From contig JAFGSY010000007.1 in assembly GCA_016934315.1 (NCBI GenBank), positions 1-64,000 on the forward strand: 64,000 nucleotides of DNA, written 5' to 3'. Shown here piece after piece: positions 1-64,000 of the stretch; position 1 is the first letter of the stretch, and each line of letters starts with the position of its first letter. Below the pieces are notes generated by a model. It worked only from the letters and a program-made list of their open reading frames with translations, was not told the DNA's origin and made no database searches. A program made the translations under genes and the position numbers. The DNA is from Candidatus Anaeroferrophillus wilburensis (GTDB lineage Bacteria; Desulfobacterota; Anaeroferrophillalia; Anaeroferrophillales; Anaeroferrophillaceae).

Positions 1-84
1 GTGAAAGGTGAAAGGTGAAAGGTGAAAGGTGAAAGGTGAAAGGTGAAAGGTGAAAGGTGAAAGGTGAAAGGTGAAAGGTGAAAG
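1..84. repeat. Twelve tandem copies of the heptamer GTGAAAG
   Basis: Twelve perfect head-to-tail copies of GTGAAAG start at the first base of the window, so the array may extend further left. On the + strand every frame meets TGA within 21 bases, so it cannot be translated in that direction. On the - strand all frames stay open. It lies about 80 bases upstream of the FetB-type permease gene. A heptamer array of this kind is prone to slippage and could vary spacing or an upstream gene end; that role is inference. Confidence 0.95.
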
Positions 85-165
85 AAAAATAGGCGCCGGG
101 ATTCTTGCTGTCAACAGTAAAAATCCCGCCGAGTTTGGCTGTACGGCAATGGATGGTGACGACCG

Positions 166-963
166 ATGAAGGTCGTTCCCCTGAGCCCTTTTGATCTCTC
201 GTTGGCCGCCGTCTTGATCCTGGCACTGGCCATCCTTTCCTGGCCGCTGAAGCTGCAGCTCGGCAAGCAGCTGCTGGTGGGCGGCCTGCGGACCACGGTC
301 CAGCTGCTGCTCATCGGCTTTATTCTCAAATGGTTGTTCGCCAGTGCCAATCCCGGTTGGCTGGCGTTGATGGCCATGGTAATGCTGCTGGCCGCCGGTC
401 GGGAAGTGATGCGCCGCCAGCAGCGGCGACTGGCTGGCTGGTGGGGTTTTGGGGTCGGCACCATCTCCCTGTTCCTCTCCTCCTTTTCCATCGCCCTTTT
501 TGCCCTGACCATGGTCATCAGCATCCACCCCTGGTATGAACCGCAATATGCCATTCCCCTGCTGGGCATGCTGCTTGGCAACACCATGAACGGCATCTCC
601 CTCGGCCTTGACCGACTGATCCAGACGGTCTGGCAGCAGCGGCAGGTTATCGAAGCTCGCTTGCTGCTGGGAGAACCGTGGTCCCAGGCAGTGGGGGATG
701 TTCGCCGCGACAGCATTCGTTCCGGCCTGACCCCGGTCATCAATGCCATGATGGCCGCCGGTCTGGTCAGCCTGCCGGGAATGATGACCGGCCAGATTCT
801 GGCTGGCAGCCCGCCGGTGGAAGCAGTTAAATACCAGATTCTGATTATGTTTCTCATTAGCGCTGGCAGCGGCTTCGGTACTCTGGCTGCGGTCAGTCTT
901 GCCGCCCGGCGGTTGTTTGACCATCGTCACCGCCTGCGCCTCGAGCGCCTGACCACCCGCTGA
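166..963 (+). CDS. fetB: FetB/YbbM-type (UPF0014) ABC transporter permease
   Basis: A 265-residue polytopic membrane protein with about seven hydrophobic segments. Family hallmarks visible are the GGLRTTVQLLL stretch near residue 40 and SLPGMMTGQILAG near residue 205, both typical of UPF0014/FetB. In E. coli FetB pairs with the ATPase FetA and is linked to iron export and oxidative-stress resistance. No FetA gene is visible here; it would have to lie left of the window, beyond the heptamer array. Length matches the family. No strong ribosome binding site is seen ahead of the ATG, so the start is likely but not certain. The substrate is inferred from the family only. Confidence 0.85.
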   Translation: MKVVPLSPFDLSLAAVLILALAILSWPLKLQLGKQLLVGGLRTTVQLLLIGFILKWLFASANPGWLALMAMVMLLAAGREVMRRQQRRLAGWWGFGVGTISLFLSSFSIALFALTMVISIHPWYEPQYAIPLLGMLLGNTMNGISLGLDRLIQTVWQQRQVIEARLLLGEPWSQAVGDVRRDSIRSGLTPVINAMMAAGLVSLPGMMTGQILAGSPPVEAVKYQILIMFLISAGSGFGTLAAVSLAARRLFDHRHRLRLERLTTR

Positions 964-992
964 AAAAGAACTCTGCATCCCGGGGAATAGCC

Positions 993-1943
993 ATGAAGGG
1001 AGCAATCAGTACCTATATCGATCCTGAACGGTGCAATGGCTGCGGCCGGTGCGTCACTGTCTGTCCATCCAGGGCGATTTCCCTGGTCAACGGCAAAGCA
1101 GCCATTACCGGCGAACGCTCCTTTGCCTGCGGCCATTGTGCTGCCGTCTGCCCCACCGACGCCATTCGGATAGCCGACCTTGACGACCAGGCAACCAGCT
1201 TTAGGACCTTTTCCCAAGATGACTGCTGGCTGCCGCCGGGATCAACATCAACCGCCGACCTGGTCCACCTGATGCGCTCCCGCCGCTCCATCCGTGCCTA
1301 CCAGGAAAAAACCGTATCCCGGACCACACTGGAGGAACTGGTAAAAATCGGCGTCACCGCCCCCTCGGGCACCAACAGCCAGCGCTGGACCTTTACCATC
1401 ATTCCTTCCCGCAGTGAAATGATCGCTTTCGGTCACCTGGTGGCCGATTTCTACCGGCGGCTGAACCAACTGGCCGCCAAAAGATGGCTGCGCAATCTGC
1501 TGAAGATTTTTGGCCGACGGGAACTGGCAGTCTACTACCAGGAATATTTTCAGACCATCAGGGAAGGCTTGGCGGAGTGGGATGACCATGGCATCGACCG
1601 CTTGTTTCACGGGGCGCCGGCGGCCATCCTGGTCGGTTCACGGCCTGGGGCCAGCTGCCCCCAGGATGATGCCCTGCTGGCAACTCAGAACATTCTCTTG
1701 GCCGCACATACCATGGGTCTGGGAACCTGCCTGATTGGTTTTGCTGTTGAGGCCATGAAAAGGGAGAAAAAAATCGGCACCGCCCTGGGAATCCCTGGTA
1801 AAGAGCCCATCTATTCAGTCATCGCTTTGGGCTATCCGGCCGTTGCCTTCCAACGGCCTGCCGGCCGCAAAAAGATTGTTTGCCGGTATTATGAAATTCC
1901 CTTGTCCAGCCAAGAATCTCTGGTCAGTGATCTCCGGATATGA
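993..1943 (+). CDS. Ferredoxin-nitroreductase fusion protein
   Basis: The 316-residue protein has an N-terminal 2[4Fe-4S]-type ferredoxin domain (residues 1-65) and an FMN-dependent nitroreductase domain (about 90-300, starting at the RSRRSIRAY motif). The first Cys set is C14, C17, C20, C24. The second is C46, C49, C53, and the expected first Cys (position 43) is Ser, so cluster 2 has only three Cys from its motif plus C24 or C53. The nitroreductase part carries the usual APSGTNSQRW FMN-binding segment. Such fusions are common in anaerobes and probably reduce small electron-poor substrates with ferredoxin electrons; the substrate is unknown. It follows fetB by 29 bases and may be co-transcribed. 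Confidence 0.9.
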   Translation: MKGAISTYIDPERCNGCGRCVTVCPSRAISLVNGKAAITGERSFACGHCAAVCPTDAIRIADLDDQATSFRTFSQDDCWLPPGSTSTADLVHLMRSRRSIRAYQEKTVSRTTLEELVKIGVTAPSGTNSQRWTFTIIPSRSEMIAFGHLVADFYRRLNQLAAKRWLRNLLKIFGRRELAVYYQEYFQTIREGLAEWDDHGIDRLFHGAPAAILVGSRPGASCPQDDALLATQNILLAAHTMGLGTCLIGFAVEAMKREKKIGTALGIPGKEPIYSVIALGYPAVAFQRPAGRKKIVCRYYEIPLSSQESLVSDLRI

Positions 1944-2070
1944 CGGTAAGCGGTTTTGGGCGCCTGGTGAATTGCCCGGATGGTAATTTACGGCGGGCAA
2001 CCCGGAACCAGCCAGGGATGGCCGGCTGGCATGAGCGGAAGTGATACCCTGACATCACCTGCGACTATGA

Positions 2071-4773
2071 TCAATTTCCGGCAGGCAGACCACGACTCCG
2101 AACTGAAATCACTTTTTTGCGCAGATAATCAAGACCAAAAATCAGCGGAATGCCGCACCAGGCAAACAGATACGTTGTATAGGGGACCGGTCCGGTTCCA
2201 AGGATCTTCCAGGCGGGAGGGAAATAGAGCACAACCCAGGAGAAAACCATCTGGACAATAATGCCGGCCAGGAGCAGCCGGTTGCGAACAAGACCTCTAT
2301 CCAGACCACTGCGCATAGAGGAGCGGCGGCCCACCAGATTGCCGATCTGCATCAGGAGAATGGTGCTCAGGGCAATACCGGTTGCCGAGCGATACAGTTG
2401 CTGATCAGCAACCAGCTTCTCACCATACTGCCAGCCACCGGCCAGCAGGACATAAAAAAACAGCGCAATCGACCACAGCGCTTCCAACAAACCCAGGAAA
2501 CCGTAACTGTGCAGGATAATGCCCGGGGTCAACAACCCTGCATGGCGTTGCCTGGGCGGCTTTTGCATCACTTCCGCTTGTGGCGGTTCCTGCCCAAGGG
2601 CGATGGAGGGGATAATATCGGTCCCCAAATCAATGGAGAGAATCTGAATAACGGTCAATGCCAGGGGCACGGGCAGGACTATATAGAGGAGGTAGGGGAG
2701 AATTTCCGGTCCGTTGCTGACCAGGACATAATTGGTAAATTTGCGGATATTATCGAAAATGGTCCGTCCTTCCTCAATGCCGGCAACGATGGAAGCAAAG
2801 TTATCATCCAGCAGGATGATATGAGCTGATTCCCGCGCCACATCGGTACCGCTCACTCCCATGGCAATCCCCACATCGGCAGCCTTAAGGGCCGGAGCAT
2901 CATTGACCCCGTCGCCGGTCATGGCCACCACCCTGTCCATTTCCTGGTAGGCGGCAACGATTTTCATCTTCTGTTCCGGTATGGTACGGGCAAAGACGCG
3001 AACGCCGCCGGCTAGTGCTTCTAGCAGCTCCTGTTGAGACATCGTTCCCAGCTGTTCACCAGTCACCAACTGCTCAGCATTTTGCCTTACAGATACAATG
3101 CCGCACTTTCCGGCAACCGCCATCGCCGTATCCGGATGATCGCCGGTAATCATGACGACATCGATGCCGGCTCTCAGACAGGTGGCAACCGAAGCCGGCA
3201 CTTCCGGACGGATGGGATCCTCAATGCCAAGAAAACCCGAAAAAATCAGCTCCGTCTCCAGCTCCTCCTGAGGTTTGCTGCTGCTGTCTTCACCTGCCAG
3301 ATGGCGGTAGGCAACGGCAATGACCCGTAATCCGCCGGCAGCCAGCCGATGGACAACGGCATCCGCCTGCGCCAGTACTTTTTCATCTGCCTGGAGGGGT
3401 TTATTTCCATCTTTTGAATGGATCCCAATAAGCTGGGGACGGATAGCCTCCCAGGCACCCTTAACGGTAAATAGCTGCGTCTGGCCGGCGGTATAGATCC
3501 CGGCTGCTCGCCGCAGGCCAACATCAAAAGGGTACTGTTTGACAATCGTCGCAGAAAAGCCAGCGAAGTCACCGCCTGCTTCAGTGAATCTGTCGACCAC
3601 GGCAACATCAAGGGGATCACCGGAAAAACCTTTATCCGTCTCATTAACAACCGCAGAGCTGCAGGCATGCTGGAGGATTTCCAGCATCTCCGTTGGACTG
3701 GCAACATCATCGCCCGTCAGGGGGGCGGCAATCCTGGTGATGGCCAGTTGATTCCTGGTCAGGGTGCCGGTCTTGTCGCTGCAGATGACATGGACGGCCC
3801 CCAAGGCTTCCACCGCATTGAGACTTTTGACCAACACATTTTTTTTGGCCATACGCAAACTCCCCATGGCCAATGAGAGGGTAAAAGTGGGCAACAGTCC
3901 TTCAGGAACATTGGCGACAATAATCCCCATCATGAAAACCAGGTTGACCCACAGCGGCCGGCCAGTGCCCATGCCATAGATAAAAAAGGAGCCGCCCATT
4001 ATCACGGCAACCGCGGTGAGAATTCTCACCATATGCGTGGTCGCCCGTTCTAGTGGCGAGACACTGCGGCTGATCGCCTGGGAGAGATGGGCCAACTTGC
4101 CAAACTGCGACCGGATGCCGGTGGCATAGACCACCGCAACACCATTCCCTTTATGTATGGAGCAGCCGGCAAAAAGCAGATTATCGCTTTCCGCCAGCGG
4201 CTTGTCAACGGCTGCCGCGGTAAGCGGCAGTGCTTTCGATTCACCCGTCAACGGGGCATTATTGACCAGCAAGTTCTCACAGACAACCAGGCGGGCATCG
4301 GCGGCGATGCGGTCTCCTTCCGCAACCAGCATGACATCGCCGGGCACCAGTTCTTCGGCAAGAATTTTTTGATTATTTCCTGCCCTTTTGACCAACACCT
4401 GGGGGGGCAAGAACTGTTGCAGTGCGGCCATCGCCCGTTCAGCCCTGAACTCCTGGAGAAAACTGAAGCCGGTGTTCAACAGTGAAACACTCAGCAGCGC
4501 CCAGCCCATGACATTCATGTTTTCCCCGGGCTGCATGGCATGAGCAACAAAGCAGATCACCGCAGACAGGTTGAGCAGAATGGTAAAAAAATTGGTCAAC
4601 TGCTTGCCAAGGGTGCGCAGCAGCTGCCAGTGCGCCTTAACTTCGACGCTGTTCGGGCCAACCTCCCGCAGCCGCTCGGCAACTTCCTGCCGGCTGAGAC
4701 CCTCTTCCCGGCTATGGAGATAATCATAGACGGATGCTGCTGAGATATGCTGAATCTGCTGCGTCTGGATCAT
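2071..4773 (-). CDS. P-type cation ATPase, P2-type with Na,K-ATPase-like (P2C) motifs
   Basis: A 900-residue P-type ATPase. It shows the actuator motif TGES (176-179), the phosphorylation motif DKTGTLT with D333, the hinge motif TGDGVNDAPALK, and an N-terminal cation_ATPase_N domain. The TM4 segment reads VANVPEGLL (287-294) and is followed by a KNVLVK...VEALG stretch. The TM6 region reads IDLGTDIIPSIAL. Both resemble animal Na,K/H,K-ATPases (VANVPEGLL, IDLGTDMVPAI) more than SERCA (AAIPEGLP). It probably moves Na+, K+ or Ca2+ across the cytoplasmic membrane; the ion is not decided by sequence reading alone. Its ATG overlaps the stop of the upstream stress protein in an ATGA overlap, so the two are translationally coupled. 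Confidence 0.92.
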   Translation of the reverse strand: MIQTQQIQHISAASVYDYLHSREEGLSRQEVAERLREVGPNSVEVKAHWQLLRTLGKQLTNFFTILLNLSAVICFVAHAMQPGENMNVMGWALLSVSLLNTGFSFLQEFRAERAMAALQQFLPPQVLVKRAGNNQKILAEELVPGDVMLVAEGDRIAADARLVVCENLLVNNAPLTGESKALPLTAAAVDKPLAESDNLLFAGCSIHKGNGVAVVYATGIRSQFGKLAHLSQAISRSVSPLERATTHMVRILTAVAVIMGGSFFIYGMGTGRPLWVNLVFMMGIIVANVPEGLLPTFTLSLAMGSLRMAKKNVLVKSLNAVEALGAVHVICSDKTGTLTRNQLAITRIAAPLTGDDVASPTEMLEILQHACSSAVVNETDKGFSGDPLDVAVVDRFTEAGGDFAGFSATIVKQYPFDVGLRRAAGIYTAGQTQLFTVKGAWEAIRPQLIGIHSKDGNKPLQADEKVLAQADAVVHRLAAGGLRVIAVAYRHLAGEDSSSKPQEELETELIFSGFLGIEDPIRPEVPASVATCLRAGIDVVMITGDHPDTAMAVAGKCGIVSVRQNAEQLVTGEQLGTMSQQELLEALAGGVRVFARTIPEQKMKIVAAYQEMDRVVAMTGDGVNDAPALKAADVGIAMGVSGTDVARESAHIILLDDNFASIVAGIEEGRTIFDNIRKFTNYVLVSNGPEILPYLLYIVLPVPLALTVIQILSIDLGTDIIPSIALGQEPPQAEVMQKPPRQRHAGLLTPGIILHSYGFLGLLEALWSIALFFYVLLAGGWQYGEKLVADQQLYRSATGIALSTILLMQIGNLVGRRSSMRSGLDRGLVRNRLLLAGIIVQMVFSWVVLYFPPAWKILGTGPVPYTTYLFAWCGIPLIFGLDYLRKKVISVRSRGLPAGN

Positions 4774-5606
4774 AAGCCCCGGTAGATGCCAACATCACAC
4801 GGCGTGTTTGCAAGAATGCGCTCCAAAGGATGCCTATGGATAATCCTATGTGGTCGTGACCGCTCCGAGGCACCCAGGAGAATCATTCCCGCTTTCATTT
4901 TATTCGCCTGGACCATAATTTCACCGGGCCAATCGGCAGACAGGATGACCCGGCCGTCAATTTTAAACTCTGCCGTCGGGCAACCCTGGAGAATTTCGCT
5001 GATAATGGTTGCAACATAGGCATGCCCCTCGGCCCGGAGGGTCCGCAGCTGCACAGGGGTGAGATACGCCATCCAAAAACGGTGCACCGTCATAATCCGG
5101 ACAACGCACACCTCCGATACTTCAGGAAGAAACAGGCGGAAAAATGGCCAAGCTGAGTGAAACTTGCGGGGATGACCCGCTACCGGCAAAAGAAATGAAC
5201 ACGGATTTCCCAGCAGACCGGGCTGCACCACCCGGATTGCCAGAACATGGAAATGGCTGTCCCCCAACAGTTTTTCAGAAACTGTTCCGGCCAGGAAGCC
5301 CCGCCGGCCGCCGCGCATCCTGAGACCACAGACCAGCTGATTTTTTTTATCCGGCGGCACCACCTGCTGCAAGGTATGGAAGACATCCCCTCTGAGTGGA
5401 ACCTGCTGATAACTACTTTGCACCTGCCAGCGGGCGCAGGCCTCTCTGACATAGTCGACTTTACGACTGAGAAGATCAGCGGGCACCTCGGCATCAGCCA
5501 CGTTGATAATCAGCAGGGTTTTTTCGGCCGAGTGAACGGCAAAACGGATAGCGTATCGAGCAACCCAGTCGCCATTCAGTGAACCATCGTACGCAAAATA
5601 GATCAT
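4770..5606 (-). CDS. Tandem universal stress protein (UspA-like)
   Basis: A 278-residue protein with two UspA-like halves. The N-terminal half begins MIYFAYDGSLNGDW and contains a G-x-R-G-x-x-G-like nucleotide loop near residue 105. The C-terminal half (about 160-278) ends with LGASERSR...ILANTPCDVGIY, matching the usual Usp end. I chose the internal ATG at 5606 because GGGAG lies just upstream and the Usp fold starts there; an ATG six codons further out also exists. It is coupled by a 4-bp overlap to the P-type ATPase gene. Usp proteins fused or linked to transporters often gate them in response to ATP/ADP, so a regulatory role for the ATPase is plausible inference. Confidence 0.8.
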   Translation of the reverse strand: MIYFAYDGSLNGDWVARYAIRFAVHSAEKTLLIINVADAEVPADLLSRKVDYVREACARWQVQSSYQQVPLRGDVFHTLQQVVPPDKKNQLVCGLRMRGGRRGFLAGTVSEKLLGDSHFHVLAIRVVQPGLLGNPCSFLLPVAGHPRKFHSAWPFFRLFLPEVSEVCVVRIMTVHRFWMAYLTPVQLRTLRAEGHAYVATIISEILQGCPTAEFKIDGRVILSADWPGEIMVQANKMKAGMILLGASERSRPHRIIHRHPLERILANTPCDVGIYRGL

Positions 5607-5686
5607 GGTTGCTCCCGGAGACATGGAAAGTAAAACGCATGCACACCCAAGCTGGCAATAATCAAGGCAGCAAACGTATTTTTACT

Positions 5687-5714
5687 AGTATAATGGGTAT
5701 ACTGGCAGAATCAA
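5687..5714 (-). promoter_or_regulatory. Sigma-70-type promoter for the usp-ATPase operon
   Basis: On the - strand TTGATT (5714-5709) and TATACT (5692-5687) are separated by 16 bases, about 80 bases before the usp start codon. It sits in the intergenic gap after the glnA terminator. Pattern match only. Confidence 0.5.
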
Positions 5715-5749
5715 GCAGGTGAAGGTAACCTGATGCCGCGATGAAAGGC

Positions 5750-5787
5750 AAAAAAAATCCCGGTCATCTAATGATGACCGGGATTTT
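5750..5787 (-). terminator. Rho-independent terminator of the amtB-PII-glnA operon
   Basis: A perfect 15-bp inverted repeat (5754-5768 with 5773-5787, loop TAAT) lies just past the glnA stop. On the - strand the stem is followed by a run of T. It is AT-rich at the foot and GC-rich at the top, the classic terminator form. Confidence 0.9.
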
Positions 5788-5816
5788 ATCCTCTGCCTGG
5801 GGATGGTAATGGGAGG

Positions 5817-7145
5817 CTAATACATCGCCAGATATCTTTTCACTTCCCAATCGGTGACTGCCATGCGGAATTTATCCCACTCTTTCTCCTTGTAGCCCAC
5901 ATATTTCTCAAAAATATGATCGCCCAGCGTTTCCCTGGCAATGGGATTGACCTTCAGGGCCTCAACCGCTTCAATGAGGGAAGCCGGCATATTGTCAATA
6001 TTGGCCGCTTCCTTTTCCGCCACCGTCATATCAAAAATATTCACATCAACTGACGGCGGAGCGCTCAGCTTGTTCCTGATACCGTCAAGACCGGAATTCA
6101 GCATCATAGCAAAGGCAAGATAGGGATTGCAGGTGGGGTCGGGGCAACGAACCTCAACCCTGGTCCCCAGACCGCGGGACTGGGGAATGCGCATTAGGGC
6201 ACTGCGATTGCGGGCCGACCAAGCCACATACACCGGAGCTTCATAGCCTGGCACCAGGCGCTTGTAAGAGTTCACCAGGGGATTGGTAATGGCGGAGAAA
6301 CCGCGGGCATTTTTGGCAATCCCGGCAATATACTGGTAGGCAATCTCACTGAGCTGTTCGGGGCCATTCTCATCATAGAAGGCATTGGTACCATCCAGGT
6401 TGAACAGCGACTGGTTGGTATGCATGCCGGAGCCGTTGATGCCAAAAACCGGCTTTGGCATGAAGGTGGCATGCATGCCGTATTCTTTGGCAATGGTCTT
6501 CACCACCCATTTGAAAGTAATGGTATTGTCAGCAGCGGTCAGGGCATTGGCATACTTGAAGTTGATTTCATGCTGACCTTCAGCCACTTCATGGTGGGAT
6601 GCTTCAATCTCAAAACCCATTTTTTCCAGGGTCTCAATGATATCCCGGCGGCACTCAATGCCATCATCTTCGGCGTCAACGCTGAAATAACCGGCCGTAT
6701 CGAGGGTTTCCGTCGTCGGGCTGCCATCCTCGTCATAAGCAAAGAGGAAGAATTCGCATTCGGTACCGACGTTCATAGTATAACCCATCTCTTCAGCCTC
6801 CTTCAGCACCCGGCGGAGATTGACCCGCGGGCAGCCGAGGAAAGGGGTGCCGTCATATTTATGGACATCACAGATGATCCTGGCAGCCGCCTTGCCTTCC
6901 CGGTTGCGCCATGGGAGGATGCAGAAGGTATCATAATCGGGAATCAAATACATGTCCGACTCCTGGATGCGGGCAAATCCTTCAATTGATGAACCGTCAA
7001 ACATCATCATACCGTCCAGCGCCTTCTCGATCTGGCTCAGGGGAATGGCAATATTTTTCATGATTCCGAAAATATCAACGAACTGCAGGCGGAAATAATG
7101 AATTTTTTCTTCTTTAATAATCTGTAGAATCTCTTCTCTGGTCAT
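5817..7145 (-). CDS. glnA: Glutamine synthetase type I
   Basis: The enzyme makes glutamine from glutamate, ammonium and ATP in the cytoplasm. The 442-residue length, the MMFDGSSIEGF and NGSGMH-like segments, and the C-terminal end match the shorter GSI-alpha type found in Bacillus, archaea and many anaerobes rather than the 470-residue enterobacterial form. I chose the ATG at 7145, with AAGGAGAA seven bases upstream; the longer 466-residue reading has no ribosome site. The adenylylation-site region of GSI-beta is not evident, so control probably runs through feedback, PII or transcription. It is last in an amtB-PII-glnA operon and ends at a strong terminator. Confidence 0.95.
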   Translation of the reverse strand: MTREEILQIIKEEKIHYFRLQFVDIFGIMKNIAIPLSQIEKALDGMMMFDGSSIEGFARIQESDMYLIPDYDTFCILPWRNREGKAAARIICDVHKYDGTPFLGCPRVNLRRVLKEAEEMGYTMNVGTECEFFLFAYDEDGSPTTETLDTAGYFSVDAEDDGIECRRDIIETLEKMGFEIEASHHEVAEGQHEINFKYANALTAADNTITFKWVVKTIAKEYGMHATFMPKPVFGINGSGMHTNQSLFNLDGTNAFYDENGPEQLSEIAYQYIAGIAKNARGFSAITNPLVNSYKRLVPGYEAPVYVAWSARNRSALMRIPQSRGLGTRVEVRCPDPTCNPYLAFAMMLNSGLDGIRNKLSAPPSVDVNIFDMTVAEKEAANIDNMPASLIEAVEALKVNPIARETLGDHIFEKYVGYKEKEWDKFRMAVTDWEVKRYLAMY

Positions 7146-7221
7146 GGTTCTTTTCTCCTTTACCTTAGATAGTAGTTCCGTTGGCAATGTTGTTGACCTG
7201 GCTTCGACACCTCTCAATTGT

Positions 7222-7572
7222 TTAAATCGCTTGACCTCCCCGCTCCTCTGTCCGTATTCTGATGCACTCTTTCAGCTCGGTGACAAAAATCTTGCCGTCG
7301 CCGATCTCCCCCTCTCCATGTTTTGCTGACCGCAGAATAGCCTCAATGGCCACCTCGACATACTCATCGTTGCAGGCAATATCCAGGCGTACCTTGGGCA
7401 AAAGGTTGGGAATCACTTTCTGCCCCCGGTAAAGACGTTCGCCGGAAATCTCCTGGTGCTGCCCATGACCGGTAACCCGGCTGGTGGTTATCCTGGTGAT
7501 CCCGGCAGCCACCAGTTCTTCACGAACATCATCCAACTTATCCGGCTTAATAATTGCCGTAATCATCTGCAT
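7222..7572 (-). CDS. PII nitrogen regulatory protein (GlnB/GlnK family), Tyr51 absent
   Basis: A 116-residue PII signal protein with the start MITAIIKPDKLDDV and the C-loop DGKIFV...IRIRTEERG, both diagnostic. The T-loop holds LYRGQKVIPNLLPK. The tyrosine before YRG (Tyr46) is kept, but the position of the uridylylated Tyr51 of E. coli is Val. Control by GlnD-style uridylylation is therefore unlikely, and sensing would rest on ATP/ADP and 2-oxoglutarate binding. It lies between amtB and glnA on one transcript, so it probably blocks the adjacent Amt when nitrogen is plentiful. GGAG sits seven bases before the first ATG. Confidence 0.92.
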   Translation of the reverse strand: MQMITAIIKPDKLDDVREELVAAGITRITTSRVTGHGQHQEISGERLYRGQKVIPNLLPKVRLDIACNDEYVEVAIEAILRSAKHGEGEIGDGKIFVTELKECIRIRTEERGGQAI

Positions 7573-7594
7573 GATCTATCTCCATCATAGTAGA

Positions 7595-8932
7595 CTAATT
7601 TAAATTAATCAAACCGTAACCATGTTCGCCGTGGAGGCTGTAGTCCATTCCTGATTTCTCTTCTTTCTCCGTCAACCTCAAGCCAACGGTTTTATCAACC
7701 AGAACAACGATTATGCCGCTGGTAACCACGGTATAGATAATGGTTACCGCCACCGCCTTGAACTGCACCAGCAACTGCTGCCCAAAAGTCCAGGAGCCAC
7801 CGGCGCTCCGGGCGGCTTCCGCCATCCAGCTTTGACGGATAAAAAAGGTCAGAGCCAATGCCCCGACGATCCCGGCCAGACCATGGATGCCAAAAGCGTC
7901 CAGGCTGTCATCATAGCCAAACTTTTCCTTCATCAGCAGACCAACATAGCACACCAGCGAGGCAATCGCCCCCAGGGCGATGGCTCCGGCCGGCTTGACC
8001 ACTCCGGCTGCCGGCGTAATCACCACCAGACCGGCCAGAATGCCGCTGACAATTCCCAAAGTTGTCGCTTTACCAAAGTGGATTGCCTCAATAATCAGCC
8101 AGGTGGTAGCCCCAGCTGCAGCAGCAACCTGCGTCACCGTCAGCGCCCGGGCGGTGTCCAGACCGCTGGATACGGCACTCCCAGCATTGAAACCGAACCA
8201 GCCAACCCACAGAAGACCGGCACCCATCAACGTCATCACCAGACTGTTGGGATGCATGGCCGTCGAAGGATAACCGCGGCGGGCGCCCAGGTAGAGAGCC
8301 GCCACCAGGCCGCTGACCCCGGCCGAGATATGGACCACCGTCCCACCGGCAAAATCAATCGCTCCGTTGGCCCCCAGATTAAACAGCCAGCCGTCTGCAG
8401 CCCAGACCCAGTGGCATAAGGGATTGTAGACAAAGATTGCCCATAGAACAATGTAGAGACAGTAGCCTCTGAATTTTACCCGTTCCGCAAAGGCGCCGGC
8501 AATCAGGGCCGGTGTAATAATGGCAAACTTCCCCTGAAACATGGCAAAAACATACTCCGGCACACCGGCATCTAGGATAACATCATCGATTCCCCTAAGG
8601 AAAAGATAATCCCAATTCCAGCCGCACCAGCCACCCAGCACGTTGCCGCCAAAAGACATGCAGTACCCAAGCATAACCCAGAGGACGCCGATAATACCCA
8701 TGGCGGCGAAACTGTGCATCATGGTTCCAAGCACGTTTTTTGTTCTCACCAGCCCGCCATAAAACATTGCCAAGCCGGGAATCATCAGCAGAACCAGGGC
8801 AGTGGAAATCATCATCCAGGCCGTGGTTCCCGTATCAACCGTTGGCTGCTCAACAGCCATGACAGCAGCCGGAAGCAGCACTACCATTGCTGCGAGAAGT
8901 GACCTCATCATGTTCTTTCTTTTGCTTCCCAT
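7595..8932 (-). CDS. amtB: Ammonium transporter, first copy
   Basis: An Amt/MEP/Rh channel of 445 residues with a cleavable signal peptide (MGSKRKNMMRSLL...AVMA) and 11 membrane helices. The twin pore histidines are in GGTVVHISAG and FGIHGLAG. FYGGLVRTKNVLG is the usual first-helix motif. I chose the ATG at 8932 because GGAG lies nine bases upstream; the longer 482-residue frame has no ribosome site at its start. It is the first gene of an operon with PII and glnA, behind a sigma-54 promoter. It passes ammonium into the cell for GlnA, with PII as the expected gate. Confidence 0.93.
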   Translation of the reverse strand: MGSKRKNMMRSLLAAMVVLLPAAVMAVEQPTVDTGTTAWMMISTALVLLMIPGLAMFYGGLVRTKNVLGTMMHSFAAMGIIGVLWVMLGYCMSFGGNVLGGWCGWNWDYLFLRGIDDVILDAGVPEYVFAMFQGKFAIITPALIAGAFAERVKFRGYCLYIVLWAIFVYNPLCHWVWAADGWLFNLGANGAIDFAGGTVVHISAGVSGLVAALYLGARRGYPSTAMHPNSLVMTLMGAGLLWVGWFGFNAGSAVSSGLDTARALTVTQVAAAAGATTWLIIEAIHFGKATTLGIVSGILAGLVVITPAAGVVKPAGAIALGAIASLVCYVGLLMKEKFGYDDSLDAFGIHGLAGIVGALALTFFIRQSWMAEAARSAGGSWTFGQQLLVQFKAVAVTIIYTVVTSGIIVVLVDKTVGLRLTEKEEKSGMDYSLHGEHGYGLINLN

Positions 8933-9010
8933 CGTCCGCATCTCCTTTATCCCTGAGCCTTTGGGGAAACACAATGCTCCACCGTTATTTTTCTTAGTGC
9001 TCAGCCTCAG

Positions 9011-9028
9011 TAGCAGGATGCATGCCAC
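9011..9028 (-). promoter_or_regulatory. Sigma-54 promoter for amtB-PII-glnA
   Basis: On the - strand TGGCAT-GCATC-CTGCT keeps the invariant GG and GC ten bases apart and matches TGGCAC-N5-TTGCW at most positions. Expected transcription start is near 9000, giving a leader of about 70 bases to the amtB ATG at 8932. Nitrogen operons are a standard sigma-54 target, and a NifA-like activator gene sits immediately upstream. The rest of the 467-base gap from 8933 to 9399 holds one large hairpin and no gene that I can see. Confidence 0.65.
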
Positions 9029-9302
9029 ACCAAGGAGATCCATTCATTTCAACCTTTTTTGATTGCTTACGGCACCTTGATAGTCCCGCTTTTCCACCTG
9101 AAGCCACATCAACACTCACGGTGAACATCCTGTGCCCTTCATCGACATGAGAAGAACACTACCCCTGAACAACCTCAGCGGGTTGCCTTTCAGCACAAGT
9201 TTGTATCGCCATCCTCTGTAAAACCAACAACCTTTGCAATAAAAAAACAACTTTATCGTATTATTATGAAATGTTATAAAAATTCACTACAATCATGTGT
9301 CA

Positions 9303-9342
9303 AATGTTACGGGCGGCACAATCATGTGCCGCCCGTAACATT
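9303..9342. terminator. Perfect 18-bp hairpin, probable terminator of the NifA-like gene
   Basis: Bases 9303-9320 are the exact reverse complement of 9325-9342, with loop ATCA. The stem contains GGGCGGCACA. It lies 58 bases past the stop of the NifA-like gene. No clear T run follows on either strand, so it may be a factor-assisted terminator or an RNA-stability element. Confidence 0.6.
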
Positions 9343-9399
9343 ACCCAATGATTACCGGATATCCTACTACAGGTTAAGATATTGTTGCGGCGGCAGTTT

Positions 9400-10920
9400 T
9401 CACACATTCACCCCGCGATATTTCCGATAGTCGATACCATACTGCTGGATTTTATATTGGATAACCCGCTTGCTGGTACCCAAAATTTTTGCCGCTTTTG
9501 TTTGATTCCCTTTGCTTTTTTTCAGGGATTCGATAATCAACGTTGTTTCGTAGGCCCGCACCATAGCCTGAAATGTATCACCGGCATCAGCCACGTGTTC
9601 GCCACCGGAACCAGCCTGCAGGGAAGGTGGCAGCAGGTAGCCATAAATTATTCCGTCAGTTGCCAGTAATGCCGCCCTTTCAAGACAATTCTGCAGCTCC
9701 CGCACGTTGCCCGGCCAGTGGTAGGAAATCAACAGATCAAGCGCAGAGGAATCAATCCTGGTAATGTTCTTGCCAAGCTTCTCCCCCAGCCTTTGGACAA
9801 AATAATCGGCCAGCAGGATAATGTCGGCCCCCCGCTCCCGCAGGGGCGGCAGATGGATAGGAAACACACTCAAACGATAGTAGAGATCTGAGCGAAAGCG
9901 GCCGACGGCAACCTCCTGCTCCAGATCCCGATTGGTGGCCGCAATGATGCGGGCATCGGTTTTGATGGTTCTACCTCCGCCCACTCGCTCAAACTCCCGC
10001 TCTTCAAGAACCCTGAGAAGCTTAACCTGCGAGGCGAGGGGCAGCTCTCCGATCTCGTCAAGAAAGATGGTACCTTTCTGAGCCATCTCGAATTTACCAA
10101 TCCGCTGCTCCACAGCGCCGGTAAATGCGCCTTTTTGGTGCCCGAACAGTTCACTTTCCACCAGATTTTCAGGAATTGCCCCGCAGTTAAGCCGTACCAG
10201 CGGCTGATCCCGCCGGGGGCTGCGGTAATGAATTTCTTCGGCCAGCAGCCCCTTGCCCGTACCGGTCTCTCCCGTGATGAGGACAGTTGCTTGGGAATCA
10301 GCAACCTGGACAATCTGCTCAGCCACGATCCGCATGGATTTAGCATTGCCGACAATGGTTCCCAGCGGCCCGTGACGATCAATAGCTTCCCGCAGCTTGA
10401 CATTCTCTTCCTTCATCCGCCGGGCATGGACACGCGGCGCCAACATATTGGCAATAATTTCCAGAAAGGCAACTTCGGTTTTTAAATCGCCGCCCTTGGC
10501 CGCCCGGTCAACCGATAGGGCTCCCACCGTTTCACCGGCGTATTTGATGGGTACACAGATAAAGGCCAGAGTTGACCGGTCAATTTCCTTGCGGGCACCT
10601 GATCGATCGAGAAACAACGGTTCACGATCAAGCCGGGGGATGGCAACCGGTCGGCCGGTGGCCACCACCTGCCCGGTTATCCCTTCCCCGAGGCGATAGA
10701 AAATGGGTGAGCTCCGCTCCGGAATGCCATAGGTAATATCCACATGAATCTCTTCGAGATCACGGCGATAGAGGGAGATCATCCCCCTTTTCATCCCTGT
10801 CTGCCGGGCCAGACGCACCAGTATATTATACATGGTGGCCCGAAACTCTTCCTTCTCGGTCAGCAGACGGCTGATTTTCTCAATGGCACGAAAATAGGTC
10901 GGTGGCAGTTCCTCAATCAT
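9400..10920 (-). CDS. NifA-like sigma-54-dependent activator (GAF-AAA+-Fis HTH)
   Basis: The 506-residue protein has an N-terminal GAF sensor (about 25-165), a central AAA+ domain with Walker A GETGTGKG (217-224) and the sigma-54-contacting loop GAFTGA (264-269), and a C-terminal Fis-type helix-turn-helix ending [22 protein letters not shown]. Overall order and length match NifA. GAFTGA is intact, so it should activate sigma-54 promoters; two candidates flank the nearby amt operons. No nif structural genes are in this window, so it may control ammonium uptake genes instead. A GAGGAA ribosome site precedes the ATG. The GAF ligand is unknown. Confidence 0.9.
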
Positions 10921-11193
10921 CGCAGTTCCTCATCTCCCGGCGGCAGCGTTAGAAAAAGGCTATGGATTGTCATATAACACAATTTTGTATCATATGCTTT
11001 GCCCGCCTGACTGTCAAGCGTATTCACTCGGCAGAGTTTCACCTGAGGCTGCGATGGCTGGTTCATTATCAGGGCGGGAGCGCAACCAGGAACTGATATG
11101 GAGGCAACCATTGGATTGCACAGCCCGGTGGGTGCCTGAATTGTTTCCACAAAAAACAACCGGCACACGGAAGGGTGGAAGCCATTCCCGGGT

Positions 11194-13485
11194 TTATTCA
11201 GACACCCCCTTTTCATACCTCATTATCTTCGCTGCCGCTGGCGATATGGAACGCAGATGGAGGTCCCGCTGGGGGAAGGGGATTTCAATCCCCGCTTCTT
11301 TAAATTTCCTGAAAAGAACAAAATAATAGTCACTCAACAATCCGGCACGGATTTTCAGGGTGTTCATGCGGCACCAGGCCAGCAGGGAAAAATCCAGGCT
11401 GCTGTCACCGAAACCTTCAAAGCGAACCAGGACCGGATGAGCCGCATCTTCAACCGTATTCTCCACCGCTCGCGCAGCCTCGGTTGCCAGCCGGGCGACT
11501 TCATCGGGATCAGAACCATAGGACACTCCAAAAGGCACAACAATCCGCCGCCAGTCATCACTGAACGTCCAGGTGTTCACCCGACTGGATACCAGCTCTG
11601 AATTGGGAACAATAATTTCGTTGCCATCAAAAGTCCTGATGATTGTCGCCCGGATGGCAACATTCTGCACCTCACCGGTCAACCCGGTTTCCAACTCGAC
11701 AAAATCACCCGCCTTAATGGATCGTTCGGACAGCAGCACCAGCCCGCTGATAAAATTATTGGCAATCGTCTGCAGCCCAAAACCGATACCAACACCCAAG
11801 GCCCCGAGAATAATGCTGAGCTGACTTAAATCGACCCCGGAGGTCGACAAGACAACCAGCACCATCAGCACAAGGGCCGAATAGTAGCCAAGCGTCGTGA
11901 TGGAGTTTATCGCCCCGAATGACAAACCGGTCTTGCCACTTAAAAGAACCGTTATTTTCCTGCGTGCCAGCCGTAAGGCGGCAAAGCCGACAAAGAGCAG
12001 AAAAAGCAGCTTAAAGATGGCAACTAAGGTGACGGAAGCACCACCAAAGGTGAAAAGGGGATAATAGACGACGTCCTTCAGTTGCCCCCAGACGCTGGCC
12101 AGATACCTTTCACACCACAGCTGAACACGCTCATAGAAACCGGCTCTGGCCCTTAGGAGTCCGGATATATGACGAATTTCCTCTGCAAGCTCCCTGACGG
12201 CATTGTTGTTTTCCGAAATCTTCAAGCTCAAGACACCTATGAGCTCATCGGCCTTCATCAACTGCCGATTGAGAACGTCGAGTGCTGTGGATAATTGCCC
12301 CCCAGCAGGATCACTCTCCCGTGAAATCACCGCCATTTTTTGGATCAAGGCTGACCTTTCAACTTGCGCCTGGGACAGATTCCGTTGCTGGGAATTTTTC
12401 AGCCCCTCAAGGTCATCAAGTCGGCGGGCCAGATCCCCCAAAAGAACCGAAATTCTTTTCGCTCCCGGCGCCCCGGCATAACTGGCAACCCAGTCACAAC
12501 TGAATTCCGCAACCAGCACCTGGATTTTAAGGTTCAACTTTTCCTGCCCGATCACCCGCAGCTTAAGCTGGTAGGTTTCAATGACGGCTGCCAGGCGCTC
12601 CTTTTCGGTCGCCAGCAGTTTTTTTGCCGACGGCTCAAGCATGGCTGAGGAAATCCTGGTAGTCAGGTTATCAAACCGGACCTCATCCGTGGTAATGTTT
12701 TTTTCTATACCCCTGGATTCCTGATTCAGCGCTATGACTTCTGCTTCTTCCCGGTGGATTGCCGCCTTTTTGGCCTCCGCAGTCCGCTCCACATCTTTTT
12801 GATCCAACTGGAGATTTTCGAAAATATTTTTGACCTGGCCGGCTACCTGAAGATCAGCTTTACTATAATAATCAATGCTCTGCTGTCTCATAGAGCCGCG
12901 TCGCTCCTGCAAAGCGTACTCAACCTGCAGGCTGTATATCTGCCCCAGCTTCTCGAAAGCAACCGGCTTCAGTTCCGTTGATTTCTGCAGCACGCCGTAA
13001 TCAGCAAGCAGCCCCTTAAGATCAGTTTCCAGGTTGGTTAGTTTCTCCTGCACCAAAGTGTTTTTCGTCTGCTGCTCAGCCAGCTGCTGTTCAATGCTGC
13101 GCAAGAGTGCTATCCGGCCTTCCAGCTCCTCGAGACCATAGGGCGGCGCACCTATGGCGGTTGGCCGAATGGCAGGCTCAAAGGTTCTGCCCAGCTCAGA
13201 TTCCAATCTGACAAACTGGGAGGAAAGTCCCTGAAAAAACTCCAAGGCACCGGCTAGCTGAGCTTTTTCCTTCTCATCCTGGTTTTGCTTGAGGCTTTCT
13301 TCGATAACGGCAGCAATCTGCTGGCTTTCTGCCTGCCGCTCCCCAATGAACTGGGCGATCTCTTCGGCAGCGCCCTTATACAACCTCGTTTCAACAGCTT
13401 TCGACACAACGGGAAGCTGGGCAAGGGCCTGGCCATGGATGAGGATCAACAGGAAGACAACGATCCTGAAAAAACTTTTTTTCAT
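11194..13485 (-). CDS. Large MscS-family mechanosensitive channel
   Basis: 763 residues with a signal peptide (to about residue 22), a long helical, coiled-coil-rich periplasmic region (about 25-470), membrane helices, and a C-terminal MscS core. The pore-lining helix reads LGALGVGIGFGLQTIANNFISG, and the beta domain reads SIKAGDFVE...GEVQNVAIRATIIRTFDGNEIIVPNSEL, which are strong MscS marks. The layout resembles MscK/YbdG-type large members with a periplasmic domain. It would open under membrane tension during osmotic downshock. No partner gene is adjacent, and the ribosome binding site is weak. Confidence 0.9.
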   Translation of the reverse strand: MKKSFFRIVVFLLILIHGQALAQLPVVSKAVETRLYKGAAEEIAQFIGERQAESQQIAAVIEESLKQNQDEKEKAQLAGALEFFQGLSSQFVRLESELGRTFEPAIRPTAIGAPPYGLEELEGRIALLRSIEQQLAEQQTKNTLVQEKLTNLETDLKGLLADYGVLQKSTELKPVAFEKLGQIYSLQVEYALQERRGSMRQQSIDYYSKADLQVAGQVKNIFENLQLDQKDVERTAEAKKAAIHREEAEVIALNQESRGIEKNITTDEVRFDNLTTRISSAMLEPSAKKLLATEKERLAAVIETYQLKLRVIGQEKLNLKIQVLVAEFSCDWVASYAGAPGAKRISVLLGDLARRLDDLEGLKNSQQRNLSQAQVERSALIQKMAVISRESDPAGGQLSTALDVLNRQLMKADELIGVLSLKISENNNAVRELAEEIRHISGLLRARAGFYERVQLWCERYLASVWGQLKDVVYYPLFTFGGASVTLVAIFKLLFLLFVGFAALRLARRKITVLLSGKTGLSFGAINSITTLGYYSALVLMVLVVLSTSGVDLSQLSIILGALGVGIGFGLQTIANNFISGLVLLSERSIKAGDFVELETGLTGEVQNVAIRATIIRTFDGNEIIVPNSELVSSRVNTWTFSDDWRRIVVPFGVSYGSDPDEVARLATEAARAVENTVEDAAHPVLVRFEGFGDSSLDFSLLAWCRMNTLKIRAGLLSDYYFVLFRKFKEAGIEIPFPQRDLHLRSISPAAAKIMRYEKGVSE

Positions 13486-14047
13486 CTTTGTTCACCGGAA
13501 AAACAGTTGTAAAACAAGACAAGCAGCCATCATGGATATATTTTCAAAACTCAAACCAGCAACGATAAGGGGTATGTTTTCATTACTACTTTGGGGGATC
13601 GTCAGTTCTGCGCATAGCTCTTTATCCTCCTTTTTGCAAGCACTAAAAGAGAGAACACTATCTGCCAGGAAGCATTATTCCATTCTCTACTGGCGCCTGC
13701 ATGGAGAAATAGCAGGCGGCTGTCGACGCAGAAAATTAGCCGCTACGCTCCATTGCCGGCAACCTCAGCTTTCCCCTACAAGCAACCTCCCTATCAAAAA
13801 AACACTACATAAGTGAATCATTTTTCCTTAAAAATAAAACATTTTTGTAGCAAAAGCATGGCCTAGCCAGCGAGAAATCCTCATGAGAGATGGGTCAACT
13901 ACTTAAAAAATAAAGGACTTTAAAATTACCTGGGCAAACAATGCTACCATGGCACGGGCCATGCAAATCCATAATACTAAACTGAAAGCGCCAACGGGGC
14001 GGAGTCTTAAAAAGTAAAAAAACGACAAAGGGAAAAAGGAGAAAACA
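13486..14047. other. Intergenic region between divergent mscS-type and porin genes
   Basis: About 560 bases with no convincing gene. The short open frames here lack homologous-looking sequence and ribosome sites. The right end holds the sigma-54 promoter at 13950-13966 and an AAGGAG ribosome site directly before the porin ATG. The left part should carry the promoter of the mscS-type gene, but I could not place one. Confidence 0.6.
13950..13966 (+). promoter_or_regulatory. Sigma-54 promoter for the porin-amtB-PII operon
   Basis: TGGCAC-GGGCC-ATGCA matches the -24/-12 consensus TGGCAC-N5-TTGCA at all but one position, with exact GG-N10-GC spacing. It lies about 84 bases before the porin ATG. 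This is the better of the two sigma-54 matches in the window. Confidence 0.75.
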
Positions 14048-14848
14048 ATGAAACATTCAAACCACGTGATGACCATCCTCTTCGTAGTACTCGTTTTATG
14101 CATGACTGCCACGGCGGTCAACGCTGAGGAAAAACCAGCTGTTTCCCTGGACGCGGAAGTCCTTGCCGTCAGCAAATACATCTGGCGGGGACTGGAAGTC
14201 AATGAGGAGTTTGTGCTGCAGCCTTCCCTGACCGCCGGCTACGGCGGCTTTTCCTTCAATATCTGGGGAAACATGGATCTGACCAGCTTTGGTGAAGATG
14301 AATGCGTCTATACCTCTGGCTGTGATGATCGGTCCGGGCAGTTCACTGAAATTGATCTGACGATGGATTACACCCATTCATGGGATGCCTTCACCCTGGG
14401 CGTCGGGATTATTGCCTATGAGTTCCCCAACTGGGAAGCATCAGAGGATACCCATGAGTTCTATGTTTCAGGAGCAGTGGACACCCTGCTCCAGCCATCG
14501 CTGACCATCTATTATGATTTTGACGAAGTTGAGGGCCTCTATGCCAGCTTCGGCATCGGCCACAGCTTTGCCATCAACGAGAAACTGGCCCTGGATCTTT
14601 CCGCGTCAGTTGGCTACGCTGACGGCGACTACAACGAAGCTTATTTCGGGGTTGATGACAGTGGCTTTGTCGATCTCAGCGTTGGCGTTTCCCTGGCCAT
14701 CCCGGTAGGCGACATGGTGACCATTACCCCCATGCTCAGCTACACCAGTCTCATCAACAGCGATCTGCGCGATGCGGTCGAAGCAGGTGAGTGCTGCAAC
14801 AACGAAGACAATTTCTATGGCGGCATCGCCATTGCCGTATCATTCTAA
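14048..14848 (+). CDS. TorF-family (Gcw_chp) putative outer-membrane porin
   Basis: 266 residues with a signal peptide cleaved near VNAEE (about residue 26), alternating beta-strand patterns, and a C-terminal phenylalanine typical of outer-membrane barrels. The start of the mature part (VSKYIWRGLEVNEEFVLQPSLTAGYGGFSFNIWGN, given here only as a region at about 37-70) matches the family known as CHP02001/TorF. Members are often encoded beside amtB and PII genes, as here, which suggests a role in admitting ammonium or another nitrogen solute; that role is inference. It is the first gene of a sigma-54-driven operon with amtB and PII. Confidence 0.8.
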   Translation: MKHSNHVMTILFVVLVLCMTATAVNAEEKPAVSLDAEVLAVSKYIWRGLEVNEEFVLQPSLTAGYGGFSFNIWGNMDLTSFGEDECVYTSGCDDRSGQFTEIDLTMDYTHSWDAFTLGVGIIAYEFPNWEASEDTHEFYVSGAVDTLLQPSLTIYYDFDEVEGLYASFGIGHSFAINEKLALDLSASVGYADGDYNEAYFGVDDSGFVDLSVGVSLAIPVGDMVTITPMLSYTSLINSDLRDAVEAGECCNNEDNFYGGIAIAVSF

Positions 14849-14860
14849 CAGGAGGAGATC

Positions 14861-16246
14861 ATGAAAAAGCACCTATCCATCCTACCCTTATTGGCAGCAT
14901 TACTTTGCCTGGGTGCTGCGGCAGGCAGCGTTGCCATGGCTGAAGAGGCGACCGAAGCTGCGATGACCGTCACCCAGGCAGTTGAAGCCGCAGGCAACGC
15001 CCAGACAGCGGTCAATTTCGTCTGGATCTGCATGGCAGCATTCCTGGTCTTTTTCATGCAGGCTGGCTTTGCCATGGTGGAGGCCGGTTTTACCAGAGCA
15101 AAAAACGTCTGCAATATCATCATGAAAAACCTGTTGGACTTCAGTGTCGGTTCCATTGCTTTTTTCATCCTTGGCTTCGGCATCATGTTCGGCAGCGACG
15201 TGGGCGGCTTCCTCGGCAGCGACCAGTTTTTACTCAGCGGCACAAACCCGGCAACCCCTGATGGCATGTGGAACTATGCCTTCTGGCTTTTCCAGTGCGT
15301 TTTTGCCGCCACCGCAGCCACCATTGTCTCCGGCGCCATGGCCGAGCGAACCAAGTTTGTCGCCTATCTGATCTACAGTGCCTTCATCTGTCTGTTTATC
15401 TACCCCATCTCCGGCCACTGGATCTGGGGCGGCGGCTGGCTCTCGGCAATGAAAACCCCGATGGTTGACTTTGCCGGTTCCTCGGTCGTCCACTCGGTTG
15501 GCGGCTGGTTGGGACTCGCCGGCGCCCTCATGCTTGGTCCCCGTGAAGGCAAGTACACGGCTGAAGGCAGATCCAAAGCCATCCCTGGCCACAACATTCT
15601 TGCCGGAGCTTTAGGGGTTTTCATTCTCTGGTTTGGCTGGTTCGGCTTCAACCCCGGCAGCACTACCGAGGCAAACAGCAGCATTGGTCTGATTGCGGTA
15701 ACCACCAATCTGGCAGCTGCCAGCGGCGTCATCACTGCCATGATTACCGCCTGGTTCAGATTCGGCAAACCGGATGTCACCATGTCGTTGAATGGCGCCC
15801 TGGCCGGTCTGGTGGCAATCACCGCCGGCTGCGCCAATGTCTCGCCCGGCAGCGCCATCATCATCGGCGCCCTGGCCGGCATCGTGGTGGTCGTATCAGT
15901 GGAATTCATTGACAAGGTATTGAAAATCGATGATCCGGTGGGGGCGATCAGCGTCCACGGCGTCTGCGGTGCGTTTGGGACCATCTGCGTCGGCATCTTT
16001 GCCAATAAAGAATTTGGCGGCGTCTCCGGCCTTCTGGATGGCGGCGGCACAGCCCTGCTGGTTTCTCAGCTCATTGGCGTTGCGGCAATCTTTGCCTGGA
16101 GTTTCATCCTCGGCCTGATTCTTTTCGCAGCCATTAAGGCTACCGTTGGCCTCCGGGTATCCCGAACCGAAGAGCTCCGCGGCCTCGACATTGAGGAACA
16201 TGGCAACGAAGCCTACTACGGCTTCCAGATCTACACCACGGAATGA
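14861..16246 (+). CDS. amtB: Ammonium transporter, second copy
   Basis: A 461-residue Amt protein with a signal peptide (to about residue 27), the [19 protein letters not shown] first-helix motif, and the twin pore histidines in [10 protein letters not shown] and [18 protein letters not shown] lies six bases upstream of the ATG. It differs clearly in sequence from the copy at 7595-8932, so it is not a recent duplication. It sits between the TorF-like porin and a PII gene 13 bases downstream. That PII is its likely gate. Two differently built amt operons suggest use at different ammonium levels. Confidence 0.94.
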
Positions 16247-16259
16247 GGGAGGAACCGTC

Positions 16260-16601
16260 ATGAAACTGATTATCGCCTACATTCAGCCCCACAAACTGAC
16301 CGATGTCAAACAGTCCCTCTATGAAGCGGATATCACCAAAATGTCGGTAACCAATTCTCTCGGCTGCGGTCAGCAGATGGGCTTTACCGAAAGCTACCGC
16401 GGTGTGGAGCGGGAGATCAACCTGCTGAAAAAACTTCGCCTGGAGATTGCCGTCAATGATGCCTTTGTAAAGCAGGCAGTAGATGCAATCATCGACGGTG
16501 CCCGAACAGGGGAAATCGGTGACGGCAAGATCTTTGTCACCAACCTGGAAGAATGCTATCGCATCCGCACCGGAGAAACCGGGGCCGAGGCTATTGGCTA
16601 G
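16260..16601 (+). CDS. PII nitrogen regulatory protein, second copy, Tyr51 absent
   Basis: 113 residues; the ATG at 16260 has GGAGG upstream, and the longer open frame through the end of amtB is not used. The start [16 protein letters not shown] and the C-loop DGKIFV...YRIRTGE are PII marks. In the T-loop, [14 protein letters not shown] keeps the YRG tyrosine but has Arg at the Tyr51 position, so uridylylation as in E. coli is not expected. It is encoded directly after amtB, in GlnK position, and should bind the Amt trimer. A strong hairpin follows the gene. Confidence 0.92.
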
Positions 16602-16630
16602 CTCCTTATTGCAAAAAATGAGTACGATGC

Positions 16631-16679
16631 GAAGCTCCCGCCATGCTCCCTCCCCGGGAACCAGCATGGCGGGAGCTTC
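16631..16679. terminator. Perfect 17-bp hairpin after the amtB-PII operon
   Basis: Bases 16631-16647 pair exactly with 16663-16679 around a 15-base loop. No T run follows, so it may be a processing or stability structure rather than a simple intrinsic terminator. It separates the PII gene from ptsP. Confidence 0.6.
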
Positions 16680-16778
16680 ACCTTTACCGCGTCCAGCATC
16701 ATTGTTATTTTTTGAAAAACTTGCTATTGCAGAAAAAGATATCAAGCTAATCCTCACTCCTGAGAGAAAAGCAATCTG

Positions 16779-19043
16779 ATGGACCACCTGAAATTACTCT
16801 GTGATTTTGCCGAACTCAACTGGGTTTTCACTGAAAGCTCCAGCATTGAGATGTTCCTCCAAAAACTGGTGGATATGATCGCGCTCCACATGGAGGCTGA
16901 GGTATGTTCCATCTATCTCTACGATGAGCAAAAAGCAGAACTGTTCATGAAAGCCAACCAAGGATTACAAACCAGCGCCGTGGACAGCATCCGCTTAAAG
17001 ATGGGGGAGGGATTGACCGGCCTTGCGCTGCAGCAGGGAACACCGCTCTGCACCGACCAGGCAAGCCGGCATCCGGGCTATAAACATTTCGGCGGTATTG
17101 ATGAAGAACAGTTTGAAGCCTTTCTCGCGGTACCCATTATGCGCGGCATCACCAGGATAGGCATTCTCACTCTCCAGCGACAGCAGCAACACCCCTTCAG
17201 CCATGACGAAGTAGCAGCAACTCAGGCGGTAACCTCCCAGCTTGCCAATATCATCGAAAATGCCCGCCTGCTAAGTACCATGGCCGATAGTCATAGTCTT
17301 GATTTCGGGGACAAAAAAGTGGAGCTGAAACTGATCCGGGGAAAGGTCGCGGCTGAAGGATTTGCCCAGGGAGGTATCAGCATTCTTCAGCACCATCAGG
17401 ATCTCCATAATGTGGTTTTCCATGGAACTCCATTATACACCCTGGATGATTTTCAGCGCTGCGTCAGCGAAACCGAAAACCAGTTGGAAACCATTCAAGC
17501 TGAGGTGGAGGAGCAGCTGTCTGATGTTGCCTCTTTAATTTTCACCTCCCATCTGCTGATGCTGAAAGACCGGAAGTTTATCGGCAGCATTGAACGATTG
17601 ATCCAGGAAGGTATGAACCCTCCCCAGGCAATTCTTCAAAGAGCCCAGCACTACATGGATCTCTTTCGCAGCCGCGACAACCTCTACATTCAGGAAAAGG
17701 CTGATGATGTCAGGGATCTAGCCCTCCGCCTGATCCGAACTCTCGTCAATCACCAGCATGAGATGGGCAACCTTCGTCAGCGGATTATCATCGCCGATGA
17801 GCTCTACCCTTCGGACATTCTCAAAGTGGCACATGAGGCGGTAAGTGGGATTATCCTGGTGGGCGGCGGTGTCACGTCGCATATCGCCTTCCTTGCCCGT
17901 TCGCTCAAACTGCCTTTGGTCATTGCCGAGGAGCCACGACTGCTCAAGCTGCCGGAGGAAACAATTGTCCTTCTCGATGCTGAAACCGGCAATATTCATC
18001 TCAATCCCACACCTGAGATTATCAAGCCGTTTCAGGAAAGGGAAAAGAGTCGCCAGGTTGAAAGAATGGCAGCACAAAGCCCCAAGACCGCAACCCTGAC
18101 CCGGGATGGGACGCCGCTGACCTTCTTGGCCAATATCAACCTGCTTTCTGATATGGTAACCGCACGCGACATGGGCGCTGCCGGCATTGGTCTCTATCGC
18201 AGTGAAATCCCTTTTCTGATACGCAGCAACTTTCCATCCGAAGAGGAGCAGTTTGTTGTTTACCAGAAACTGGCAGCAGGCATGCCCGGCAAGCCGTTGA
18301 CCATCCGGACGCTGGATATCGGCGGCGACAAAGTCCTTTCCTACTACCACAATGTCAAGGAGGAGAATCCTTTTCTCGGCATGCGCTCCATTCGGTTCTC
18401 ACTTCATCACAAACATATTTTCTCCCAGCAGATCAGGGCCATCTTAAGGGCGGGGTCCGATGCCGATCTGCAAATCATGTTTCCCATGATCAGCTCGCTG
18501 GATGAGTTTCGTGAAGCCCGGCAGGTGGTGACTGACTGCATCGAACAGCTTGCAGGAACCATGACCACGTGCCAGACCCAACCAAAGATCGGCATGATGG
18601 TGGAGATTCCTTCGGTTATTGACCTCATGGATGAGCTGGCTGTCGAGGTCGATTTTTTTTCAATCGGCACCAACGACCTGGTCCAATACCTGCTGGCTGC
18701 TGATCGGACCAACGAAAAGGTCGCGCCATTTTATCTCCCCCACCACCCTGCCGTCCTGCGGGCCATCAACAAGATAGTCAAAGCCGCACAGCGGCAAAAG
18801 AAACCGGTATCCATCTGCGGCGATATGGCCAACCACAGCCTCTATCTGCCATTTTTTCTTGGCATCGGCCTCCGCACATTCAGCCTTGATCCGGCCTTTA
18901 TTGGCAAAATCGGCCAGGCAAGTGCTGCCATCTCCCTGACAGACGCTCAACTATGTGCTGACCAACTGCTGCAGTTGGGAACGGTACGGGCGGTTGAGGA
19001 GCACCTCCATGCATCTCCATGTTTTTCAGCACGTTCCTTTTGA
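16779..19043 (+). CDS. ptsP: PtsP, enzyme I of the nitrogen phosphotransferase system
   Basis: 754 residues: an N-terminal GAF domain (about 15-165), then the PEP-utilising enzyme I core. The phospho-histidine segment reads GGGVTSHIAFLARSLKLP (near residue 370). The PEP-binding barrel shows GIGLYRSEIPFL, MVEIPSV and SIGTNDLVQYLLAADR. PtsP phosphorylates NPr from PEP, and its GAF domain is known in E. coli to sense glutamine and 2-oxoglutarate. No ptsO or ptsN is in the window. Its setting directly after amtB-PII fits a nitrogen role. Its last 35 bases overlap the next gene. Confidence 0.92.
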   Translation: MDHLKLLCDFAELNWVFTESSSIEMFLQKLVDMIALHMEAEVCSIYLYDEQKAELFMKANQGLQTSAVDSIRLKMGEGLTGLALQQGTPLCTDQASRHPGYKHFGGIDEEQFEAFLAVPIMRGITRIGILTLQRQQQHPFSHDEVAATQAVTSQLANIIENARLLSTMADSHSLDFGDKKVELKLIRGKVAAEGFAQGGISILQHHQDLHNVVFHGTPLYTLDDFQRCVSETENQLETIQAEVEEQLSDVASLIFTSHLLMLKDRKFIGSIERLIQEGMNPPQAILQRAQHYMDLFRSRDNLYIQEKADDVRDLALRLIRTLVNHQHEMGNLRQRIIIADELYPSDILKVAHEAVSGIILVGGGVTSHIAFLARSLKLPLVIAEEPRLLKLPEETIVLLDAETGNIHLNPTPEIIKPFQEREKSRQVERMAAQSPKTATLTRDGTPLTFLANINLLSDMVTARDMGAAGIGLYRSEIPFLIRSNFPSEEEQFVVYQKLAAGMPGKPLTIRTLDIGGDKVLSYYHNVKEENPFLGMRSIRFSLHHKHIFSQQIRAILRAGSDADLQIMFPMISSLDEFREARQVVTDCIEQLAGTMTTCQTQPKIGMMVEIPSVIDLMDELAVEVDFFSIGTNDLVQYLLAADRTNEKVAPFYLPHHPAVLRAINKIVKAAQRQKKPVSICGDMANHSLYLPFFLGIGLRTFSLDPAFIGKIGQASAAISLTDAQLCADQLLQLGTVRAVEEHLHASPCFSARSF

Positions 19044-19713
19044 GGGGCCAAGCTCCATTGCGCTCTGGGCAGCCGGTGCCGGGCATCAGCTGACCATCAC
19101 CCGATGGTTTGCCGGCGAAACGCCACCTCCACTTGAACAGATCGACTGGCTCATCCTGCTGGGCGGGCCGATGGGTGTCGCTGATGAAAATGTCTACGGA
19201 TGGCTGAAAAAAGAGAAAGAATACCTGCAAGCGGCGGTCAAAGGAGGAAAAGTAGTCCTGGGAATCTGTCTGGGTGCTCAGTTGATCGCCGGCATTCTTG
19301 GAGCTGTTGTCCAGCCAAATGCGGAGAAGGAGATTGGCTGGTTTCCAACAACCAGTTTACCAGCCGCAAAAAAAATGCCGATCGGCAGCAAGCTACCGGA
19401 CGGCATGGAGGTTTTCCACTGGCATGGGGACACCTTCACCATCCCAAAAGGCGCCGTACACCTGATGCGCAGTAAAGCCTGCGAAAACCAGGCCTTTCTC
19501 TATGGCGACCGGGTTCTGGCACTCCAGTTCCATTTGGAAACCACCCGACAGAGTGCCGCGGCCCTCATTGAACACTGCGCCGATGACCTGACGGCGGCAC
19601 CCTTTATCCAGAACGCTGAGACCATACTGAAAAACAGCGACCGGTTCCGGCACATCAATCGGTACATGGCGGCAATCCTGAATTATCTTTCAGGTTTACC
19701 GAAGCATGGGTGA
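19009..19713 (+). CDS. Class I glutamine amidotransferase-like protein
   Basis: 234 residues with a GATase1 fold. The nucleophile elbow is GICLGAQLIA (Cys near residue 87), the second site is QFHLE (His), and LLGGPMGV is also typical. The ATG at 19009 has GAGGAG seven bases upstream and lies inside the end of ptsP, so translation is probably coupled. It resembles the stand-alone GuaA-like amidotransferases (COG0518), whose substrates vary. What it transfers ammonia to is unknown; no synthetase partner is adjacent. The overlap with the nitrogen PTS gene is unusual and suggests a linked role. Confidence 0.85.
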   Translation: MHLHVFQHVPFEGPSSIALWAAGAGHQLTITRWFAGETPPPLEQIDWLILLGGPMGVADENVYGWLKKEKEYLQAAVKGGKVVLGICLGAQLIAGILGAVVQPNAEKEIGWFPTTSLPAAKKMPIGSKLPDGMEVFHWHGDTFTIPKGAVHLMRSKACENQAFLYGDRVLALQFHLETTRQSAAALIEHCADDLTAAPFIQNAETILKNSDRFRHINRYMAAILNYLSGLPKHG

Positions 19714-19809
19714 TCGCAAACCAGGAGCAAACACACGATTACCTCGTTGCCTATTCCACTGGATTAGTTGACGTGTAACGATCAGCATTGGCCTGCGGCA
19801 AACTGATTG

Positions 19810-22800
19810 TTATGACCCGGCATGGTAACGCTGCAGCGACTTGACCTCAGCATCGCCTTTCCTCCGGGCAGCTACCCCTTTGGCGGCCGCCAGGGCAGCT
19901 GCCGTAGTCGTCATAAATGGCACCTTGTAATTGATTGCCGCCTTCCGAATATAGGCGTCATCTTCCTGGCTGCGTTTCCCCTTGGGAGTATTGACAATCA
20001 GCTGAATCTCGCCATTTTTGATGGCATCAATGATATTGGGCCGGCCCTGTTTCAGCTTAAGGATGCAGGTGGCGGCAATCCCCTGTTGCTGCAGGAATCG
20101 GCAGGTACCTTCGGTGGCCAGGATTGCAAACCCCAGCTCACGAAACTGCCGGGCGGCCTCGATAACTCCCGGCTTATCCCGCTCGGCAATGGTGATCAGC
20201 ACCGTGCCGCCCAGCGGCAGGACCGACTGGGTGGCCTCCTGGACCTTAAAGAAAGCCAGGCCAAAAGAGTCAGCCATCCCCAGCACCTCGCCGGTGGAAC
20301 GCATCTCCGGCCCCAGCACCGGGTCGACTTCGGGAAACATATTGAAGGGAAAAACCGCTTCCTTAACCCCAAAATGAGCAAACGGTTTCACTTCCAACCC
20401 CAGGTCAGTCAGCTTTCTGCCCAACATCACCTCGGTCGCATGACGGGCCATGGAAAGATTGCAGACCTTCGAAACCAGCGGCACCGTCCGCGAAGCCCGC
20501 GGGTTGGCTTCAAGGATATACACCGTGTCATGGGCAATGGCATACTGGATATTCATCAGGCCGATCACCCCCAGTTCTACGGCAATCTTCCTGGTATACT
20601 CCTTGATGGTTTCTATATGTTTCGGAGCAATGCTCACCGGGGGGATGACGCAGGCCGAATCACCGGAATGGACCCCGGCCAGTTCAATATGCTCCATGAC
20701 CGCCGGCACCAGGGCATCAGTGCCATCGGCAATGGCATCAGCCTCCGCCTCAATGGCATTTTCTAAAAACTTATCGATCAGGATCGGTCGTGCCGGAGAA
20801 ACATCAACAGCAACCTGGAGATAGTGACGCAGCATTTCCTCATCATAGATCACTTCCATCGCCCGTCCGCCAAGAACATAGGACGGCCTGACCATCAACG
20901 GATAACCAATCTCAGCAGCAATTTCCAGGGCCTCATCCAGGTTACTGGCCATCCCCGATTCCGGCTGGGGAATTGCCAGTTTATGCATCATCTGTCGGAA
21001 GCGGTCACGATCTTCCGCCAGGTCGATAATTTCCGGCGGCGTCCCCAGCACCTTGACTCCGGCTGCCTCCAGCTCGTTGGCAAGATTCAGCGGCGTTTGG
21101 CCGCCAAACTGGACAATCACCCCTGCTGGTTTTTCCTTCTCGTAAATACTCAGCACATCTTCAACGGTAAGCGGCTCAAAATAGAGTTTATCGGACGTAT
21201 CATAGTCGGTGGATACGGTTTCCGGATTGCAGTTGACCATAATTGATTCATAACCGGCATCACGAATGGCAAACGCCGCGTGAACGCAGCAATAGTCAAA
21301 TTCAATCCCCTGGCCGATCCGGTTGGGCCCGCCGCCCAGCACCATGATCTTCGGCCGATCGCTGACTGCCACCTGATCGGGCGCATTGTAGGTTGAATAG
21401 TAATACGCCGCCTCTTCAACCCCGCTCACCGGTACCGGCTCCCAGGCCTCGGAAAGGCCAAGGTCAATTCTCCGGTTGCGGATCACCTGCTCCTCAATCC
21501 CCAGTATTTCAGCCAGATATTTGTCGGCAAAGCCATCCTTTTTCGCCCGGGTCAGCAGCTCATCCGGCAGCACTTTTCCCTTGTGCTGCAGCAGCCGCTC
21601 TTCAAGCTCCACCAGTTCCCGCATCTGCTCGAGAAACCAGGCTTTAATATGGGTCCTGGCATGCAATTTATCGATAGTCGCCCCCTGACGCAACGCTTCA
21701 TAGAGGATAAACTGACGTTCACTGCTGGGTTCCTGCAAGAGCTGCAGCAGTTCCTCCAAAGGTTTCTGATGGTAATCCTTCGCAAAACCGAGCCCATAGC
21801 GGCCGATCTCCAGGGAGCGGATGGCCTTCTGCAGCGCCTCTTTATAATTTTTACCGATGCTCATCACCTCACCGACGGCCCGCATCTGGGTTCCCAGCTT
21901 ATCCTCAACCCCGGCAAACTTTTCAAAGGCCCAGCGGGCAAACTTGACCACCACATACTCTCCGGACGGCGTATATTTTTCCAGAGTGCCATCCCGCCAA
22001 TAGGGAATTTCATCCATGGTCAAGCCACCGGCCAGCAGGGCGGAAACATAGGCGATGGGAAAACCGGTGGCCTTGGAAGCCAAAGCCGAAGATCGCGACG
22101 TACGGGGGTTGATTTCGATCACCACCACCCGTCCAGTCTTGGGATCGTGGGCAAACTGAACATTGGTGCCGCCGATAACCTCAATGGCGTCAACGATATC
22201 GTAAGAATACTGCTGCAGGCGATCCTGCAGATCCCGGGAGATGGTCAGCATCGGGGCCGTACAGTAGGAGTCACCGGTATGCACCCCCATGGCATCCACA
22301 TTCTCGATAAAGCAAACGGTGATTTTCTGGTTCTTGGCATCCCTGACAACTTCCAGTTCCAGCTCCTCCCAGCCCAGCACCGACTCCTCCACCAGCACCT
22401 GGTTCACCAGACTGGCGGCCAGCCCGCGGGCACAAACCGTCCGCAGCTCATCGACATTATAACCCAGACCGCCGCCGGTGCCGCCCATGGTGTAGGCCGG
22501 CCGCAAAACGACCGGATAGCCCAGATATCTGGCCACCTGCTCGGCCTCATCAACACTGTTGACCGCTTTGCTGCGTGGCATCTCGATACCCAGGCGATCC
22601 ATGGTATTCTTAAAGGCAGTTCGATCTTCCCCTCGCTCTATGGCATCGATATTGACGCCAATAACCTTGACGTCATATTTTCCCAGGATGCCTTCCCTGG
22701 CCAGCTCTGAAGCGAGATTGAGGGCCGACTGCCCCCCCAGGTTCGGCAGCAGAGCATCGGGCCTTTCGGCGACAATGATCTTTTCCATCGTTTTGAGATT

Positions 22801-23007
22801 CAGCGGCTCGATATACGTCACATCGGCAGTACCGGGGTCAGTCATGATGGTGGCCGGATTGGAATTGACCAGGATAATCTCATAGCCCAGAGACCTCAGG
22901 GCCTTGCAGGCCTGGGTACCTGAATAATCAAACTCACAGGCCTGCCCGATAATGATCGGCCCGGAGCCAATAATCATGACTTTCTGAATATCTTCACGCT
23001 TCGGCAT
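19810..23007 (-). CDS. carB: Carbamoyl-phosphate synthase large subunit
   Basis: 1065 residues, normal for CarB. Two ATP-grasp halves are visible, the first starting VMIIGSGPIIIGQACEFDYSG and the second IMVLGGGPNRIGQGIEFDYCC, followed by an MGS-like regulatory domain with NTPKGKRSQ. It makes carbamoyl phosphate for pyrimidines and arginine from bicarbonate, ATP and glutamine-derived ammonia. The small subunit carA is not adjacent and must be elsewhere. GGAGGAG precedes the ATG. It is convergent with the amidotransferase gene. Confidence 0.97.
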   Translation of the reverse strand: MPKREDIQKVMIIGSGPIIIGQACEFDYSGTQACKALRSLGYEIILVNSNPATIMTDPGTADVTYIEPLNLKTMEKIIVAERPDALLPNLGGQSALNLASELAREGILGKYDVKVIGVNIDAIERGEDRTAFKNTMDRLGIEMPRSKAVNSVDEAEQVARYLGYPVVLRPAYTMGGTGGGLGYNVDELRTVCARGLAASLVNQVLVEESVLGWEELELEVVRDAKNQKITVCFIENVDAMGVHTGDSYCTAPMLTISRDLQDRLQQYSYDIVDAIEVIGGTNVQFAHDPKTGRVVVIEINPRTSRSSALASKATGFPIAYVSALLAGGLTMDEIPYWRDGTLEKYTPSGEYVVVKFARWAFEKFAGVEDKLGTQMRAVGEVMSIGKNYKEALQKAIRSLEIGRYGLGFAKDYHQKPLEELLQLLQEPSSERQFILYEALRQGATIDKLHARTHIKAWFLEQMRELVELEERLLQHKGKVLPDELLTRAKKDGFADKYLAEILGIEEQVIRNRRIDLGLSEAWEPVPVSGVEEAAYYYSTYNAPDQVAVSDRPKIMVLGGGPNRIGQGIEFDYCCVHAAFAIRDAGYESIMVNCNPETVSTDYDTSDKLYFEPLTVEDVLSIYEKEKPAGVIVQFGGQTPLNLANELEAAGVKVLGTPPEIIDLAEDRDRFRQMMHKLAIPQPESGMASNLDEALEIAAEIGYPLMVRPSYVLGGRAMEVIYDEEMLRHYLQVAVDVSPARPILIDKFLENAIEAEADAIADGTDALVPAVMEHIELAGVHSGDSACVIPPVSIAPKHIETIKEYTRKIAVELGVIGLMNIQYAIAHDTVYILEANPRASRTVPLVSKVCNLSMARHATEVMLGRKLTDLGLEVKPFAHFGVKEAVFPFNMFPEVDPVLGPEMRSTGEVLGMADSFGLAFFKVQEATQSVLPLGGTVLITIAERDKPGVIEAARQFRELGFAILATEGTCRFLQQQGIAATCILKLKQGRPNIIDAIKNGEIQLIVNTPKGKRSQEDDAYIRKAAINYKVPFMTTTAAALAAAKGVAARRKGDAEVKSLQRYHAGS

Positions 23008-23116
23008 CTCACTCCTCCTGCATCGAAAAAACCATTATCGAACCATGCACCGTTATGTCCTGACATCATAACCCACATTGCACCCGATCATAATCAGTGG
23101 TCAACAAAAAAGAAAC

Positions 23117-23150
23117 CAAAAAAGGAGGCGGACCCGCATAGTCCGCCTCC
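23117..23150 (-). terminator. Rho-independent terminator of the FMN glutamate-synthase-like gene
   Basis: A 10-bp GC-rich stem (23124-23133 with 23141-23150, loop of 7) lies 33 bases past the stop at 23183 and is followed on the - strand by six T. Confidence 0.85.
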
Positions 23151-23182
23151 CTCGTATCAAACGTTTGGCACCATGTTCCCGG

Positions 23183-24823
23183 CTACGCCTTCAAAATCCT
23201 CTTGGCAGCGTCATCGAGGACATCGGTAACAAAGGGAATTCCGGTTTCTCTTTCAGTTTCCCGGTTGCCGGAAAAGATCTCATCGCGGGTAATTTCACTG
23301 ACGTTGAATTTCCGCGCCCCGGCCAGGAGCTGCTGCAGGCCGGCGGCCAGTTTATCAGCCAGGGTATACATGGCAATGGCACCGTAGGGGATATTCTTCA
23401 TCTCATCGGCGCCAACCTTTTTCTGCACTTCATAGTAGCCGGCAAAAATCTCATCGGCTGTGCGGCCATACTGGGCTACGTTCGGCGGCAGTTCACTCCA
23501 GTTGCCGTTCAGGCGTGCTCTTTCCTCAGGCTTGACCACCCCCTCCACATTGGAACCCAGATAGCCGGGAATCATCACCGCCCGGCCCATCAGAGCCAGC
23601 TTGGCGAACGGCGCCCCCAGTGCCAGGGCTTTGAAAATGTGGTCTTCCCGCGCCAGACCGCCGCCCAGGCACAGATCAACAACCTTGGAACCCTGGTTGG
23701 CCAGAATGCTGGCATATTCATAGGTCTTGGCATGGAGGTGAATGGAGGGAACTCCCCAGGTTTCCATCATATTCCAGGGGCTCATACCGGTGCCGCCGCC
23801 GGAACCGTCAATGGTCAGCAGGTCAAGCTTGGCCTCGGTGGCAAACTTGATGGCCATCGCCAAGGCTTCCATACCATAGGAACCGGTCTTCAAGGTTATC
23901 CGCTTATAGCCGAGCTTGCGGAGATAATCCACCGAATTCATGAAATCGGCCTTCACTTCATCAACATCGGAAAGGCCCGTATAACCCAGGCGGCTGTGGC
24001 GGGCAAAGGACTTGATCGCCCCATGGTTGAAGGCTTCCTGAACTTCCGGTTTGTAAGGGTCGGGATCGACGATATAGCCACGGTCCTTGAGGAACTTGGC
24101 ATATTCCACCGAGGTCACCTGGATTTCGCCGCCGATGTCCTTGGCTCCCTGGCCCCACTTCAACTCAATAATGACTTTGTCACCATATTTGTCGACGATG
24201 TATTCAGCGACGCCGTTGCGGGTATCTTCAACATTCATTTGGACGATGATCGCCCCGTAGCCGTCATAGTAGCGCAGGAAGGTGTCTACCCGCCGGTTCA
24301 GTTCCGGTGAATTGATTATTTTACCCTTCTCAAGGATAGATTCCTTGTCGACACCAACAACATTCTCACCAACGACGATGGGAAAACCCACCAGGGCGGC
24401 ACCGACCGCAAAGGACTCCCAATACTTGGCGGCGATAAAGGTGGAACCCAGCGCTCCAGAAAGCAGGGGTATTCTGGTTTTGGTCTTCACCTCATTGCCG
24501 AACTCGGTTTCAATGTTGACGTTGGGGAATATACAGTCATCCTCGGAATGGGACAGGCCCTGGGGCAGACCGCTGGAACCGTAGTTATAGCCTTGAATTC
24601 GCAGGGCATTATAGTTCACCCCCACATGGGTGGTATTGGCGCTGCCGGCGGTAATGGAACCGAAATCCCGCGGATAGAGCAGCTTCCGTCCCCGGATACT
24701 GGAAAGCCAGGTTTCACATTTTCCCTTGCAGTCAGCCCGGCACAAGGTACACAGACCGGATTCACAAGGGTTGCCCCGATTAACCGTTCCTAAAGCATCA
24801 TTTGATTTCGGCCATTCAATCAT
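23183..24823 (-). CDS. Stand-alone FMN-binding glutamate synthase domain protein
   Basis: 546 residues related to the FMN/Fe-S synthase domain of GltB (COG0069). The barrel motifs ELKWGQGAKDIGG and LTIDGSGGGTGMSPW are clear. The N-terminus has a Cys-rich patch (CESGLC-x2-C-x3-C-x3-C, about residues 20-37), which may hold an Fe-S cluster. The ATG at 24823 has GAGGAGG seven bases upstream; the longer open frame lacks a ribosome site. It has no adjacent amidotransferase partner and is a second, divergent synthase beside the complete operon at 26.3-31.4 kb. It is transcribed away from the nrpR-like gene, from a gap rich in palindromes. It may use free ammonia or a different amido donor; that is inference. 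Confidence 0.82.
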   Translation of the reverse strand: MIEWPKSNDALGTVNRGNPCESGLCTLCRADCKGKCETWLSSIRGRKLLYPRDFGSITAGSANTTHVGVNYNALRIQGYNYGSSGLPQGLSHSEDDCIFPNVNIETEFGNEVKTKTRIPLLSGALGSTFIAAKYWESFAVGAALVGFPIVVGENVVGVDKESILEKGKIINSPELNRRVDTFLRYYDGYGAIIVQMNVEDTRNGVAEYIVDKYGDKVIIELKWGQGAKDIGGEIQVTSVEYAKFLKDRGYIVDPDPYKPEVQEAFNHGAIKSFARHSRLGYTGLSDVDEVKADFMNSVDYLRKLGYKRITLKTGSYGMEALAMAIKFATEAKLDLLTIDGSGGGTGMSPWNMMETWGVPSIHLHAKTYEYASILANQGSKVVDLCLGGGLAREDHIFKALALGAPFAKLALMGRAVMIPGYLGSNVEGVVKPEERARLNGNWSELPPNVAQYGRTADEIFAGYYEVQKKVGADEMKNIPYGAIAMYTLADKLAAGLQQLLAGARKFNVSEITRDEIFSGNRETERETGIPFVTDVLDDAAKRILKA

Positions 24824-24853
24824 TATCTTCCCTCCTCTAGCATCAAGCATATC

Positions 24854-24869
24854 TGGCAATTGATTGCCA
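24854..24869. promoter_or_regulatory. Palindrome TGGCAAT-TG-ATTGCCA upstream of the GOGAT-like gene
   Basis: A perfect 7-2-7 inverted repeat, 31 bases before the ATG of the gene at 23183-24823 and within the gap shared with the divergent nrpR-like gene. A candidate operator; the protein that binds it is unknown. Confidence 0.45.
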
Positions 24870-24981
24870 TAAAAACCCTGGTTTTTGCCCCTATCACCTT
24901 GGCAAAGACATGTCAAATAAATAATAATGTCAAAGATTACGCTTGCCTACCCGGATCAGGCCGACTGCCGGGATATTCGGC

Positions 24982-25043
24982 ATTATTGCCAATAATCATT
25001 AAGTAAAACGTTTTTCTAGCTCCGGCAACCAATAATCGTCAAG
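24982..25043. promoter_or_regulatory. Palindrome plus direct repeats between GOGAT-like gene and nrpR
   Basis: ATTATTG-C-CAATAAT (24982-24996) is a perfect 7-1-7 palindrome. The 15-mer CCAATAATCATTAAG at 24989 recurs 40 bases on as CCAATAATCGTCAAG at 25029 (13 of 15 identical), about four helical turns away. ATTATTG-x-CA also occurs across the -35 box of the GOGAT operon promoter. It is a candidate operator for the NrpR-like protein. Confidence 0.45.
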
Positions 25044-25103
25044 CAGGCTAACTACAGGACAATTGTTGACTTTTTTCTGCTGGTCGGATAGAAACCAAAC
25101 TCC

Positions 25104-26117
25104 ATGGACAGTAAAATAAAAAAGAAGCATTTGGCAATTTTGCGGATTCTGAAGAAAGTCGACAGCCCCATCAGCAGCGCCGTAATCACCGAAGAGCTGA
25201 TCAACATGGGCCTTGACATCAGCGAACGCACGGTGAGGCTCTACCTGCAGCAGCTTGACCGGGCAGGCTTCACCCGCAATTTTGGTAAACGGGGACGGTT
25301 AATCAGCGAAGCAGGTCTCAACGAACTGGCTTCATCGCAGATCATGGATCGGGTGGGGTTTCTGTCGGCAAAAATTGACCAGATGACCTACCGGATGAAT
25401 TTTGATCTCGACAACCGCAGCGGTACGGTGGTGATCAATTTTACCATGGTTAAACCGGCAGACCTGCTGGTGTGCGCCGATGAAATCAAGCAGGTCTTTG
25501 CCCAGGGTTATGCCATGGGGCAATTTCTCACTCTGCTGGCCCCGGGAGAACGACTCGGCGAAATTATTGTCCCCCCTGGCTTGGTTGGGGTCGGCACTGT
25601 CTGCTCCATAACGCTGAACGGGGTATTGCTCAAGTATGGCATTCCCACCACCTCCCGCTTCGGCGGCTTACTGGAGCTCAAAAACCGGAAAGCCACCCGC
25701 TTTGTTGAAATCATCACCTACGACGGCACCAGCATCGACCCGCTGGAGGTTTTTATCCGCAGCGGCATGACCAATTACCGGGGGGCCATCACCAGCGGCA
25801 ACGGCCGCATCGGCGCCAGCTTTCGCGAATTCCCCGCCGGCAGCCGGGAGTTGGTGGACAACCTGGCCAAAAGGCTGGCCAAAGCAGGACTCGGGGGATT
25901 TATGAGTCTCGGCCGTCCCGGCCTGCCCCTTTTTGAAATTCCGGTGAGCCAGGGCAGGTTCGGCGCCGTGGTCATTGGCGGACTCAACCCGGTTTCCATC
26001 CTTGAAGAAACCGGGCACCGGGTGTTTTCCCGCGCGCTGGCGGGCCTGATGGAATTTGACCGGCTGTTTCACTTTGAAGAATTGACCGATCGCCTGCAAG
26101 CCATGAAGACCGGGTAA
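25104..26117 (+). CDS. nrpR: NrpR-like transcriptional regulator (winged helix + DUF128)
   Basis: 337 residues: an N-terminal winged-helix DNA-binding domain (about 5-70, with TEELINMGLDISERTVRLYLQQLDRAGF, cited as a region) and one NrpR/DUF128 effector domain (about 85-330, with FAQGYAMGQFL and GTVCSITLNGVLLKYGIPTTSRFGGLLE regions). In methanogens NrpR represses nitrogen genes and is released by 2-oxoglutarate. Here it stands between two glutamate-synthase loci, so a repressor of these is the natural guess. There is no ribosome site ahead of the ATG; TTGACT (25066) and TAGAAA (25089) at 17-base spacing would give an almost leaderless message. Transfer from archaea is possible. Confidence 0.85.
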   Translation: MDSKIKKKHLAILRILKKVDSPISSAVITEELINMGLDISERTVRLYLQQLDRAGFTRNFGKRGRLISEAGLNELASSQIMDRVGFLSAKIDQMTYRMNFDLDNRSGTVVINFTMVKPADLLVCADEIKQVFAQGYAMGQFLTLLAPGERLGEIIVPPGLVGVGTVCSITLNGVLLKYGIPTTSRFGGLLELKNRKATRFVEIITYDGTSIDPLEVFIRSGMTNYRGAITSGNGRIGASFREFPAGSRELVDNLAKRLAKAGLGGFMSLGRPGLPLFEIPVSQGRFGAVVIGGLNPVSILEETGHRVFSRALAGLMEFDRLFHFEELTDRLQAMKTG

Positions 26118-26170
26118 CGTTTCCAGAAGATCAACCGGCCAGGGAAGATTAACCACGAGAAGATCCATTA

Positions 26171-26199
26171 TTGACATAATTGGTCAGACACCCTATAAT
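26171..26199 (+). promoter_or_regulatory. Consensus sigma-70 promoter of the archaeal-type GOGAT operon
   Basis: TTGACA (26171-26176) and TATAAT (26194-26199) are both perfect and exactly 17 bases apart. The -35 box is embedded in a near-palindrome, ATTAT-TGAC-ATAAT (26168-26181), so a repressor bound there would block RNA polymerase. A consensus promoter generally implies strong expression held in check by a repressor. The leader before the ATG at 26276 is about 70 bases. Confidence 0.85.
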
Positions 26200-26275
26200 A
26201 ATTGGCTTTTTGCAAAGATACCGGGAAATTGAAACAACGGGTTGCCTTCCCGAACCAACAACAGAGGAGCAGCAT

Positions 26276-27415
26276 ATGTGCCGGCTGAGCGCCATCATTG
26301 CAGATGAGTATTTTTCCCCCATGGAAAATATCATGGCCCTGGAAACCATGAAAGAGGGACATGACGGCTCCGGACTGGGGCTGATTCTCCGCAACCTGGG
26401 CGGAGCATTCGAAGAACTGAAAGAGAACCCCATTCTCTCGGGCATCTGCTCAAAAGATTCGATCCCGGTACTGGATGAGCACATGGTCAAGCTGGGGTTC
26501 AAAACCAAGCATCTGTGGACGCCAAAAATAACCTTGAAAAAGGGAATGGCCATCAAAAAGCGCGATTTCTATTTTGCCCGCGCCTATGAATACCCCGACT
26601 GGGCCCAGGATGCCGACCGGCAGACCAAAGAGAGTCTGCTGCTGAAAACCAGGCTGGAACTGCGCAACATGGGGATTGCCGATGACAGCATGTACATCTT
26701 TTCCTTCTGGCCCGACCTCATTACCCTGAAGGAGGTGGGGGATCCCTTGGAGGTAGGCGAATTTTTCGGTCTGGATACCAAACCGCTGCTGGCCAAGACA
26801 ATCCTGGCCCAGGGGCGGCAGAATACCAATTACGCCATCAACCTCTACGCCTGTCATCCCTTTTTCCTCCAGGGAAGCGGCACGATGACCAACGGCGAGA
26901 ATACCGCGTTCATCCCCATCCGCGAATTCTTGACTGGCCGGGGTTTTCCCGGCTACGTCGGCTATCGCAGCGACAGCGAGGTTTTCGCCCACATCCTCCA
27001 TTACATGCGCCATGAATTGGGGCTGCCATTGAAATATTACAAGGATGTCATTACCCCGCTCTTCGATCAGGAGATGGATGAACGCACCGACCGCCAGGCG
27101 ATTCAACTGCTGAAGCGGGTTTTGCGGCCTTTGACGATTGACGGCCCCAACTGCGTCATCGGCATCGACCAGGATGGCACCATCTTCATGGCCCAGGATG
27201 CCAAGAAACTCCGCCCCGGGGCGGTGGGCGGCGTGCCGGGCAAGTTTGCCCTGATGTCGGAAGTCTGCGGCCTGGATGCCGCGATTCCCCAAAGGGATAC
27301 CAGCAAAGATGTGTTCCCGATGAAATATGACATGGTGATGATTGCTGAAGATGCAAAGGAGATACAGGTATGGAATCAAAAACACGGCTCGATGTCAACG
27401 GTCAGCTATCAGTAA
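26276..27415 (+). CDS. Glutamate synthase glutaminase subunit (archaeal-type GltB1)
   Basis: 379 residues, a class II (Ntn) amidotransferase that starts MCRLSAI, so Cys2 is the nucleophile after Met removal. The ATG at 26276 has GAGGAG upstream, which fixes the start. It releases ammonia from glutamine for the synthase subunit encoded next. In ordinary bacterial GOGAT this is the first domain of one 1500-residue protein; here it is a separate gene, as in archaea and some anaerobes. The gene overlaps the next one by 46 bases, so assembly is probably coupled. Confidence 0.9.
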   Translation: MCRLSAIIADEYFSPMENIMALETMKEGHDGSGLGLILRNLGGAFEELKENPILSGICSKDSIPVLDEHMVKLGFKTKHLWTPKITLKKGMAIKKRDFYFARAYEYPDWAQDADRQTKESLLLKTRLELRNMGIADDSMYIFSFWPDLITLKEVGDPLEVGEFFGLDTKPLLAKTILAQGRQNTNYAINLYACHPFFLQGSGTMTNGENTAFIPIREFLTGRGFPGYVGYRSDSEVFAHILHYMRHELGLPLKYYKDVITPLFDQEMDERTDRQAIQLLKRVLRPLTIDGPNCVIGIDQDGTIFMAQDAKKLRPGAVGGVPGKFALMSEVCGLDAAIPQRDTSKDVFPMKYDMVMIAEDAKEIQVWNQKHGSMSTVSYQ

Positions 27416-29025
27416 AAGACCTGCCGTATATCATTCACTGGAGCCCTGAGAAATGTACCCGGTGCGGCAAGTGCACCTCGGTCTGCCCCAACAGCGCCAT
27501 TGAACCGGGGGTGTTTGTCCGCCACCTGGTTACCTCCGAGGGCCCCCTGCCGATGCCGGCAACGGTGCGGACGACCTATCATGGGATCAAGCAGATTACT
27601 GACATTGAGCGCTACTGCGTCGGCTGCGGCATGTGCGCCCTGGTCTGCCCCAATGACGCCATCTATCCCGAGTACAACCCGGCCAACAAATTCCTGATCA
27701 ATAAAAATCACGGCGGCATACCCTTCAAGCGGGGTGGCCGTCGTAATGATCCGGGGAAATCGACGCTCGATAAAATCAAATTCACCCGCATTTCCATGCT
27801 GACCGACCCGGCGTTGGATGCCGGCCGCCACGAGTTTTACATCAGGACCCTGCTGGGACGCAATCTCTCTCCCGATCAGCTACCCCTGACCGTCAAAGAT
27901 GGGGGCCTGTTACTGGATGAGACAGCCTATATACCGCCGGTACGGGAAATCTTTCCGATCCGCATCGGCGGCATGTCTTTCGGCGCCCTGTCACCCAACA
28001 TGTGGGAAGGACTGGCCATGGGGGTTGCCTACCTCAATGAAGTGGAAAATATCCCGGTGGTCATGTGTACCGGCGAAGGCGGCATGCCGCCCCGGCTGCT
28101 CAAATCACGTTTCCTGAAATACTTCATTCTCCAGATTGCCTCCGGTTACTTCGGCTGGGATGAAATCATTCACGCCATCCCGCATATGAAGGAAGATCCG
28201 GCGGCCATTGAAATAAAGTACGGCCAGGGGGCCAAGCCGGGAGACGGCGGTCTGCTGATGGCCTTTAAAGTTCTTGACCTGATTGCCAAAGTGCGGGGCG
28301 TCCCGATGCAGGTGGATCTGGCCTCACCGCCCACCCACCAGACCAAATACTCCATCGAAGAGGCAGTGGCCAAAATGGTGACTGCCATGTCCATGGCTTT
28401 CGGCTTCCGGGTGCCGGTCTACCCGAAAATTTCAGGCACCAAAACTGCCCTGGCGGTGCTCAACAACTTGGCCCGTAATCCCTTCGCCGCCGCCCTGACC
28501 ATTGATGGTGAAGATGGCGGCACCGGCGCAGCCTATAACGTTTCCATGGATAAGATGGGGCATCCCATCGCTTCCAACCTGCGGGAATGTTATCTAAACC
28601 TGGTGAGAATCGGCAAGCAGAACGAGCTGCCCCTGTTCGCTGCCGGCGGGGTCGGCAAGACAGGCAACCTGGCGGCCAACGCTGCTGCGCTGATCATGCT
28701 CGGCGCGTCAGGAGTGGATTGCGGCAAGTATGTGATGCAGGCTGCCGCCGGCTGTCTGGGAGACGAACAGAACCGCTGCAACCTCTGCAACATCGGCCGC
28801 TGCCCGAAAGGAATCACCACCCAGAACCCCCGGCTCTACCGCCGGCTTGATCCTGATCTGGTGGCTGAACGGCTGGTAGATGCTTTCAAGGCGGCCGACA
28901 GCGAACTGAAGAAGATCTTCGCACCCATGGGCCGTAGCACCCAGCTGCCAATCGGCATGTCCGACGGCTTGAGCATCGATGATAAAGCTATTGCCGAACA
29001 GCTGCAGATTGATTATGCCTGTTAA
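27370..29025 (+). CDS. Glutamate synthase FMN/Fe-S synthase subunit (archaeal-type GltB2)
   Basis: 551 residues. The N-terminus has a 2[4Fe-4S] ferredoxin domain, with Cys at CTRCGKCTSVCP (about 31-42) and CVGCGMCALVCP (about 83-94). The FMN barrel follows with SFGALSPNMW, IKYGQGAKPGDGG and TIDGEDGGTGAA. A Cys cluster CNLCNIGRCP near residue 475 resembles the 3Fe-4S site of GltB. It forms glutamate from 2-oxoglutarate and ammonia delivered by the preceding subunit. AAGGAG precedes the ATG. It is the middle gene of the three-gene GOGAT operon. Confidence 0.92.
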   Translation: MESKTRLDVNGQLSVKDLPYIIHWSPEKCTRCGKCTSVCPNSAIEPGVFVRHLVTSEGPLPMPATVRTTYHGIKQITDIERYCVGCGMCALVCPNDAIYPEYNPANKFLINKNHGGIPFKRGGRRNDPGKSTLDKIKFTRISMLTDPALDAGRHEFYIRTLLGRNLSPDQLPLTVKDGGLLLDETAYIPPVREIFPIRIGGMSFGALSPNMWEGLAMGVAYLNEVENIPVVMCTGEGGMPPRLLKSRFLKYFILQIASGYFGWDEIIHAIPHMKEDPAAIEIKYGQGAKPGDGGLLMAFKVLDLIAKVRGVPMQVDLASPPTHQTKYSIEEAVAKMVTAMSMAFGFRVPVYPKISGTKTALAVLNNLARNPFAAALTIDGEDGGTGAAYNVSMDKMGHPIASNLRECYLNLVRIGKQNELPLFAAGGVGKTGNLAANAAALIMLGASGVDCGKYVMQAAAGCLGDEQNRCNLCNIGRCPKGITTQNPRLYRRLDPDLVAERLVDAFKAADSELKKIFAPMGRSTQLPIGMSDGLSIDDKAIAEQLQIDYAC

Positions 29026-29111
29026 ACGCATACGATAGCAAAGAAATTCAGAGCTGATAAACCTCACCACAAGTCCAAACCTGATGGACGGTCACCCATA
29101 AGGAATGTTCG

Positions 29112-31448
29112 ATGCATACCATTCAAGGACTGATTGACGGCAAACGGGTTCCCTCCAAGGAACTGGAAGAGACTATTCAACGGGCAATTCACAACGGCTA
29201 TCGCCAGCTGGAAATTGTTGCTGACGGCCAGCATGGCATTGGTGGCCGCATCTGGCCTTCACCAGACAAAACATCCATTAGTGTCACAGGGACGTCTGGC
29301 CAGCGGTTGGCGGGCATGGGAATGCTGGGCACCGACATTGTCGTCCACGGGTCCTGTTCCGATGATGTGGGCTGGCTCAACTGCGGCGCCACGATTACGG
29401 TTCTCGGAGATGTTGCTAATGGAGCTCATAACGCCGGCGCCCAGGGCATTCTCTATGTCCAGGGAGGGGGCGGCGCCCGCTGCGACACCATGACCAAGTT
29501 CAATCCCCGCTTTGAGCCGCTTCAGTCATGGTATTTCCGCGATGTGGGCGACTCCTTTGCTGAATTCAAGGCCGGCGGCATTGCGGTGGTCTGCGGGGTC
29601 AACCCCCGGCATGCCGACAACATCCTCGGCTACCGCCCCTGCGTCGGCATGGTGGGCGGCACCATCTATTTCCGCGGGCCGACAACCGGCCATAGCAGCA
29701 GTGATGTCAAGATTGCACCCTTGACCGATGCCGATTGGCAGTGGCTGACCACCCAGATGAAGCCATACCTCAAGGCTATCGACCGCCTGTCATACCTTGA
29801 GGAGTTGAGTCACCGCAATGAATGGCAGAAAATTGTCGCCTTGTCACCCCTGGAACGGGGCGATCTGGACAAAAAGCGGCTGCCGATGGATCAGTTCCGC
29901 CTGCAGACCTGGGAACAGGAGGTGGGTCAGGGGGGCATTGTCGGTGACCTGCTTGACGTTGAACGGACCATCATCCCCTATATCGTCAGCGGTGATGACC
30001 GGCGGCAGTTCCCCAGTTGGGACAATGGCCGGTTTCTGGCCCCCTGCGCCTATAGCTGCCCGACGGAAATTCCCACCCATGAGCGCACCCATCTGCTGCG
30101 AGAGGGCAAAACCCAGGAAGCTCTTGATCTGATTCTCCAGTACTCACCCTTTCCCGGGACGGTCTGCGGCCAGGTCTGCCCCAACCCCTGCATGGATGCC
30201 TGTACCCGCGGTGTTCTTTTGAAGGAACCGGTGGATATCGCCCTCTTGGGCAGCCTCAGCCTGCAGACCAATGCCCCGGAAAAGGCAACTGCCCGGGCGG
30301 AAAAGGTTGCGGTAATCGGTGGCGGTCCCGGCGGCATTGCTGCCGCCTGGCACCTGCTGCTGGCCGGGGTTCAGGTTTCGCTGTACGAGCGTGAGGAAGC
30401 ATTGGGGGGCAAGATCTATCAGTGCATCCCTGAAGATCGCCTGCCGCGGGAGATCCTCCACCATGAACTGGAACGATTTTGCACCCTTGGACCTGACATC
30501 CATGTCAACACCAAGGTCGACCGAAAAACCTTTGAGCAGTTTTGCCGGCAGTATGATGCCGTTGTCCTGGCCACCGGGGCCCATGCGCCGCGGGTCATTC
30601 CCTTCCCCGGGTATGAAGATGTTATTCCGGGAATTGTTTTTCTCAAGGGAATCAATGCCCGTACCCCCATGAACCTTGAAGGGAAACGGGTGGTTGTTAT
30701 CGGCGCCGGCAACGTGGGAATGGATATCGCGGTCGAAGCCTACAACCAGAGAGCTGCCTCCGTAATCGCCGTCGACATCCAGGAGCCCGCCAGCTTCGGC
30801 AAGGAACAGCAGATGGCCAAAGCGCTGGGAACCCAGATACTCTTTCCCAAATTTACCGATCGTTACAGCAAAGCCGATAACAAGCTCTACTTCAAAGACG
30901 GCAGTGATTTGGATGCCGACGTGGTCATGATCTCCATCGGTGAAACTCCGGAACTGGAATACCTGCCTGAGGGGGTGGAACTTTTCAAAGGCTACGTCAA
31001 AGCCGATTCCCTCTGCCGCACCACTATTGACCGGCTCTATGCCATCGGTGATGTGGCCAAGCCGGGACTCATTACCCACGCCCTCGGCAACGGCCTGCAG
31101 GCGGCCAGGACTATTTTGGCTGATTTCGACAGCCGGCCGGCGGCCGCCAGAAGCGATGAGATGGTCAACTACGATACTATCTGTCCGCAATACTACGAGA
31201 AGGAGCGGCTGCCCCAACCCAAGGATGGCGATACGGAAGCCCTGAAATGCATGTCCTGCGGACTCTGCCGGGACTGCGGGATCTGTGAGCAGACCTGTTA
31301 CTGGGGAGCCATCTCCCGTCAGGAAACGGAAGATGGCGGCTATGAATATGTGGTAGATGACAACCTCTGCATTGGCTGTGGTTTTTGCGCAGCCGTCTGC
31401 CCATGTGGCATCTGGCAGATGAATATGGTTGAGGATCATAATTTTTAG
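29112..31448 (+). CDS. Fused GXGXG domain, GltD-like reductase and ferredoxin
   Basis: 778 residues in three parts. Residues 1-235 form the GXGXG glutamate-synthase domain (GDVANGAHNAGAQGILYVQGGGG region). Residues about 290-690 are a GltD-type FAD/NAD(P)H oxidoreductase, with the Cys-rich entry CPTEIPTHERTH, VCPNPCMDAC, and dinucleotide sites GGGPGGIAAAW (about 400) and GAGNVGMDIA (about 535). Residues about 715-770 form a 2[4Fe-4S] ferredoxin. It should feed NAD(P)H electrons to the synthase subunit. The fusion of the GXGXG domain to the reductase makes it the third piece of the operon. AAGGAA precedes the ATG, and a terminator follows. Confidence 0.9.
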   Translation: MHTIQGLIDGKRVPSKELEETIQRAIHNGYRQLEIVADGQHGIGGRIWPSPDKTSISVTGTSGQRLAGMGMLGTDIVVHGSCSDDVGWLNCGATITVLGDVANGAHNAGAQGILYVQGGGGARCDTMTKFNPRFEPLQSWYFRDVGDSFAEFKAGGIAVVCGVNPRHADNILGYRPCVGMVGGTIYFRGPTTGHSSSDVKIAPLTDADWQWLTTQMKPYLKAIDRLSYLEELSHRNEWQKIVALSPLERGDLDKKRLPMDQFRLQTWEQEVGQGGIVGDLLDVERTIIPYIVSGDDRRQFPSWDNGRFLAPCAYSCPTEIPTHERTHLLREGKTQEALDLILQYSPFPGTVCGQVCPNPCMDACTRGVLLKEPVDIALLGSLSLQTNAPEKATARAEKVAVIGGGPGGIAAAWHLLLAGVQVSLYEREEALGGKIYQCIPEDRLPREILHHELERFCTLGPDIHVNTKVDRKTFEQFCRQYDAVVLATGAHAPRVIPFPGYEDVIPGIVFLKGINARTPMNLEGKRVVVIGAGNVGMDIAVEAYNQRAASVIAVDIQEPASFGKEQQMAKALGTQILFPKFTDRYSKADNKLYFKDGSDLDADVVMISIGETPELEYLPEGVELFKGYVKADSLCRTTIDRLYAIGDVAKPGLITHALGNGLQAARTILADFDSRPAAARSDEMVNYDTICPQYYEKERLPQPKDGDTEALKCMSCGLCRDCGICEQTCYWGAISRQETEDGGYEYVVDDNLCIGCGFCAAVCPCGIWQMNMVEDHNF

Positions 31449-31482
31449 CAGCCCACACAGCAACAGTTTACAAATGCCAGAA

Positions 31483-31520
31483 AAAACAGCCCGGAAGAAA
31501 CCTTCCGGGCTGTTTTTATA
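31483..31520 (+). terminator. Rho-independent terminator of the GOGAT operon
   Basis: A perfect 15-bp inverted repeat (31483-31497 with 31502-31516, loop AAAC) followed by T residues, 34 bases past the stop codon. Confidence 0.92.
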
Positions 31521-31650
31521 TAACGCCTGCTGCGTGCCGCTTTTCTGGCTAAAAAACCCGAAATACCAGCCGGTTCAAGCGCGGATTCATCCTCAGTCAA
31601 CGGCCCTGGGCATGAGACAACCCTGGCCAAACGCAAAAGATAGCCGCTTG

Positions 31651-33066
31651 CTACTTTTTAAAATACTCTTTCTTAAGACCCAGCATTTTCATCTTATTGT
31701 AGAGGCTGCGGGGATGGATGCCGGCCATCCTGGCCGCCTCGCCAATACGCCCTGAACTTTTTTTCAGCACCATCTCCAGGTAGAGCCGTTCAACCTGGGA
31801 CAGTATGTCTGCCTGAACCTGCGGCAAGGTAAGTCCATCCCAGGCGCTGGGATCACCGTTGTCTGAAAGCAGAATTTTGCCACTAATCTGCGGAGTCCCA
31901 TGAAAAATGCTGGGCAGGTCCCTGGTGGTTATTTCCCTGCCCTTGCCAAGCAGCATCGCCCTTTCCAGGACGTTCATCAGTTCACGGACATTTCCCGGCC
32001 AGTCATAACTGCACAGCGCCTTCATAGCTTCTTCGGAGATCTCCTGCGGACCACGACCGACCTTTTTAAGCAGTGAGCGAACAAATGCTTCGGCCATGAA
32101 AGGAATATCATTCTTCCGCTGCCTCAGGGGTGGGATTGTCAAGGTTACGACATTCAATCGGTAATAGAGATCGCTGCGAAAATTTCCCTGGGCCACCTCC
32201 TTCTCGAGGTCACGGTTGGTGGCAGCAATGATTCTGACATCCACCCAGAGAGGTTTTTCACCACCTACCGGGGTCACTTCAAAATCCTGCAAAACCCGCA
32301 ACAGTTTGGCCTGCATATGGAGCGGCATATCGCCGATTTCATCAAGAAAAATAGTTCCCTGATGAGCCAGTTCAAAGGCGCCCCGCCGCGATCTTACAGC
32401 ACCGGTAAAGGCGCCCCGCTCATGGCCAAAAAGCTCACTTTCCAGCAGCTGATCGGGAACGGCTGCCGTATTGACGGTAATAAACGGGCCAGCGGAGCGT
32501 TGACTTTCAGCATGAATGACCTTGGCCAGGTGTTCCTTGCCAACCCCGGTTTCACCCAGGATCAGCAGGGCGGAATCGCTGGGGATAATCTGCTGAACCT
32601 CGGCCATAAAAAACTGCATTTCCTGGGATTTGGAAAAAAAATCACTGATTTTTGGCTTAATGCGACCTTGCCGGTCATAACGGTCGTCAAGGTTGAACTG
32701 CCGCCTGGATTCCAGGATGCTTTCAATGGCCTCTCTCAGGCTGTTAACCGAAATCCCGGCATAGAGTACGACGTCAGCACCGGCAGCAATGAGACTGGCA
32801 CTCTCTTCGGATGAATCACTATCACTGAGAATGACGGTAATCGGCCTTTCCGGCAGATTGTTGAGCAATGCAAGACTTGATTCCAAAGGCGGCGGTATCA
32901 GAGATTCATTGATAACCAGAATATCGCCGCAGCCATCAACCAGTTTGCGCCAGGGTTTTTGCAACTGGCCATAGGCTTTGGTCTGCACACCGGCTTTATC
33001 AAGATGTGCTTCAAGATACCTTTCGGCCTTCCGGTTTTTTATTCCCAATATGACACGCGGGAGCAT
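31651..33066 (-). CDS. Sigma-54 activator with a degenerate receiver domain
   Basis: 471 residues: an N-terminal CheY-like fold (1-125), an AAA+ domain with Walker A GETGVGKE and an intact GAFTGA loop, and a C-terminal Fis helix-turn-helix (RIGEAARMAGIHPRSLYNKMKMLGLKK region). In the receiver, the phosphoacceptor position is Asn (VINES, about residue 53), the early acidic pair is missing, and the usual Lys of the KP motif is replaced. Phosphorylation is therefore unlikely, and it is probably triggered by a ligand or protein. No histidine kinase is adjacent. Targets are unknown. It lies between the GOGAT operon and the polyamine-like cluster, facing the former. Confidence 0.88.
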   Translation of the reverse strand: MLPRVILGIKNRKAERYLEAHLDKAGVQTKAYGQLQKPWRKLVDGCGDILVINESLIPPPLESSLALLNNLPERPITVILSDSDSSEESASLIAAGADVVLYAGISVNSLREAIESILESRRQFNLDDRYDRQGRIKPKISDFFSKSQEMQFFMAEVQQIIPSDSALLILGETGVGKEHLAKVIHAESQRSAGPFITVNTAAVPDQLLESELFGHERGAFTGAVRSRRGAFELAHQGTIFLDEIGDMPLHMQAKLLRVLQDFEVTPVGGEKPLWVDVRIIAATNRDLEKEVAQGNFRSDLYYRLNVVTLTIPPLRQRKNDIPFMAEAFVRSLLKKVGRGPQEISEEAMKALCSYDWPGNVRELMNVLERAMLLGKGREITTRDLPSIFHGTPQISGKILLSDNGDPSAWDGLTLPQVQADILSQVERLYLEMVLKKSSGRIGEAARMAGIHPRSLYNKMKMLGLKKEYFKK

Positions 33067-33461
33067 CAGTACATTCCTCCAAATCAGAAAAGTTATTCCT
33101 TTTTTTTCTTACGCTTGCCAAGCTTAAATATTTTTGTAATTTAATTTCAAGTACTTACAAAAATGGTTGTCATAGCTATCGCTGGTTATGCGCCATGTCC
33201 ATACATAATTAAGAATTAGAATACTCTTTTTAAAAAAAATGGAAAGATAATTCTGTTTATTTCCCTGTTGGAACACCTCTTTTTATGGAAAAAATGATTT
33301 TCAACAGGGCAGGCAGCGCATACTGGGGCTGCAACTGCTTGGCACGCAATATGCTAAATGGCCATTTCTCCCCTTTCCCGCCATTCAACTGGAGAGGCTG
33401 TCACCCTGCACTCTGGACCTCTGGGAATGAATTTGAACACTATGGCCATGAAGAGTTGAAG
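33067..33461. other. Intergenic region before the AdoMet-decarboxylase-like cluster
   Basis: About 395 bases, A+T rich in the first part. It should hold divergent promoters for the sigma-54 activator and the small-protein gene. I could not fix a promoter with confidence, and no RNA gene is evident. An open frame enters from 33285 but has a poor start and unconvincing composition before 33462. Confidence 0.5.
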
Positions 33462-33653
33462 ATGGACGATGAACGCTTGAACGAAGGCAGGAAGCCCAAA
33501 AAAAAGAAAAGCAGTCCGGCAGATTTGGCCGATTTGCAAAGAGATGACCGCTTGCATGATATGACTGATGAAGATCGCCTGCTTTTTCGCAAAAAAAGAG
33601 GTAAACGGTTGCGGCGCCGGGATAATCTTAAAGAAAATTTTTGGAAAGAATAA
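33462..33653 (+). CDS. Small highly charged hypothetical protein
   Basis: 63 residues (MDDERLNEGRKPKKKK...), rich in Lys, Arg, Asp and Glu, with no hydrophobic segment and a basic stretch RKKRGKRLRRRD near the C-terminus. The frame is open further upstream to 33285, but the charged, protein-like composition begins at the ATG at 33462, which has a GAAGAG-like site before it. It stands 54 bases before the AdoMet-decarboxylase homologue. No family is recognised. It could bind nucleic acid or be a small regulator of the cluster; both are guesses. Confidence 0.5.
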   Translation: MDDERLNEGRKPKKKKSSPADLADLQRDDRLHDMTDEDRLLFRKKRGKRLRRRDNLKENFWKE

Positions 33654-33707
33654 GAAAACCGCCATTGCAGCTGCATATCTGCTGCAACAAAAAAGGAGGA
33701 AAAGGTA

Positions 33708-34115
33708 ATGATGGAACCCCTATCAGCATTGGCTATTGACCAACAACTGCCAGACGTTGGCTTGGACGTATGGGGCATCGCCTCGGCAATTGATATTTAT
33801 GACTGCGATCCGGAAAAGATCCGTGACGCTGATTATATACGCACGTTTGTCGCCGAGCTTTGTGATTTTATTGAGATGAGGCGTTTTGGCGAGACGCAGG
33901 TGGTACATTTCGGCGAGGATGAAAAGGTAGCCGGCTACTCCATGGTTCAGCTGATCGAAACGTCACTGATCTCAGCACATTTTGCCAACCTGACCAATGC
34001 CACCTACCTTGATGTTTTCAGCTGCAAAGCATACGATCCGGAAGCGGTTCGCCACTTTTCACAGCAGTGGTTCGGGGGAAAATTCAGCACGCTCAACGTT
34101 ACCTTCAGGCGCTGA
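33708..34115 (+). CDS. S-adenosylmethionine decarboxylase (SpeD/SpeH) family proenzyme
   Basis: 135 residues matching small bacterial AdoMet decarboxylases: DIYDCDPEKIRD (29-40), GYSMVQLIETS (77-86), SAH (89-91) and DVFSCKAYDP (102-111). The pyruvoyl-forming Ser is S86, and the catalytic H91 and C106 are kept, so the proenzyme should self-cleave between T85 and S86. The family classically makes the aminopropyl donor for spermidine, but members without a nearby spermidine synthase include ornithine or arginine decarboxylases. No speE is in this window, so the substrate is open. AAGGAGGA precedes the start. Four tightly spaced genes follow in the same direction. Confidence 0.8.
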   Translation: MMEPLSALAIDQQLPDVGLDVWGIASAIDIYDCDPEKIRDADYIRTFVAELCDFIEMRRFGETQVVHFGEDEKVAGYSMVQLIETSLISAHFANLTNATYLDVFSCKAYDPEAVRHFSQQWFGGKFSTLNVTFRR

Positions 34116-34118
34116 GAG

Positions 34119-35084
34119 ATGATCAGCATACGAGCGACAAGCGACCTGGAGGAATGTCACCGGCTGTGGAAAAACCACTGGCCCCGGGAGTGCCTTTTTG
34201 ATCTCTGGCAACTCCGCACAGCTTTTTTGGCGCCTTTCGGGAGACAGCCATTTTTCCTGGTTGCCGAAGGCGGCGGAAAACCGCTCGGCTTGTTGGCGCT
34301 CAGCTGGATTGCGGAAAAGGGTTACTATGGTCATTTCCCCGGGGAACTCTGGAACGGCAAAACCTGGCTTGAACAGAACAAAATCATTGCCGCCTCACCA
34401 ACGGTCAGCTCAGCCCTGGTGGATGCTGTTCCGGGACCGGTGCATGTGCGCTATCTGCAGCCTGGCTACTGCAACCTGCCAGATCAACCGGTACAACATG
34501 ATGAAACCGGCTATCTTTTTTCCCCCGCTGATTTCAACTTCTCTTTCGCCACCTATCTGGCCCATTTTCCCGGCAAGACACGGCGGAAAATAGAGCGAGA
34601 AACCAGGGCAATCAACAGTCAGGGGGTTGTCATCAGCCATAACCAGCTTGCCGATGTGGAGAAGTTATTCACTCTCAACCTGGAGGCTTACAAAGAGTGG
34701 TCCTACTTTGCCGATGAACGGTTTGCCCGGGCTTTTGAAAACCTTGTTGCATGGCTCTGGGATCAGGGTCTTCTGCGCCTGACCTCTGTGCGCATTGGCG
34801 GTAAACTGGCGGCGGTTGACCTGGGAGCCGTCTGGCAGGGCACCTACACACTGCTGGCCGGTGGCACCAATGGCGCTTTCCCCGGGGTTGCCAAGGTGAT
34901 TAATCTCCACCATCTCGAATGGTCGTGTGCACAACGGATCAAGCTGGTGGATTTTCTGTGTGGAGACTTCAACTGGAAAGAACGTTTCCGCCTGACAGCC
35001 CGGCCATTGTATGCCTTCTCGAACATGCAGGCGATAGATGAGCCGCTGGACGGGCGAGAGGAGGAAATTGCCCATGCCTGCTGA
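34119..35084 (+). CDS. GNAT/FemAB-like acyl- or aminoacyl-transferase
   Basis: 321 residues with the two-lobed pattern of the GNAT superfamily's FemAB/BioF2-like branch (Acetyltransf_6). The central signature is KTRRKIERETR (about 148-158), followed by a second lobe with ADERFARAFENLVAWLWDQG (about 205-224) and AGGTNGAFPGVAKVINLHHLEW regions. FemX-type members transfer amino acids from aminoacyl-tRNA; others use acyl-CoA. It starts three bases after the AdoMet-decarboxylase-like gene and overlaps the ATP-grasp gene by 11 bases. Its substrate is probably a product of that pathway, but nothing in the sequence names it. Confidence 0.7.
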   Translation: MISIRATSDLEECHRLWKNHWPRECLFDLWQLRTAFLAPFGRQPFFLVAEGGGKPLGLLALSWIAEKGYYGHFPGELWNGKTWLEQNKIIAASPTVSSALVDAVPGPVHVRYLQPGYCNLPDQPVQHDETGYLFSPADFNFSFATYLAHFPGKTRRKIERETRAINSQGVVISHNQLADVEKLFTLNLEAYKEWSYFADERFARAFENLVAWLWDQGLLRLTSVRIGGKLAAVDLGAVWQGTYTLLAGGTNGAFPGVAKVINLHHLEWSCAQRIKLVDFLCGDFNWKERFRLTARPLYAFSNMQAIDEPLDGREEEIAHAC

Positions 35085-36342
35085 CCGCCAGGTCTGCGTT
35101 GTCGGCACGACCTCCGACTACATTGACTGGATCAGGCTGCACCACCCCGGTGAAGCCTTTTTTCTTACAGACCGGCTTCATCGCCTGCAGGCCAGGGAAG
35201 CAGCACCTGATGCGGCCGAAGAGTTGCTTTGCAATCTTGCCGACTACGAGGACGTGCGGCGGAGTCTACGGCAGCAGATCACCACCTACGGCTTGCACCT
35301 TGAGGGCATCGCCTGTTTCGACTGCGAGTCACTGGAGCTTGCCGCTCTGCTGGCAAAAGAGCATGGTTTCCCTTACGTTTCGCCCCACAGCATTGAAGTT
35401 TGTCGGGATAAATGGGCAACCAAAAAAATCTGGCAGCAACAGGGCATCCGCTGCCCGCTGGTCAACCAGGTTTCATCTGCCGCCGACATCGCCACATTTA
35501 TGGCAAACAAGGCCGGAGCATACGTCTTGAAGCCGCTTTCCGGCAGCGGCAGCGAGCTGGTTTTTCACTGCAGTGATATGGATCAGGGGAAACGGTGCCT
35601 GCAGATCATGCATGGGGCCTTGAGGAATAAGGCAACGCATCGTTTATATCGCGCAGGCCACAACGGTCCTGATACCATTGTCATTGAAGAATATATTGCG
35701 GGTCCTGAGTTCAGCGCTGACTTCCTGATTGACGAAGAAGGGGTTGAGATCATCCGGCTGACGGAAAAAAGCAAGGCCTCCCAAGCGCCGTTCGGCACCA
35801 TCCGGGGATACCGGCTGCTGTCCTCGCCGCCAGCGCCGGTCAGCATCGACAAGCTTTGCGGTATTTTTGCCCAGGCAGCCAGGGCCTTGGAGATTTCGCG
35901 GGCCATCTGCATGGTCGATTTCATCATCAGCAACGGCGAGATCGTCCTGCTGGAATTAACCCCGAGGCCGGGGGGAGACTGCCTGCCGGCGCTGCTTCGT
36001 GCAGCCAGCGGATTTGACATTTTGGGTTTCAGCCTGGCCTTTGCCAGGCACCAGACAATGCAACATCTTCCGCCTCACGATATGCCACCCATGGTCGGGA
36101 TTCGTTTGCTCGCCCACCGGAGCGGGATTGTCAAACAGATTAACGCTGAGCGCCTGGAGCGCGACCCCCGGGTGCGCGACCTCGCCATCATCCGTTCAGC
36201 CGGACATCGCATCTGCCTGCCGCCGGAAGATTATGATTCCTGGCTTCTCGGACACCTTGTTTTCATGCCGGCCGAGAAACCGGGATGGGTGGAACAAGGT
36301 CAGTCCATGGCCGACCAACTGACGGTTGAGATGGTTTCCTAA
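35074..36342 (+). CDS. ATP-grasp carboxylate-amine ligase
   Basis: 422 residues with an ATP-grasp core (about 100-330): KPLSGSGSELVF as the phosphate-binding loop, VIEEYIAGPEFSADF as the hinge, and DFIISNGEIVLLELTPRPGGD for Mg2+ ligation. It is closest in look to the PurK/BL00235-like amino-acid ligases that join a carboxylate to an amine at ATP cost. The ATG at 35074 has AGGAGG about nine bases upstream, inside the previous gene. With the decarboxylases on both sides, it may form an amide on an amino acid or polyamine. The actual substrates are unknown. Confidence 0.78.
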   Translation: MPADRQVCVVGTTSDYIDWIRLHHPGEAFFLTDRLHRLQAREAAPDAAEELLCNLADYEDVRRSLRQQITTYGLHLEGIACFDCESLELAALLAKEHGFPYVSPHSIEVCRDKWATKKIWQQQGIRCPLVNQVSSAADIATFMANKAGAYVLKPLSGSGSELVFHCSDMDQGKRCLQIMHGALRNKATHRLYRAGHNGPDTIVIEEYIAGPEFSADFLIDEEGVEIIRLTEKSKASQAPFGTIRGYRLLSSPPAPVSIDKLCGIFAQAARALEISRAICMVDFIISNGEIVLLELTPRPGGDCLPALLRAASGFDILGFSLAFARHQTMQHLPPHDMPPMVGIRLLAHRSGIVKQINAERLERDPRVRDLAIIRSAGHRICLPPEDYDSWLLGHLVFMPAEKPGWVEQGQSMADQLTVEMVS

Positions 36343-36361
36343 AGACTGGATGATAGCAGCC

Positions 36362-37654
36362 ATGAACGAGTACATCTGCCCCTCGGGGGAGTTAGCAGAA
36401 ACTATTCCCCACCTGCCGCAGGCGGAGGTCAAGAGCTATTGCGCCCGTTATTTCAGACACCGCGAGCTGTATCTTGAGAAAGCCAAACAGGCCAATGGCG
36501 CTTGTTACCTGCTTGACCGCCCTGCCCTCAAAGAAAGGGCCCAGCAATTCCAGACCACCTTCTCATCGGTCTTGCCGCATGTCGCCAGTTATTATGCGGT
36601 GAAAAGCAATAACTATCCGGAAATCGCCAGAACGATGCTGTACATGGGATTCGGCTTGGATGTCTCCAGCGGCAGCGAGCTGCAGATGGCCCTGGAACTC
36701 AATGCCAGCGACATTGTCTTCAGCGGACCCGGCAAAACCGAAGCTGAGTTGGCGCTGGCAGTTACCAATACCAGCCGGACGACCATCCTCATTGACAGTT
36801 TTGGTGAGCTTGAACGGCTTGAAAAGATCGCTGCCGAGATGGGGCAAAAGATTCGTGCCGGTGTCCGCCTGACAACCATGAACAACGGTCTGTGGCACAA
36901 ATTCGGCATCCTCCCTGAGACACTGCCCGCTTTTTGGGAAAAGGCTTCCGCTTGCCGGCATATTCAGTTACAGGGGCTGCAGTTTCATACCAGCTGGAAC
37001 CTTTCACCGACAAACCAATGCACTTTCATAAAAGCTCTGAAGATGATACTCTGTCGCATGTCGCCCAGGTTTCTTGAGCATTTGCAGTTCATCGATGTCG
37101 GCGGCGGCTACTGGCCGGAGACGGGTGAGTGGCTGCAGGAGGGCGGCACCAAAAATGGCAGCATCCGCAAGGCATGGGGCGAGGAAGTCAATGCGGCCCA
37201 CCGCTATTACCGGTTGCCGGCCGCCGGGCTGGATGTTTTCGCTGAAGATCTGGGGCAACTGATTACTGCCGAACTGCTGCCCTTGGTCAAACATTGCCGC
37301 ATCTGCTTTGAACCTGGCCGGTGGCTCTGCCATGATGCCATGCACCTGCTGCTGCAGGTGGTGGACAAGAAGGCCGAAGATCTGGTGATTACCGACGCCG
37401 GCACCAATGCCATCGGCTGGGAACGCTTTGAAAGTGATTATTTCCCGGTTCTCAACCTCTCTCGGCCAGCCCTGGTGGAAAAACCCTGCCATATCCTCGG
37501 TTCTCTGTGCACCCCCCATGATGTCTGGGGATACGCCTACTGGGGAGAGGGGATTGAGAGCGGCGATATTCTGATGATTCCCACACAAGGTGCCTACACC
37601 TACAGTCTGCGGCAACATTTCATCAAGCCGCTGCCGCCGGTTCTAGCCATCTGA
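36362..37654 (+). CDS. PLP-dependent amino-acid decarboxylase, alanine-racemase fold
   Basis: 430 residues of the type III (Orn/Lys/DAP decarboxylase 2) family. PLP-binding Lys is in YYAVKSN (K81). Other family marks are FGLDVSSGSELQ, FEPGRWL, LCTPHDVWG (the catalytic Cys-x3-Asp segment) and GAYTYS near the C-terminus. The specificity segment differs from textbook diaminopimelate or ornithine decarboxylases, so the substrate could be a ligated or carboxy-polyamine. The start is uncertain: ATGs at 36326, 36350 and 36362 have no good ribosome site, and I chose the last as nearest to the conserved part. It ends the cluster. Confidence 0.78.
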   Translation: MNEYICPSGELAETIPHLPQAEVKSYCARYFRHRELYLEKAKQANGACYLLDRPALKERAQQFQTTFSSVLPHVASYYAVKSNNYPEIARTMLYMGFGLDVSSGSELQMALELNASDIVFSGPGKTEAELALAVTNTSRTTILIDSFGELERLEKIAAEMGQKIRAGVRLTTMNNGLWHKFGILPETLPAFWEKASACRHIQLQGLQFHTSWNLSPTNQCTFIKALKMILCRMSPRFLEHLQFIDVGGGYWPETGEWLQEGGTKNGSIRKAWGEEVNAAHRYYRLPAAGLDVFAEDLGQLITAELLPLVKHCRICFEPGRWLCHDAMHLLLQVVDKKAEDLVITDAGTNAIGWERFESDYFPVLNLSRPALVEKPCHILGSLCTPHDVWGYAYWGEGIESGDILMIPTQGAYTYSLRQHFIKPLPPVLAI

Positions 37655-37704
37655 AGTGAAGCTGTTCTGCATAAAACAAACATAGAATATTTCACGAATG
37701 CCTG

Positions 37705-38262
37705 ATGAACACATGTACCATAGTTCCTGTAGATTTTCTTGATCCCGGTTCGGTGGCCTTCTGGACGCGCATCGGCATGGCATTGGTTTGCGGGGCGATT
37801 GTCGGTTTTGAAAGACAGCTGAGGGGAAAACCGGCGGGCATCAGGACCTGCATCCTGATCTGTCTCGGCACCTGTGTGTTCGTAGGCCTGAGCGCCTGCT
37901 ATCCTGATCAGGATATTGACCCGACAAGAGTAGTTGGGCAGATTGTCACCGGTGTTGGTTTTCTGGGTGCCGGTGTTATCATTGCCAAGGAAGGGGCGGT
38001 TACCGGTGTAACAACGGCGGCAATCATCTGGATGCTGGCCGGGGTCGGAGCCACTATTGGCGTCGGCCGCCTGCAGGCTGCTCTGAGTGTAACCATCGTG
38101 ACCGTTGCGGTCCTGCTTGGGGTCGAGTTTCTCGAAACAACGTTTCGTAGGCTTCGCCGCGGTGTTCATGCCCGCAGACCGTTGGCAAAGGATGAACATC
38201 ATGGGCAGACAGATGGCACCAACCGGCAACAACTGATGATCGACGGGGATAGATTTTCATGA
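37705..38262 (+). CDS. MgtC/SapB-family membrane protein
   Basis: 185 residues. The MgtC signature is clear: GAIVGFERQLRGKPAGIRT (about 31-49), then GVGFLGAGVII and the TTAAIIWMLAGVGATIG helix. About five membrane helices are followed by a short hydrophilic tail (about 150-185). MgtC proteins help cells at low Mg2+ by acting on the F-type ATP synthase; homologues in other bacteria may do otherwise. No Mg2+ transporter or leader is beside it. The ribosome site is weak. Confidence 0.87.
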   Translation: MNTCTIVPVDFLDPGSVAFWTRIGMALVCGAIVGFERQLRGKPAGIRTCILICLGTCVFVGLSACYPDQDIDPTRVVGQIVTGVGFLGAGVIIAKEGAVTGVTTAAIIWMLAGVGATIGVGRLQAALSVTIVTVAVLLGVEFLETTFRRLRRGVHARRPLAKDEHHGQTDGTNRQQLMIDGDRFS

Positions 38263-38299
38263 ACTATTCATCCATACAGCTTTTGAAGGAGAAACAGCG

Positions 38300-39460
38300 A
38301 TGATGCAGGAGAAAGATACTGGCAGCCCTGCAGGGAGCAGAGGTCGTGGTGGTCTGGCAGATATTGCCGTCTGCACTTCCGAAATCTGCTTTATCGACGG
38401 CAATGAAGGCCGCCTCATCTATCGCGGTTATGATGTAGGTGACCTCGCTGAGCACAGCACCTTTGAAGAAGTTGCCTATCTGCTCTGGTACGGGTGTCTG
38501 CCGCGCCGGACTGAGTACCGGGCATTTCTTGACGGCTTTACCGGCTCCATGACCTTACCGGTGGAAACCATCATGATTCTGCGGATGTTTCCCAAGGCGG
38601 CAACGCCGATGGAAGTCTTGCGGACCGCGGTTTCCTCCCTGGGTCATTGGGACCCGGATAGCGGCAACACGGGGCTGGACGCCTGCCTCCGTAAAGCCCA
38701 GCGCCTGACGGAGAGAATACCCTTACTGATCGCCGCCCATCAGCGACTGCGCGAAGGCCTTGAACCGGTCAGGCCGCTCGCCGGCAAAAGTATCGCGTAT
38801 AATTTTCTCTACGCCCTCCGCGCTGAGGAGCCTAAACCTGAGATGGTCCGGGCACTCGATGCCGCCTTGATTCTGCATGCCGACCATGAACTGAACGCAT
38901 CAACCTTTGCCGCCCGGATCACCGCGGCCACCATGGCCGACCTCTACTCTTCGGTAACCAGTGCGATTGGCACCCTCAAGGGGCCTTTGCATGGCGGCGC
39001 CAATGCCGAAGTGATGAAGATGATCGAGGAGATCGGCACGCCGGAAAAGGCGGAAGCGTGGGTTCTGGCGCAGCTGGCGGCAAAAAATAAAATTCCCGGT
39101 TTCGGGCACCGGGTCTACCGCTGTGAGGATCCGCGAGCCGGCATTTTACGCCAGCATGCCAAAAAGGTGGCCAAACTGGCGGGAGACCGGCGTTTGTTTG
39201 ACATAACCCTGGAAGTTGAGCGAGTGATGCTGGCCAACACCACGCTCTTCCCCAACGTCGACCTCTATACCGCATCATTGTATCACGCCATGGGCATCCC
39301 GGTCGATCTTTTCACGCCCATATTTGCCATGAGCCGGGTTGTCGGTTGGACGTCGCACATTTTTGAACAGTGGGGCAATAACCGTCTGATCCGTCCGCGG
39401 GCCGACTATGTCGGCCCCAAAAAACTAAAGTATGTTCCCATCAAGGATCGTCTCACCTGA
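38300..39460 (+). CDS. gltA: Citrate synthase
   Basis: 386 residues, matching the short type I bacterial/archaeal citrate (or 2-methylcitrate) synthases. Catalytic histidines are in GPLHGGAN (near 230) and GFGHRVY (near 270), and the LHADHELNAST segment is present. It joins acetyl-CoA and oxaloacetate. 2-Methylcitrate synthase activity cannot be excluded by eye, but no propionate genes are near. AAGGAG precedes two adjacent ATG codons. It is convergent with the lysine-aminomutase-type gene. Confidence 0.92.
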   Translation: MMQEKDTGSPAGSRGRGGLADIAVCTSEICFIDGNEGRLIYRGYDVGDLAEHSTFEEVAYLLWYGCLPRRTEYRAFLDGFTGSMTLPVETIMILRMFPKAATPMEVLRTAVSSLGHWDPDSGNTGLDACLRKAQRLTERIPLLIAAHQRLREGLEPVRPLAGKSIAYNFLYALRAEEPKPEMVRALDAALILHADHELNASTFAARITAATMADLYSSVTSAIGTLKGPLHGGANAEVMKMIEEIGTPEKAEAWVLAQLAAKNKIPGFGHRVYRCEDPRAGILRQHAKKVAKLAGDRRLFDITLEVERVMLANTTLFPNVDLYTASLYHAMGIPVDLFTPIFAMSRVVGWTSHIFEQWGNNRLIRPRADYVGPKKLKYVPIKDRLT

Positions 39461-39535
39461 TCTTCTGGTGTTGAGGTTCCTTGGTTCATTGTCTTATCTG
39501 ACTGCCAATAGCTGTCAAAATCCAACCACCGTCGG

Positions 39536-40627
39536 CTACAAACAACAACCATTGGCCACCCGGCGCTTTTCCTCTTCAAAGATCGGTGCCGGGTTGGCAT
39601 AGGCATAAAGCCGGCCCTGGTAATTTTTGAGAACCACCTGTTCCCCGAGGCTCTGGAGATAATCGGGCAGAAGCGGAATTTTGCCACCGCCACCGGGGGC
39701 GTCGATGACATAGGCCGGCACCCCCATTCCCGAAGTGTGACCCCGCAGGGCGCGGATGATTTCAATTCCCTCCTCGACGCTGGTACGGAAGTGGTCGGTC
39801 CCCTGCACCATGTCGGCCTGGTAAAGATAGTAGGGTTTCACCCGGATGGCCAGCAGCTTCTGCATCAGCCGCTTCATGACCTCCGGATCATCATTGACCC
39901 CCCGCATAAGCACCGTCTGATTCCCCAGCGGGATACCCGCATCGGCCAGCCTTGCACAAGCCTTCGTCGAGATTTCAGTAATTTCATCCGGATGGTTGAA
40001 GTGGGTATTAATATAGAGCGGGTGGTAGCGACGCAGGATGCGCGCCAGCGCCGGGGTAATCCGCTGGGGCAGCACCACAGGGACCCGGGTGCCGATGCGG
40101 ATAATTTCCACACTGGGGATCGCCCTCAACTCCGTGAGAATCCATTCCAGACGCTCGTCACCCAACAGCAGAGGGTCGCCACCGGAAAGGATGACGTCAC
40201 GGATCTCTGGATGGCTGCGGATATAGGCAATCCCCACCTCGAGGGTCTGGCGGTCAATTACCATGTGCGCACCGCCAACCTTGCGCTTGCGGGTACAGAA
40301 ACGGCAGTACATGGCACACTCAGAGGAAACCAGAAACAGCACCCGATCCGGATAGCGGTGCACCAGGTTGGGAACCGGGCTCTGGTTCTCTTCTTCAAGG
40401 GGATCGACCATGCAGACTGAATCATGCAGTTCCTCCTCGGCGGGAACCGCCTGTTTCCAGATCGGGTCACCAACCGACTTGATCAGACTGAGATAATAGG
40501 GATTGACCCGCATCGGATAACGTTCGGCCACCTCCTCAAGGGGACGTGGGTCGACACCGAAAGGCAGGATCAACTCACCGGGACTGGTAATGCTCGCCTG
40601 CAACAGTTTCTGCCAGGTTTCCATCAT
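39536..40627 (-). CDS. kamA: Lysine 2,3-aminomutase family radical SAM enzyme
   Basis: 363 residues. The radical SAM motif is C-x3-C-x2-C (C104, C108, C111). The PLP Lys is in the DAPGGGGK motif (K316). The two Asp residues that hold the side-chain amine of lysine in the Clostridium enzyme are kept (D272 in YQADM, D309 in VIDAPG), which favours lysine over glutamate as substrate. It would form beta-lysine. It is shorter than the 416-residue clostridial enzyme, as in many proteobacteria. The ATG at 40627 has GGGAG upstream; an ATG six codons earlier also exists. It follows two ATP-grasp ligase genes on the same strand. EpmB-type action on elongation factor P cannot be excluded. Confidence 0.87.
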   Translation of the reverse strand: MMETWQKLLQASITSPGELILPFGVDPRPLEEVAERYPMRVNPYYLSLIKSVGDPIWKQAVPAEEELHDSVCMVDPLEEENQSPVPNLVHRYPDRVLFLVSSECAMYCRFCTRKRKVGGAHMVIDRQTLEVGIAYIRSHPEIRDVILSGGDPLLLGDERLEWILTELRAIPSVEIIRIGTRVPVVLPQRITPALARILRRYHPLYINTHFNHPDEITEISTKACARLADAGIPLGNQTVLMRGVNDDPEVMKRLMQKLLAIRVKPYYLYQADMVQGTDHFRTSVEEGIEIIRALRGHTSGMGVPAYVIDAPGGGGKIPLLPDYLQSLGEQVVLKNYQGRLYAYANPAPIFEEEKRRVANGCCL

Positions 40628-40802
40628 GCTCCGTTCTCCCTGCATACCAAAAAATGCTGGTCATTCATACTTCGTTCATCGCCAGAGTTCTGGCAGATCA
40701 AAGGTTTGTACAGCTGCACCATAAACCGGCACAGGTTTCCATCATCAACTACTCTCCCCGGTTGCCACCCCAGGAATATGGCTGGTGGGTTGATCGCTCG
40801 GG

Positions 40803-41822
40803 TTATGGTGCAGCACGGGCGAACACCCGGCGTTTCAGCGCCAAAGAAAGAAGCCGCTCGATTAGCTTGGGATAACTGATGCCGGCGGCAGCGGCGCTGC
40901 GGGCCAGACCGGCATCAGGTGAAAGGTCAGGATTTGCGTTGATCTCGAGGATGTAAGGCACGCCGGCGCGCAAGCGGATATCGACCCTGGCATAATCACG
41001 GCAATCCAGCAACTTGCAGGCATGCAGGGCGGCATCCTGCACCAGCAGCGTTTCACCGGCGGCAAGCAGCGCCGGGCAGACCGGTTGGGTCTGGCTATAC
41101 TCCGGTGAATTCTCCAGCCATTTGCCCTCATAGCTGACGATGGCATTCGTGAGACCAGCTTTGAAGACGATCTCGGAAAGGGGCAGCGCCACCATCGGCG
41201 CATTGCCGACGACGGCGGCATTAAGCTCGCGGCCACCGATGAACTCCTCTACCAAAGCATCCTGATGGTAAGTATCGTGGACATAGGCTATCCGCCTGGG
41301 CAGAGACTGCTCATCGTCAACAATGCTGTCACCGGTAATTCCCAGGGAGGCATCCTCGAAGCGGGGCTTGACGATAAGTGGATAGGCGAGATCCCTGGTC
41401 CCCGGGGAAAAAAGCCCCCCTTGGCGCACCAGCACGTAGCCGGGCGTCGGCAGACCGTGGGTCCGCAGGATATCTTTGGTGAGAACTTTATCCTGGGTGA
41501 GGCCGAGACAGAAAGGTGCAGCACCAGTATGGGCAACACCAAGCAGATCAAGCAGGGCAGCCACGTGCATTTCCTTGCGGCTGTCACCCCAAAAACCTTC
41601 ACAGAGGTTGAAGACGACTTCGGTGCTGGACGTGCGCAGTTCCTTGACAAAAGCAAGCAGGTCCGCACCCAACGGAACCAGACTGGCGTCATGCCCAAGC
41701 TGGTGCAAAGCGTCCCTGACCGCGCAGGCCTCCTTTTCAGCACCTTCCTCGGAAATCCGGTCAAGAAGCTCGCCTTTGAGCAGGAGGGGGGGAGCCTGGT
41801 TAAAGCATATGGCGATATGCAT
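40803..41822 (-). CDS. D-alanine-D-alanine-ligase-like ATP-grasp enzyme (second of pair)
   Basis: 339 residues. The N-terminal lobe has VFNLCEGFWGDSRKE, typical of Ddl-like proteins. The ATP-grasp core shows YPLIVKPRFEDASLGI, ALVEEFIGGRELNAAV and RVDIRLRAGVPYILEINANPDLSP, keeping the Mg2+-binding Glu and Asn. It should ligate a carboxylate to an amine, but does not look like the housekeeping Ddl, and no cell-wall genes are near. It overlaps the upstream ATP-grasp gene by 23 bases, so the two are probably made together. Beta-lysine from the neighbouring aminomutase is a candidate substrate, by inference. Confidence 0.82.
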   Translation of the reverse strand: MHIAICFNQAPPLLLKGELLDRISEEGAEKEACAVRDALHQLGHDASLVPLGADLLAFVKELRTSSTEVVFNLCEGFWGDSRKEMHVAALLDLLGVAHTGAAPFCLGLTQDKVLTKDILRTHGLPTPGYVLVRQGGLFSPGTRDLAYPLIVKPRFEDASLGITGDSIVDDEQSLPRRIAYVHDTYHQDALVEEFIGGRELNAAVVGNAPMVALPLSEIVFKAGLTNAIVSYEGKWLENSPEYSQTQPVCPALLAAGETLLVQDAALHACKLLDCRDYARVDIRLRAGVPYILEINANPDLSPDAGLARSAAAAGISYPKLIERLLSLALKRRVFARAAP

Positions 41823-42861
41823 CGTGACCCCCCTGGAACAGATTGCGACGCCGGCTTGCTGCGTCGACCACCGCCAGAATCATCTGCTCGTAGGACAGCC
41901 CCGCAGCCCGGGCCGCCTTGGGAAAGCAGCTGTTCTGCTCGGGGAGCGGCAGGATGCCGGGAAGTGGATTCAGTTCAATGATGTTCGGCCGACCATGGCC
42001 GTCGAGCCGTACATCGATGCGGCACCAGTCGCGACAGCCCATGGCGGTAAAAGCCCGCCGGCAGATATCTTCAATCCTCTGCTGCAGCAGGGGTTCGAGA
42101 GACGCCGGACAGGCAAAGATCTGCAGAGGGTCCTCTTCCCGATCCCAGAGCCACTTGGCTTCATAGGAATAGATTTGGTTAACCCCTGCAGGGAGGGTAT
42201 GAAAATTGATTTCAACGACGGGCAGTACCCGCAGTCCGGCACCGTTACCCAGCAGGGCCACCGTAAACTCCCGGCCAGGAAGAAACTCTTCCACCAGGAC
42301 CGGCTGGTGGTAGGTTTCCAGCACCCATTCGATCTGCCGCGCCAGAGCCTTGCGGTCATGCACTAAAGCTCGGTCTGTTACGCCCTTGCTGGAGCCTTCA
42401 AGGGTTGGCTTGACCATGAGCGGGTAGCGGAGCCGAAAGGAGAGTTCGGCCATCGATGAAACCACCGCAAAGCGCGGGGTTGGAATGCGATGGTAACTGA
42501 GGATCTCCTTGGTACGCCGTTTGTCAAGACAGTTGCCTAAGGTAACCGGATCGCTACCGGTATAGGGAATCCCTAGCATATCCAGCAGGGCGGGAATCTG
42601 GGCTTCACGGCTGGCGCCGTTTAAACCTTCCGCAATATTGAAGACCAGATCAGGTCTCAGCTCACGATAGATTTCAAAGGCATTCAGATCGGCATTAACC
42701 AGGGTGACCTGATGACGGGATGCCAGAGCTGACTCCACGGCCTTGATGGTGCGGAGGTCATCCCATTCGGCATAGAGATCGGTAGGAGGACGACTGGGAG
42801 GCTCTGCTTCTGCCTCACAGACGGGCTCCTCCCGCAAATTGTGGGAAAGCGCAATATTCAT
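41800..42861 (-). CDS. D-alanine-D-alanine-ligase-like ATP-grasp enzyme (first of pair)
   Basis: 353 residues, similar in plan to its downstream neighbour but clearly diverged. Motifs include LVFNIAEGLNGASREAQ, YPLMVKPTLEGSSKGV, VLVEEFLPGREFTVAL and RIDVRLDGHGRPNIIELNPLPG. A short acidic, Pro-rich insert lies after the first strand (about 15-28). The ATG at 42861 has AAAAGGGG upstream and replaces a slightly longer open frame. Tandem, overlapping Ddl-like genes suggest two successive ligations or a heteromer. The leader region ahead of it contains a Lys/Arg mini-ORF. Confidence 0.82.
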   Translation of the reverse strand: MNIALSHNLREEPVCEAEAEPPSRPPTDLYAEWDDLRTIKAVESALASRHQVTLVNADLNAFEIYRELRPDLVFNIAEGLNGASREAQIPALLDMLGIPYTGSDPVTLGNCLDKRRTKEILSYHRIPTPRFAVVSSMAELSFRLRYPLMVKPTLEGSSKGVTDRALVHDRKALARQIEWVLETYHQPVLVEEFLPGREFTVALLGNGAGLRVLPVVEINFHTLPAGVNQIYSYEAKWLWDREEDPLQIFACPASLEPLLQQRIEDICRRAFTAMGCRDWCRIDVRLDGHGRPNIIELNPLPGILPLPEQNSCFPKAARAAGLSYEQMILAVVDAASRRRNLFQGGHDAYRHML

Positions 42862-42966
42862 CTCATAACCCCTTTTAAAAGCCTTGAGCAAATCCAGTCC
42901 CCCAAGGGGGAATCGGAAGGCATTCTCCAGACCCGGATGCCTGGGGCGTGCGGCTATAAAAAGGGG

Positions 42967-42993
42967 TTACTTTTTACGCTTCGTCTTACGCAT
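42967..42993 (-). CDS. Possible leader peptide MRKTKRKK
   Basis: A nine-codon frame (M-R-K-T-K-R-K-K-stop) lies in the 275-base gap between the amidohydrolase fusion and the first ATP-grasp gene, on the transcript of the latter. Four of eight residues are Lys and two Arg. A GGCAT/ATGCC hairpin lies between it and the ATP-grasp gene. It could act in translation-dependent attenuation sensing lysine or arginine, but the ribosome site is poor (GGAG 18 bases upstream). Speculative. Confidence 0.2.
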   Translation of the reverse strand: MRKTKRKK

Positions 42994-43136
42994 GTCCGGG
43001 TCGTATACTACTCCGATTTTCTCGCCCTTTACACACCTTTATCAGGCTTGTCAACCAAGAAATGCAGCTGCATAAATCGAACATCCGGACAGTTGAAATA
43101 CACTCAAGAAAATTGTCCAAACCCTAAGGAAAACCT

Positions 43137-45398
43137 TTAGGTTTTCACAAGGTACTTACAGTAAACCACCTTGCCGTCACCGGGGGCATAAAAATCGGGG
43201 AAGACATTATGCGGTTCATAACCACCCTGTTCATAGAAGGAACGGGTGCTGGCATACTGCAGACGCTGGGAAGTATCAACATAGATGCGCTCACCGCCGG
43301 CACTCCTGATATTTTTTTCGGCCTGCTGCAGGAGAATCTTGCCTAGACCCCTGCCTTGGTAGTCGGGATGTACGGCTATCCAATACAGGTCGTAGCCGCT
43401 CAGGGTGCAGGGTATGGGACCGTAGCAGACATAGGCAACAAGCCGGCCATAATGTTCAGCCATGATGAAGCGGTAGCCGCTGGCTTCACCTTTTTCCAGC
43501 CTCTCTTTGACCAGTTCCACCGCTACCGCCACCTCCTCAGCAGAAAAAAAGCCGGTCACGGCCACCAGCTTGGCCACCCTTTCCAGGTCGGCCTCTTCCA
43601 TCTCCAGCCGGTAAGTTATCCCCTGAATACTGCTTTTTACCGGCTGGTGGCTGGCAGATGACCATTGCTGGGCAGCCGAGGCAAGACCTTTGAAAAAATG
43701 CAACGCATTAAGACCGAGGGTGCGGGTGCGGTAACCGCCCTCCTGAACCACAACCATGGGCAGACCAAGGGCACCAAGCAGTTTACCGTTTTCCTCAAAA
43801 TCTTTGGCCGCCAGGCTCCAGGTCCCGGTGGGATCACCTTTAGCCGGGTCAAGACCTAGGGCGACCACGACAAAAGCAGGCTTAAACGTTTCAATTCTGT
43901 CAAGGGCACCGGTCAATACCTTGCGGAATGCAGAGCCATCAACACTCTCCGGCAAAGGCAGGTTAAGGTTAAACCCATCGCCTTCACCTTCACCGCATTC
44001 CTCAGCAAAACCACTGAAATAGGGATAAGCAAAACTCGGATGGCCATGAATGGAAATGGTGAGGACATCGTCGCGCCGGTAAAAAATCTCCTGGGTGCCA
44101 TTGCCATGATGGTAATCAAGATCGAGCACCACGGTCTTGCCGTAGCCGCTCAGGTAATGAGCCGCAACCGCACTGTTGTTGAAATAGCAGAAGCCGCCGA
44201 ATACCCGGCTTTCGGCATGATGACCCGGAGGCCGGACGAGGGCATAGGCTATCCGCCGGCCGTTGAGCACCTCGCCAGCGGCAGTCAAGGCGCAATCCAC
44301 CGCCCGGCGCGCCGCAGGGTAGGCATTGCGGTTGATAGGGGTAAAGGTATCGATGCAATAGTAGCCGGCAAGCACCGACGGCTCCTTTGGGGGCCGGGTC
44401 TTGTTGCGGATCGGGAAGATATAGGGATAGAGGGACTTCCCCTCCGGCATCCCGGCACAGGCACGCTTCAGATAATGAACCAGATCGGGGGCATGTACCG
44501 GGTAAAGATAGCGATCGGCAAACGACCGCGGCTGTATCTGGACGAATAGGCCACTCTTATCCAACTTTCTGAGGATAGACTGGACGCGCACCGGCGACTC
44601 AACATAACCTCGATCACGGACATGGTGGATATCATGGCGGTCGTTCACCACCACGGCAATCTGCTCGGTGATCCGGTTTCCGACCCCGCGGGCTGCCAGT
44701 TCCGGCTTCACATAAGTAAACGGGCGCAGCTCTACCGGATCGTCCCGGAACGAGGCAACAACCTTTTCCACATACTCCGGCGGGCAAAGATCGGCGTATT
44801 TACGTTCGAGCACGGCCCGGACCACCTTGCGGGCGAAAGTACGGCCAGGCTGTTTACCCCCATCAAGACCGTCGTATACCAGATGGGGCATGCAGGTATC
44901 GCCGGCATTTATGGGCGCCTCATAGGCCGTATTGATAATGGGCCGGGCGCCGTACTGTTCATAAAAACGCAGCCTGGCACGGTTTTCCTGCAACAACGTC
45001 TGATCAGGACACAACTGCTCAACATCCGGCAAACACTCGAAGAAAAGCCCTTTCACCTTCAGGGCAACAGACTCCTGGCGCACCCTTTCGTACAAGGCGC
45101 TGCCGATGCCGGAACCAGCACGTTTGGCAGTTATGGCAATCCAGTCAAGGTAGGTAAAACCCAGGGTCGGGTCATGGAGGAGAATGGCAAAACCATTGAC
45201 ACGACCCTTGGCGTTATCCGCCACAAAAAGAATCGTGCGAAACCGCTGCTTAAAAGGATTGCGCAATCTTTCGCCAATGGATTCAATCTCCTTTTCATCT
45301 GCGGCACTGAACCTGGTGCGCAAAATCTCCTTTACCTGGCGAAGCTCTTCTCTGTTGATCGGCAGTGCATCATCGTAGATGCGACGAATGCGCAGCAT
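43137..45398 (-). CDS. GNAT / acetylpolyamine amidohydrolase / GNAT fusion protein
   Basis: 753 residues in three domains. Residues 1-175 are a GNAT acetyltransferase (acetyl-CoA loop KRAGSGIG, 92-99). Residues 245-575 are a class II histone-deacetylase-like domain closest to bacterial acetylpolyamine amidohydrolase. Its zinc ligands D428, H430 and D517, catalytic H393-H394 (PGHHAES) and Y556 (EGGY) are all present. Residues 590-753 are a second GNAT with QGRGLG (681-686). One chain can thus both add and remove acetyl groups, presumably on an amine such as a polyamine or beta-lysine. AGGAGAG precedes the ATG. A mismatch-containing hairpin overlaps the stop codon. Neighbours are the ATP-grasp pair and the lysine 2,3-aminomutase. 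Confidence 0.88.
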   Translation of the reverse strand: MLRIRRIYDDALPINREELRQVKEILRTRFSAADEKEIESIGERLRNPFKQRFRTILFVADNAKGRVNGFAILLHDPTLGFTYLDWIAITAKRAGSGIGSALYERVRQESVALKVKGLFFECLPDVEQLCPDQTLLQENRARLRFYEQYGARPIINTAYEAPINAGDTCMPHLVYDGLDGGKQPGRTFARKVVRAVLERKYADLCPPEYVEKVVASFRDDPVELRPFTYVKPELAARGVGNRITEQIAVVVNDRHDIHHVRDRGYVESPVRVQSILRKLDKSGLFVQIQPRSFADRYLYPVHAPDLVHYLKRACAGMPEGKSLYPYIFPIRNKTRPPKEPSVLAGYYCIDTFTPINRNAYPAARRAVDCALTAAGEVLNGRRIAYALVRPPGHHAESRVFGGFCYFNNSAVAAHYLSGYGKTVVLDLDYHHGNGTQEIFYRRDDVLTISIHGHPSFAYPYFSGFAEECGEGEGDGFNLNLPLPESVDGSAFRKVLTGALDRIETFKPAFVVVALGLDPAKGDPTGTWSLAAKDFEENGKLLGALGLPMVVVQEGGYRTRTLGLNALHFFKGLASAAQQWSSASHQPVKSSIQGITYRLEMEEADLERVAKLVAVTGFFSAEEVAVAVELVKERLEKGEASGYRFIMAEHYGRLVAYVCYGPIPCTLSGYDLYWIAVHPDYQGRGLGKILLQQAEKNIRSAGGERIYVDTSQRLQYASTRSFYEQGGYEPHNVFPDFYAPGDGKVVYCKYLVKT

Positions 45399-45796
45399 GG
45401 TCTTACTCTCCTAAAGCGCTGGTTAGGCAAAAACCTGCCATTCCCGGTGTAAGGCAGGACGGCCCCCCCCTTCAGCAACACCGCCCCCGGTGGATCGTGT
45501 CAATCATCTTTCGCTTCTTTCTTTGCAGTACCCTGAACTTCTCTGCCAGATATTGTTCGTGTCCCGGTCCAGCCAGCAAAGCACCACCATCAATCAGCAG
45601 ATGACAAAACAACGGATGCACAGTATAGTATTAGAAAAACATGGCTGCTGAGGGGTTGCTGCGCCGGGGAACGTCATGGGATTCCCGCTCCAGCACCCGA
45701 AACGGGAACTCCTCCGGCTGCAAAAGGACACAAAAGCAGCAAGTTCCCGGCGCAACGGACAGCATGAGCCTCGCCGCCCAACCAACCGGGCACCCA
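45399..45796. other. Divergent intergenic region, GNAT fusion to flavoprotein
   Basis: About 400 bases between the divergent amidohydrolase fusion and flavoprotein genes. An open frame runs from 45641 into the flavoprotein, but its first 52 codons look non-coding. I see no clear promoter, RNA gene or repeat. Confidence 0.45.
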
Positions 45797-47389
45797 ATGA
45801 TCATTATATTGCCACAGGAACCGCTGATGAAGCACTGCCTGGATTTAGTTTTATCCCCCGAAGATGCCGCCACCAAGGAACGCTATCTTCAGCATATTGC
45901 TCGAGCGCTGAAGATACATCCTCGGCAGATTACTTACAATAAAATTATTCGTAGATCGGTGGATGCGCGGCGCCAGTCGGTGAAAGTGAATATCAGGGTT
46001 CTGGTGTGGCATGATGAATTACCACCAGATGAACCGGGGAACGTTTTTACCTACCCGGATGTCCACGGCAAAACCGAAGTGCATATCATCGGTGCAGGTC
46101 CGGGCGGCTTATTTGCCGGCCTGCGTTTGATAGAGCTGGGATACAAGCCGGTTATTCTGGAAAGAGGAAAGGATGTCAAAGCCCGCAGACATGATATTGC
46201 GGCCATTTATCAACAACAGCAGATAAACCCGGATTCAAACTTCTGCTTTGGCGAAGGGGGGGCCGGAACCTTTTCCGACGGCAAGCTCTATACCCGTTCA
46301 AAAAAACGGGGCAGCGTGCAAAAGATTCTTGAGGTCTTGCATTTTCATGGTGCATCTGAAGATATCTTGATTGAAGCGCACCCCCATATAGGCACCAACA
46401 AACTGCCGGCCATTGTTCAGGCGCTCCGGGGGAGCATTCTGGCGGCCGGCGGTGAGATCCATTATAACAGCCGCGTCGAAGAGTTCCTGCTTACCAACAA
46501 TCGGCTCAGCGGCATCAAAACCCAAAACGATACAATTCCGGTTCAGCAGGTCATCCTGGCGGCAGGCCATTCTGCCCGGACTCTATTCACCATGATGAGT
46601 GCAAGGGGAATCACTCTCGAGGCAAAACCTTTCGCCATGGGAGTCCGCGTAGAGCATCCACAAGAACTTATCGACCGGCTTCAATACCATGGCAGCGGTC
46701 GCGGCGATTATCTGCCAGCGGCCGCCTATGCGCTGGCAACCCAAGTTGCCGGACGGGGCGTCTATTCCTTTTGCATGTGCCCCGGTGGTTATATTGTCCC
46801 CGCCGCAACGTCGGACATGGAAATCGTCGTCAACGGCATGTCCTCTGCTGCGCGTCATTCAAAATACGCCAATGCCGGCATGGTAGTCGAAATTCAATTA
46901 TGCGATATTCCGCAGTTGGATCAAGATAGTGCGTTGGCCGGCCTGCAATTCCAGCAGGAACTGGAGCAGCATGCCAAACTGCATGGCGGGGGAGGGCAGA
47001 TTGCCCCGGCACAGCGAATAACCGACTTTGTGTCCGGCAGGCTTTCGCAATCACTGCCTGACACCTCCTATCATCCCGGCACGTCAAGCTCCCCATTGCA
47101 CGAATGGCTGCCGGAACACATTGCAAGACGACTTGCAGAAAGCTTCAAGGCGTTCGACAGGCGCATGAAAGGTTTTTTGACCAGCGAGGCGGTTATCCTG
47201 GGGGTTGAATCACGCACTTCATCACCCGTTCGCATCCCGCGCAATCATGAAACCTTGCAGCATATCCACATTGCCAACCTCTACCCGTGCGGCGAAGGCG
47301 CCGGCTATGCAGGAGGGATTGTTTCATCGGCGATAGACGGTGAACGGTGCGCTGAAGCCGTCTGCAAAAACATCCTCCAGGCAATGTAG
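45797..47389 (+). CDS. FAD-dependent oxidoreductase, COG2509 type
   Basis: 530 residues. A short N-terminal domain (LSPEDAATKERYLQHIARALKIHPRQI region, about 15-45, and VNIRVLVW) precedes the FAD-binding motif HIIGAGPGGLFAGLRLIELGY (about 97-117, GxGxxG). GEGGAGTFSDGKLYTR and a C-terminal LYPCGEGAGYAGGI fit the uncharacterised FAD-dependent dehydrogenase family COG2509, common in anaerobes. The reaction is unknown. The start is uncertain: ATG 45797 begins the conserved part, while ATG 45827 has a better AGGA site. The gene stands alone, followed by a 467-base gap. Confidence 0.85.
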   Translation: MIIILPQEPLMKHCLDLVLSPEDAATKERYLQHIARALKIHPRQITYNKIIRRSVDARRQSVKVNIRVLVWHDELPPDEPGNVFTYPDVHGKTEVHIIGAGPGGLFAGLRLIELGYKPVILERGKDVKARRHDIAAIYQQQQINPDSNFCFGEGGAGTFSDGKLYTRSKKRGSVQKILEVLHFHGASEDILIEAHPHIGTNKLPAIVQALRGSILAAGGEIHYNSRVEEFLLTNNRLSGIKTQNDTIPVQQVILAAGHSARTLFTMMSARGITLEAKPFAMGVRVEHPQELIDRLQYHGSGRGDYLPAAAYALATQVAGRGVYSFCMCPGGYIVPAATSDMEIVVNGMSSAARHSKYANAGMVVEIQLCDIPQLDQDSALAGLQFQQELEQHAKLHGGGGQIAPAQRITDFVSGRLSQSLPDTSYHPGTSSSPLHEWLPEHIARRLAESFKAFDRRMKGFLTSEAVILGVESRTSSPVRIPRNHETLQHIHIANLYPCGEGAGYAGGIVSSAIDGERCAEAVCKNILQAM

Positions 47390-47856
47390 GGCAAGCGGCC
47401 CACGGTCCTCAGATGTTGGCCATACCGGCACGCTTCATCTTGGCTGGCTGCCTTTTCAAGATCTTCCGGAACACGGTTCATATCTCTTGAACAACGACTG
47501 AAGGATGTCTTGCGACATTCTTTTTTGCCAATTACTGCTTTAGCATCCTCATAACACCCCAGATATTCCTGCGGTTAAAACCTTCCTCTGTCTTGTTCTT
47601 GAACAACAATTTTTTAGAAAACATGGGGACCGCCGTGATCAGGACTGTACGGGAACCGTTTTCCAGAGGCTCTGACCCTACGAAGGATGGCCAATACTTC
47701 CCGTCTCCTCAGCCCATGAGCGGAACATCACAGGAGTGCTGAACACTGCAGACAGCGCCATCAGGGAACCGGTTTAAAGGTTGAATTAGCTGAACTTTGC
47801 TGTTATAACTCCTGCCAGACGAATATTGTCACCTGGATGGTAACGGGCAAAAATAC
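47390..47856. other. Intergenic region upstream of purF
   Basis: 467 bases without a convincing gene. The purF promoter is near the right end. I see no purine riboswitch signature and no strong palindrome that would suit PurR. Confidence 0.5.
47781..47809 (+). promoter_or_regulatory. Sigma-70-type promoter of purF
   Basis: TTGAAT (47781-47786) and TATAAC (47804-47809) are 17 bases apart and about 50 bases before the purF ATG. Likely drives purF and perhaps nadE and the genes after it. Confidence 0.6.
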
Positions 47857-49227
47857 ATGTGTGGAATTATCGGAATTTTCAACCACCCCGAGGCCAGCAA
47901 TCTGGCCTATCTGGGGCTGTATGCCATGCAGCACCGGGGCCAGGAGAGTGCCGGCATTATCTCAACCGACGGCAGTCAGTTTGCCATTCACAAAGGCATG
48001 GGTCTGGTTGCTGATATTTTCTCCGAGGAAACCATTGCCAATCTCCCCGGCAACCGGGCCATCGGCCATGTGCGCTATTCCACCGCCGGGGCCAGCAGCC
48101 TGGAAAATGCCCAGCCATTTATGATCAATTTTTCCCTGGGCACCCTGGCGATCGCCCACAATGGCAACCTGGTAAATGCCGAAGAGCTTAAAAGATCGCT
48201 GGTCAACACCGGTTCCATTTTCCAGTCCTCAATGGATTCCGAAGTGGTTATGCATCTTATCGCCTGTTCCCGGGAACCAAAACTGATCGGCCGGCTGGCC
48301 GATTCCTTGAAGCAGGTAAAAGGGGCTTATTCCCTGCTTTTTCTCAATGAACACCAGATGATTGCCGCCCGGGACCCGCGGGCAATCCGGCCCCTGGTGC
48401 TGGGAAAGCTCAAGGGTGCCTATATCGTTGCCTCGGAAACCTGCGCCTTTGATCTGCTGGAAGCTGAATTTGTCCGGGAGATAGCTCCCGGTGAAATCCT
48501 GACCATTTCCGATCGGGGGATCAAGTCCTATTTTCCCTTCCCCCTTGCCAAAACGGCCCACTGCATTTTTGAATACATCTATTTTGCCCGACCCGACAGT
48601 ATCATGTTCGGGGAAACCGTCTATGATGTCCGCATCCGCCTGGGTCGCCAACTGGCCCGGGAACACCCGGTTGAAGCGGACATGATTATTCCCATCCCTG
48701 ATTCCGGTACTCCGGCGGCCCTCGGCTATGCCAAGGAAACCGGCATCCCCTTTGAGCTGGGGCTGATCAGAAACCACTATGTGGGACGCACCTTCATTGA
48801 GCCGCAAAGCTCCATTCGCCATTTCGGCGTAAAAATAAAGCTGAACGCCATTAAAAGCATTATTAAGGATAAGCGGGTGATCGTCATTGATGACTCCATT
48901 GTCCGGGGAACCACCTCAAGAAAGATCATCAAGATGATCAAGGCGGCCGGCGCCCGTGAGGTCCATGTACGGATCAGCTCGCCCCCCACCGACTATCCCT
49001 GCTTTTACGGCATTGACACCCCCAGCAGAGGAGAACTCATTGCTTCCAGCCACACGGTTGAAGATATAAGAAAATACATCACTGCTGACAGCTTGGGTTA
49101 TATCAGCACAGAGGGATTACGACAGGTTGTGCGCTGTCAGGAGTGCTTCTGCGATGCCTGTTTCTCCGGCCATTACCCGGTTAGTTTCCCGGCAATCGAA
49201 GAGCCGGAGCAACCGGCTCTTTTCTGA
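47857..49227 (+). CDS. purF: Amidophosphoribosyltransferase
   Basis: 456 residues; catalyses the first step of purine synthesis from PRPP and glutamine. The chain begins MCGIIGIF, so Cys2 is directly exposed, with no propeptide. The PRPP site [14 protein letters not shown] is clear. Cysteines in [20 protein letters not shown] and [10 protein letters not shown] match the four ligands of the 4Fe-4S cluster in the Bacillus-type enzyme, so this is the oxygen-sensitive Fe-S form. The ribosome site is weak but the start is fixed by the catalytic Cys. Confidence 0.96.
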
Positions 49228-49268
49228 ATATCCAGCAATCCGTTTTATCAGGCCATCTATTTTGCGTT

Positions 49269-50924
49269 ATGAAAATTGCCCTTGCCCAGCTCAATCCAAC
49301 GGTGGGAGATATAGACGGCAACCTTGGGCGCCTGCAACAGGTTCTTGAGGATCTACGTCCTGAACAGCCGGACCTGGTAGTCTGCCCTGAGCTCTACCTT
49401 ACCGGCTACCCCCCCCGTGATCTTTTGGAACGAACCTCTTTCATTGATGAAGTGGAGCAGGGAATCCGCCAGCTTTGCCTCATGACGGAAGCTTTTCCTG
49501 GCTTGGGGCTGTTGCTTGGCACCATTACCCGCGCCCCCCTCAACGCCAATCGAAAACTGCATAATTCAGCGGTGCTGATTGCTGCCGGAGAAGTTATCTT
49601 TACCCAGCATAAAAGCCTGTTGCCCGTCTATGATGTTTTTGATGAACAACGCTACTTTGAGCCGGCGGCCACGGTTGCCGTCTGCCCCTTCAAAGGGGAA
49701 ACACTGGGAATTTCCATTTGTGAGGATGCCTGGAACAACCCTGAGTTGGATCACATGCCTGCCTATGCCGTTGATCCCATAGCCCTGTTGGCCAAACAGC
49801 GGGCAACCGTCCTGATCAACCTCTCCGCCTCCCCCTTTCAGCTTGGCAAGGAGCAGCTTCGCCAACGGATAATCAGCAGTCACGCCAAACGCCATCAGCT
49901 GCCTTTCATCCTCGTCAACCAAGTGGGCGGCAATGATGAACTGATCTTTGACGGCCAGAGTTTGGTGGTTAATCGCCAGGGGTCAGTGGCACTGGCAGCA
50001 GCACCTTTTACATCGGAAATTCGCTGCCTGACACTGGCCGAAATCGAAACACTCCCTCCCCAGACAGATCTGCTTGCCGGTGATGATCTGGACCAGATCC
50101 GCCAGGCGCTGATCCTCGGCATTCGCGACTACTTTCGCAAATGCGGTTTTCATCAGGGCCTCATCGGTCTTTCAGGAGGCATCGATTCAGCCTTGGTATG
50201 CTGCCTGGCAGTGGAAGCTCTGGGAAAGGATAATGTCTGGGGAGTCAGCATGCCTTCACCCTTCTCCTCCCGGGGAAGTATTGACGACGCCAGGAAGCTG
50301 GCCGAAAATCTCGGTATCCAGTTTGCTATCATTCCCATCAACACCCTTTATGAAGCCTATCTTACCACCATGAAGCCACTGTTTGCCGGGCGGCCGCCTG
50401 ATGTTACCGAGGAGAATATTCAGGCCCGCATCAGGGGCTCCCTGCTTATGGCCCTGTCCAACAAATTTGGCCACTTGGTGCTGGCTACCGGCAATAAAAG
50501 TGAGCTGGCAGTGGGTTACTGCACGCTCTACGGTGACATGTGCGGCGGCCTGAGCGTCATCTCCGACCTGCCGAAAACAACTGTTTACCGGCTGGCTGAA
50601 CGGCTCAACCGTGCGAAGGAGATTATCCCCCGGGAAACAATCAGCAAGCCCCCCTCCGCCGAACTGCGCCCGGACCAGAAAGACCAGGACACCCTTCCGC
50701 CGTATGACATCCTGGATCAGATATTGGCTCTTTTTGTTGATCAGGGGAAATCAGCAGCTGAAATCATCGGCCAGGGCTTTGCGCCAGAAACCGTCACCTG
50801 GGTTGCCCGGGCGGTATATAAAAATGAATATAAGCGGCGGCAGGCGGCACCGGGACTGAAAGTCACCAGCAAGGCTTTCGGTATGGGACGCCGGATACCG
50901 ATTGCGGCCCACTACACTATCTAA
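49269..50924 (+). CDS. nadE: Glutamine-dependent NAD+ synthetase
   Basis: 551 residues with an N-terminal nitrilase-type glutaminase domain (about 1-245; catalytic Cys in ISICEDAW) and a C-terminal synthetase domain with the pyrophosphatase loop LSGGIDSALV (about 300-309). It amidates nicotinic acid adenine dinucleotide. The length is normal for the two-domain bacterial form. It follows purF by 41 bases and precedes a small protein and a SelW gene in the same direction, so a shared transcript is likely. Confidence 0.95.
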   Translation: MKIALAQLNPTVGDIDGNLGRLQQVLEDLRPEQPDLVVCPELYLTGYPPRDLLERTSFIDEVEQGIRQLCLMTEAFPGLGLLLGTITRAPLNANRKLHNSAVLIAAGEVIFTQHKSLLPVYDVFDEQRYFEPAATVAVCPFKGETLGISICEDAWNNPELDHMPAYAVDPIALLAKQRATVLINLSASPFQLGKEQLRQRIISSHAKRHQLPFILVNQVGGNDELIFDGQSLVVNRQGSVALAAAPFTSEIRCLTLAEIETLPPQTDLLAGDDLDQIRQALILGIRDYFRKCGFHQGLIGLSGGIDSALVCCLAVEALGKDNVWGVSMPSPFSSRGSIDDARKLAENLGIQFAIIPINTLYEAYLTTMKPLFAGRPPDVTEENIQARIRGSLLMALSNKFGHLVLATGNKSELAVGYCTLYGDMCGGLSVISDLPKTTVYRLAERLNRAKEIIPRETISKPPSAELRPDQKDQDTLPPYDILDQILALFVDQGKSAAEIIGQGFAPETVTWVARAVYKNEYKRRQAAPGLKVTSKAFGMGRRIPIAAHYTI

Positions 50925-50938
50925 CAAGGAGACATCAT

Positions 50939-51151
50939 ATGACAACACAACAGGCTAAACGATATACTCTGGAAGAGGGGTTGGTGCTCACCTATAATGA
51001 ACGAGGCTGGGTGCTGCTGCGTAACGGTGAAGAACCGGTCGGCTCTGATCTTCACCAGGAGAATCTGAAAATTCCCTACAAGGGCCACAAAACGCTGCTT
51101 GGCTATGTTAACGAGATCATTACCAACGGCCTGGAAGATCCGGTCCATTAA
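50939..51151 (+). CDS. Small hypothetical protein
   Basis: 70 residues (MTTQQAKRYTLEEGLVL...), soluble, with no Cys and no membrane segment. AAGGAGA precedes the ATG at good spacing, and it starts 14 bases after nadE, so it is very likely translated. I do not recognise the family. It is followed 49 bases on by the SelW-type selenoprotein. The spacing suggests a small operon with nadE. Confidence 0.75.
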   Translation: MTTQQAKRYTLEEGLVLTYNERGWVLLRNGEEPVGSDLHQENLKIPYKGHKTLLGYVNEIITNGLEDPVH

Positions 51152-51200
51152 TATTCAGCATGACGCTGAGCACAATCCCTCACCGACCATGGAGAGCGGG

Positions 51201-51428
51201 ATGAAAATTACCATTGAATACTGCGGCGAGTGAAACTATCGGCCAAAAGCCGTCAGTCTGGCGGAAAACATCAAAAAGGCATTGCCGGCCGAGGTGGAAC
51301 TGATCAAATCACGAGGTGGAGTTTTTGAAATTACCGCCGGGCAGCAGCTTGTTTATTCAAAAAAGGCAACCGGGGTTTTCCCTGACCAGAAACAGATTAT
51401 CCGAAAACTGGAACAGCTGGCGACCTAG
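51201..51428 (+). CDS. SelW/Rdx-family selenoprotein (UGA = Sec11)
   Basis: 75 codons, with an in-frame TGA at 51231-51233. Reading it as selenocysteine gives MKITIEYCGEU-NYRPKA..., the CxxU redox motif and NYxP segment of the SelW/SelT/SelH (Rdx) family. The rest matches too: a GGVFEIT strand, then YSKKATGVFP. Codons after the UGA continue in frame to TAG at 51426. GGAGAG precedes the ATG. A hairpin starts 16 bases after the UGA. The protein is probably a thioredoxin-fold redox protein. Standard gene callers would miss or truncate it. Confidence 0.9.
51250..51264 (+). promoter_or_regulatory. Bacterial SECIS-like hairpin in the SelW gene
   Basis: A six-pair stem (51250-51255 with 51259-51264, one U-G pair) closes a GUC loop. 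It begins 16 bases after the UGA, inside the coding region, where SelB-binding elements lie in bacteria. The loop sequence A-GUC-U resembles the GGUCU loop of E. coli fdhF. Confidence 0.6.
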
Positions 51429-51640
51429 GCCTGTTTGCCAAGACTGCCAGTTCGTGACTTTCCCCCTAATAACAGTTTTGCAACCATTTATTCCTGGCAA
51501 CCACCATAAACCGGCCTGAATCATGAACAACTGTCGGCACGGTTCATGCAAAACATCGGTCAGGAAACTCCTGCTGAACACCATTCCGTCTGATGAAGTG
51601 CGTTTATCTCTGGCGGGCACAGCGCAAAGGTTCCCTGTCT

Positions 51641-52783
51641 ATGACTGATGATATCCTGCAGGAAAACCGGCAGCTGCGATATCAGCTCCAGCATTTGCTG
51701 CAGAATGCCCAGCAAAACGAGATAAAAAAACTGCGCTTTGATGAACTGGAGCTTGAACTCATCAGCGCCGGCTCCATCACTGAGCTGGTCCAGCTGATCA
51801 CCGGCTGGTATCGTACCCGGTTCAAGATTGATTTCGTCACCCTCGCTTTGGTCGACCAGGAGTATGAACTACGGCGGATTGCCGAGGAAACAGAGCCTCC
51901 CTGGGATCAGCTGGCGGAGATTCTTTTCATAAGTGAGCCAGCAACCTTGCAAAACCTCTACGCAGCACCGGCCAAACCACTTTTGCAGACCTATGACTCT
52001 CGTTGCCACACCTTCCTGTTTCCCCAAGACCCTCTCCCTCCGGCTTCTGTTGCCCTGTTACCCCTCACCCGCCAGGGAAGGCTGCTAGGCAGCCTGAACC
52101 TTGGAAGCCGGCAAAAAGAACGTTATATGACCAACGGCAGCACGGATTTTCTCGAACATCTGGCCGCCGTAGTGGCCATCTGCCTGGAAAATACGATCAA
52201 CATTGAACGGTTGCAACGGGTGGCACTCACCGATTCATTGACCGGTGTTTTCAATCGCGGTTTTTTCGACCGCCGGCTGGGGGATGAGGTTTCCCGTGCC
52301 TATCGCTACGGGCAACCCCTCTCATGCCTGTTTCTCGACCTGGACCACTTCAAAACCATTAATGACCGGCTGGGACACCAGAGCGGCGACCAGGTGCTCC
52401 GTGGTCTGACCCGGCTGATCAATATCCACCTACGCCGAAGTGATATCATCGCCCGCTACGGCGGCGAGGAGTTTGTCATCCTCCTGCCCCACACCACTGG
52501 CGCAAACGCTTTTGATATCGCTGAACGGATACGCCAAACCATTGAAAATCATCACTTTACCCTGCAGCAGCATGCGCTGGGCACCAAAGTGACCATCTCC
52601 ATCGGCATTGCCACCCTAGTTCCTTCAAGGGGGACACAGCCACCCACGGCCAAGGCTAATATTCTGGTAGAAGCAGCCGACCAGGCACTGTTGGAAGCAA
52701 AAAAAAGGGGAAGAAATCTGGTTGTCTGCGCCCAGGGGGTATTGCCAAGGCAAGGCACATCAGAAGATAGTTGCTTCTCATGA
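51641..52783 (+). CDS. Diguanylate cyclase with N-terminal DUF484/GAF-like sensor
   Basis: 380 residues. A short coiled coil (about 1-35) precedes a DUF484/GAF-like sensor (about 35-190) and a GGDEF domain (about 200-365) with the active GGEEF motif. RRSD five residues before GGEEF forms the product-inhibition I-site. It should make cyclic di-GMP. I chose ATG 51641, with AAAGG upstream, rather than the earlier ATG at 51593. The sensor ligand is unknown. There is no EAL partner nearby. Confidence 0.9.
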   Translation: MTDDILQENRQLRYQLQHLLQNAQQNEIKKLRFDELELELISAGSITELVQLITGWYRTRFKIDFVTLALVDQEYELRRIAEETEPPWDQLAEILFISEPATLQNLYAAPAKPLLQTYDSRCHTFLFPQDPLPPASVALLPLTRQGRLLGSLNLGSRQKERYMTNGSTDFLEHLAAVVAICLENTINIERLQRVALTDSLTGVFNRGFFDRRLGDEVSRAYRYGQPLSCLFLDLDHFKTINDRLGHQSGDQVLRGLTRLINIHLRRSDIIARYGGEEFVILLPHTTGANAFDIAERIRQTIENHHFTLQQHALGTKVTISIGIATLVPSRGTQPPTAKANILVEAADQALLEAKKRGRNLVVCAQGVLPRQGTSEDSCFS

Positions 52784-52877
52784 ACACATTCCAATGGTCA
52801 GGGTGCAGAAAATTACTGTCTAGGCAGGGTAGCGGCAAACACTTACGTTAGGAAGAGGCAGGTGAACAATAACACCG

Positions 52878-53876
52878 TCAGGTTGCCGCAGGAACATTCA
52901 GGGCACAATAAGCAGCCCCCAGGAGAGCAGCCTGTTCATTGAGAATAACCGATACCGGGAAACGGGGCATGATCTCGCTGAGCCTTCCCTTATGGTTGAA
53001 AGCCGCCAGGAAACAAGGCTGCTGGAGTTTGGTCAGAATTTTAGGCGGAATGCCACCGCCAAGGAACAGACCGCCGATGGTCATGCCGATCAGTGCCAGG
53101 TCGCCGGCAGCCGACCCCAGCAGGGCAACAAACTTTTCCAGTGCTGCAAGACATAGAGGATCACCCTCGGCCATGGCACGCTCGGCAATCAGCCGGGGGG
53201 CATTGTCCCTGGTCAGCTGTTCCACCAACCAGGCCGGCTCCTGATAACACCCGCTATCCCGCAGCCAACAATAGATCGTGTAAAGTCCGGGACCTGAAAG
53301 GACTCGCTCAAGGCTGACGTGCCCAAAACGTCCCGCCAAATAGTGCCAAAGTGCCAGATCATCTTCGGCTAAAGGAGCAAAGCCCACATGCCCCCCCTCG
53401 GAGGGCACCGGCATATACTGACCGTTGCAAGCAACCAGCAGCGCCGTTCCCAAACCGGTTCCCGGTGCCATGAGCCCAACATTCGCACCAGCAGCCCCTC
53501 TACCCCGCTGCAGCTGAAATACTTCGTTTTTCCGCAGGAGCGGCACTGCATAGGCGGTGGCCACCAGATCATTGATAAGCTGCACCCGCGGCCAGCCAAA
53601 ACGCCGGGCAAGGGCAGCTTCCGACACTTTCCATGGCAGGTTGGCAGCTTTCACCTGCCTCCGGTCAACCGCCCCGGCAACCCCCAGGCAAACAGCGGCA
53701 ATGGGAACGTGATAGCCAGTAATGAAACGCTCGAGAAGCTCTTCCAAGGTCGCCGCAGCACCACTGTGGTACGTCACCCCATAACGCAGCAGTGGGCGCT
53801 TCGTTTTTCCCCGAACAAAAAGTCCGAGACTGGTTTTGGTCCCGCCGATATCCCCGGCCAGGACATAGTCCACCAT
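52878..53876 (-). CDS. glk: Glucokinase
   Basis: 332 residues of the Glk family. The phosphate loop LAGDIGGTKTSLGLF is at the N-terminus, LINDLVATAYAVP carries the catalytic Asp, and PGTGLGTALL and PSEGGHVGF follow. It phosphorylates glucose with ATP. Its ATG at 53876 overlaps the stop of pgi as TGATG, so the two are coupled. Order pgi-glk gives the first two glycolytic steps in one transcript. Confidence 0.93.
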   Translation of the reverse strand: MVDYVLAGDIGGTKTSLGLFVRGKTKRPLLRYGVTYHSGAAATLEELLERFITGYHVPIAAVCLGVAGAVDRRQVKAANLPWKVSEAALARRFGWPRVQLINDLVATAYAVPLLRKNEVFQLQRGRGAAGANVGLMAPGTGLGTALLVACNGQYMPVPSEGGHVGFAPLAEDDLALWHYLAGRFGHVSLERVLSGPGLYTIYCWLRDSGCYQEPAWLVEQLTRDNAPRLIAERAMAEGDPLCLAALEKFVALLGSAAGDLALIGMTIGGLFLGGGIPPKILTKLQQPCFLAAFNHKGRLSEIMPRFPVSVILNEQAALLGAAYCALNVPAAT

Positions 53877-55597
53877 CAACCGGCAGCCAGCAGCGCAAGC
53901 AGCTGCTTTAAACCGGCAATCGGTGAGCCTGAAAGGTGAATGCGCAGCAGCCGGCGGCCATTTTCCTCCAAAGCCTGATAATCTCCCTGAGCCTGGGCAG
54001 CAATCAGGACACCAAACGTATACAGTTGTCCAGGGATCATTATGTCACAATCACCATCAGCGGTAAGCTGGAGAAAGACCCCTCGGTTGCCATCCCCTTT
54101 ATGCAGCTGGCCGGTGGAGTGAAGAAACCGGGGACCATATCCCAGGGTAGTCTCCACCTGGCACCGTCGCCGGAGCAGCAGGCGCAATTGCTGTAAGAGA
54201 GCGTCGTTCTTAGGAAACATGGGCAGGTAGGCCATCAGAGCCAGGTAATCTCCCGGCTGCACCCGACTTAAAAAGGTAGCAAGAACAGCTCCTACTGATC
54301 CGGGCTGAACTGCTGCATCCAGGCCGTAGACAGTCAGATATTCATCCTGGACTAACGGCGGGCGGATCGGCAGGCTGCCGGTTGTTTTGCAGGCCGCCAT
54401 CACTTCCCGGGCCTTACTTTTAGCGGCTTCAACATTGGGCTGATCAAAGGGGTTGACCTCCAGGACAGCCCCGGCCGCCGCCGTTGCCATCTCCCATCGA
54501 TAAAATTCCTGCGCCAAGCTGATGCTCTCCTGGACTTCAATACTGATCAGCGGAAGTCCTGCCTGCCGGAGAGCATCAAGGTCTGCCGCCAACGATTCCT
54601 GATGATCGCCAACCAGCTGCAGGGCAACAAAACAACAATCAGGGCCATAGGATTCAGCATCTGCCAGCGGCTCGCCAACCACCGGCAGGATGCCCCGGCC
54701 CCGTTTGCCGGTACTTTCAGCCACCAGCTGTTCAACCCAGACACCGAAAGAGGCAAGTTTTGGCGTTGTCAGAAAAACAACCTTGTCCCGGCCGGCCAGC
54801 GCCAGCTCACCCAATGCCGCGCCCAGAACCAGCGCCGGATTGTCTGCTGCCGGCACCCCAGGACCGCAAGCTGCCGCCATTATTCCGGTCTGGTTGAGCA
54901 GTGCACCAACGTTGATGCCAATTAACGCCGCCGGCAGCAGACCAAAAAAGGTCAGCGCTGAATAGCGCCCCCCCACCTCCTGAGGCGAGGAAAAAATCCG
55001 GCGGAACTGCTTTGCCAATGCCAGGGTTTCCAGTTTTGACCCCGGATCGGTAATCGCCACAAAATGGTTGCCCGGATTTTCCAGCACCGACTCTGCCAGC
55101 GAAAAAAAATAATTGAACAATGAGAGGGTTTCGATCGTTCCGCCGGATTTGCTGGAGACCAGGAACAGGGTCCGGGGAATGTCCAAGCCTGCAGCCAGTG
55201 CGCCAACGGCATCAGGATGGGTGCTATCCAGCACCTGCAAGACGGGATATCCGGCAGCATTGCCGAAAATAGTCATCAGGACTTCTGGCGCCAGGCTGCT
55301 GCCACCCATGCCCAGGAGAACGACATGGGTAAACCCCGCCGCTTTGATCTCTGCGGCAAAAGCAGCCAGGTTCTCTGTTTCGGCAATCATGCTGCTGGGC
55401 AGGGTCAACCAACCAAGCCGGTCAGCAAGCTCCGGCGTCGCAGCTGCCTGACGTGGATCGGCAACCCAGAGAGTACCATCCCTCTGCCACAAACGCCTGG
55501 GCAGGGAGACCTTCTCCCACAAGGCCAAGCGGGAATCCAAGACATCGGCGTAAAAACCCAGATGGAGAGCTTGAGTATTAAGTGCCTGACAGTTCAC
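53876..55597 (-). CDS. pgi: Glucose-6-phosphate isomerase
   Basis: 573 residues. The SIS-fold sugar-phosphate site reads LGMGGSSLAPEV (about 95-106), then VSSKSGGTIETLS and the central GGRYSALTFFGLLPA. The sequence is closest to the isomerase half of the fused transaldolase/Pgi proteins rather than to E. coli Pgi; no transaldolase domain is attached here. I chose the GTG at 55597, with AAGGAGG five bases upstream. Upstream ATGs exist but lack ribosome sites. It interconverts glucose-6-P and fructose-6-P and is coupled to glk. Confidence 0.88.
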   Translation of the reverse strand: MNCQALNTQALHLGFYADVLDSRLALWEKVSLPRRLWQRDGTLWVADPRQAAATPELADRLGWLTLPSSMIAETENLAAFAAEIKAAGFTHVVLLGMGGSSLAPEVLMTIFGNAAGYPVLQVLDSTHPDAVGALAAGLDIPRTLFLVSSKSGGTIETLSLFNYFFSLAESVLENPGNHFVAITDPGSKLETLALAKQFRRIFSSPQEVGGRYSALTFFGLLPAALIGINVGALLNQTGIMAAACGPGVPAADNPALVLGAALGELALAGRDKVVFLTTPKLASFGVWVEQLVAESTGKRGRGILPVVGEPLADAESYGPDCCFVALQLVGDHQESLAADLDALRQAGLPLISIEVQESISLAQEFYRWEMATAAAGAVLEVNPFDQPNVEAAKSKAREVMAACKTTGSLPIRPPLVQDEYLTVYGLDAAVQPGSVGAVLATFLSRVQPGDYLALMAYLPMFPKNDALLQQLRLLLRRRCQVETTLGYGPRFLHSTGQLHKGDGNRGVFLQLTADGDCDIMIPGQLYTFGVLIAAQAQGDYQALEENGRRLLRIHLSGSPIAGLKQLLALLAAG

Positions 55598-55717
55598 CAC
55601 CTCCTCCTTCCTGCAGATAATGTTGTGCATCAAAGATAAGGAACCCATGCCGGAAATAAGCCAACCAGCAACCATGCTGCCGGGAAAACATCAGCTGGCG
55701 GGGTAACACATGATGAA

Positions 55718-56161
55718 TCAGGGGCTTTTTCGGTGCAGGTCAGGATAGAGCTTTGTGACACATTCCGGACAAATACCATGGGTAAATCTGGCATTGGTCT
55801 TTTTATTGAGATAAAACTCTATCGTCTGCCAGGACTCCATCTGTTCTGCCGGCAAACCAGGCTCCCGAATTTTTTTGCAGTTTGAACAGATGGGCAGAAA
55901 GGCTTCAAGGGTTTTTCCCAGGGCTCTGCGGAGGCGGGCTTCATACACCATAAGCAGGCCAAAAAGAATCGACATAACCAGGGCAGTTACCCCGCCGACA
56001 ATCAGATGTTCCTCGTCAAAATAGGGAATATCCGGATGCAGGACGGCATCAACCAGCGCGTTGAGCTGAGATAACAGCATCACGACAACACCATAGAGGA
56101 TAATGCGAAGGGCAATCTTTCTGTTGCTTTGAAGCATGAAAGGCCTGTCGTGCTGCCTCAT
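55718..56161 (-). CDS. Membrane protein with a C-terminal zinc-ribbon-like motif
   Basis: 147 residues: two membrane helices (about 15-38 and 52-72), then a soluble tail with ICSNCKKIR (C-x2-C) and THGICPECVTKLYP (C-x2-C). The four Cys should bind zinc or another metal. The same tail occurs at the end of many signalling proteins with PAS or receiver domains, but here it follows only two helices. GGAGG precedes the ATG. Function unknown; it may sense redox or interact with a kinase. Confidence 0.75.
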   Translation of the reverse strand: MRQHDRPFMLQSNRKIALRIILYGVVVMLLSQLNALVDAVLHPDIPYFDEEHLIVGGVTALVMSILFGLLMVYEARLRRALGKTLEAFLPICSNCKKIREPGLPAEQMESWQTIEFYLNKKTNARFTHGICPECVTKLYPDLHRKSP

Positions 56162-56282
56162 CTTCTCACCTCCTCCAGTCCCCGTTTTCCGGAAAAGTTC
56201 AGACGGTTGGCACCCTTGTATGGCTTGGCATGACTTGTCGGCACTTGAAGCATGGACAGGACATTAGCTCCAGCACCATTAA

Positions 56283-58295
56283 CTATGCTTGTAACATTGC
56301 CAGAGCCTGCTCCACAAGCCGGCTTGCAGTTAGACCAAATTTTTCATATAGGACCTCATAAGGTGCCGAGGCACCAAAATGATCAATCCCCACCGCCAGC
56401 CCGAGATCGCCCACATAGCGGTGCCACCCCTGGGTAGCACCGGCTTCAATACTGATTCTAGCCTTCACTGCTGCAGGCAGAATACGTTCCCGGTATTCGT
56501 TTGACTGTCGGTCGAAGAGTTCCCAGGAAGGCATGCTGACAATCCGGGCTGCAATACCATGGCCGGCCAGCATCTTGCCGGCCTCCGTGGCAATGGCAAC
56601 TTCAGAACCGGTTGCCATGAGGATAATCTCCGGAAACTGGTCGGTGGCATCACTAACAATATACGCACCGCATGCCACCCCTTCCCAGGTTTCCGTCTGG
56701 TTGCCGGAAATGGTCGGCACGTTCTGTCGGGTGAGAATCAAGGCCGTGGGACCATTCCGATGTTGCAGCGCCACATGCCAGGCAGCTGCCGTTTCATTGG
56801 CATCCGCCGGACGAATGACGGTCAGCCCGGGGATGGAGCGCAGGGCGGCAAGATGCTCAACAGGCTGATGGGTCGGGCCATCCTCCCCCAAGCCAATGCT
56901 GTCATGGGTAAAAACATAGACCACCTGACGCCCCATCATTGCCGCCAGACGGATGGCTGGTTTCATATAATCGGAGAAAACCAGAAACGTGCCGCCGTAG
57001 GGAATCGTACCACCATGCAGGGCCATACCGTTCATAATCGACCCCATCCCGTGTTCCCGGACACCAAAATGGAGATTCCGACCTCCGTACTGATCAGCGC
57101 CAAAATCGAGCGTATTGCTGATCTGGGTTTTATTGGAAGGCGCCAGATCGGCGGAACCGCCAATTAATGTGGGCAGCAGAGGTGCCAAGGCATTGATCAC
57201 TTTGCCTGAGGCAGCTCTAGTGGCCATCCCCTTGGGATCAGCCGGAAAATGGGGCAGAATTTCCTCCCAGCCGACCGGCAGTTCACCACTCATCGCTGCT
57301 ACCCACTGGCGGTCCAGATCGGCATGCTGCTTGGCATACTCTTTTGCCAGTTGCCGCCACTGGTTTTCCTGTTCCTCACCCCGCCGGCGTCCCTCAAGAA
57401 AATGGCTCCTAACCTCTTCGGGAACCAGGAACTCCTGATCCACGGGCCAGTCAAGTTTCTCTTTGGTCAAAAGGACCTCATCGGCCCCCAGCGGCTCACC
57501 GTGGGCACTGGCGGTGTCCTGCTTATGGGGGCTGCCATAGCCGATATGGGAACGTACCGCAATCAGGGACGGCCGTTCACTGTCACCTTTGGCCGCCTGG
57601 ATAGCGGCTGCAATCTTCTCAACGTCGTTGCCATCATCAACCATCAGGACCTGCCAGCCGTAGGCACTGAACCTGGCTGCCCGGTCCTCGGTAAAAGCAA
57701 GATCCGTGCTGCCTTCAATGGAAATATGGTTGTCATCATAGAGATAAATCAATTTACCCAGTTTCAACGTTCCAGCCAGGGATCCCGCCTCATGGGAAAC
57801 ACCCTCCATCAGATCACCATCACTGACCAAAGCGTAGGTATAGTGGTCAATCAGGGAGAAACCAGGGCGATTGAAACGGGCCGCCAGATGACGCTCTGCA
57901 ATCGCCATCCCAACCCCGGTGGCAAAACCCTGCCCCAGGGGGCCGGTGGTCATCTCGACACCCGGCGTATGGCCAAATTCCGGGTGGCCGGGAGTTTTAC
58001 TGCCCCACTGGCGAAAATTTTGCAGATCAGCCAGGGAAAGGTCGTAACCGGTGAGATGCAGCAGACTGTAGAGCAGCATCGACCCATGGCCGGCTGAAAG
58101 AATAAAACGGTCCCGGTCCGGCCAGACGGGATTTGCCGGGTTATGACGCAAAAATCGCTGCCAGAGAACATAGGCCATCCCTGCGGCACCCATGGGCATC
58201 CCCGGGTGGCCTGAATTTGCCTTTTGGACCGCATCGACAGCCAGCATGCGGATGGTGTTGATACTTCGTTGTGCCAATGTTGTTGGTTCACTCAT
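56283..58295 (-). CDS. tkt: Transketolase
   Basis: 670 residues, standard length. The N-terminal ThDP domain has [13 protein letters not shown] (near 25) and the [13 protein letters not shown]-like segment [13 protein letters not shown] near 155. The pyrimidine domain has [23 protein letters not shown] (near 470). It moves two-carbon units in the pentose-phosphate pathway. The ATG at 58295 lies 11 bases after GGAGG; an ATG six codons upstream is also possible. It stands alone upstream of the pgi-glk genes on the same strand. Confidence 0.96.
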
Positions 58296-58497
58296 GATAC
58301 TCACATCCTCCATGGGAAATTCACCCTGCGCATCCCGTGCTTCCGGGTTGCCACATCATCAGGACCTGGGTTGGTGCCCATAGGCGCTCAAAAACCAGGC
58401 CGGAAAACTTCATAGAGCTACTACCATCACCTACGACGTTTTTATATAACATAGCTGTTTGTTTGCGCAACGACTATCTCACTATTTTTAACCCGGC

Positions 58498-58539
58498 AAA
58501 AAAACACTGGCCGTTCTCCTGTCAGCAGAACGGCCAGTG
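58498..58539 (-). terminator. Rho-independent terminator of the arsR-octaheme-cytochrome b operon
   Basis: A perfect 13-bp inverted repeat (58505-58517 with 58527-58539), followed on the - strand by a T run. It lies 34 bases past the cytochrome b stop. Confidence 0.88.
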
Positions 58540-58572
58540 GTGCAGCGGCATTATGACCCACCTCCCCCCTGG

Positions 58573-59178
58573 TTAATGATCAACCTCTTCCCACCCGGTA
58601 ATCATCGCCTTGATGTATGATAGGAGGGTGCCTCCGGTGGTGCTCATATAGATATGCACGACCAGGAAAGCTACCAAAACAAAGGCCGTCAGGGTATGGA
58701 TCAGGGCCACCGGCCGGAGGCTGCCATTGAAGAGGCCACCAGCCGGTAATTCATTGTAAAAATAGTACCATAAGCCGCTGAGAAACTGGACCGGCAGAAT
58801 TATAACTTTCAGTTTCAGATAGACCAGCCGCTGCAGGGGATTCAATTTCTGCTTCCGGGTCTTCCGGTGGGGATGTGTTTCCCCTTTGAAAATTCCCACG
58901 AGGTAGTAGCGGATCACCTGGACAAGGTTGTCCATGGTGGGCATGTACTGGCGCCATTCACCAGTGGTCAGATGCCAGAAGATGGCAAACACGGTCAGCC
59001 CAAGGACAAGCCAGGCAGCATACAGGTGGACCATGTGGGCTCTGGCAAACCCCATCAAGGTAAACAGGCCATGAATTTCAAAACCGGTTGCCAGCAGAAG
59101 AAAAATCAGGATCGATTGCAACCAGTGCCAGAAACGCTCAAAACGGGCATAGAGATGTATTTTTTTCTTCATGCTCAT
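58573..59178 (-). CDS. Membrane cytochrome b (b561-type) redox partner
   Basis: 201 residues with four membrane helices and conserved histidines (ERFWHWLQ, FARAHMVHLYAAW, IHTLTAF, VVHIYMS) typical of di-heme cytochrome b subunits of formate dehydrogenases, hydrogenases and similar enzymes. It overlaps the octaheme cytochrome gene by 4 bases. It probably passes electrons from the quinone pool to that cytochrome, or the reverse. The octaheme protein has its own C-terminal helix, so the two likely form a membrane complex. Confidence 0.85.
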   Translation of the reverse strand: MSMKKKIHLYARFERFWHWLQSILIFLLLATGFEIHGLFTLMGFARAHMVHLYAAWLVLGLTVFAIFWHLTTGEWRQYMPTMDNLVQVIRYYLVGIFKGETHPHRKTRKQKLNPLQRLVYLKLKVIILPVQFLSGLWYYFYNELPAGGLFNGSLRPVALIHTLTAFVLVAFLVVHIYMSTTGGTLLSYIKAMITGWEEVDH

Positions 59179-60794
59179 TGCTCCTCTCGCCGGCGGCGCA
59201 GAATTCTCATGGTCCCGTGGGCGATCACGCCAGCGAGGCTGAGGAGTACCAGCACCACGCCCAGGAGATCCAGGACGGTAGATTTATCCCGACCGGGAAG
59301 ATAGAAGCCGCCCAAGCTGGCCAGGCGGCCTTCGCGACGGTGGCAGTCGGCACACGGGAGGGATTCCTCCTTGGGGGCAACCATATGGGTAATGGGCCAG
59401 AACATTTCCGTTTCAACGAAACCGATCTGACCGCTGAAAGCGGCCTGGGCTTCCGCCATCCCTGCTTTGACCGATTGTTCCCAGTCATAGTCAGCCCAGT
59501 AGGCGCCGCTGCCTTTCTTACCGAAGAGCTTGGGAATTGCCAGGGTCTTGTTCACCGGATCATACACCTGTTTCCCCCGGTAAAATTTAAACGGGAAAAT
59601 TCGCGCCCCAGGATCATCATAGCTTCCCTGGGGCTGATTCAACCGCACTGGTTGTTGATCATCTATGACATCAAGCAAATCAACATACTTCATGTTGCCG
59701 TTATACCAGACATAGGTTGGCACCACATCTTTCGCCCAGCGCATATCTCCCTTTTTGCTGTGATAGGTGACATTCCCGGCCCCATCTTTCTCCACCACCA
59801 CGTTGCCTTCGGCATCAAAGCGGCCGGCCGTCGACCAGTCCCACCACATTTTGGTATATACACCGCCACGGGCATAGCGGGGAATATGGCAGGTCTGGCA
59901 GGCCACTTTGTCCGTATGATCGTTGAGTTTTTTATTTTTTTTATGGGGAGTGGCACTGTGACAGGATTCACAGGCCATGCGATTGCCATAATCATCGGGC
60001 AGTGCCAACTGACGTCTTACCGGCGCCGGCGTCGCATAGTAGCGGCCGGCAATATCATGGTTAATCGTGGTATGGCAGGCGGTGCAGTTAAACTTTCCCC
60101 CTTTGGCCGCCATATGAACATCGAGCCGTTTATCGGCTTTCAGCAACGATGAATCAAGATCTCCGTGTTTGACACCGTCACCGCCACCACCGTAAAAATG
60201 ACAAGCGCCGCAGTTCTCTCCCCTTGGCCGCCCCACCAGCTGGGCAACCTCAGAAAGATTCACCGGCTTGAAGACCCTGGCGCCGAACTTCTTCTCTTCA
60301 TAGGCCGGGTGACCGCAATCGGTGGGATATTTTTCATAGGTGCCGGTGGTATCGTGGCAGACCAGACAATCAACATTTTCTTCAATGGTAAAATCAAAAT
60401 GCCTGTCTTTCCACCCATATCCTGCATGGCAGCTGGTGCACCTGCACCAGTTGGATATCGGGGTAATTCAGAAGCTGTTGAGGGTGTACGCCTTGCCAAA
60501 AGCCTGCTGTTCCTGACCTTTTTTCTTGCCCCAGGTCCAGTGGATGGTGTGCTGCACCTGCTTGGCTGCTTCCGTATGGCAGCCTAGACAGGCTCTGGTG
60601 ACCTCCGGGCCCCGCTTGAATTCTTCTTTCAACTGCTTGAATTTCCGGTGATCTGCCGTTGGCAGAGGAACTTTTTTCAACAGCTCATTACCGCCAGGCG
60701 GGGGATCGGAAAGCTCCTGCGCCACCACCATCATTGGCAAACTGAACAGCGGTAAAGCCATAACAATAAAAAGAAGAAACGTTCTTTTTTTCAT
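59175..60794 (-). CDS. Octaheme tetrathionate-reductase-family cytochrome c with in-frame UGA (candidate Sec109)
   Basis: 540 codons in one frame broken only by a TGA at 60468-60470; 539 residues if it is read as selenocysteine. A signal peptide (1-25) and eight CxxCH heme sites are present (first C69-H73, then CTSCH, CLVCH, CGACH, CTACH, CESCH, CQTCH, CADCH). A C-terminal helix (about 505-525) anchors it. The UGA falls in LNSF-U-I, just before CTSCHAGYGW, where family members usually have Cys (NNFCI). A hairpin begins 17 bases later. Relatives reduce tetrathionate, nitrite or hydroxylamine. The start overlaps arsR (ATGA). If the UGA were a true stop, this would be a pseudogene; the intact frame on both sides argues against that. 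Confidence 0.85.
60433..60450 (-). promoter_or_regulatory. Bacterial SECIS-like hairpin in the octaheme cytochrome gene
   Basis: On the - strand CTGGTGC-AGGT-GCACCAG forms a perfect 7-bp stem with a four-base AGGU loop. It begins 17 bases after the UGA codon. A GGU loop on a GC-rich stem at this distance fits the known SelB-binding element of E. coli (loop GGUCU). The hairpin spans the codons for the second heme site, so part of the pairing could be coincidental. Confidence 0.7.
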
Positions 60795-61132
60795 CTCAAT
60801 GACCCCCGTTTTTTGAGTTCTTCAAGCAAGCCTTCCCGCACCGCCTGAATCCCCAGCAGAAACTTCTGGTTGGCAATCCGATAATAGATGGTTCTCCCAT
60901 CCCGCCGGGTAGCGACCGCCCCCTGGTCGCGCATCAGACGGAGATGCTGGGAAACATTAGCGAGCGAAATATCCAATCCCGCGGCCAGCTGCGTTACCGT
61001 CTTTTCCCCGTCACCCAGCAAATCCATAATCTGCAGGCGAATTGGCGAGGAAAAGATGGTGCAGAATGATGCGTGCAGTTGAAAAACATCGATGCCGATC
61101 ACTGTCTCTGCTTTGATGCCTGCCTGATTCAT
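60791..61132 (-). CDS. ArsR-family transcriptional regulator
   Basis: 113 residues with the winged-helix core IRLQIMDLLGDGEKTVTQLAAGLDISLANVSQHLRLMRDQGAV (about 33-75, cited as a region) and the wing TRRDGRTIYYRI. The usual metal-binding ELCVCDL motif is missing and a single Cys is near residue 24, so it probably senses redox or a sulfur species rather than metal. It is first in an operon with the octaheme cytochrome and cytochrome b, with an ATGA overlap. It likely controls its own operon through the inverted repeat upstream. Confidence 0.87.
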   Translation of the reverse strand: MNQAGIKAETVIGIDVFQLHASFCTIFSSPIRLQIMDLLGDGEKTVTQLAAGLDISLANVSQHLRLMRDQGAVATRRDGRTIYYRIANQKFLLGIQAVREGLLEELKKRGSLR

Positions 61133-61223
61133 TGATTTCCTTTCTCCCTGACAATACGGCAGCAGCCGAAGTATAAACCATAACTAGGCAGCCACACAAT
61201 AAACATTCAAATACTTACGAACT

Positions 61224-61253
61224 TATATAGTTTCATTTATACGCAACTATATA
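61224..61253. promoter_or_regulatory. Candidate ArsR operator, 9-12-9 inverted repeat
   Basis: TATATAGTT and AACTATATA are exact inverted copies separated by 12 bases, about 90 bases upstream of the arsR start. ArsR-family proteins favour imperfect 12-2-12 or ATA-rich dyads, so this is a fair operator candidate. It sits between the divergent-looking arsR promoter area and the oadB terminator. Confidence 0.55.
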
Positions 61254-61255
61254 AC

Positions 61256-61295
61256 CAACAAAAACCCGCTGGTCAAGCTTTTTCCAGCGGGTTTT
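61256..61295 (-). terminator. Rho-independent terminator of oadGB
   Basis: A 12-bp stem (61261-61272 with 61284-61295) lies 8 bases past the oadB stop, followed by T residues on the - strand. Confidence 0.88.
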
Positions 61296-61302
61296 CGACT
61301 TT

Positions 61303-62418
61303 TTAACGGGCCATGGTCAGGAAAAGGCCGGCCGCAACCACGGTGCCGATGACCCCGGCCACATTGGGGCCCATGGCATGCATGAGGAGAAAATTGCGCG
61401 GATCTTCCTGGGCACCAACCGTCTGAACCACCCTGGCCGACATGGGCACTGCCGAAACCCCGGCTGCGCCGATCAGCGGATTGATCTTTTCTTTTGACAC
61501 CAGATTCATCAGTTTGGCAAGCATAATCCCGCCAATCGTACTGAAAGAAAAGGCCACCAGCCCCATGACAAAAACCATCAACGCCTTCGGATTAAGAAAA
61601 TTCTCGGCACTCATGGTCCCGCCGACAGCCAGCCCCATGAAGATGGTGATGATATTCATCAATTCATTTTGCGCCGTAGAAGACAGCCGCTCCACCACAC
61701 CCGATTCCCGGAAAAGGTTGCCCAGCATAAACATGGCAATCAGGGAAGCAGAAGCGGGAACAAACAGGCAGATCAGCAGGCAGGTAAGCACCGGAAAAAT
61801 AATTTTTTCCTTCTTATTCACCGGTTTTAGCTGACGCATGCGAATCAGGCGCTCTTTTTTGGTGGTGAACAGGCGCATGATAGGCGGTTGAATGATGGGC
61901 ACCATGGCCATATAGGAATATGCGGCAACCGCAGTTGCCCCCAACAGGTGAGGGGCCAGGGAAACGGTGGTGAAAATAGTGGTCGGCCCATCGGCACCAC
62001 CGATGATGCCGATGGAACACGCCTCAGGAACGGTAAACCCCATGGCCAAGGCGCTGAAAAAAGCAATGTAGACGCCAAACTGGGCAGCAGCTCCCAAAAG
62101 CAGGGTTTTGGGGTTGGCGATCAATGGACCAAAGTCGGTCATCGCCCCCAAACCGAGAAAAATCAGCGGGGGAATAATTTCCCACTCAAGGCCGTAATGA
62201 TACAATACCCCAAGAATATGCTGCGCCTTCATCAGCTCGGTCAGGGGCAAATTGACCACAAAGATGCCGAACCCAATTGGCAACAAAAGCAGCGGCTCAT
62301 ATTTTTTCTGCACTGCCAGGTACATCAGGAGAAAAGCAACTACCCACATGATCACATGGCCAAAGGTCAAATGATAGATGCCGGTGGACGAAGCAAGCTT
62401 ATAAAATAAAGAATCCAT
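61303..62418 (-). CDS. oadB: Na+-pumping decarboxylase beta subunit
   Basis: 371 residues with about nine to eleven membrane helices. Family motifs GGADGPTTIF (near 137) and GAAGVSAVPMSARVVQ (near 325) are intact; they carry the Asp and Ser/Tyr residues of the Na+ path in oxaloacetate and methylmalonyl-CoA decarboxylases. It exports Na+ as the biotin-bound carboxyl is released. The alpha (carboxyltransferase/biotin) subunit is not in this window. The gamma-type gene lies 44 bases upstream. Which decarboxylase it serves cannot be told from here. Confidence 0.93.
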   Translation of the reverse strand: MDSLFYKLASSTGIYHLTFGHVIMWVVAFLLMYLAVQKKYEPLLLLPIGFGIFVVNLPLTELMKAQHILGVLYHYGLEWEIIPPLIFLGLGAMTDFGPLIANPKTLLLGAAAQFGVYIAFFSALAMGFTVPEACSIGIIGGADGPTTIFTTVSLAPHLLGATAVAAYSYMAMVPIIQPPIMRLFTTKKERLIRMRQLKPVNKKEKIIFPVLTCLLICLFVPASASLIAMFMLGNLFRESGVVERLSSTAQNELMNIITIFMGLAVGGTMSAENFLNPKALMVFVMGLVAFSFSTIGGIMLAKLMNLVSKEKINPLIGAAGVSAVPMSARVVQTVGAQEDPRNFLLMHAMGPNVAGVIGTVVAAGLFLTMAR

Positions 62419-62462
62419 TCTTCACCTCAAGTGGTTCGGCGGACGAGCCGGTTCATACGCCC

Positions 62463-62603
62463 TTACTGTTTTGCTTTGGCTGAAGGCAGCCGGCGAATCA
62501 TACCGTTCACCATGCTAAGCGACACCACCAGCAAACCGAGAATAACAAAGACACAGGTGAATCCAACCGTAAAAATGCGCACCGCCTCATGCCAGTTAGT
62601 CAT
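62463..62603 (-). CDS. oadG: Small OadG-type gamma subunit of the Na+ decarboxylase
   Basis: 46 residues with a single N-terminal membrane helix (FTVGFTCVFVILGLLVVSL) and a short basic tail. This matches OadG/MmdD subunits, which hold the complex together, though it is shorter than most and lacks the long Pro/Ala linker. AAGGAG lies eight bases before the ATG. It precedes oadB on the same strand, as expected for a decarboxylase operon. Too short for most gene finders. Confidence 0.8.
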   Translation of the reverse strand: MTNWHEAVRIFTVGFTCVFVILGLLVVSLSMVNGMIRRLPSAKAKQ

Positions 62604-62845
62604 ACTGAAAACTCCTTTCGCCGTCCTTATACAGCAGATACATTACCAAACATCACCACCTAATGAGAGAGCAACAAACATGCCATTGATAAAAACTTTC
62701 GGATTTTACCTGATTGACAAAAATATCCGCCTCTTTGCATATAAAAATAATCTTTGCCGGCAAAAAGCTAAAACTCTCCCGCCCATTTTTCAGACGTTCC
62801 CGATAAAAAATTACCGGATTCCTCCATGGAGCGGATAATTCCCCC

Positions 62846-63026
62846 TTGACAAACAAGGAAAAAGCATGCTTTATTGGCCCCAGCTTCAGACACGCCATGA
62901 AGGCGTGCAGAAACATGGTCACCTGCCGGGTGAGAACACTCGTACCGGCTGCTTCTCACGAAAATAATAAACCACGAAGGTTCTAACAAGCGTCACTGTT
63001 GGTTAGGTCCTGGCGTGGTTTTTTTA
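62846..63026 (+). promoter_or_regulatory. Structured leader with terminator-like hairpin before the TonB receptor
   Basis: TTGACA (62846-62851) with a weak -10 near 62869 starts a leader of about 200 bases. It contains three stem-loops: CACGCC/GGCGTG (62891-62907), GTGAGAA/TTCTCAC (62930-62959), and AAACCACG/CGTGGTTT (62969-63021) followed by a run of T. The last looks like a terminator, so the receptor may be controlled by attenuation or a riboswitch. I cannot assign a known class. The rest of the gap 62604-63083 shows nothing else. Confidence 0.5.
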
Positions 63027-63083
63027 TGCCCGCCTCCTGATGACCCCGGATATTTCTCCCATCCCCTTTCCAAGGAGGTCCCG

Positions 63084-64000
63084 ATGAACAGAACATGGCT
63101 CCTTACGGCTAGCGTTTTATTCCTGCTGTGCTCCACCACCCCTGGCACAACCAGGGCTGCTGATGCCGACCAACCCCGGCTGTTGACCATGGACACCATT
63201 ACCGTCGAGGAAAAAATCATCTCCCCCACCAAACAGGAAGGCGACCTGCTGCACACCGGCAGCATGGTCACCACTGCCGGCATGGAACTTTCCGGAGCCG
63301 CGGGCTTGAACAGCGTTTTTAAAGCCCTGGATTTGCTGCCGGGAATCAATACCGAGCTCCAGGACCCCTTTGGCATTGCCAGTAAAAGCGTCCGCATCCG
63401 GGGTGTTCAGAGCCTCTTTGCCGGCATGACCGTTGAAGGATTGCCCAATTACGGGATTATGCCCATCGGCCCCCGGGATGACATCTATGACATGGAAAAC
63501 ATGGAATCGATCGGCCTCTATAAAGGATCGACGCCCCTCAACCTGGGGACCGGTTCCGGCAACCGTGGGGGCACCATCGCCTTAACTTACCGGCGGCCGG
63601 CAGATGAATTTCAAGCGGATCTCCGGCAACAGTTCGGCAGCTTTGACGCCCACCGGACCTTTTTCCGCCTGGACTCCGGGATACTGCCAACTGGCACCAG
63701 CCTCTTCGGCTCCTATTCCTATGCGGAAGTCAACAAATGGAAAGGGGCCGGTGACCTTGGCCCCCGGGAGCATGTTAACATCGGACTCAGCCAGGAGCTG
63801 GGCAGCAGGGTAACCATGGAGTTGTTTTTCAATTATAACGACGTGGAGCGTCATGATTTCAAACCCCTGACCTATGGGGAAGCCGATCAGATCAAGGATT
63901 TCTACCGTTCTGATTACCTTGAGAATCTAACTGGATATCCGGCCGCCGATGTCAACTACTATGACTACCATCGCGGCGACTACCAGAATACCGAGATGCA
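63084..64000 (+). CDS. TonB-dependent outer-membrane receptor (partial, runs off window)
   Basis: The first 305 codons of a gene that continues past the window end. AAGGAGGT precedes the ATG at 63084. A signal peptide (to about residue 25), a TonB-box-like stretch (MDTITVEEK, 36-44) and a plug domain (about 55-170, with VRIRGVQSLFAG and GTGSGNRGGTI) are visible, then the first barrel strands. Receptors of this kind import iron chelates, cobalamin, nickel or other scarce solutes; the ligand cannot be told. It is absent from simple closed-ORF lists because the stop lies outside. Confidence 0.88.
   Translation, partial: MNRTWLLTASVLFLLCSTTPGTTRAADADQPRLLTMDTITVEEKIISPTKQEGDLLHTGSMVTTAGMELSGAAGLNSVFKALDLLPGINTELQDPFGIASKSVRIRGVQSLFAGMTVEGLPNYGIMPIGPRDDIYDMENMESIGLYKGSTPLNLGTGSGNRGGTIALTYRRPADEFQADLRQQFGSFDAHRTFFRLDSGILPTGTSLFGSYSYAEVNKWKGAGDLGPREHVNIGLSQELGSRVTMELFFNYNDVERHDFKPLTYGEADQIKDFYRSDYLENLTGYPAADVNYYDYHRGDYQNTEM

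Follow-up and report, generated by a model that had tools for sequence, protein, structure and literature searches.

Our analysis points to a selenocysteine (Sec) residue beside the catalytic heme of an octaheme tetrathionate reductase (OTR). Within the stretch of 64,000 nucleotides that was analysed (hereafter the window), we identified an otr-like gene interrupted by a single in-frame UGA. With a probability of about 0.96, as judged from sequence, this gene encodes a full-length OTR-family octaheme cytochrome that is exported and anchored to the membrane, and its UGA 109 would be translated as Sec by means of SelB, tRNA-Sec and a SECIS element. Taken as a whole, with Sec at position 109, its placement at the active site and the electron path and chemistry proposed below, this reading is in our judgement very likely the best explanation of the locus.

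The sequence-only reading had joined two open reading frames of the same phase through one TGA, and this was borne out: the frames 60794-60468 and 60263-59175 on the minus strand share a common frame with one TGA (codon 109) between them and form a single gene of 539 codons. The gene terminates at the TGA at 59177-59175, before which there is no stop except codon 109. The eight CXXCH motifs and the C-terminal helix described in the same reading were likewise recovered, the motifs being counted at residues 69, 119, 143, 195, 237, 275, 299 and 481 and the helix being predicted at residues 506-538. Its sequence and predicted helix make the N-terminal segment a probable signal peptide, and the modelled C-terminal helix is probably a membrane anchor. 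Standard gene callers report such a gene as two pieces, a 108-aa fragment and a headless cytochrome. Because they break the gene at the UGA, Sec-containing OTRs have likely gone unnoticed or been wrongly annotated in many of the phylum's genomes. Coordinates of all features are given in the table.

Table. Positions of the otr-like gene, its putative functional sites and its neighbours in the window.
Feature	Position	Strand	Details
otr-like gene, probable Sec at codon 109	59175..60794	-	539 codons; octaheme c-type cytochrome, tetrathionate reductase family
In-frame TGA, codon 109, probably read as Sec	60468..60470	-	opposite Cys64 of Shewanella OTR
Probable N-terminal signal peptide	60720..60794	-	sequence MKKRTFLLFIVMALPLFSLPMMVVA; predicted helix 2-16
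Predicted C-terminal helix 506-538	59181..59279	-	structure model, pLDDT about 87-97; hydrophobic sequence
bSECIS hairpin CUGGUGC-AGGU-GCACCAG	60433..60450	-	7 bp, 4-nt loop with GG, 24 nt after UGA
Cys117, extra Cys	60444..60446	-	29/32 UGA genes, 0 Cys genes; coded by the SECIS 5' arm
Heme II attachment motif C119-TSC-H123	60426..60440	-	first codons form the last SECIS loop base and the 3' arm
Lys209, opposite K153 of 1sp3	60168..60170	-	K in 32/32 UGA and 114/114 Cys genes
Cytochrome b561-type membrane subunit (PF01292)	58573..59178	-	ATGA overlap with otr
ArsR-family regulator, single Cys (C24)	60791..61132	-	ATGA overlap with otr

For homology searches the product was used with Cys written in for TGA 109. 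It scored 622 bits against the TIGR04315 profile (cut-off 375), covering all 440/440 profile positions, and 238 bits against PF11783; a phmmer search of the PDB returned 1sp3, the Shewanella OTR, as its sole match (394 bits). An AlphaFold2 model built from 50 relatives reached a mean pLDDT of 85.8, and Foldseek matched the predicted fold to 1sp3 with a TMt of 0.88. The Cys64 typical of the family is absent as such, the aligned codon being the TGA. The profile-based assignment to TIGR04315 is not in doubt, since Sec corresponds to Cys with selenium in place of sulfur and the score lies far above the cut-off. Residues C64, N61 and K153 of 1sp3 align with U109, N106 and K209, respectively (the number of Cys64 is a residue count along the printed 1sp3 alignment). 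In UGA and Cys forms alike, N106 and K209 do not vary and the eight heme motifs hardly do, and codon 109 lies ten residues ahead of the heme II motif C119-H123. K153 of 1sp3 is said to have been described by Mowat et al. in 2004 as a ligand of heme II, with Cys64 adjoining that site. Heme II is the catalytic heme in OTR (PMC4484225). As shown by alignment and predicted fold, the putative Sec109 stands in for the Cys of the active-site region at the Lys-ligated catalytic heme II.

A scan of genome contigs yielded 80 relatives, to which order- and phylum-wide searches added more; after removal of duplicates, counts were made on 147 loci. Column 109 is TGA in 32 of these, TGC or TGT in 114 and TGG in one, so that UGA or Cys occupies it in 146 of 147. 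Both an alignment asking whether the UGA column is Cys in relatives and a search of related genomes for UGA/Cys pairs, suggested in the sequence-only reading, therefore came out in its favour, and its expectation that relatives read NNFCI was right (NNFCV in Shewanella, NNFCI or NNYCL in others). Within the window's order, 17 of 18 matching genomes, the window's included, carry one TGA with other stops absent (56-100% identity), and the 18th holds a C-terminal fragment only, which begins past the TGA site. Chance is excluded, as protein-level conservation of the part behind the TGA extends over many genomes. An in-frame TAG found in one relative (L139) 429 codons past the site marks the C-terminal end and was taken as an ordinary stop.

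A single stop within a draft genome of 52 contigs might be suspected of being an error of sequencing or assembly, or the nonsense mutation of a pseudogene. We give this next to no probability, as 32 genes, from many genomes, have the TGA at this codon and lack other internal stops, protein identity is 41-71% over a stretch spanning both sides of it, and the SECIS codons are constrained. Decoding of the TGA as Trp or another standard amino acid, be it by reassignment, a suppressor or plain read-through, is scarcely credible either. It is favoured by one homologue, L083 from Chromatiaceae, in which the codon at 5235 is TGG; it is opposed by Cys at this column in 114 relatives, by the use of TGA as terminal stop of the same gene, by a complete Sec machinery with a UCA-anticodon tRNA scored as tRNA-SeC, and by the restriction of the SECIS to UGA genes. 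The L083 gene is apparently intact and has a cytochrome b neighbour. Since it has Trp at column 109, a chalcogen at this position is, on sequence evidence, not absolutely required.

The machinery for Sec insertion, which the sequence-only reading had proposed to look for as selA, selB, selC and selD, is present in the window's genome, a draft of 52 contigs and 98% completeness. We detected selA (601.8 bits), selB (397.9 bits), selD, which itself has an in-frame UGA at SGUAAK, and a tRNA-Sec with anticodon UCA (70.5 bits). Elsewhere in this genome, a formate-dehydrogenase-like (fdhA-like) molybdoenzyme gene (L173, G000:C6:17622-18350) has an in-frame UGA in RLUH (HCARLUHSST) and by its sequence likely encodes a further Sec enzyme. 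Across the phylum, tRNA-Sec scored over the cut-off in 55 of 59 genomes tested, whether their OTR was of the UGA or the Cys form. Because nearly all genomes of both kinds have it, its presence within the phylum is necessary and not discriminating for UGA-OTR. For two UGA-bearing draft genomes (G003 and G017), tRNA-Sec was not clearly above the background of other tRNAs.

Another check proposed in the sequence-only reading, a search for a SECIS element, was made with a published bacterial model and was positive for the window's gene. This bSECIS model (PMC13188914) calls for a loop of 3-9 nt with a G in its first two bases, located 16-37 nt after the UGA, and a minimum free energy (MFE) of -7.5 kcal/mol or lower. 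The window's hairpin lies at 24 nt, has the loop AGGU and folds at -12.0 kcal/mol. Hairpins conforming to the model were present in 32 of 32 UGA genes and, at the same position, in 0 of 115 non-UGA genes, sequences that are related and hence not independent trials. Three of the UGA genes sit exactly at the -7.5 kcal/mol limit, and elsewhere in the same genes about 6.5% of codon positions conform by chance. Codons +8 to +13 (AAC UGG UGC AGG UGC ACC; N-W-C-R-C-T) each use one codon in 92-100% of the 25 clade-I genes, compared with a mean of 58% for other conserved residues of these genes; synonymous sites of the SECIS codons thus appear almost frozen in the window's clade. Covariation in the stem is little, and support there consists of invariance and the match to the model. 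Folding z-scores are weak for some UGA genes (-0.7 to -3.6), because the 3' arm lies in ordinary heme codons. A scan of the 64-kb window with Rfam gave no match above gathering scores, which is neutral toward the SECIS. What decides the SECIS case is the model test with its Cys-homologue control together with the codon conservation.

Two types of SECIS were identified. The commoner type 1 (CUGGUGC-AGGU-GCACCAG, 24 nt) uses codons of the heme II motif as its 3' arm, and type 2 (GCAACGA-GGC-UCGUUGC, 20 nt) occurs in the loci L130, L133 and L134. At the place of the type 2 element, the Cys-type OTR L166 has a 7-bp hairpin of -6.7 kcal/mol (codons after 1699, minus orientation), which might be a relic of a lost Sec codon but is likely due to chance. 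Type 1 also accounts for the extra Cys117, since it forces Trp-Cys at the two codons before Arg/Ser-Cys119. The presence of Cys117 in 29 of 32 UGA genes and its absence from every Cys gene might suggest that Sec is its redox or structural partner (a selenenylsulfide), or a heme ligand switch, and not a nucleophile attacking the substrate. We regard this as unlikely, given that the SECIS 5' arm encodes Cys117 (UGG-UGC pairs with GCA-CCA) and so explains it without function, and that three group II UGA genes are without Cys117.

A tree from which the alignment columns surrounding the UGA and SECIS had been left out placed UGA genes in three places, implying at least four changes. Group I comprises 25 rows including the window's gene, group II three rows among Cys genes, and group III four rows of a distant paralogous clade. 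Groups I and II as one clade were rejected (p-AU 5.8e-5, for a grouping chosen by the trait and a quick tree). As far as the sequences tell, Sec and Cys have, in whichever direction, been exchanged several times across the phylum, because UGA occurs in three groups. Four loci of the distant OTR paralogue clade (L135, L136, L137 and L138; 41-42% identity) have the UGA and a type 1 SECIS and are without a cytochrome b neighbour. Distant-clade UGA-OTRs stand beside other OTR copies in G339, G199 and G151. Three UGA groups and two SECIS types make the family a useful case for the study of Sec/Cys exchange.

The otr-like gene is part of a gene order arsR-otr-cytochrome b, in which the arsR stop and otr start, and the otr stop and cytochrome b start, each overlap as ATGA. 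A cytochrome b gene follows otr in 28 of 28 UGA genes of groups I and II and in 0 of 4 of group III. Leaving aside the clade to which group III and Malonomonas belong, it follows most Cys genes too. In 17 of 25 cases, a group I gene is preceded by an ArsR regulator that has only one Cys; this C24 (in HASFCTIFSS) is conserved among orthologues beside Sec-otr, and the regulator is possibly a thiol or persulfide sensor. The ATGA overlaps, the position of the UGA early in the gene and the Sec genes found beside Cys paralogues in some genomes (G151, G339) might also indicate that the main role of an inserted Sec is regulatory, selenium supply gating the full OTR and, by way of the ATGA overlap, cytochrome b, with a 108-aa monoheme fragment made otherwise. 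This seems quite improbable to us: the UGA lies exactly at the conserved Cys near the catalytic heme, a placement that gating by itself does not call for, and the use of two SECIS types for one codon suggests selection on the residue itself. A search of the window's genome for dsrA, as a tie to sulfur respiration, did not find it. Elsewhere in the window, positions 33708-45398 encode an AdoMet decarboxylase, three ATP-grasp proteins, an Orn/DAP/Arg-type PLP decarboxylase, a lysine 2,3-aminomutase-like radical SAM protein and a fused histone-deacetylase-like and GNAT protein, and look like a polyamine or acetylated amino acid pathway.

For a catalytic Sec109 we propose the following course. The protein would be exported by its N-terminal signal and anchored in the membrane by its C-terminal helix, and electrons would pass from the quinol pool via the partner cytochrome b to the octaheme chain. 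At heme II, the selenolate of Sec109 might act as nucleophile and attack the S-S bond of tetrathionate, another polythionate or polysulfide, forming a Se-S adduct from which it would be set free by reduction through heme II, much as happens with the Cys of TsdA. That enzyme's Cys-thiosulfonate intermediate is a precedent for a chalcogen-sulfur adduct at a heme (PMC5146829). By this analogy the selenolate chemistry is put forward tentatively, at a little under even odds. The same site could instead reduce nitrite or hydroxylamine; tetrathionate, nitrite and hydroxylamine are all substrates that Shewanella OTR can reduce in vitro (PMC4484225, PMC4911364). Compared with Cys, Sec might make the step faster or less prone to irreversible oxidation. 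With slightly less confidence, we suggest that a widespread respiratory octaheme enzyme, coupled to the membrane, uses selenium as its catalytic atom at the Lys-ligated heme II. In this enzyme Sec would have been gained or replaced by Cys repeatedly, with two SECIS types, and Cys117 may be a resolving thiol. A respiratory enzyme would then have selenium adjacent to its catalytic c-type heme, and because the structure of the Cys form is solved and a laboratory host for it exists, selenium and sulfur could be compared directly at one site.

The sequence-only reading had proposed Sec in place of an active-site-region Cys and, as a candidate, a new selenoprotein. The former is strongly supported by the machinery, the Cys column and the SECIS, but a new selenoprotein family is not supported, because a May 2026 review (PMC13188914) already lists TIGR04315 as Sec-containing. 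Its Table 1 names a "Tetrathionate reductase family octaheme c-type cytochrome" with one Sec (WP_331457571.1, motif "-", GenBank annotated). Sharing family and number of Sec residues, this is, compared by its listing entry, almost certainly the same selenoprotein as the window's. The listing is without motif, Sec position, SECIS, distribution and function, all of which except motif and function are given here. A full-text literature search, mostly without subscription papers and preprints, returned no other paper linking octaheme, tetrathionate reductase and selenoprotein; the active-site position, the SECIS on heme II codons, the distribution and the operon were not found published within the literature searched.

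Among other known systems, ExtKL (NF040886) of Geobacter is also a c-type multiheme cytochrome with one predicted Sec (PMC5877670) but belongs to a different family, as NF040886 had no match to the otr product at E 0.001. TsdA, a diheme thiosulfate dehydrogenase/tetrathionate reductase, resembles the proposed model in having a chalcogen at the active-site heme and a covalent sulfur adduct (PMC5146829); it is a distinct diheme protein type, of which the window's otr is not a member, and its Cys is a heme ligand. Thermosulfurimonas dismutans, by the description in PMC4911364, has a similar pair of an octaheme OTR and an adjacent membrane cytochrome b gene (TDIS_1882/1883), for which Sec is not mentioned in that paper. 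The Shewanella oneidensis OTR (1sp3) shares the eight CXXCH hemes, the Lys (K153/K209), the Asn (Asn61/N106) and the fold. The window's protein differs from it by the probable Sec in place of Cys64, the extra Cys117, the predicted C-terminal membrane helix and the adjacent cytochrome b gene, whereas Shewanella OTR receives its electrons from a soluble small tetraheme cytochrome (PMC4484225).
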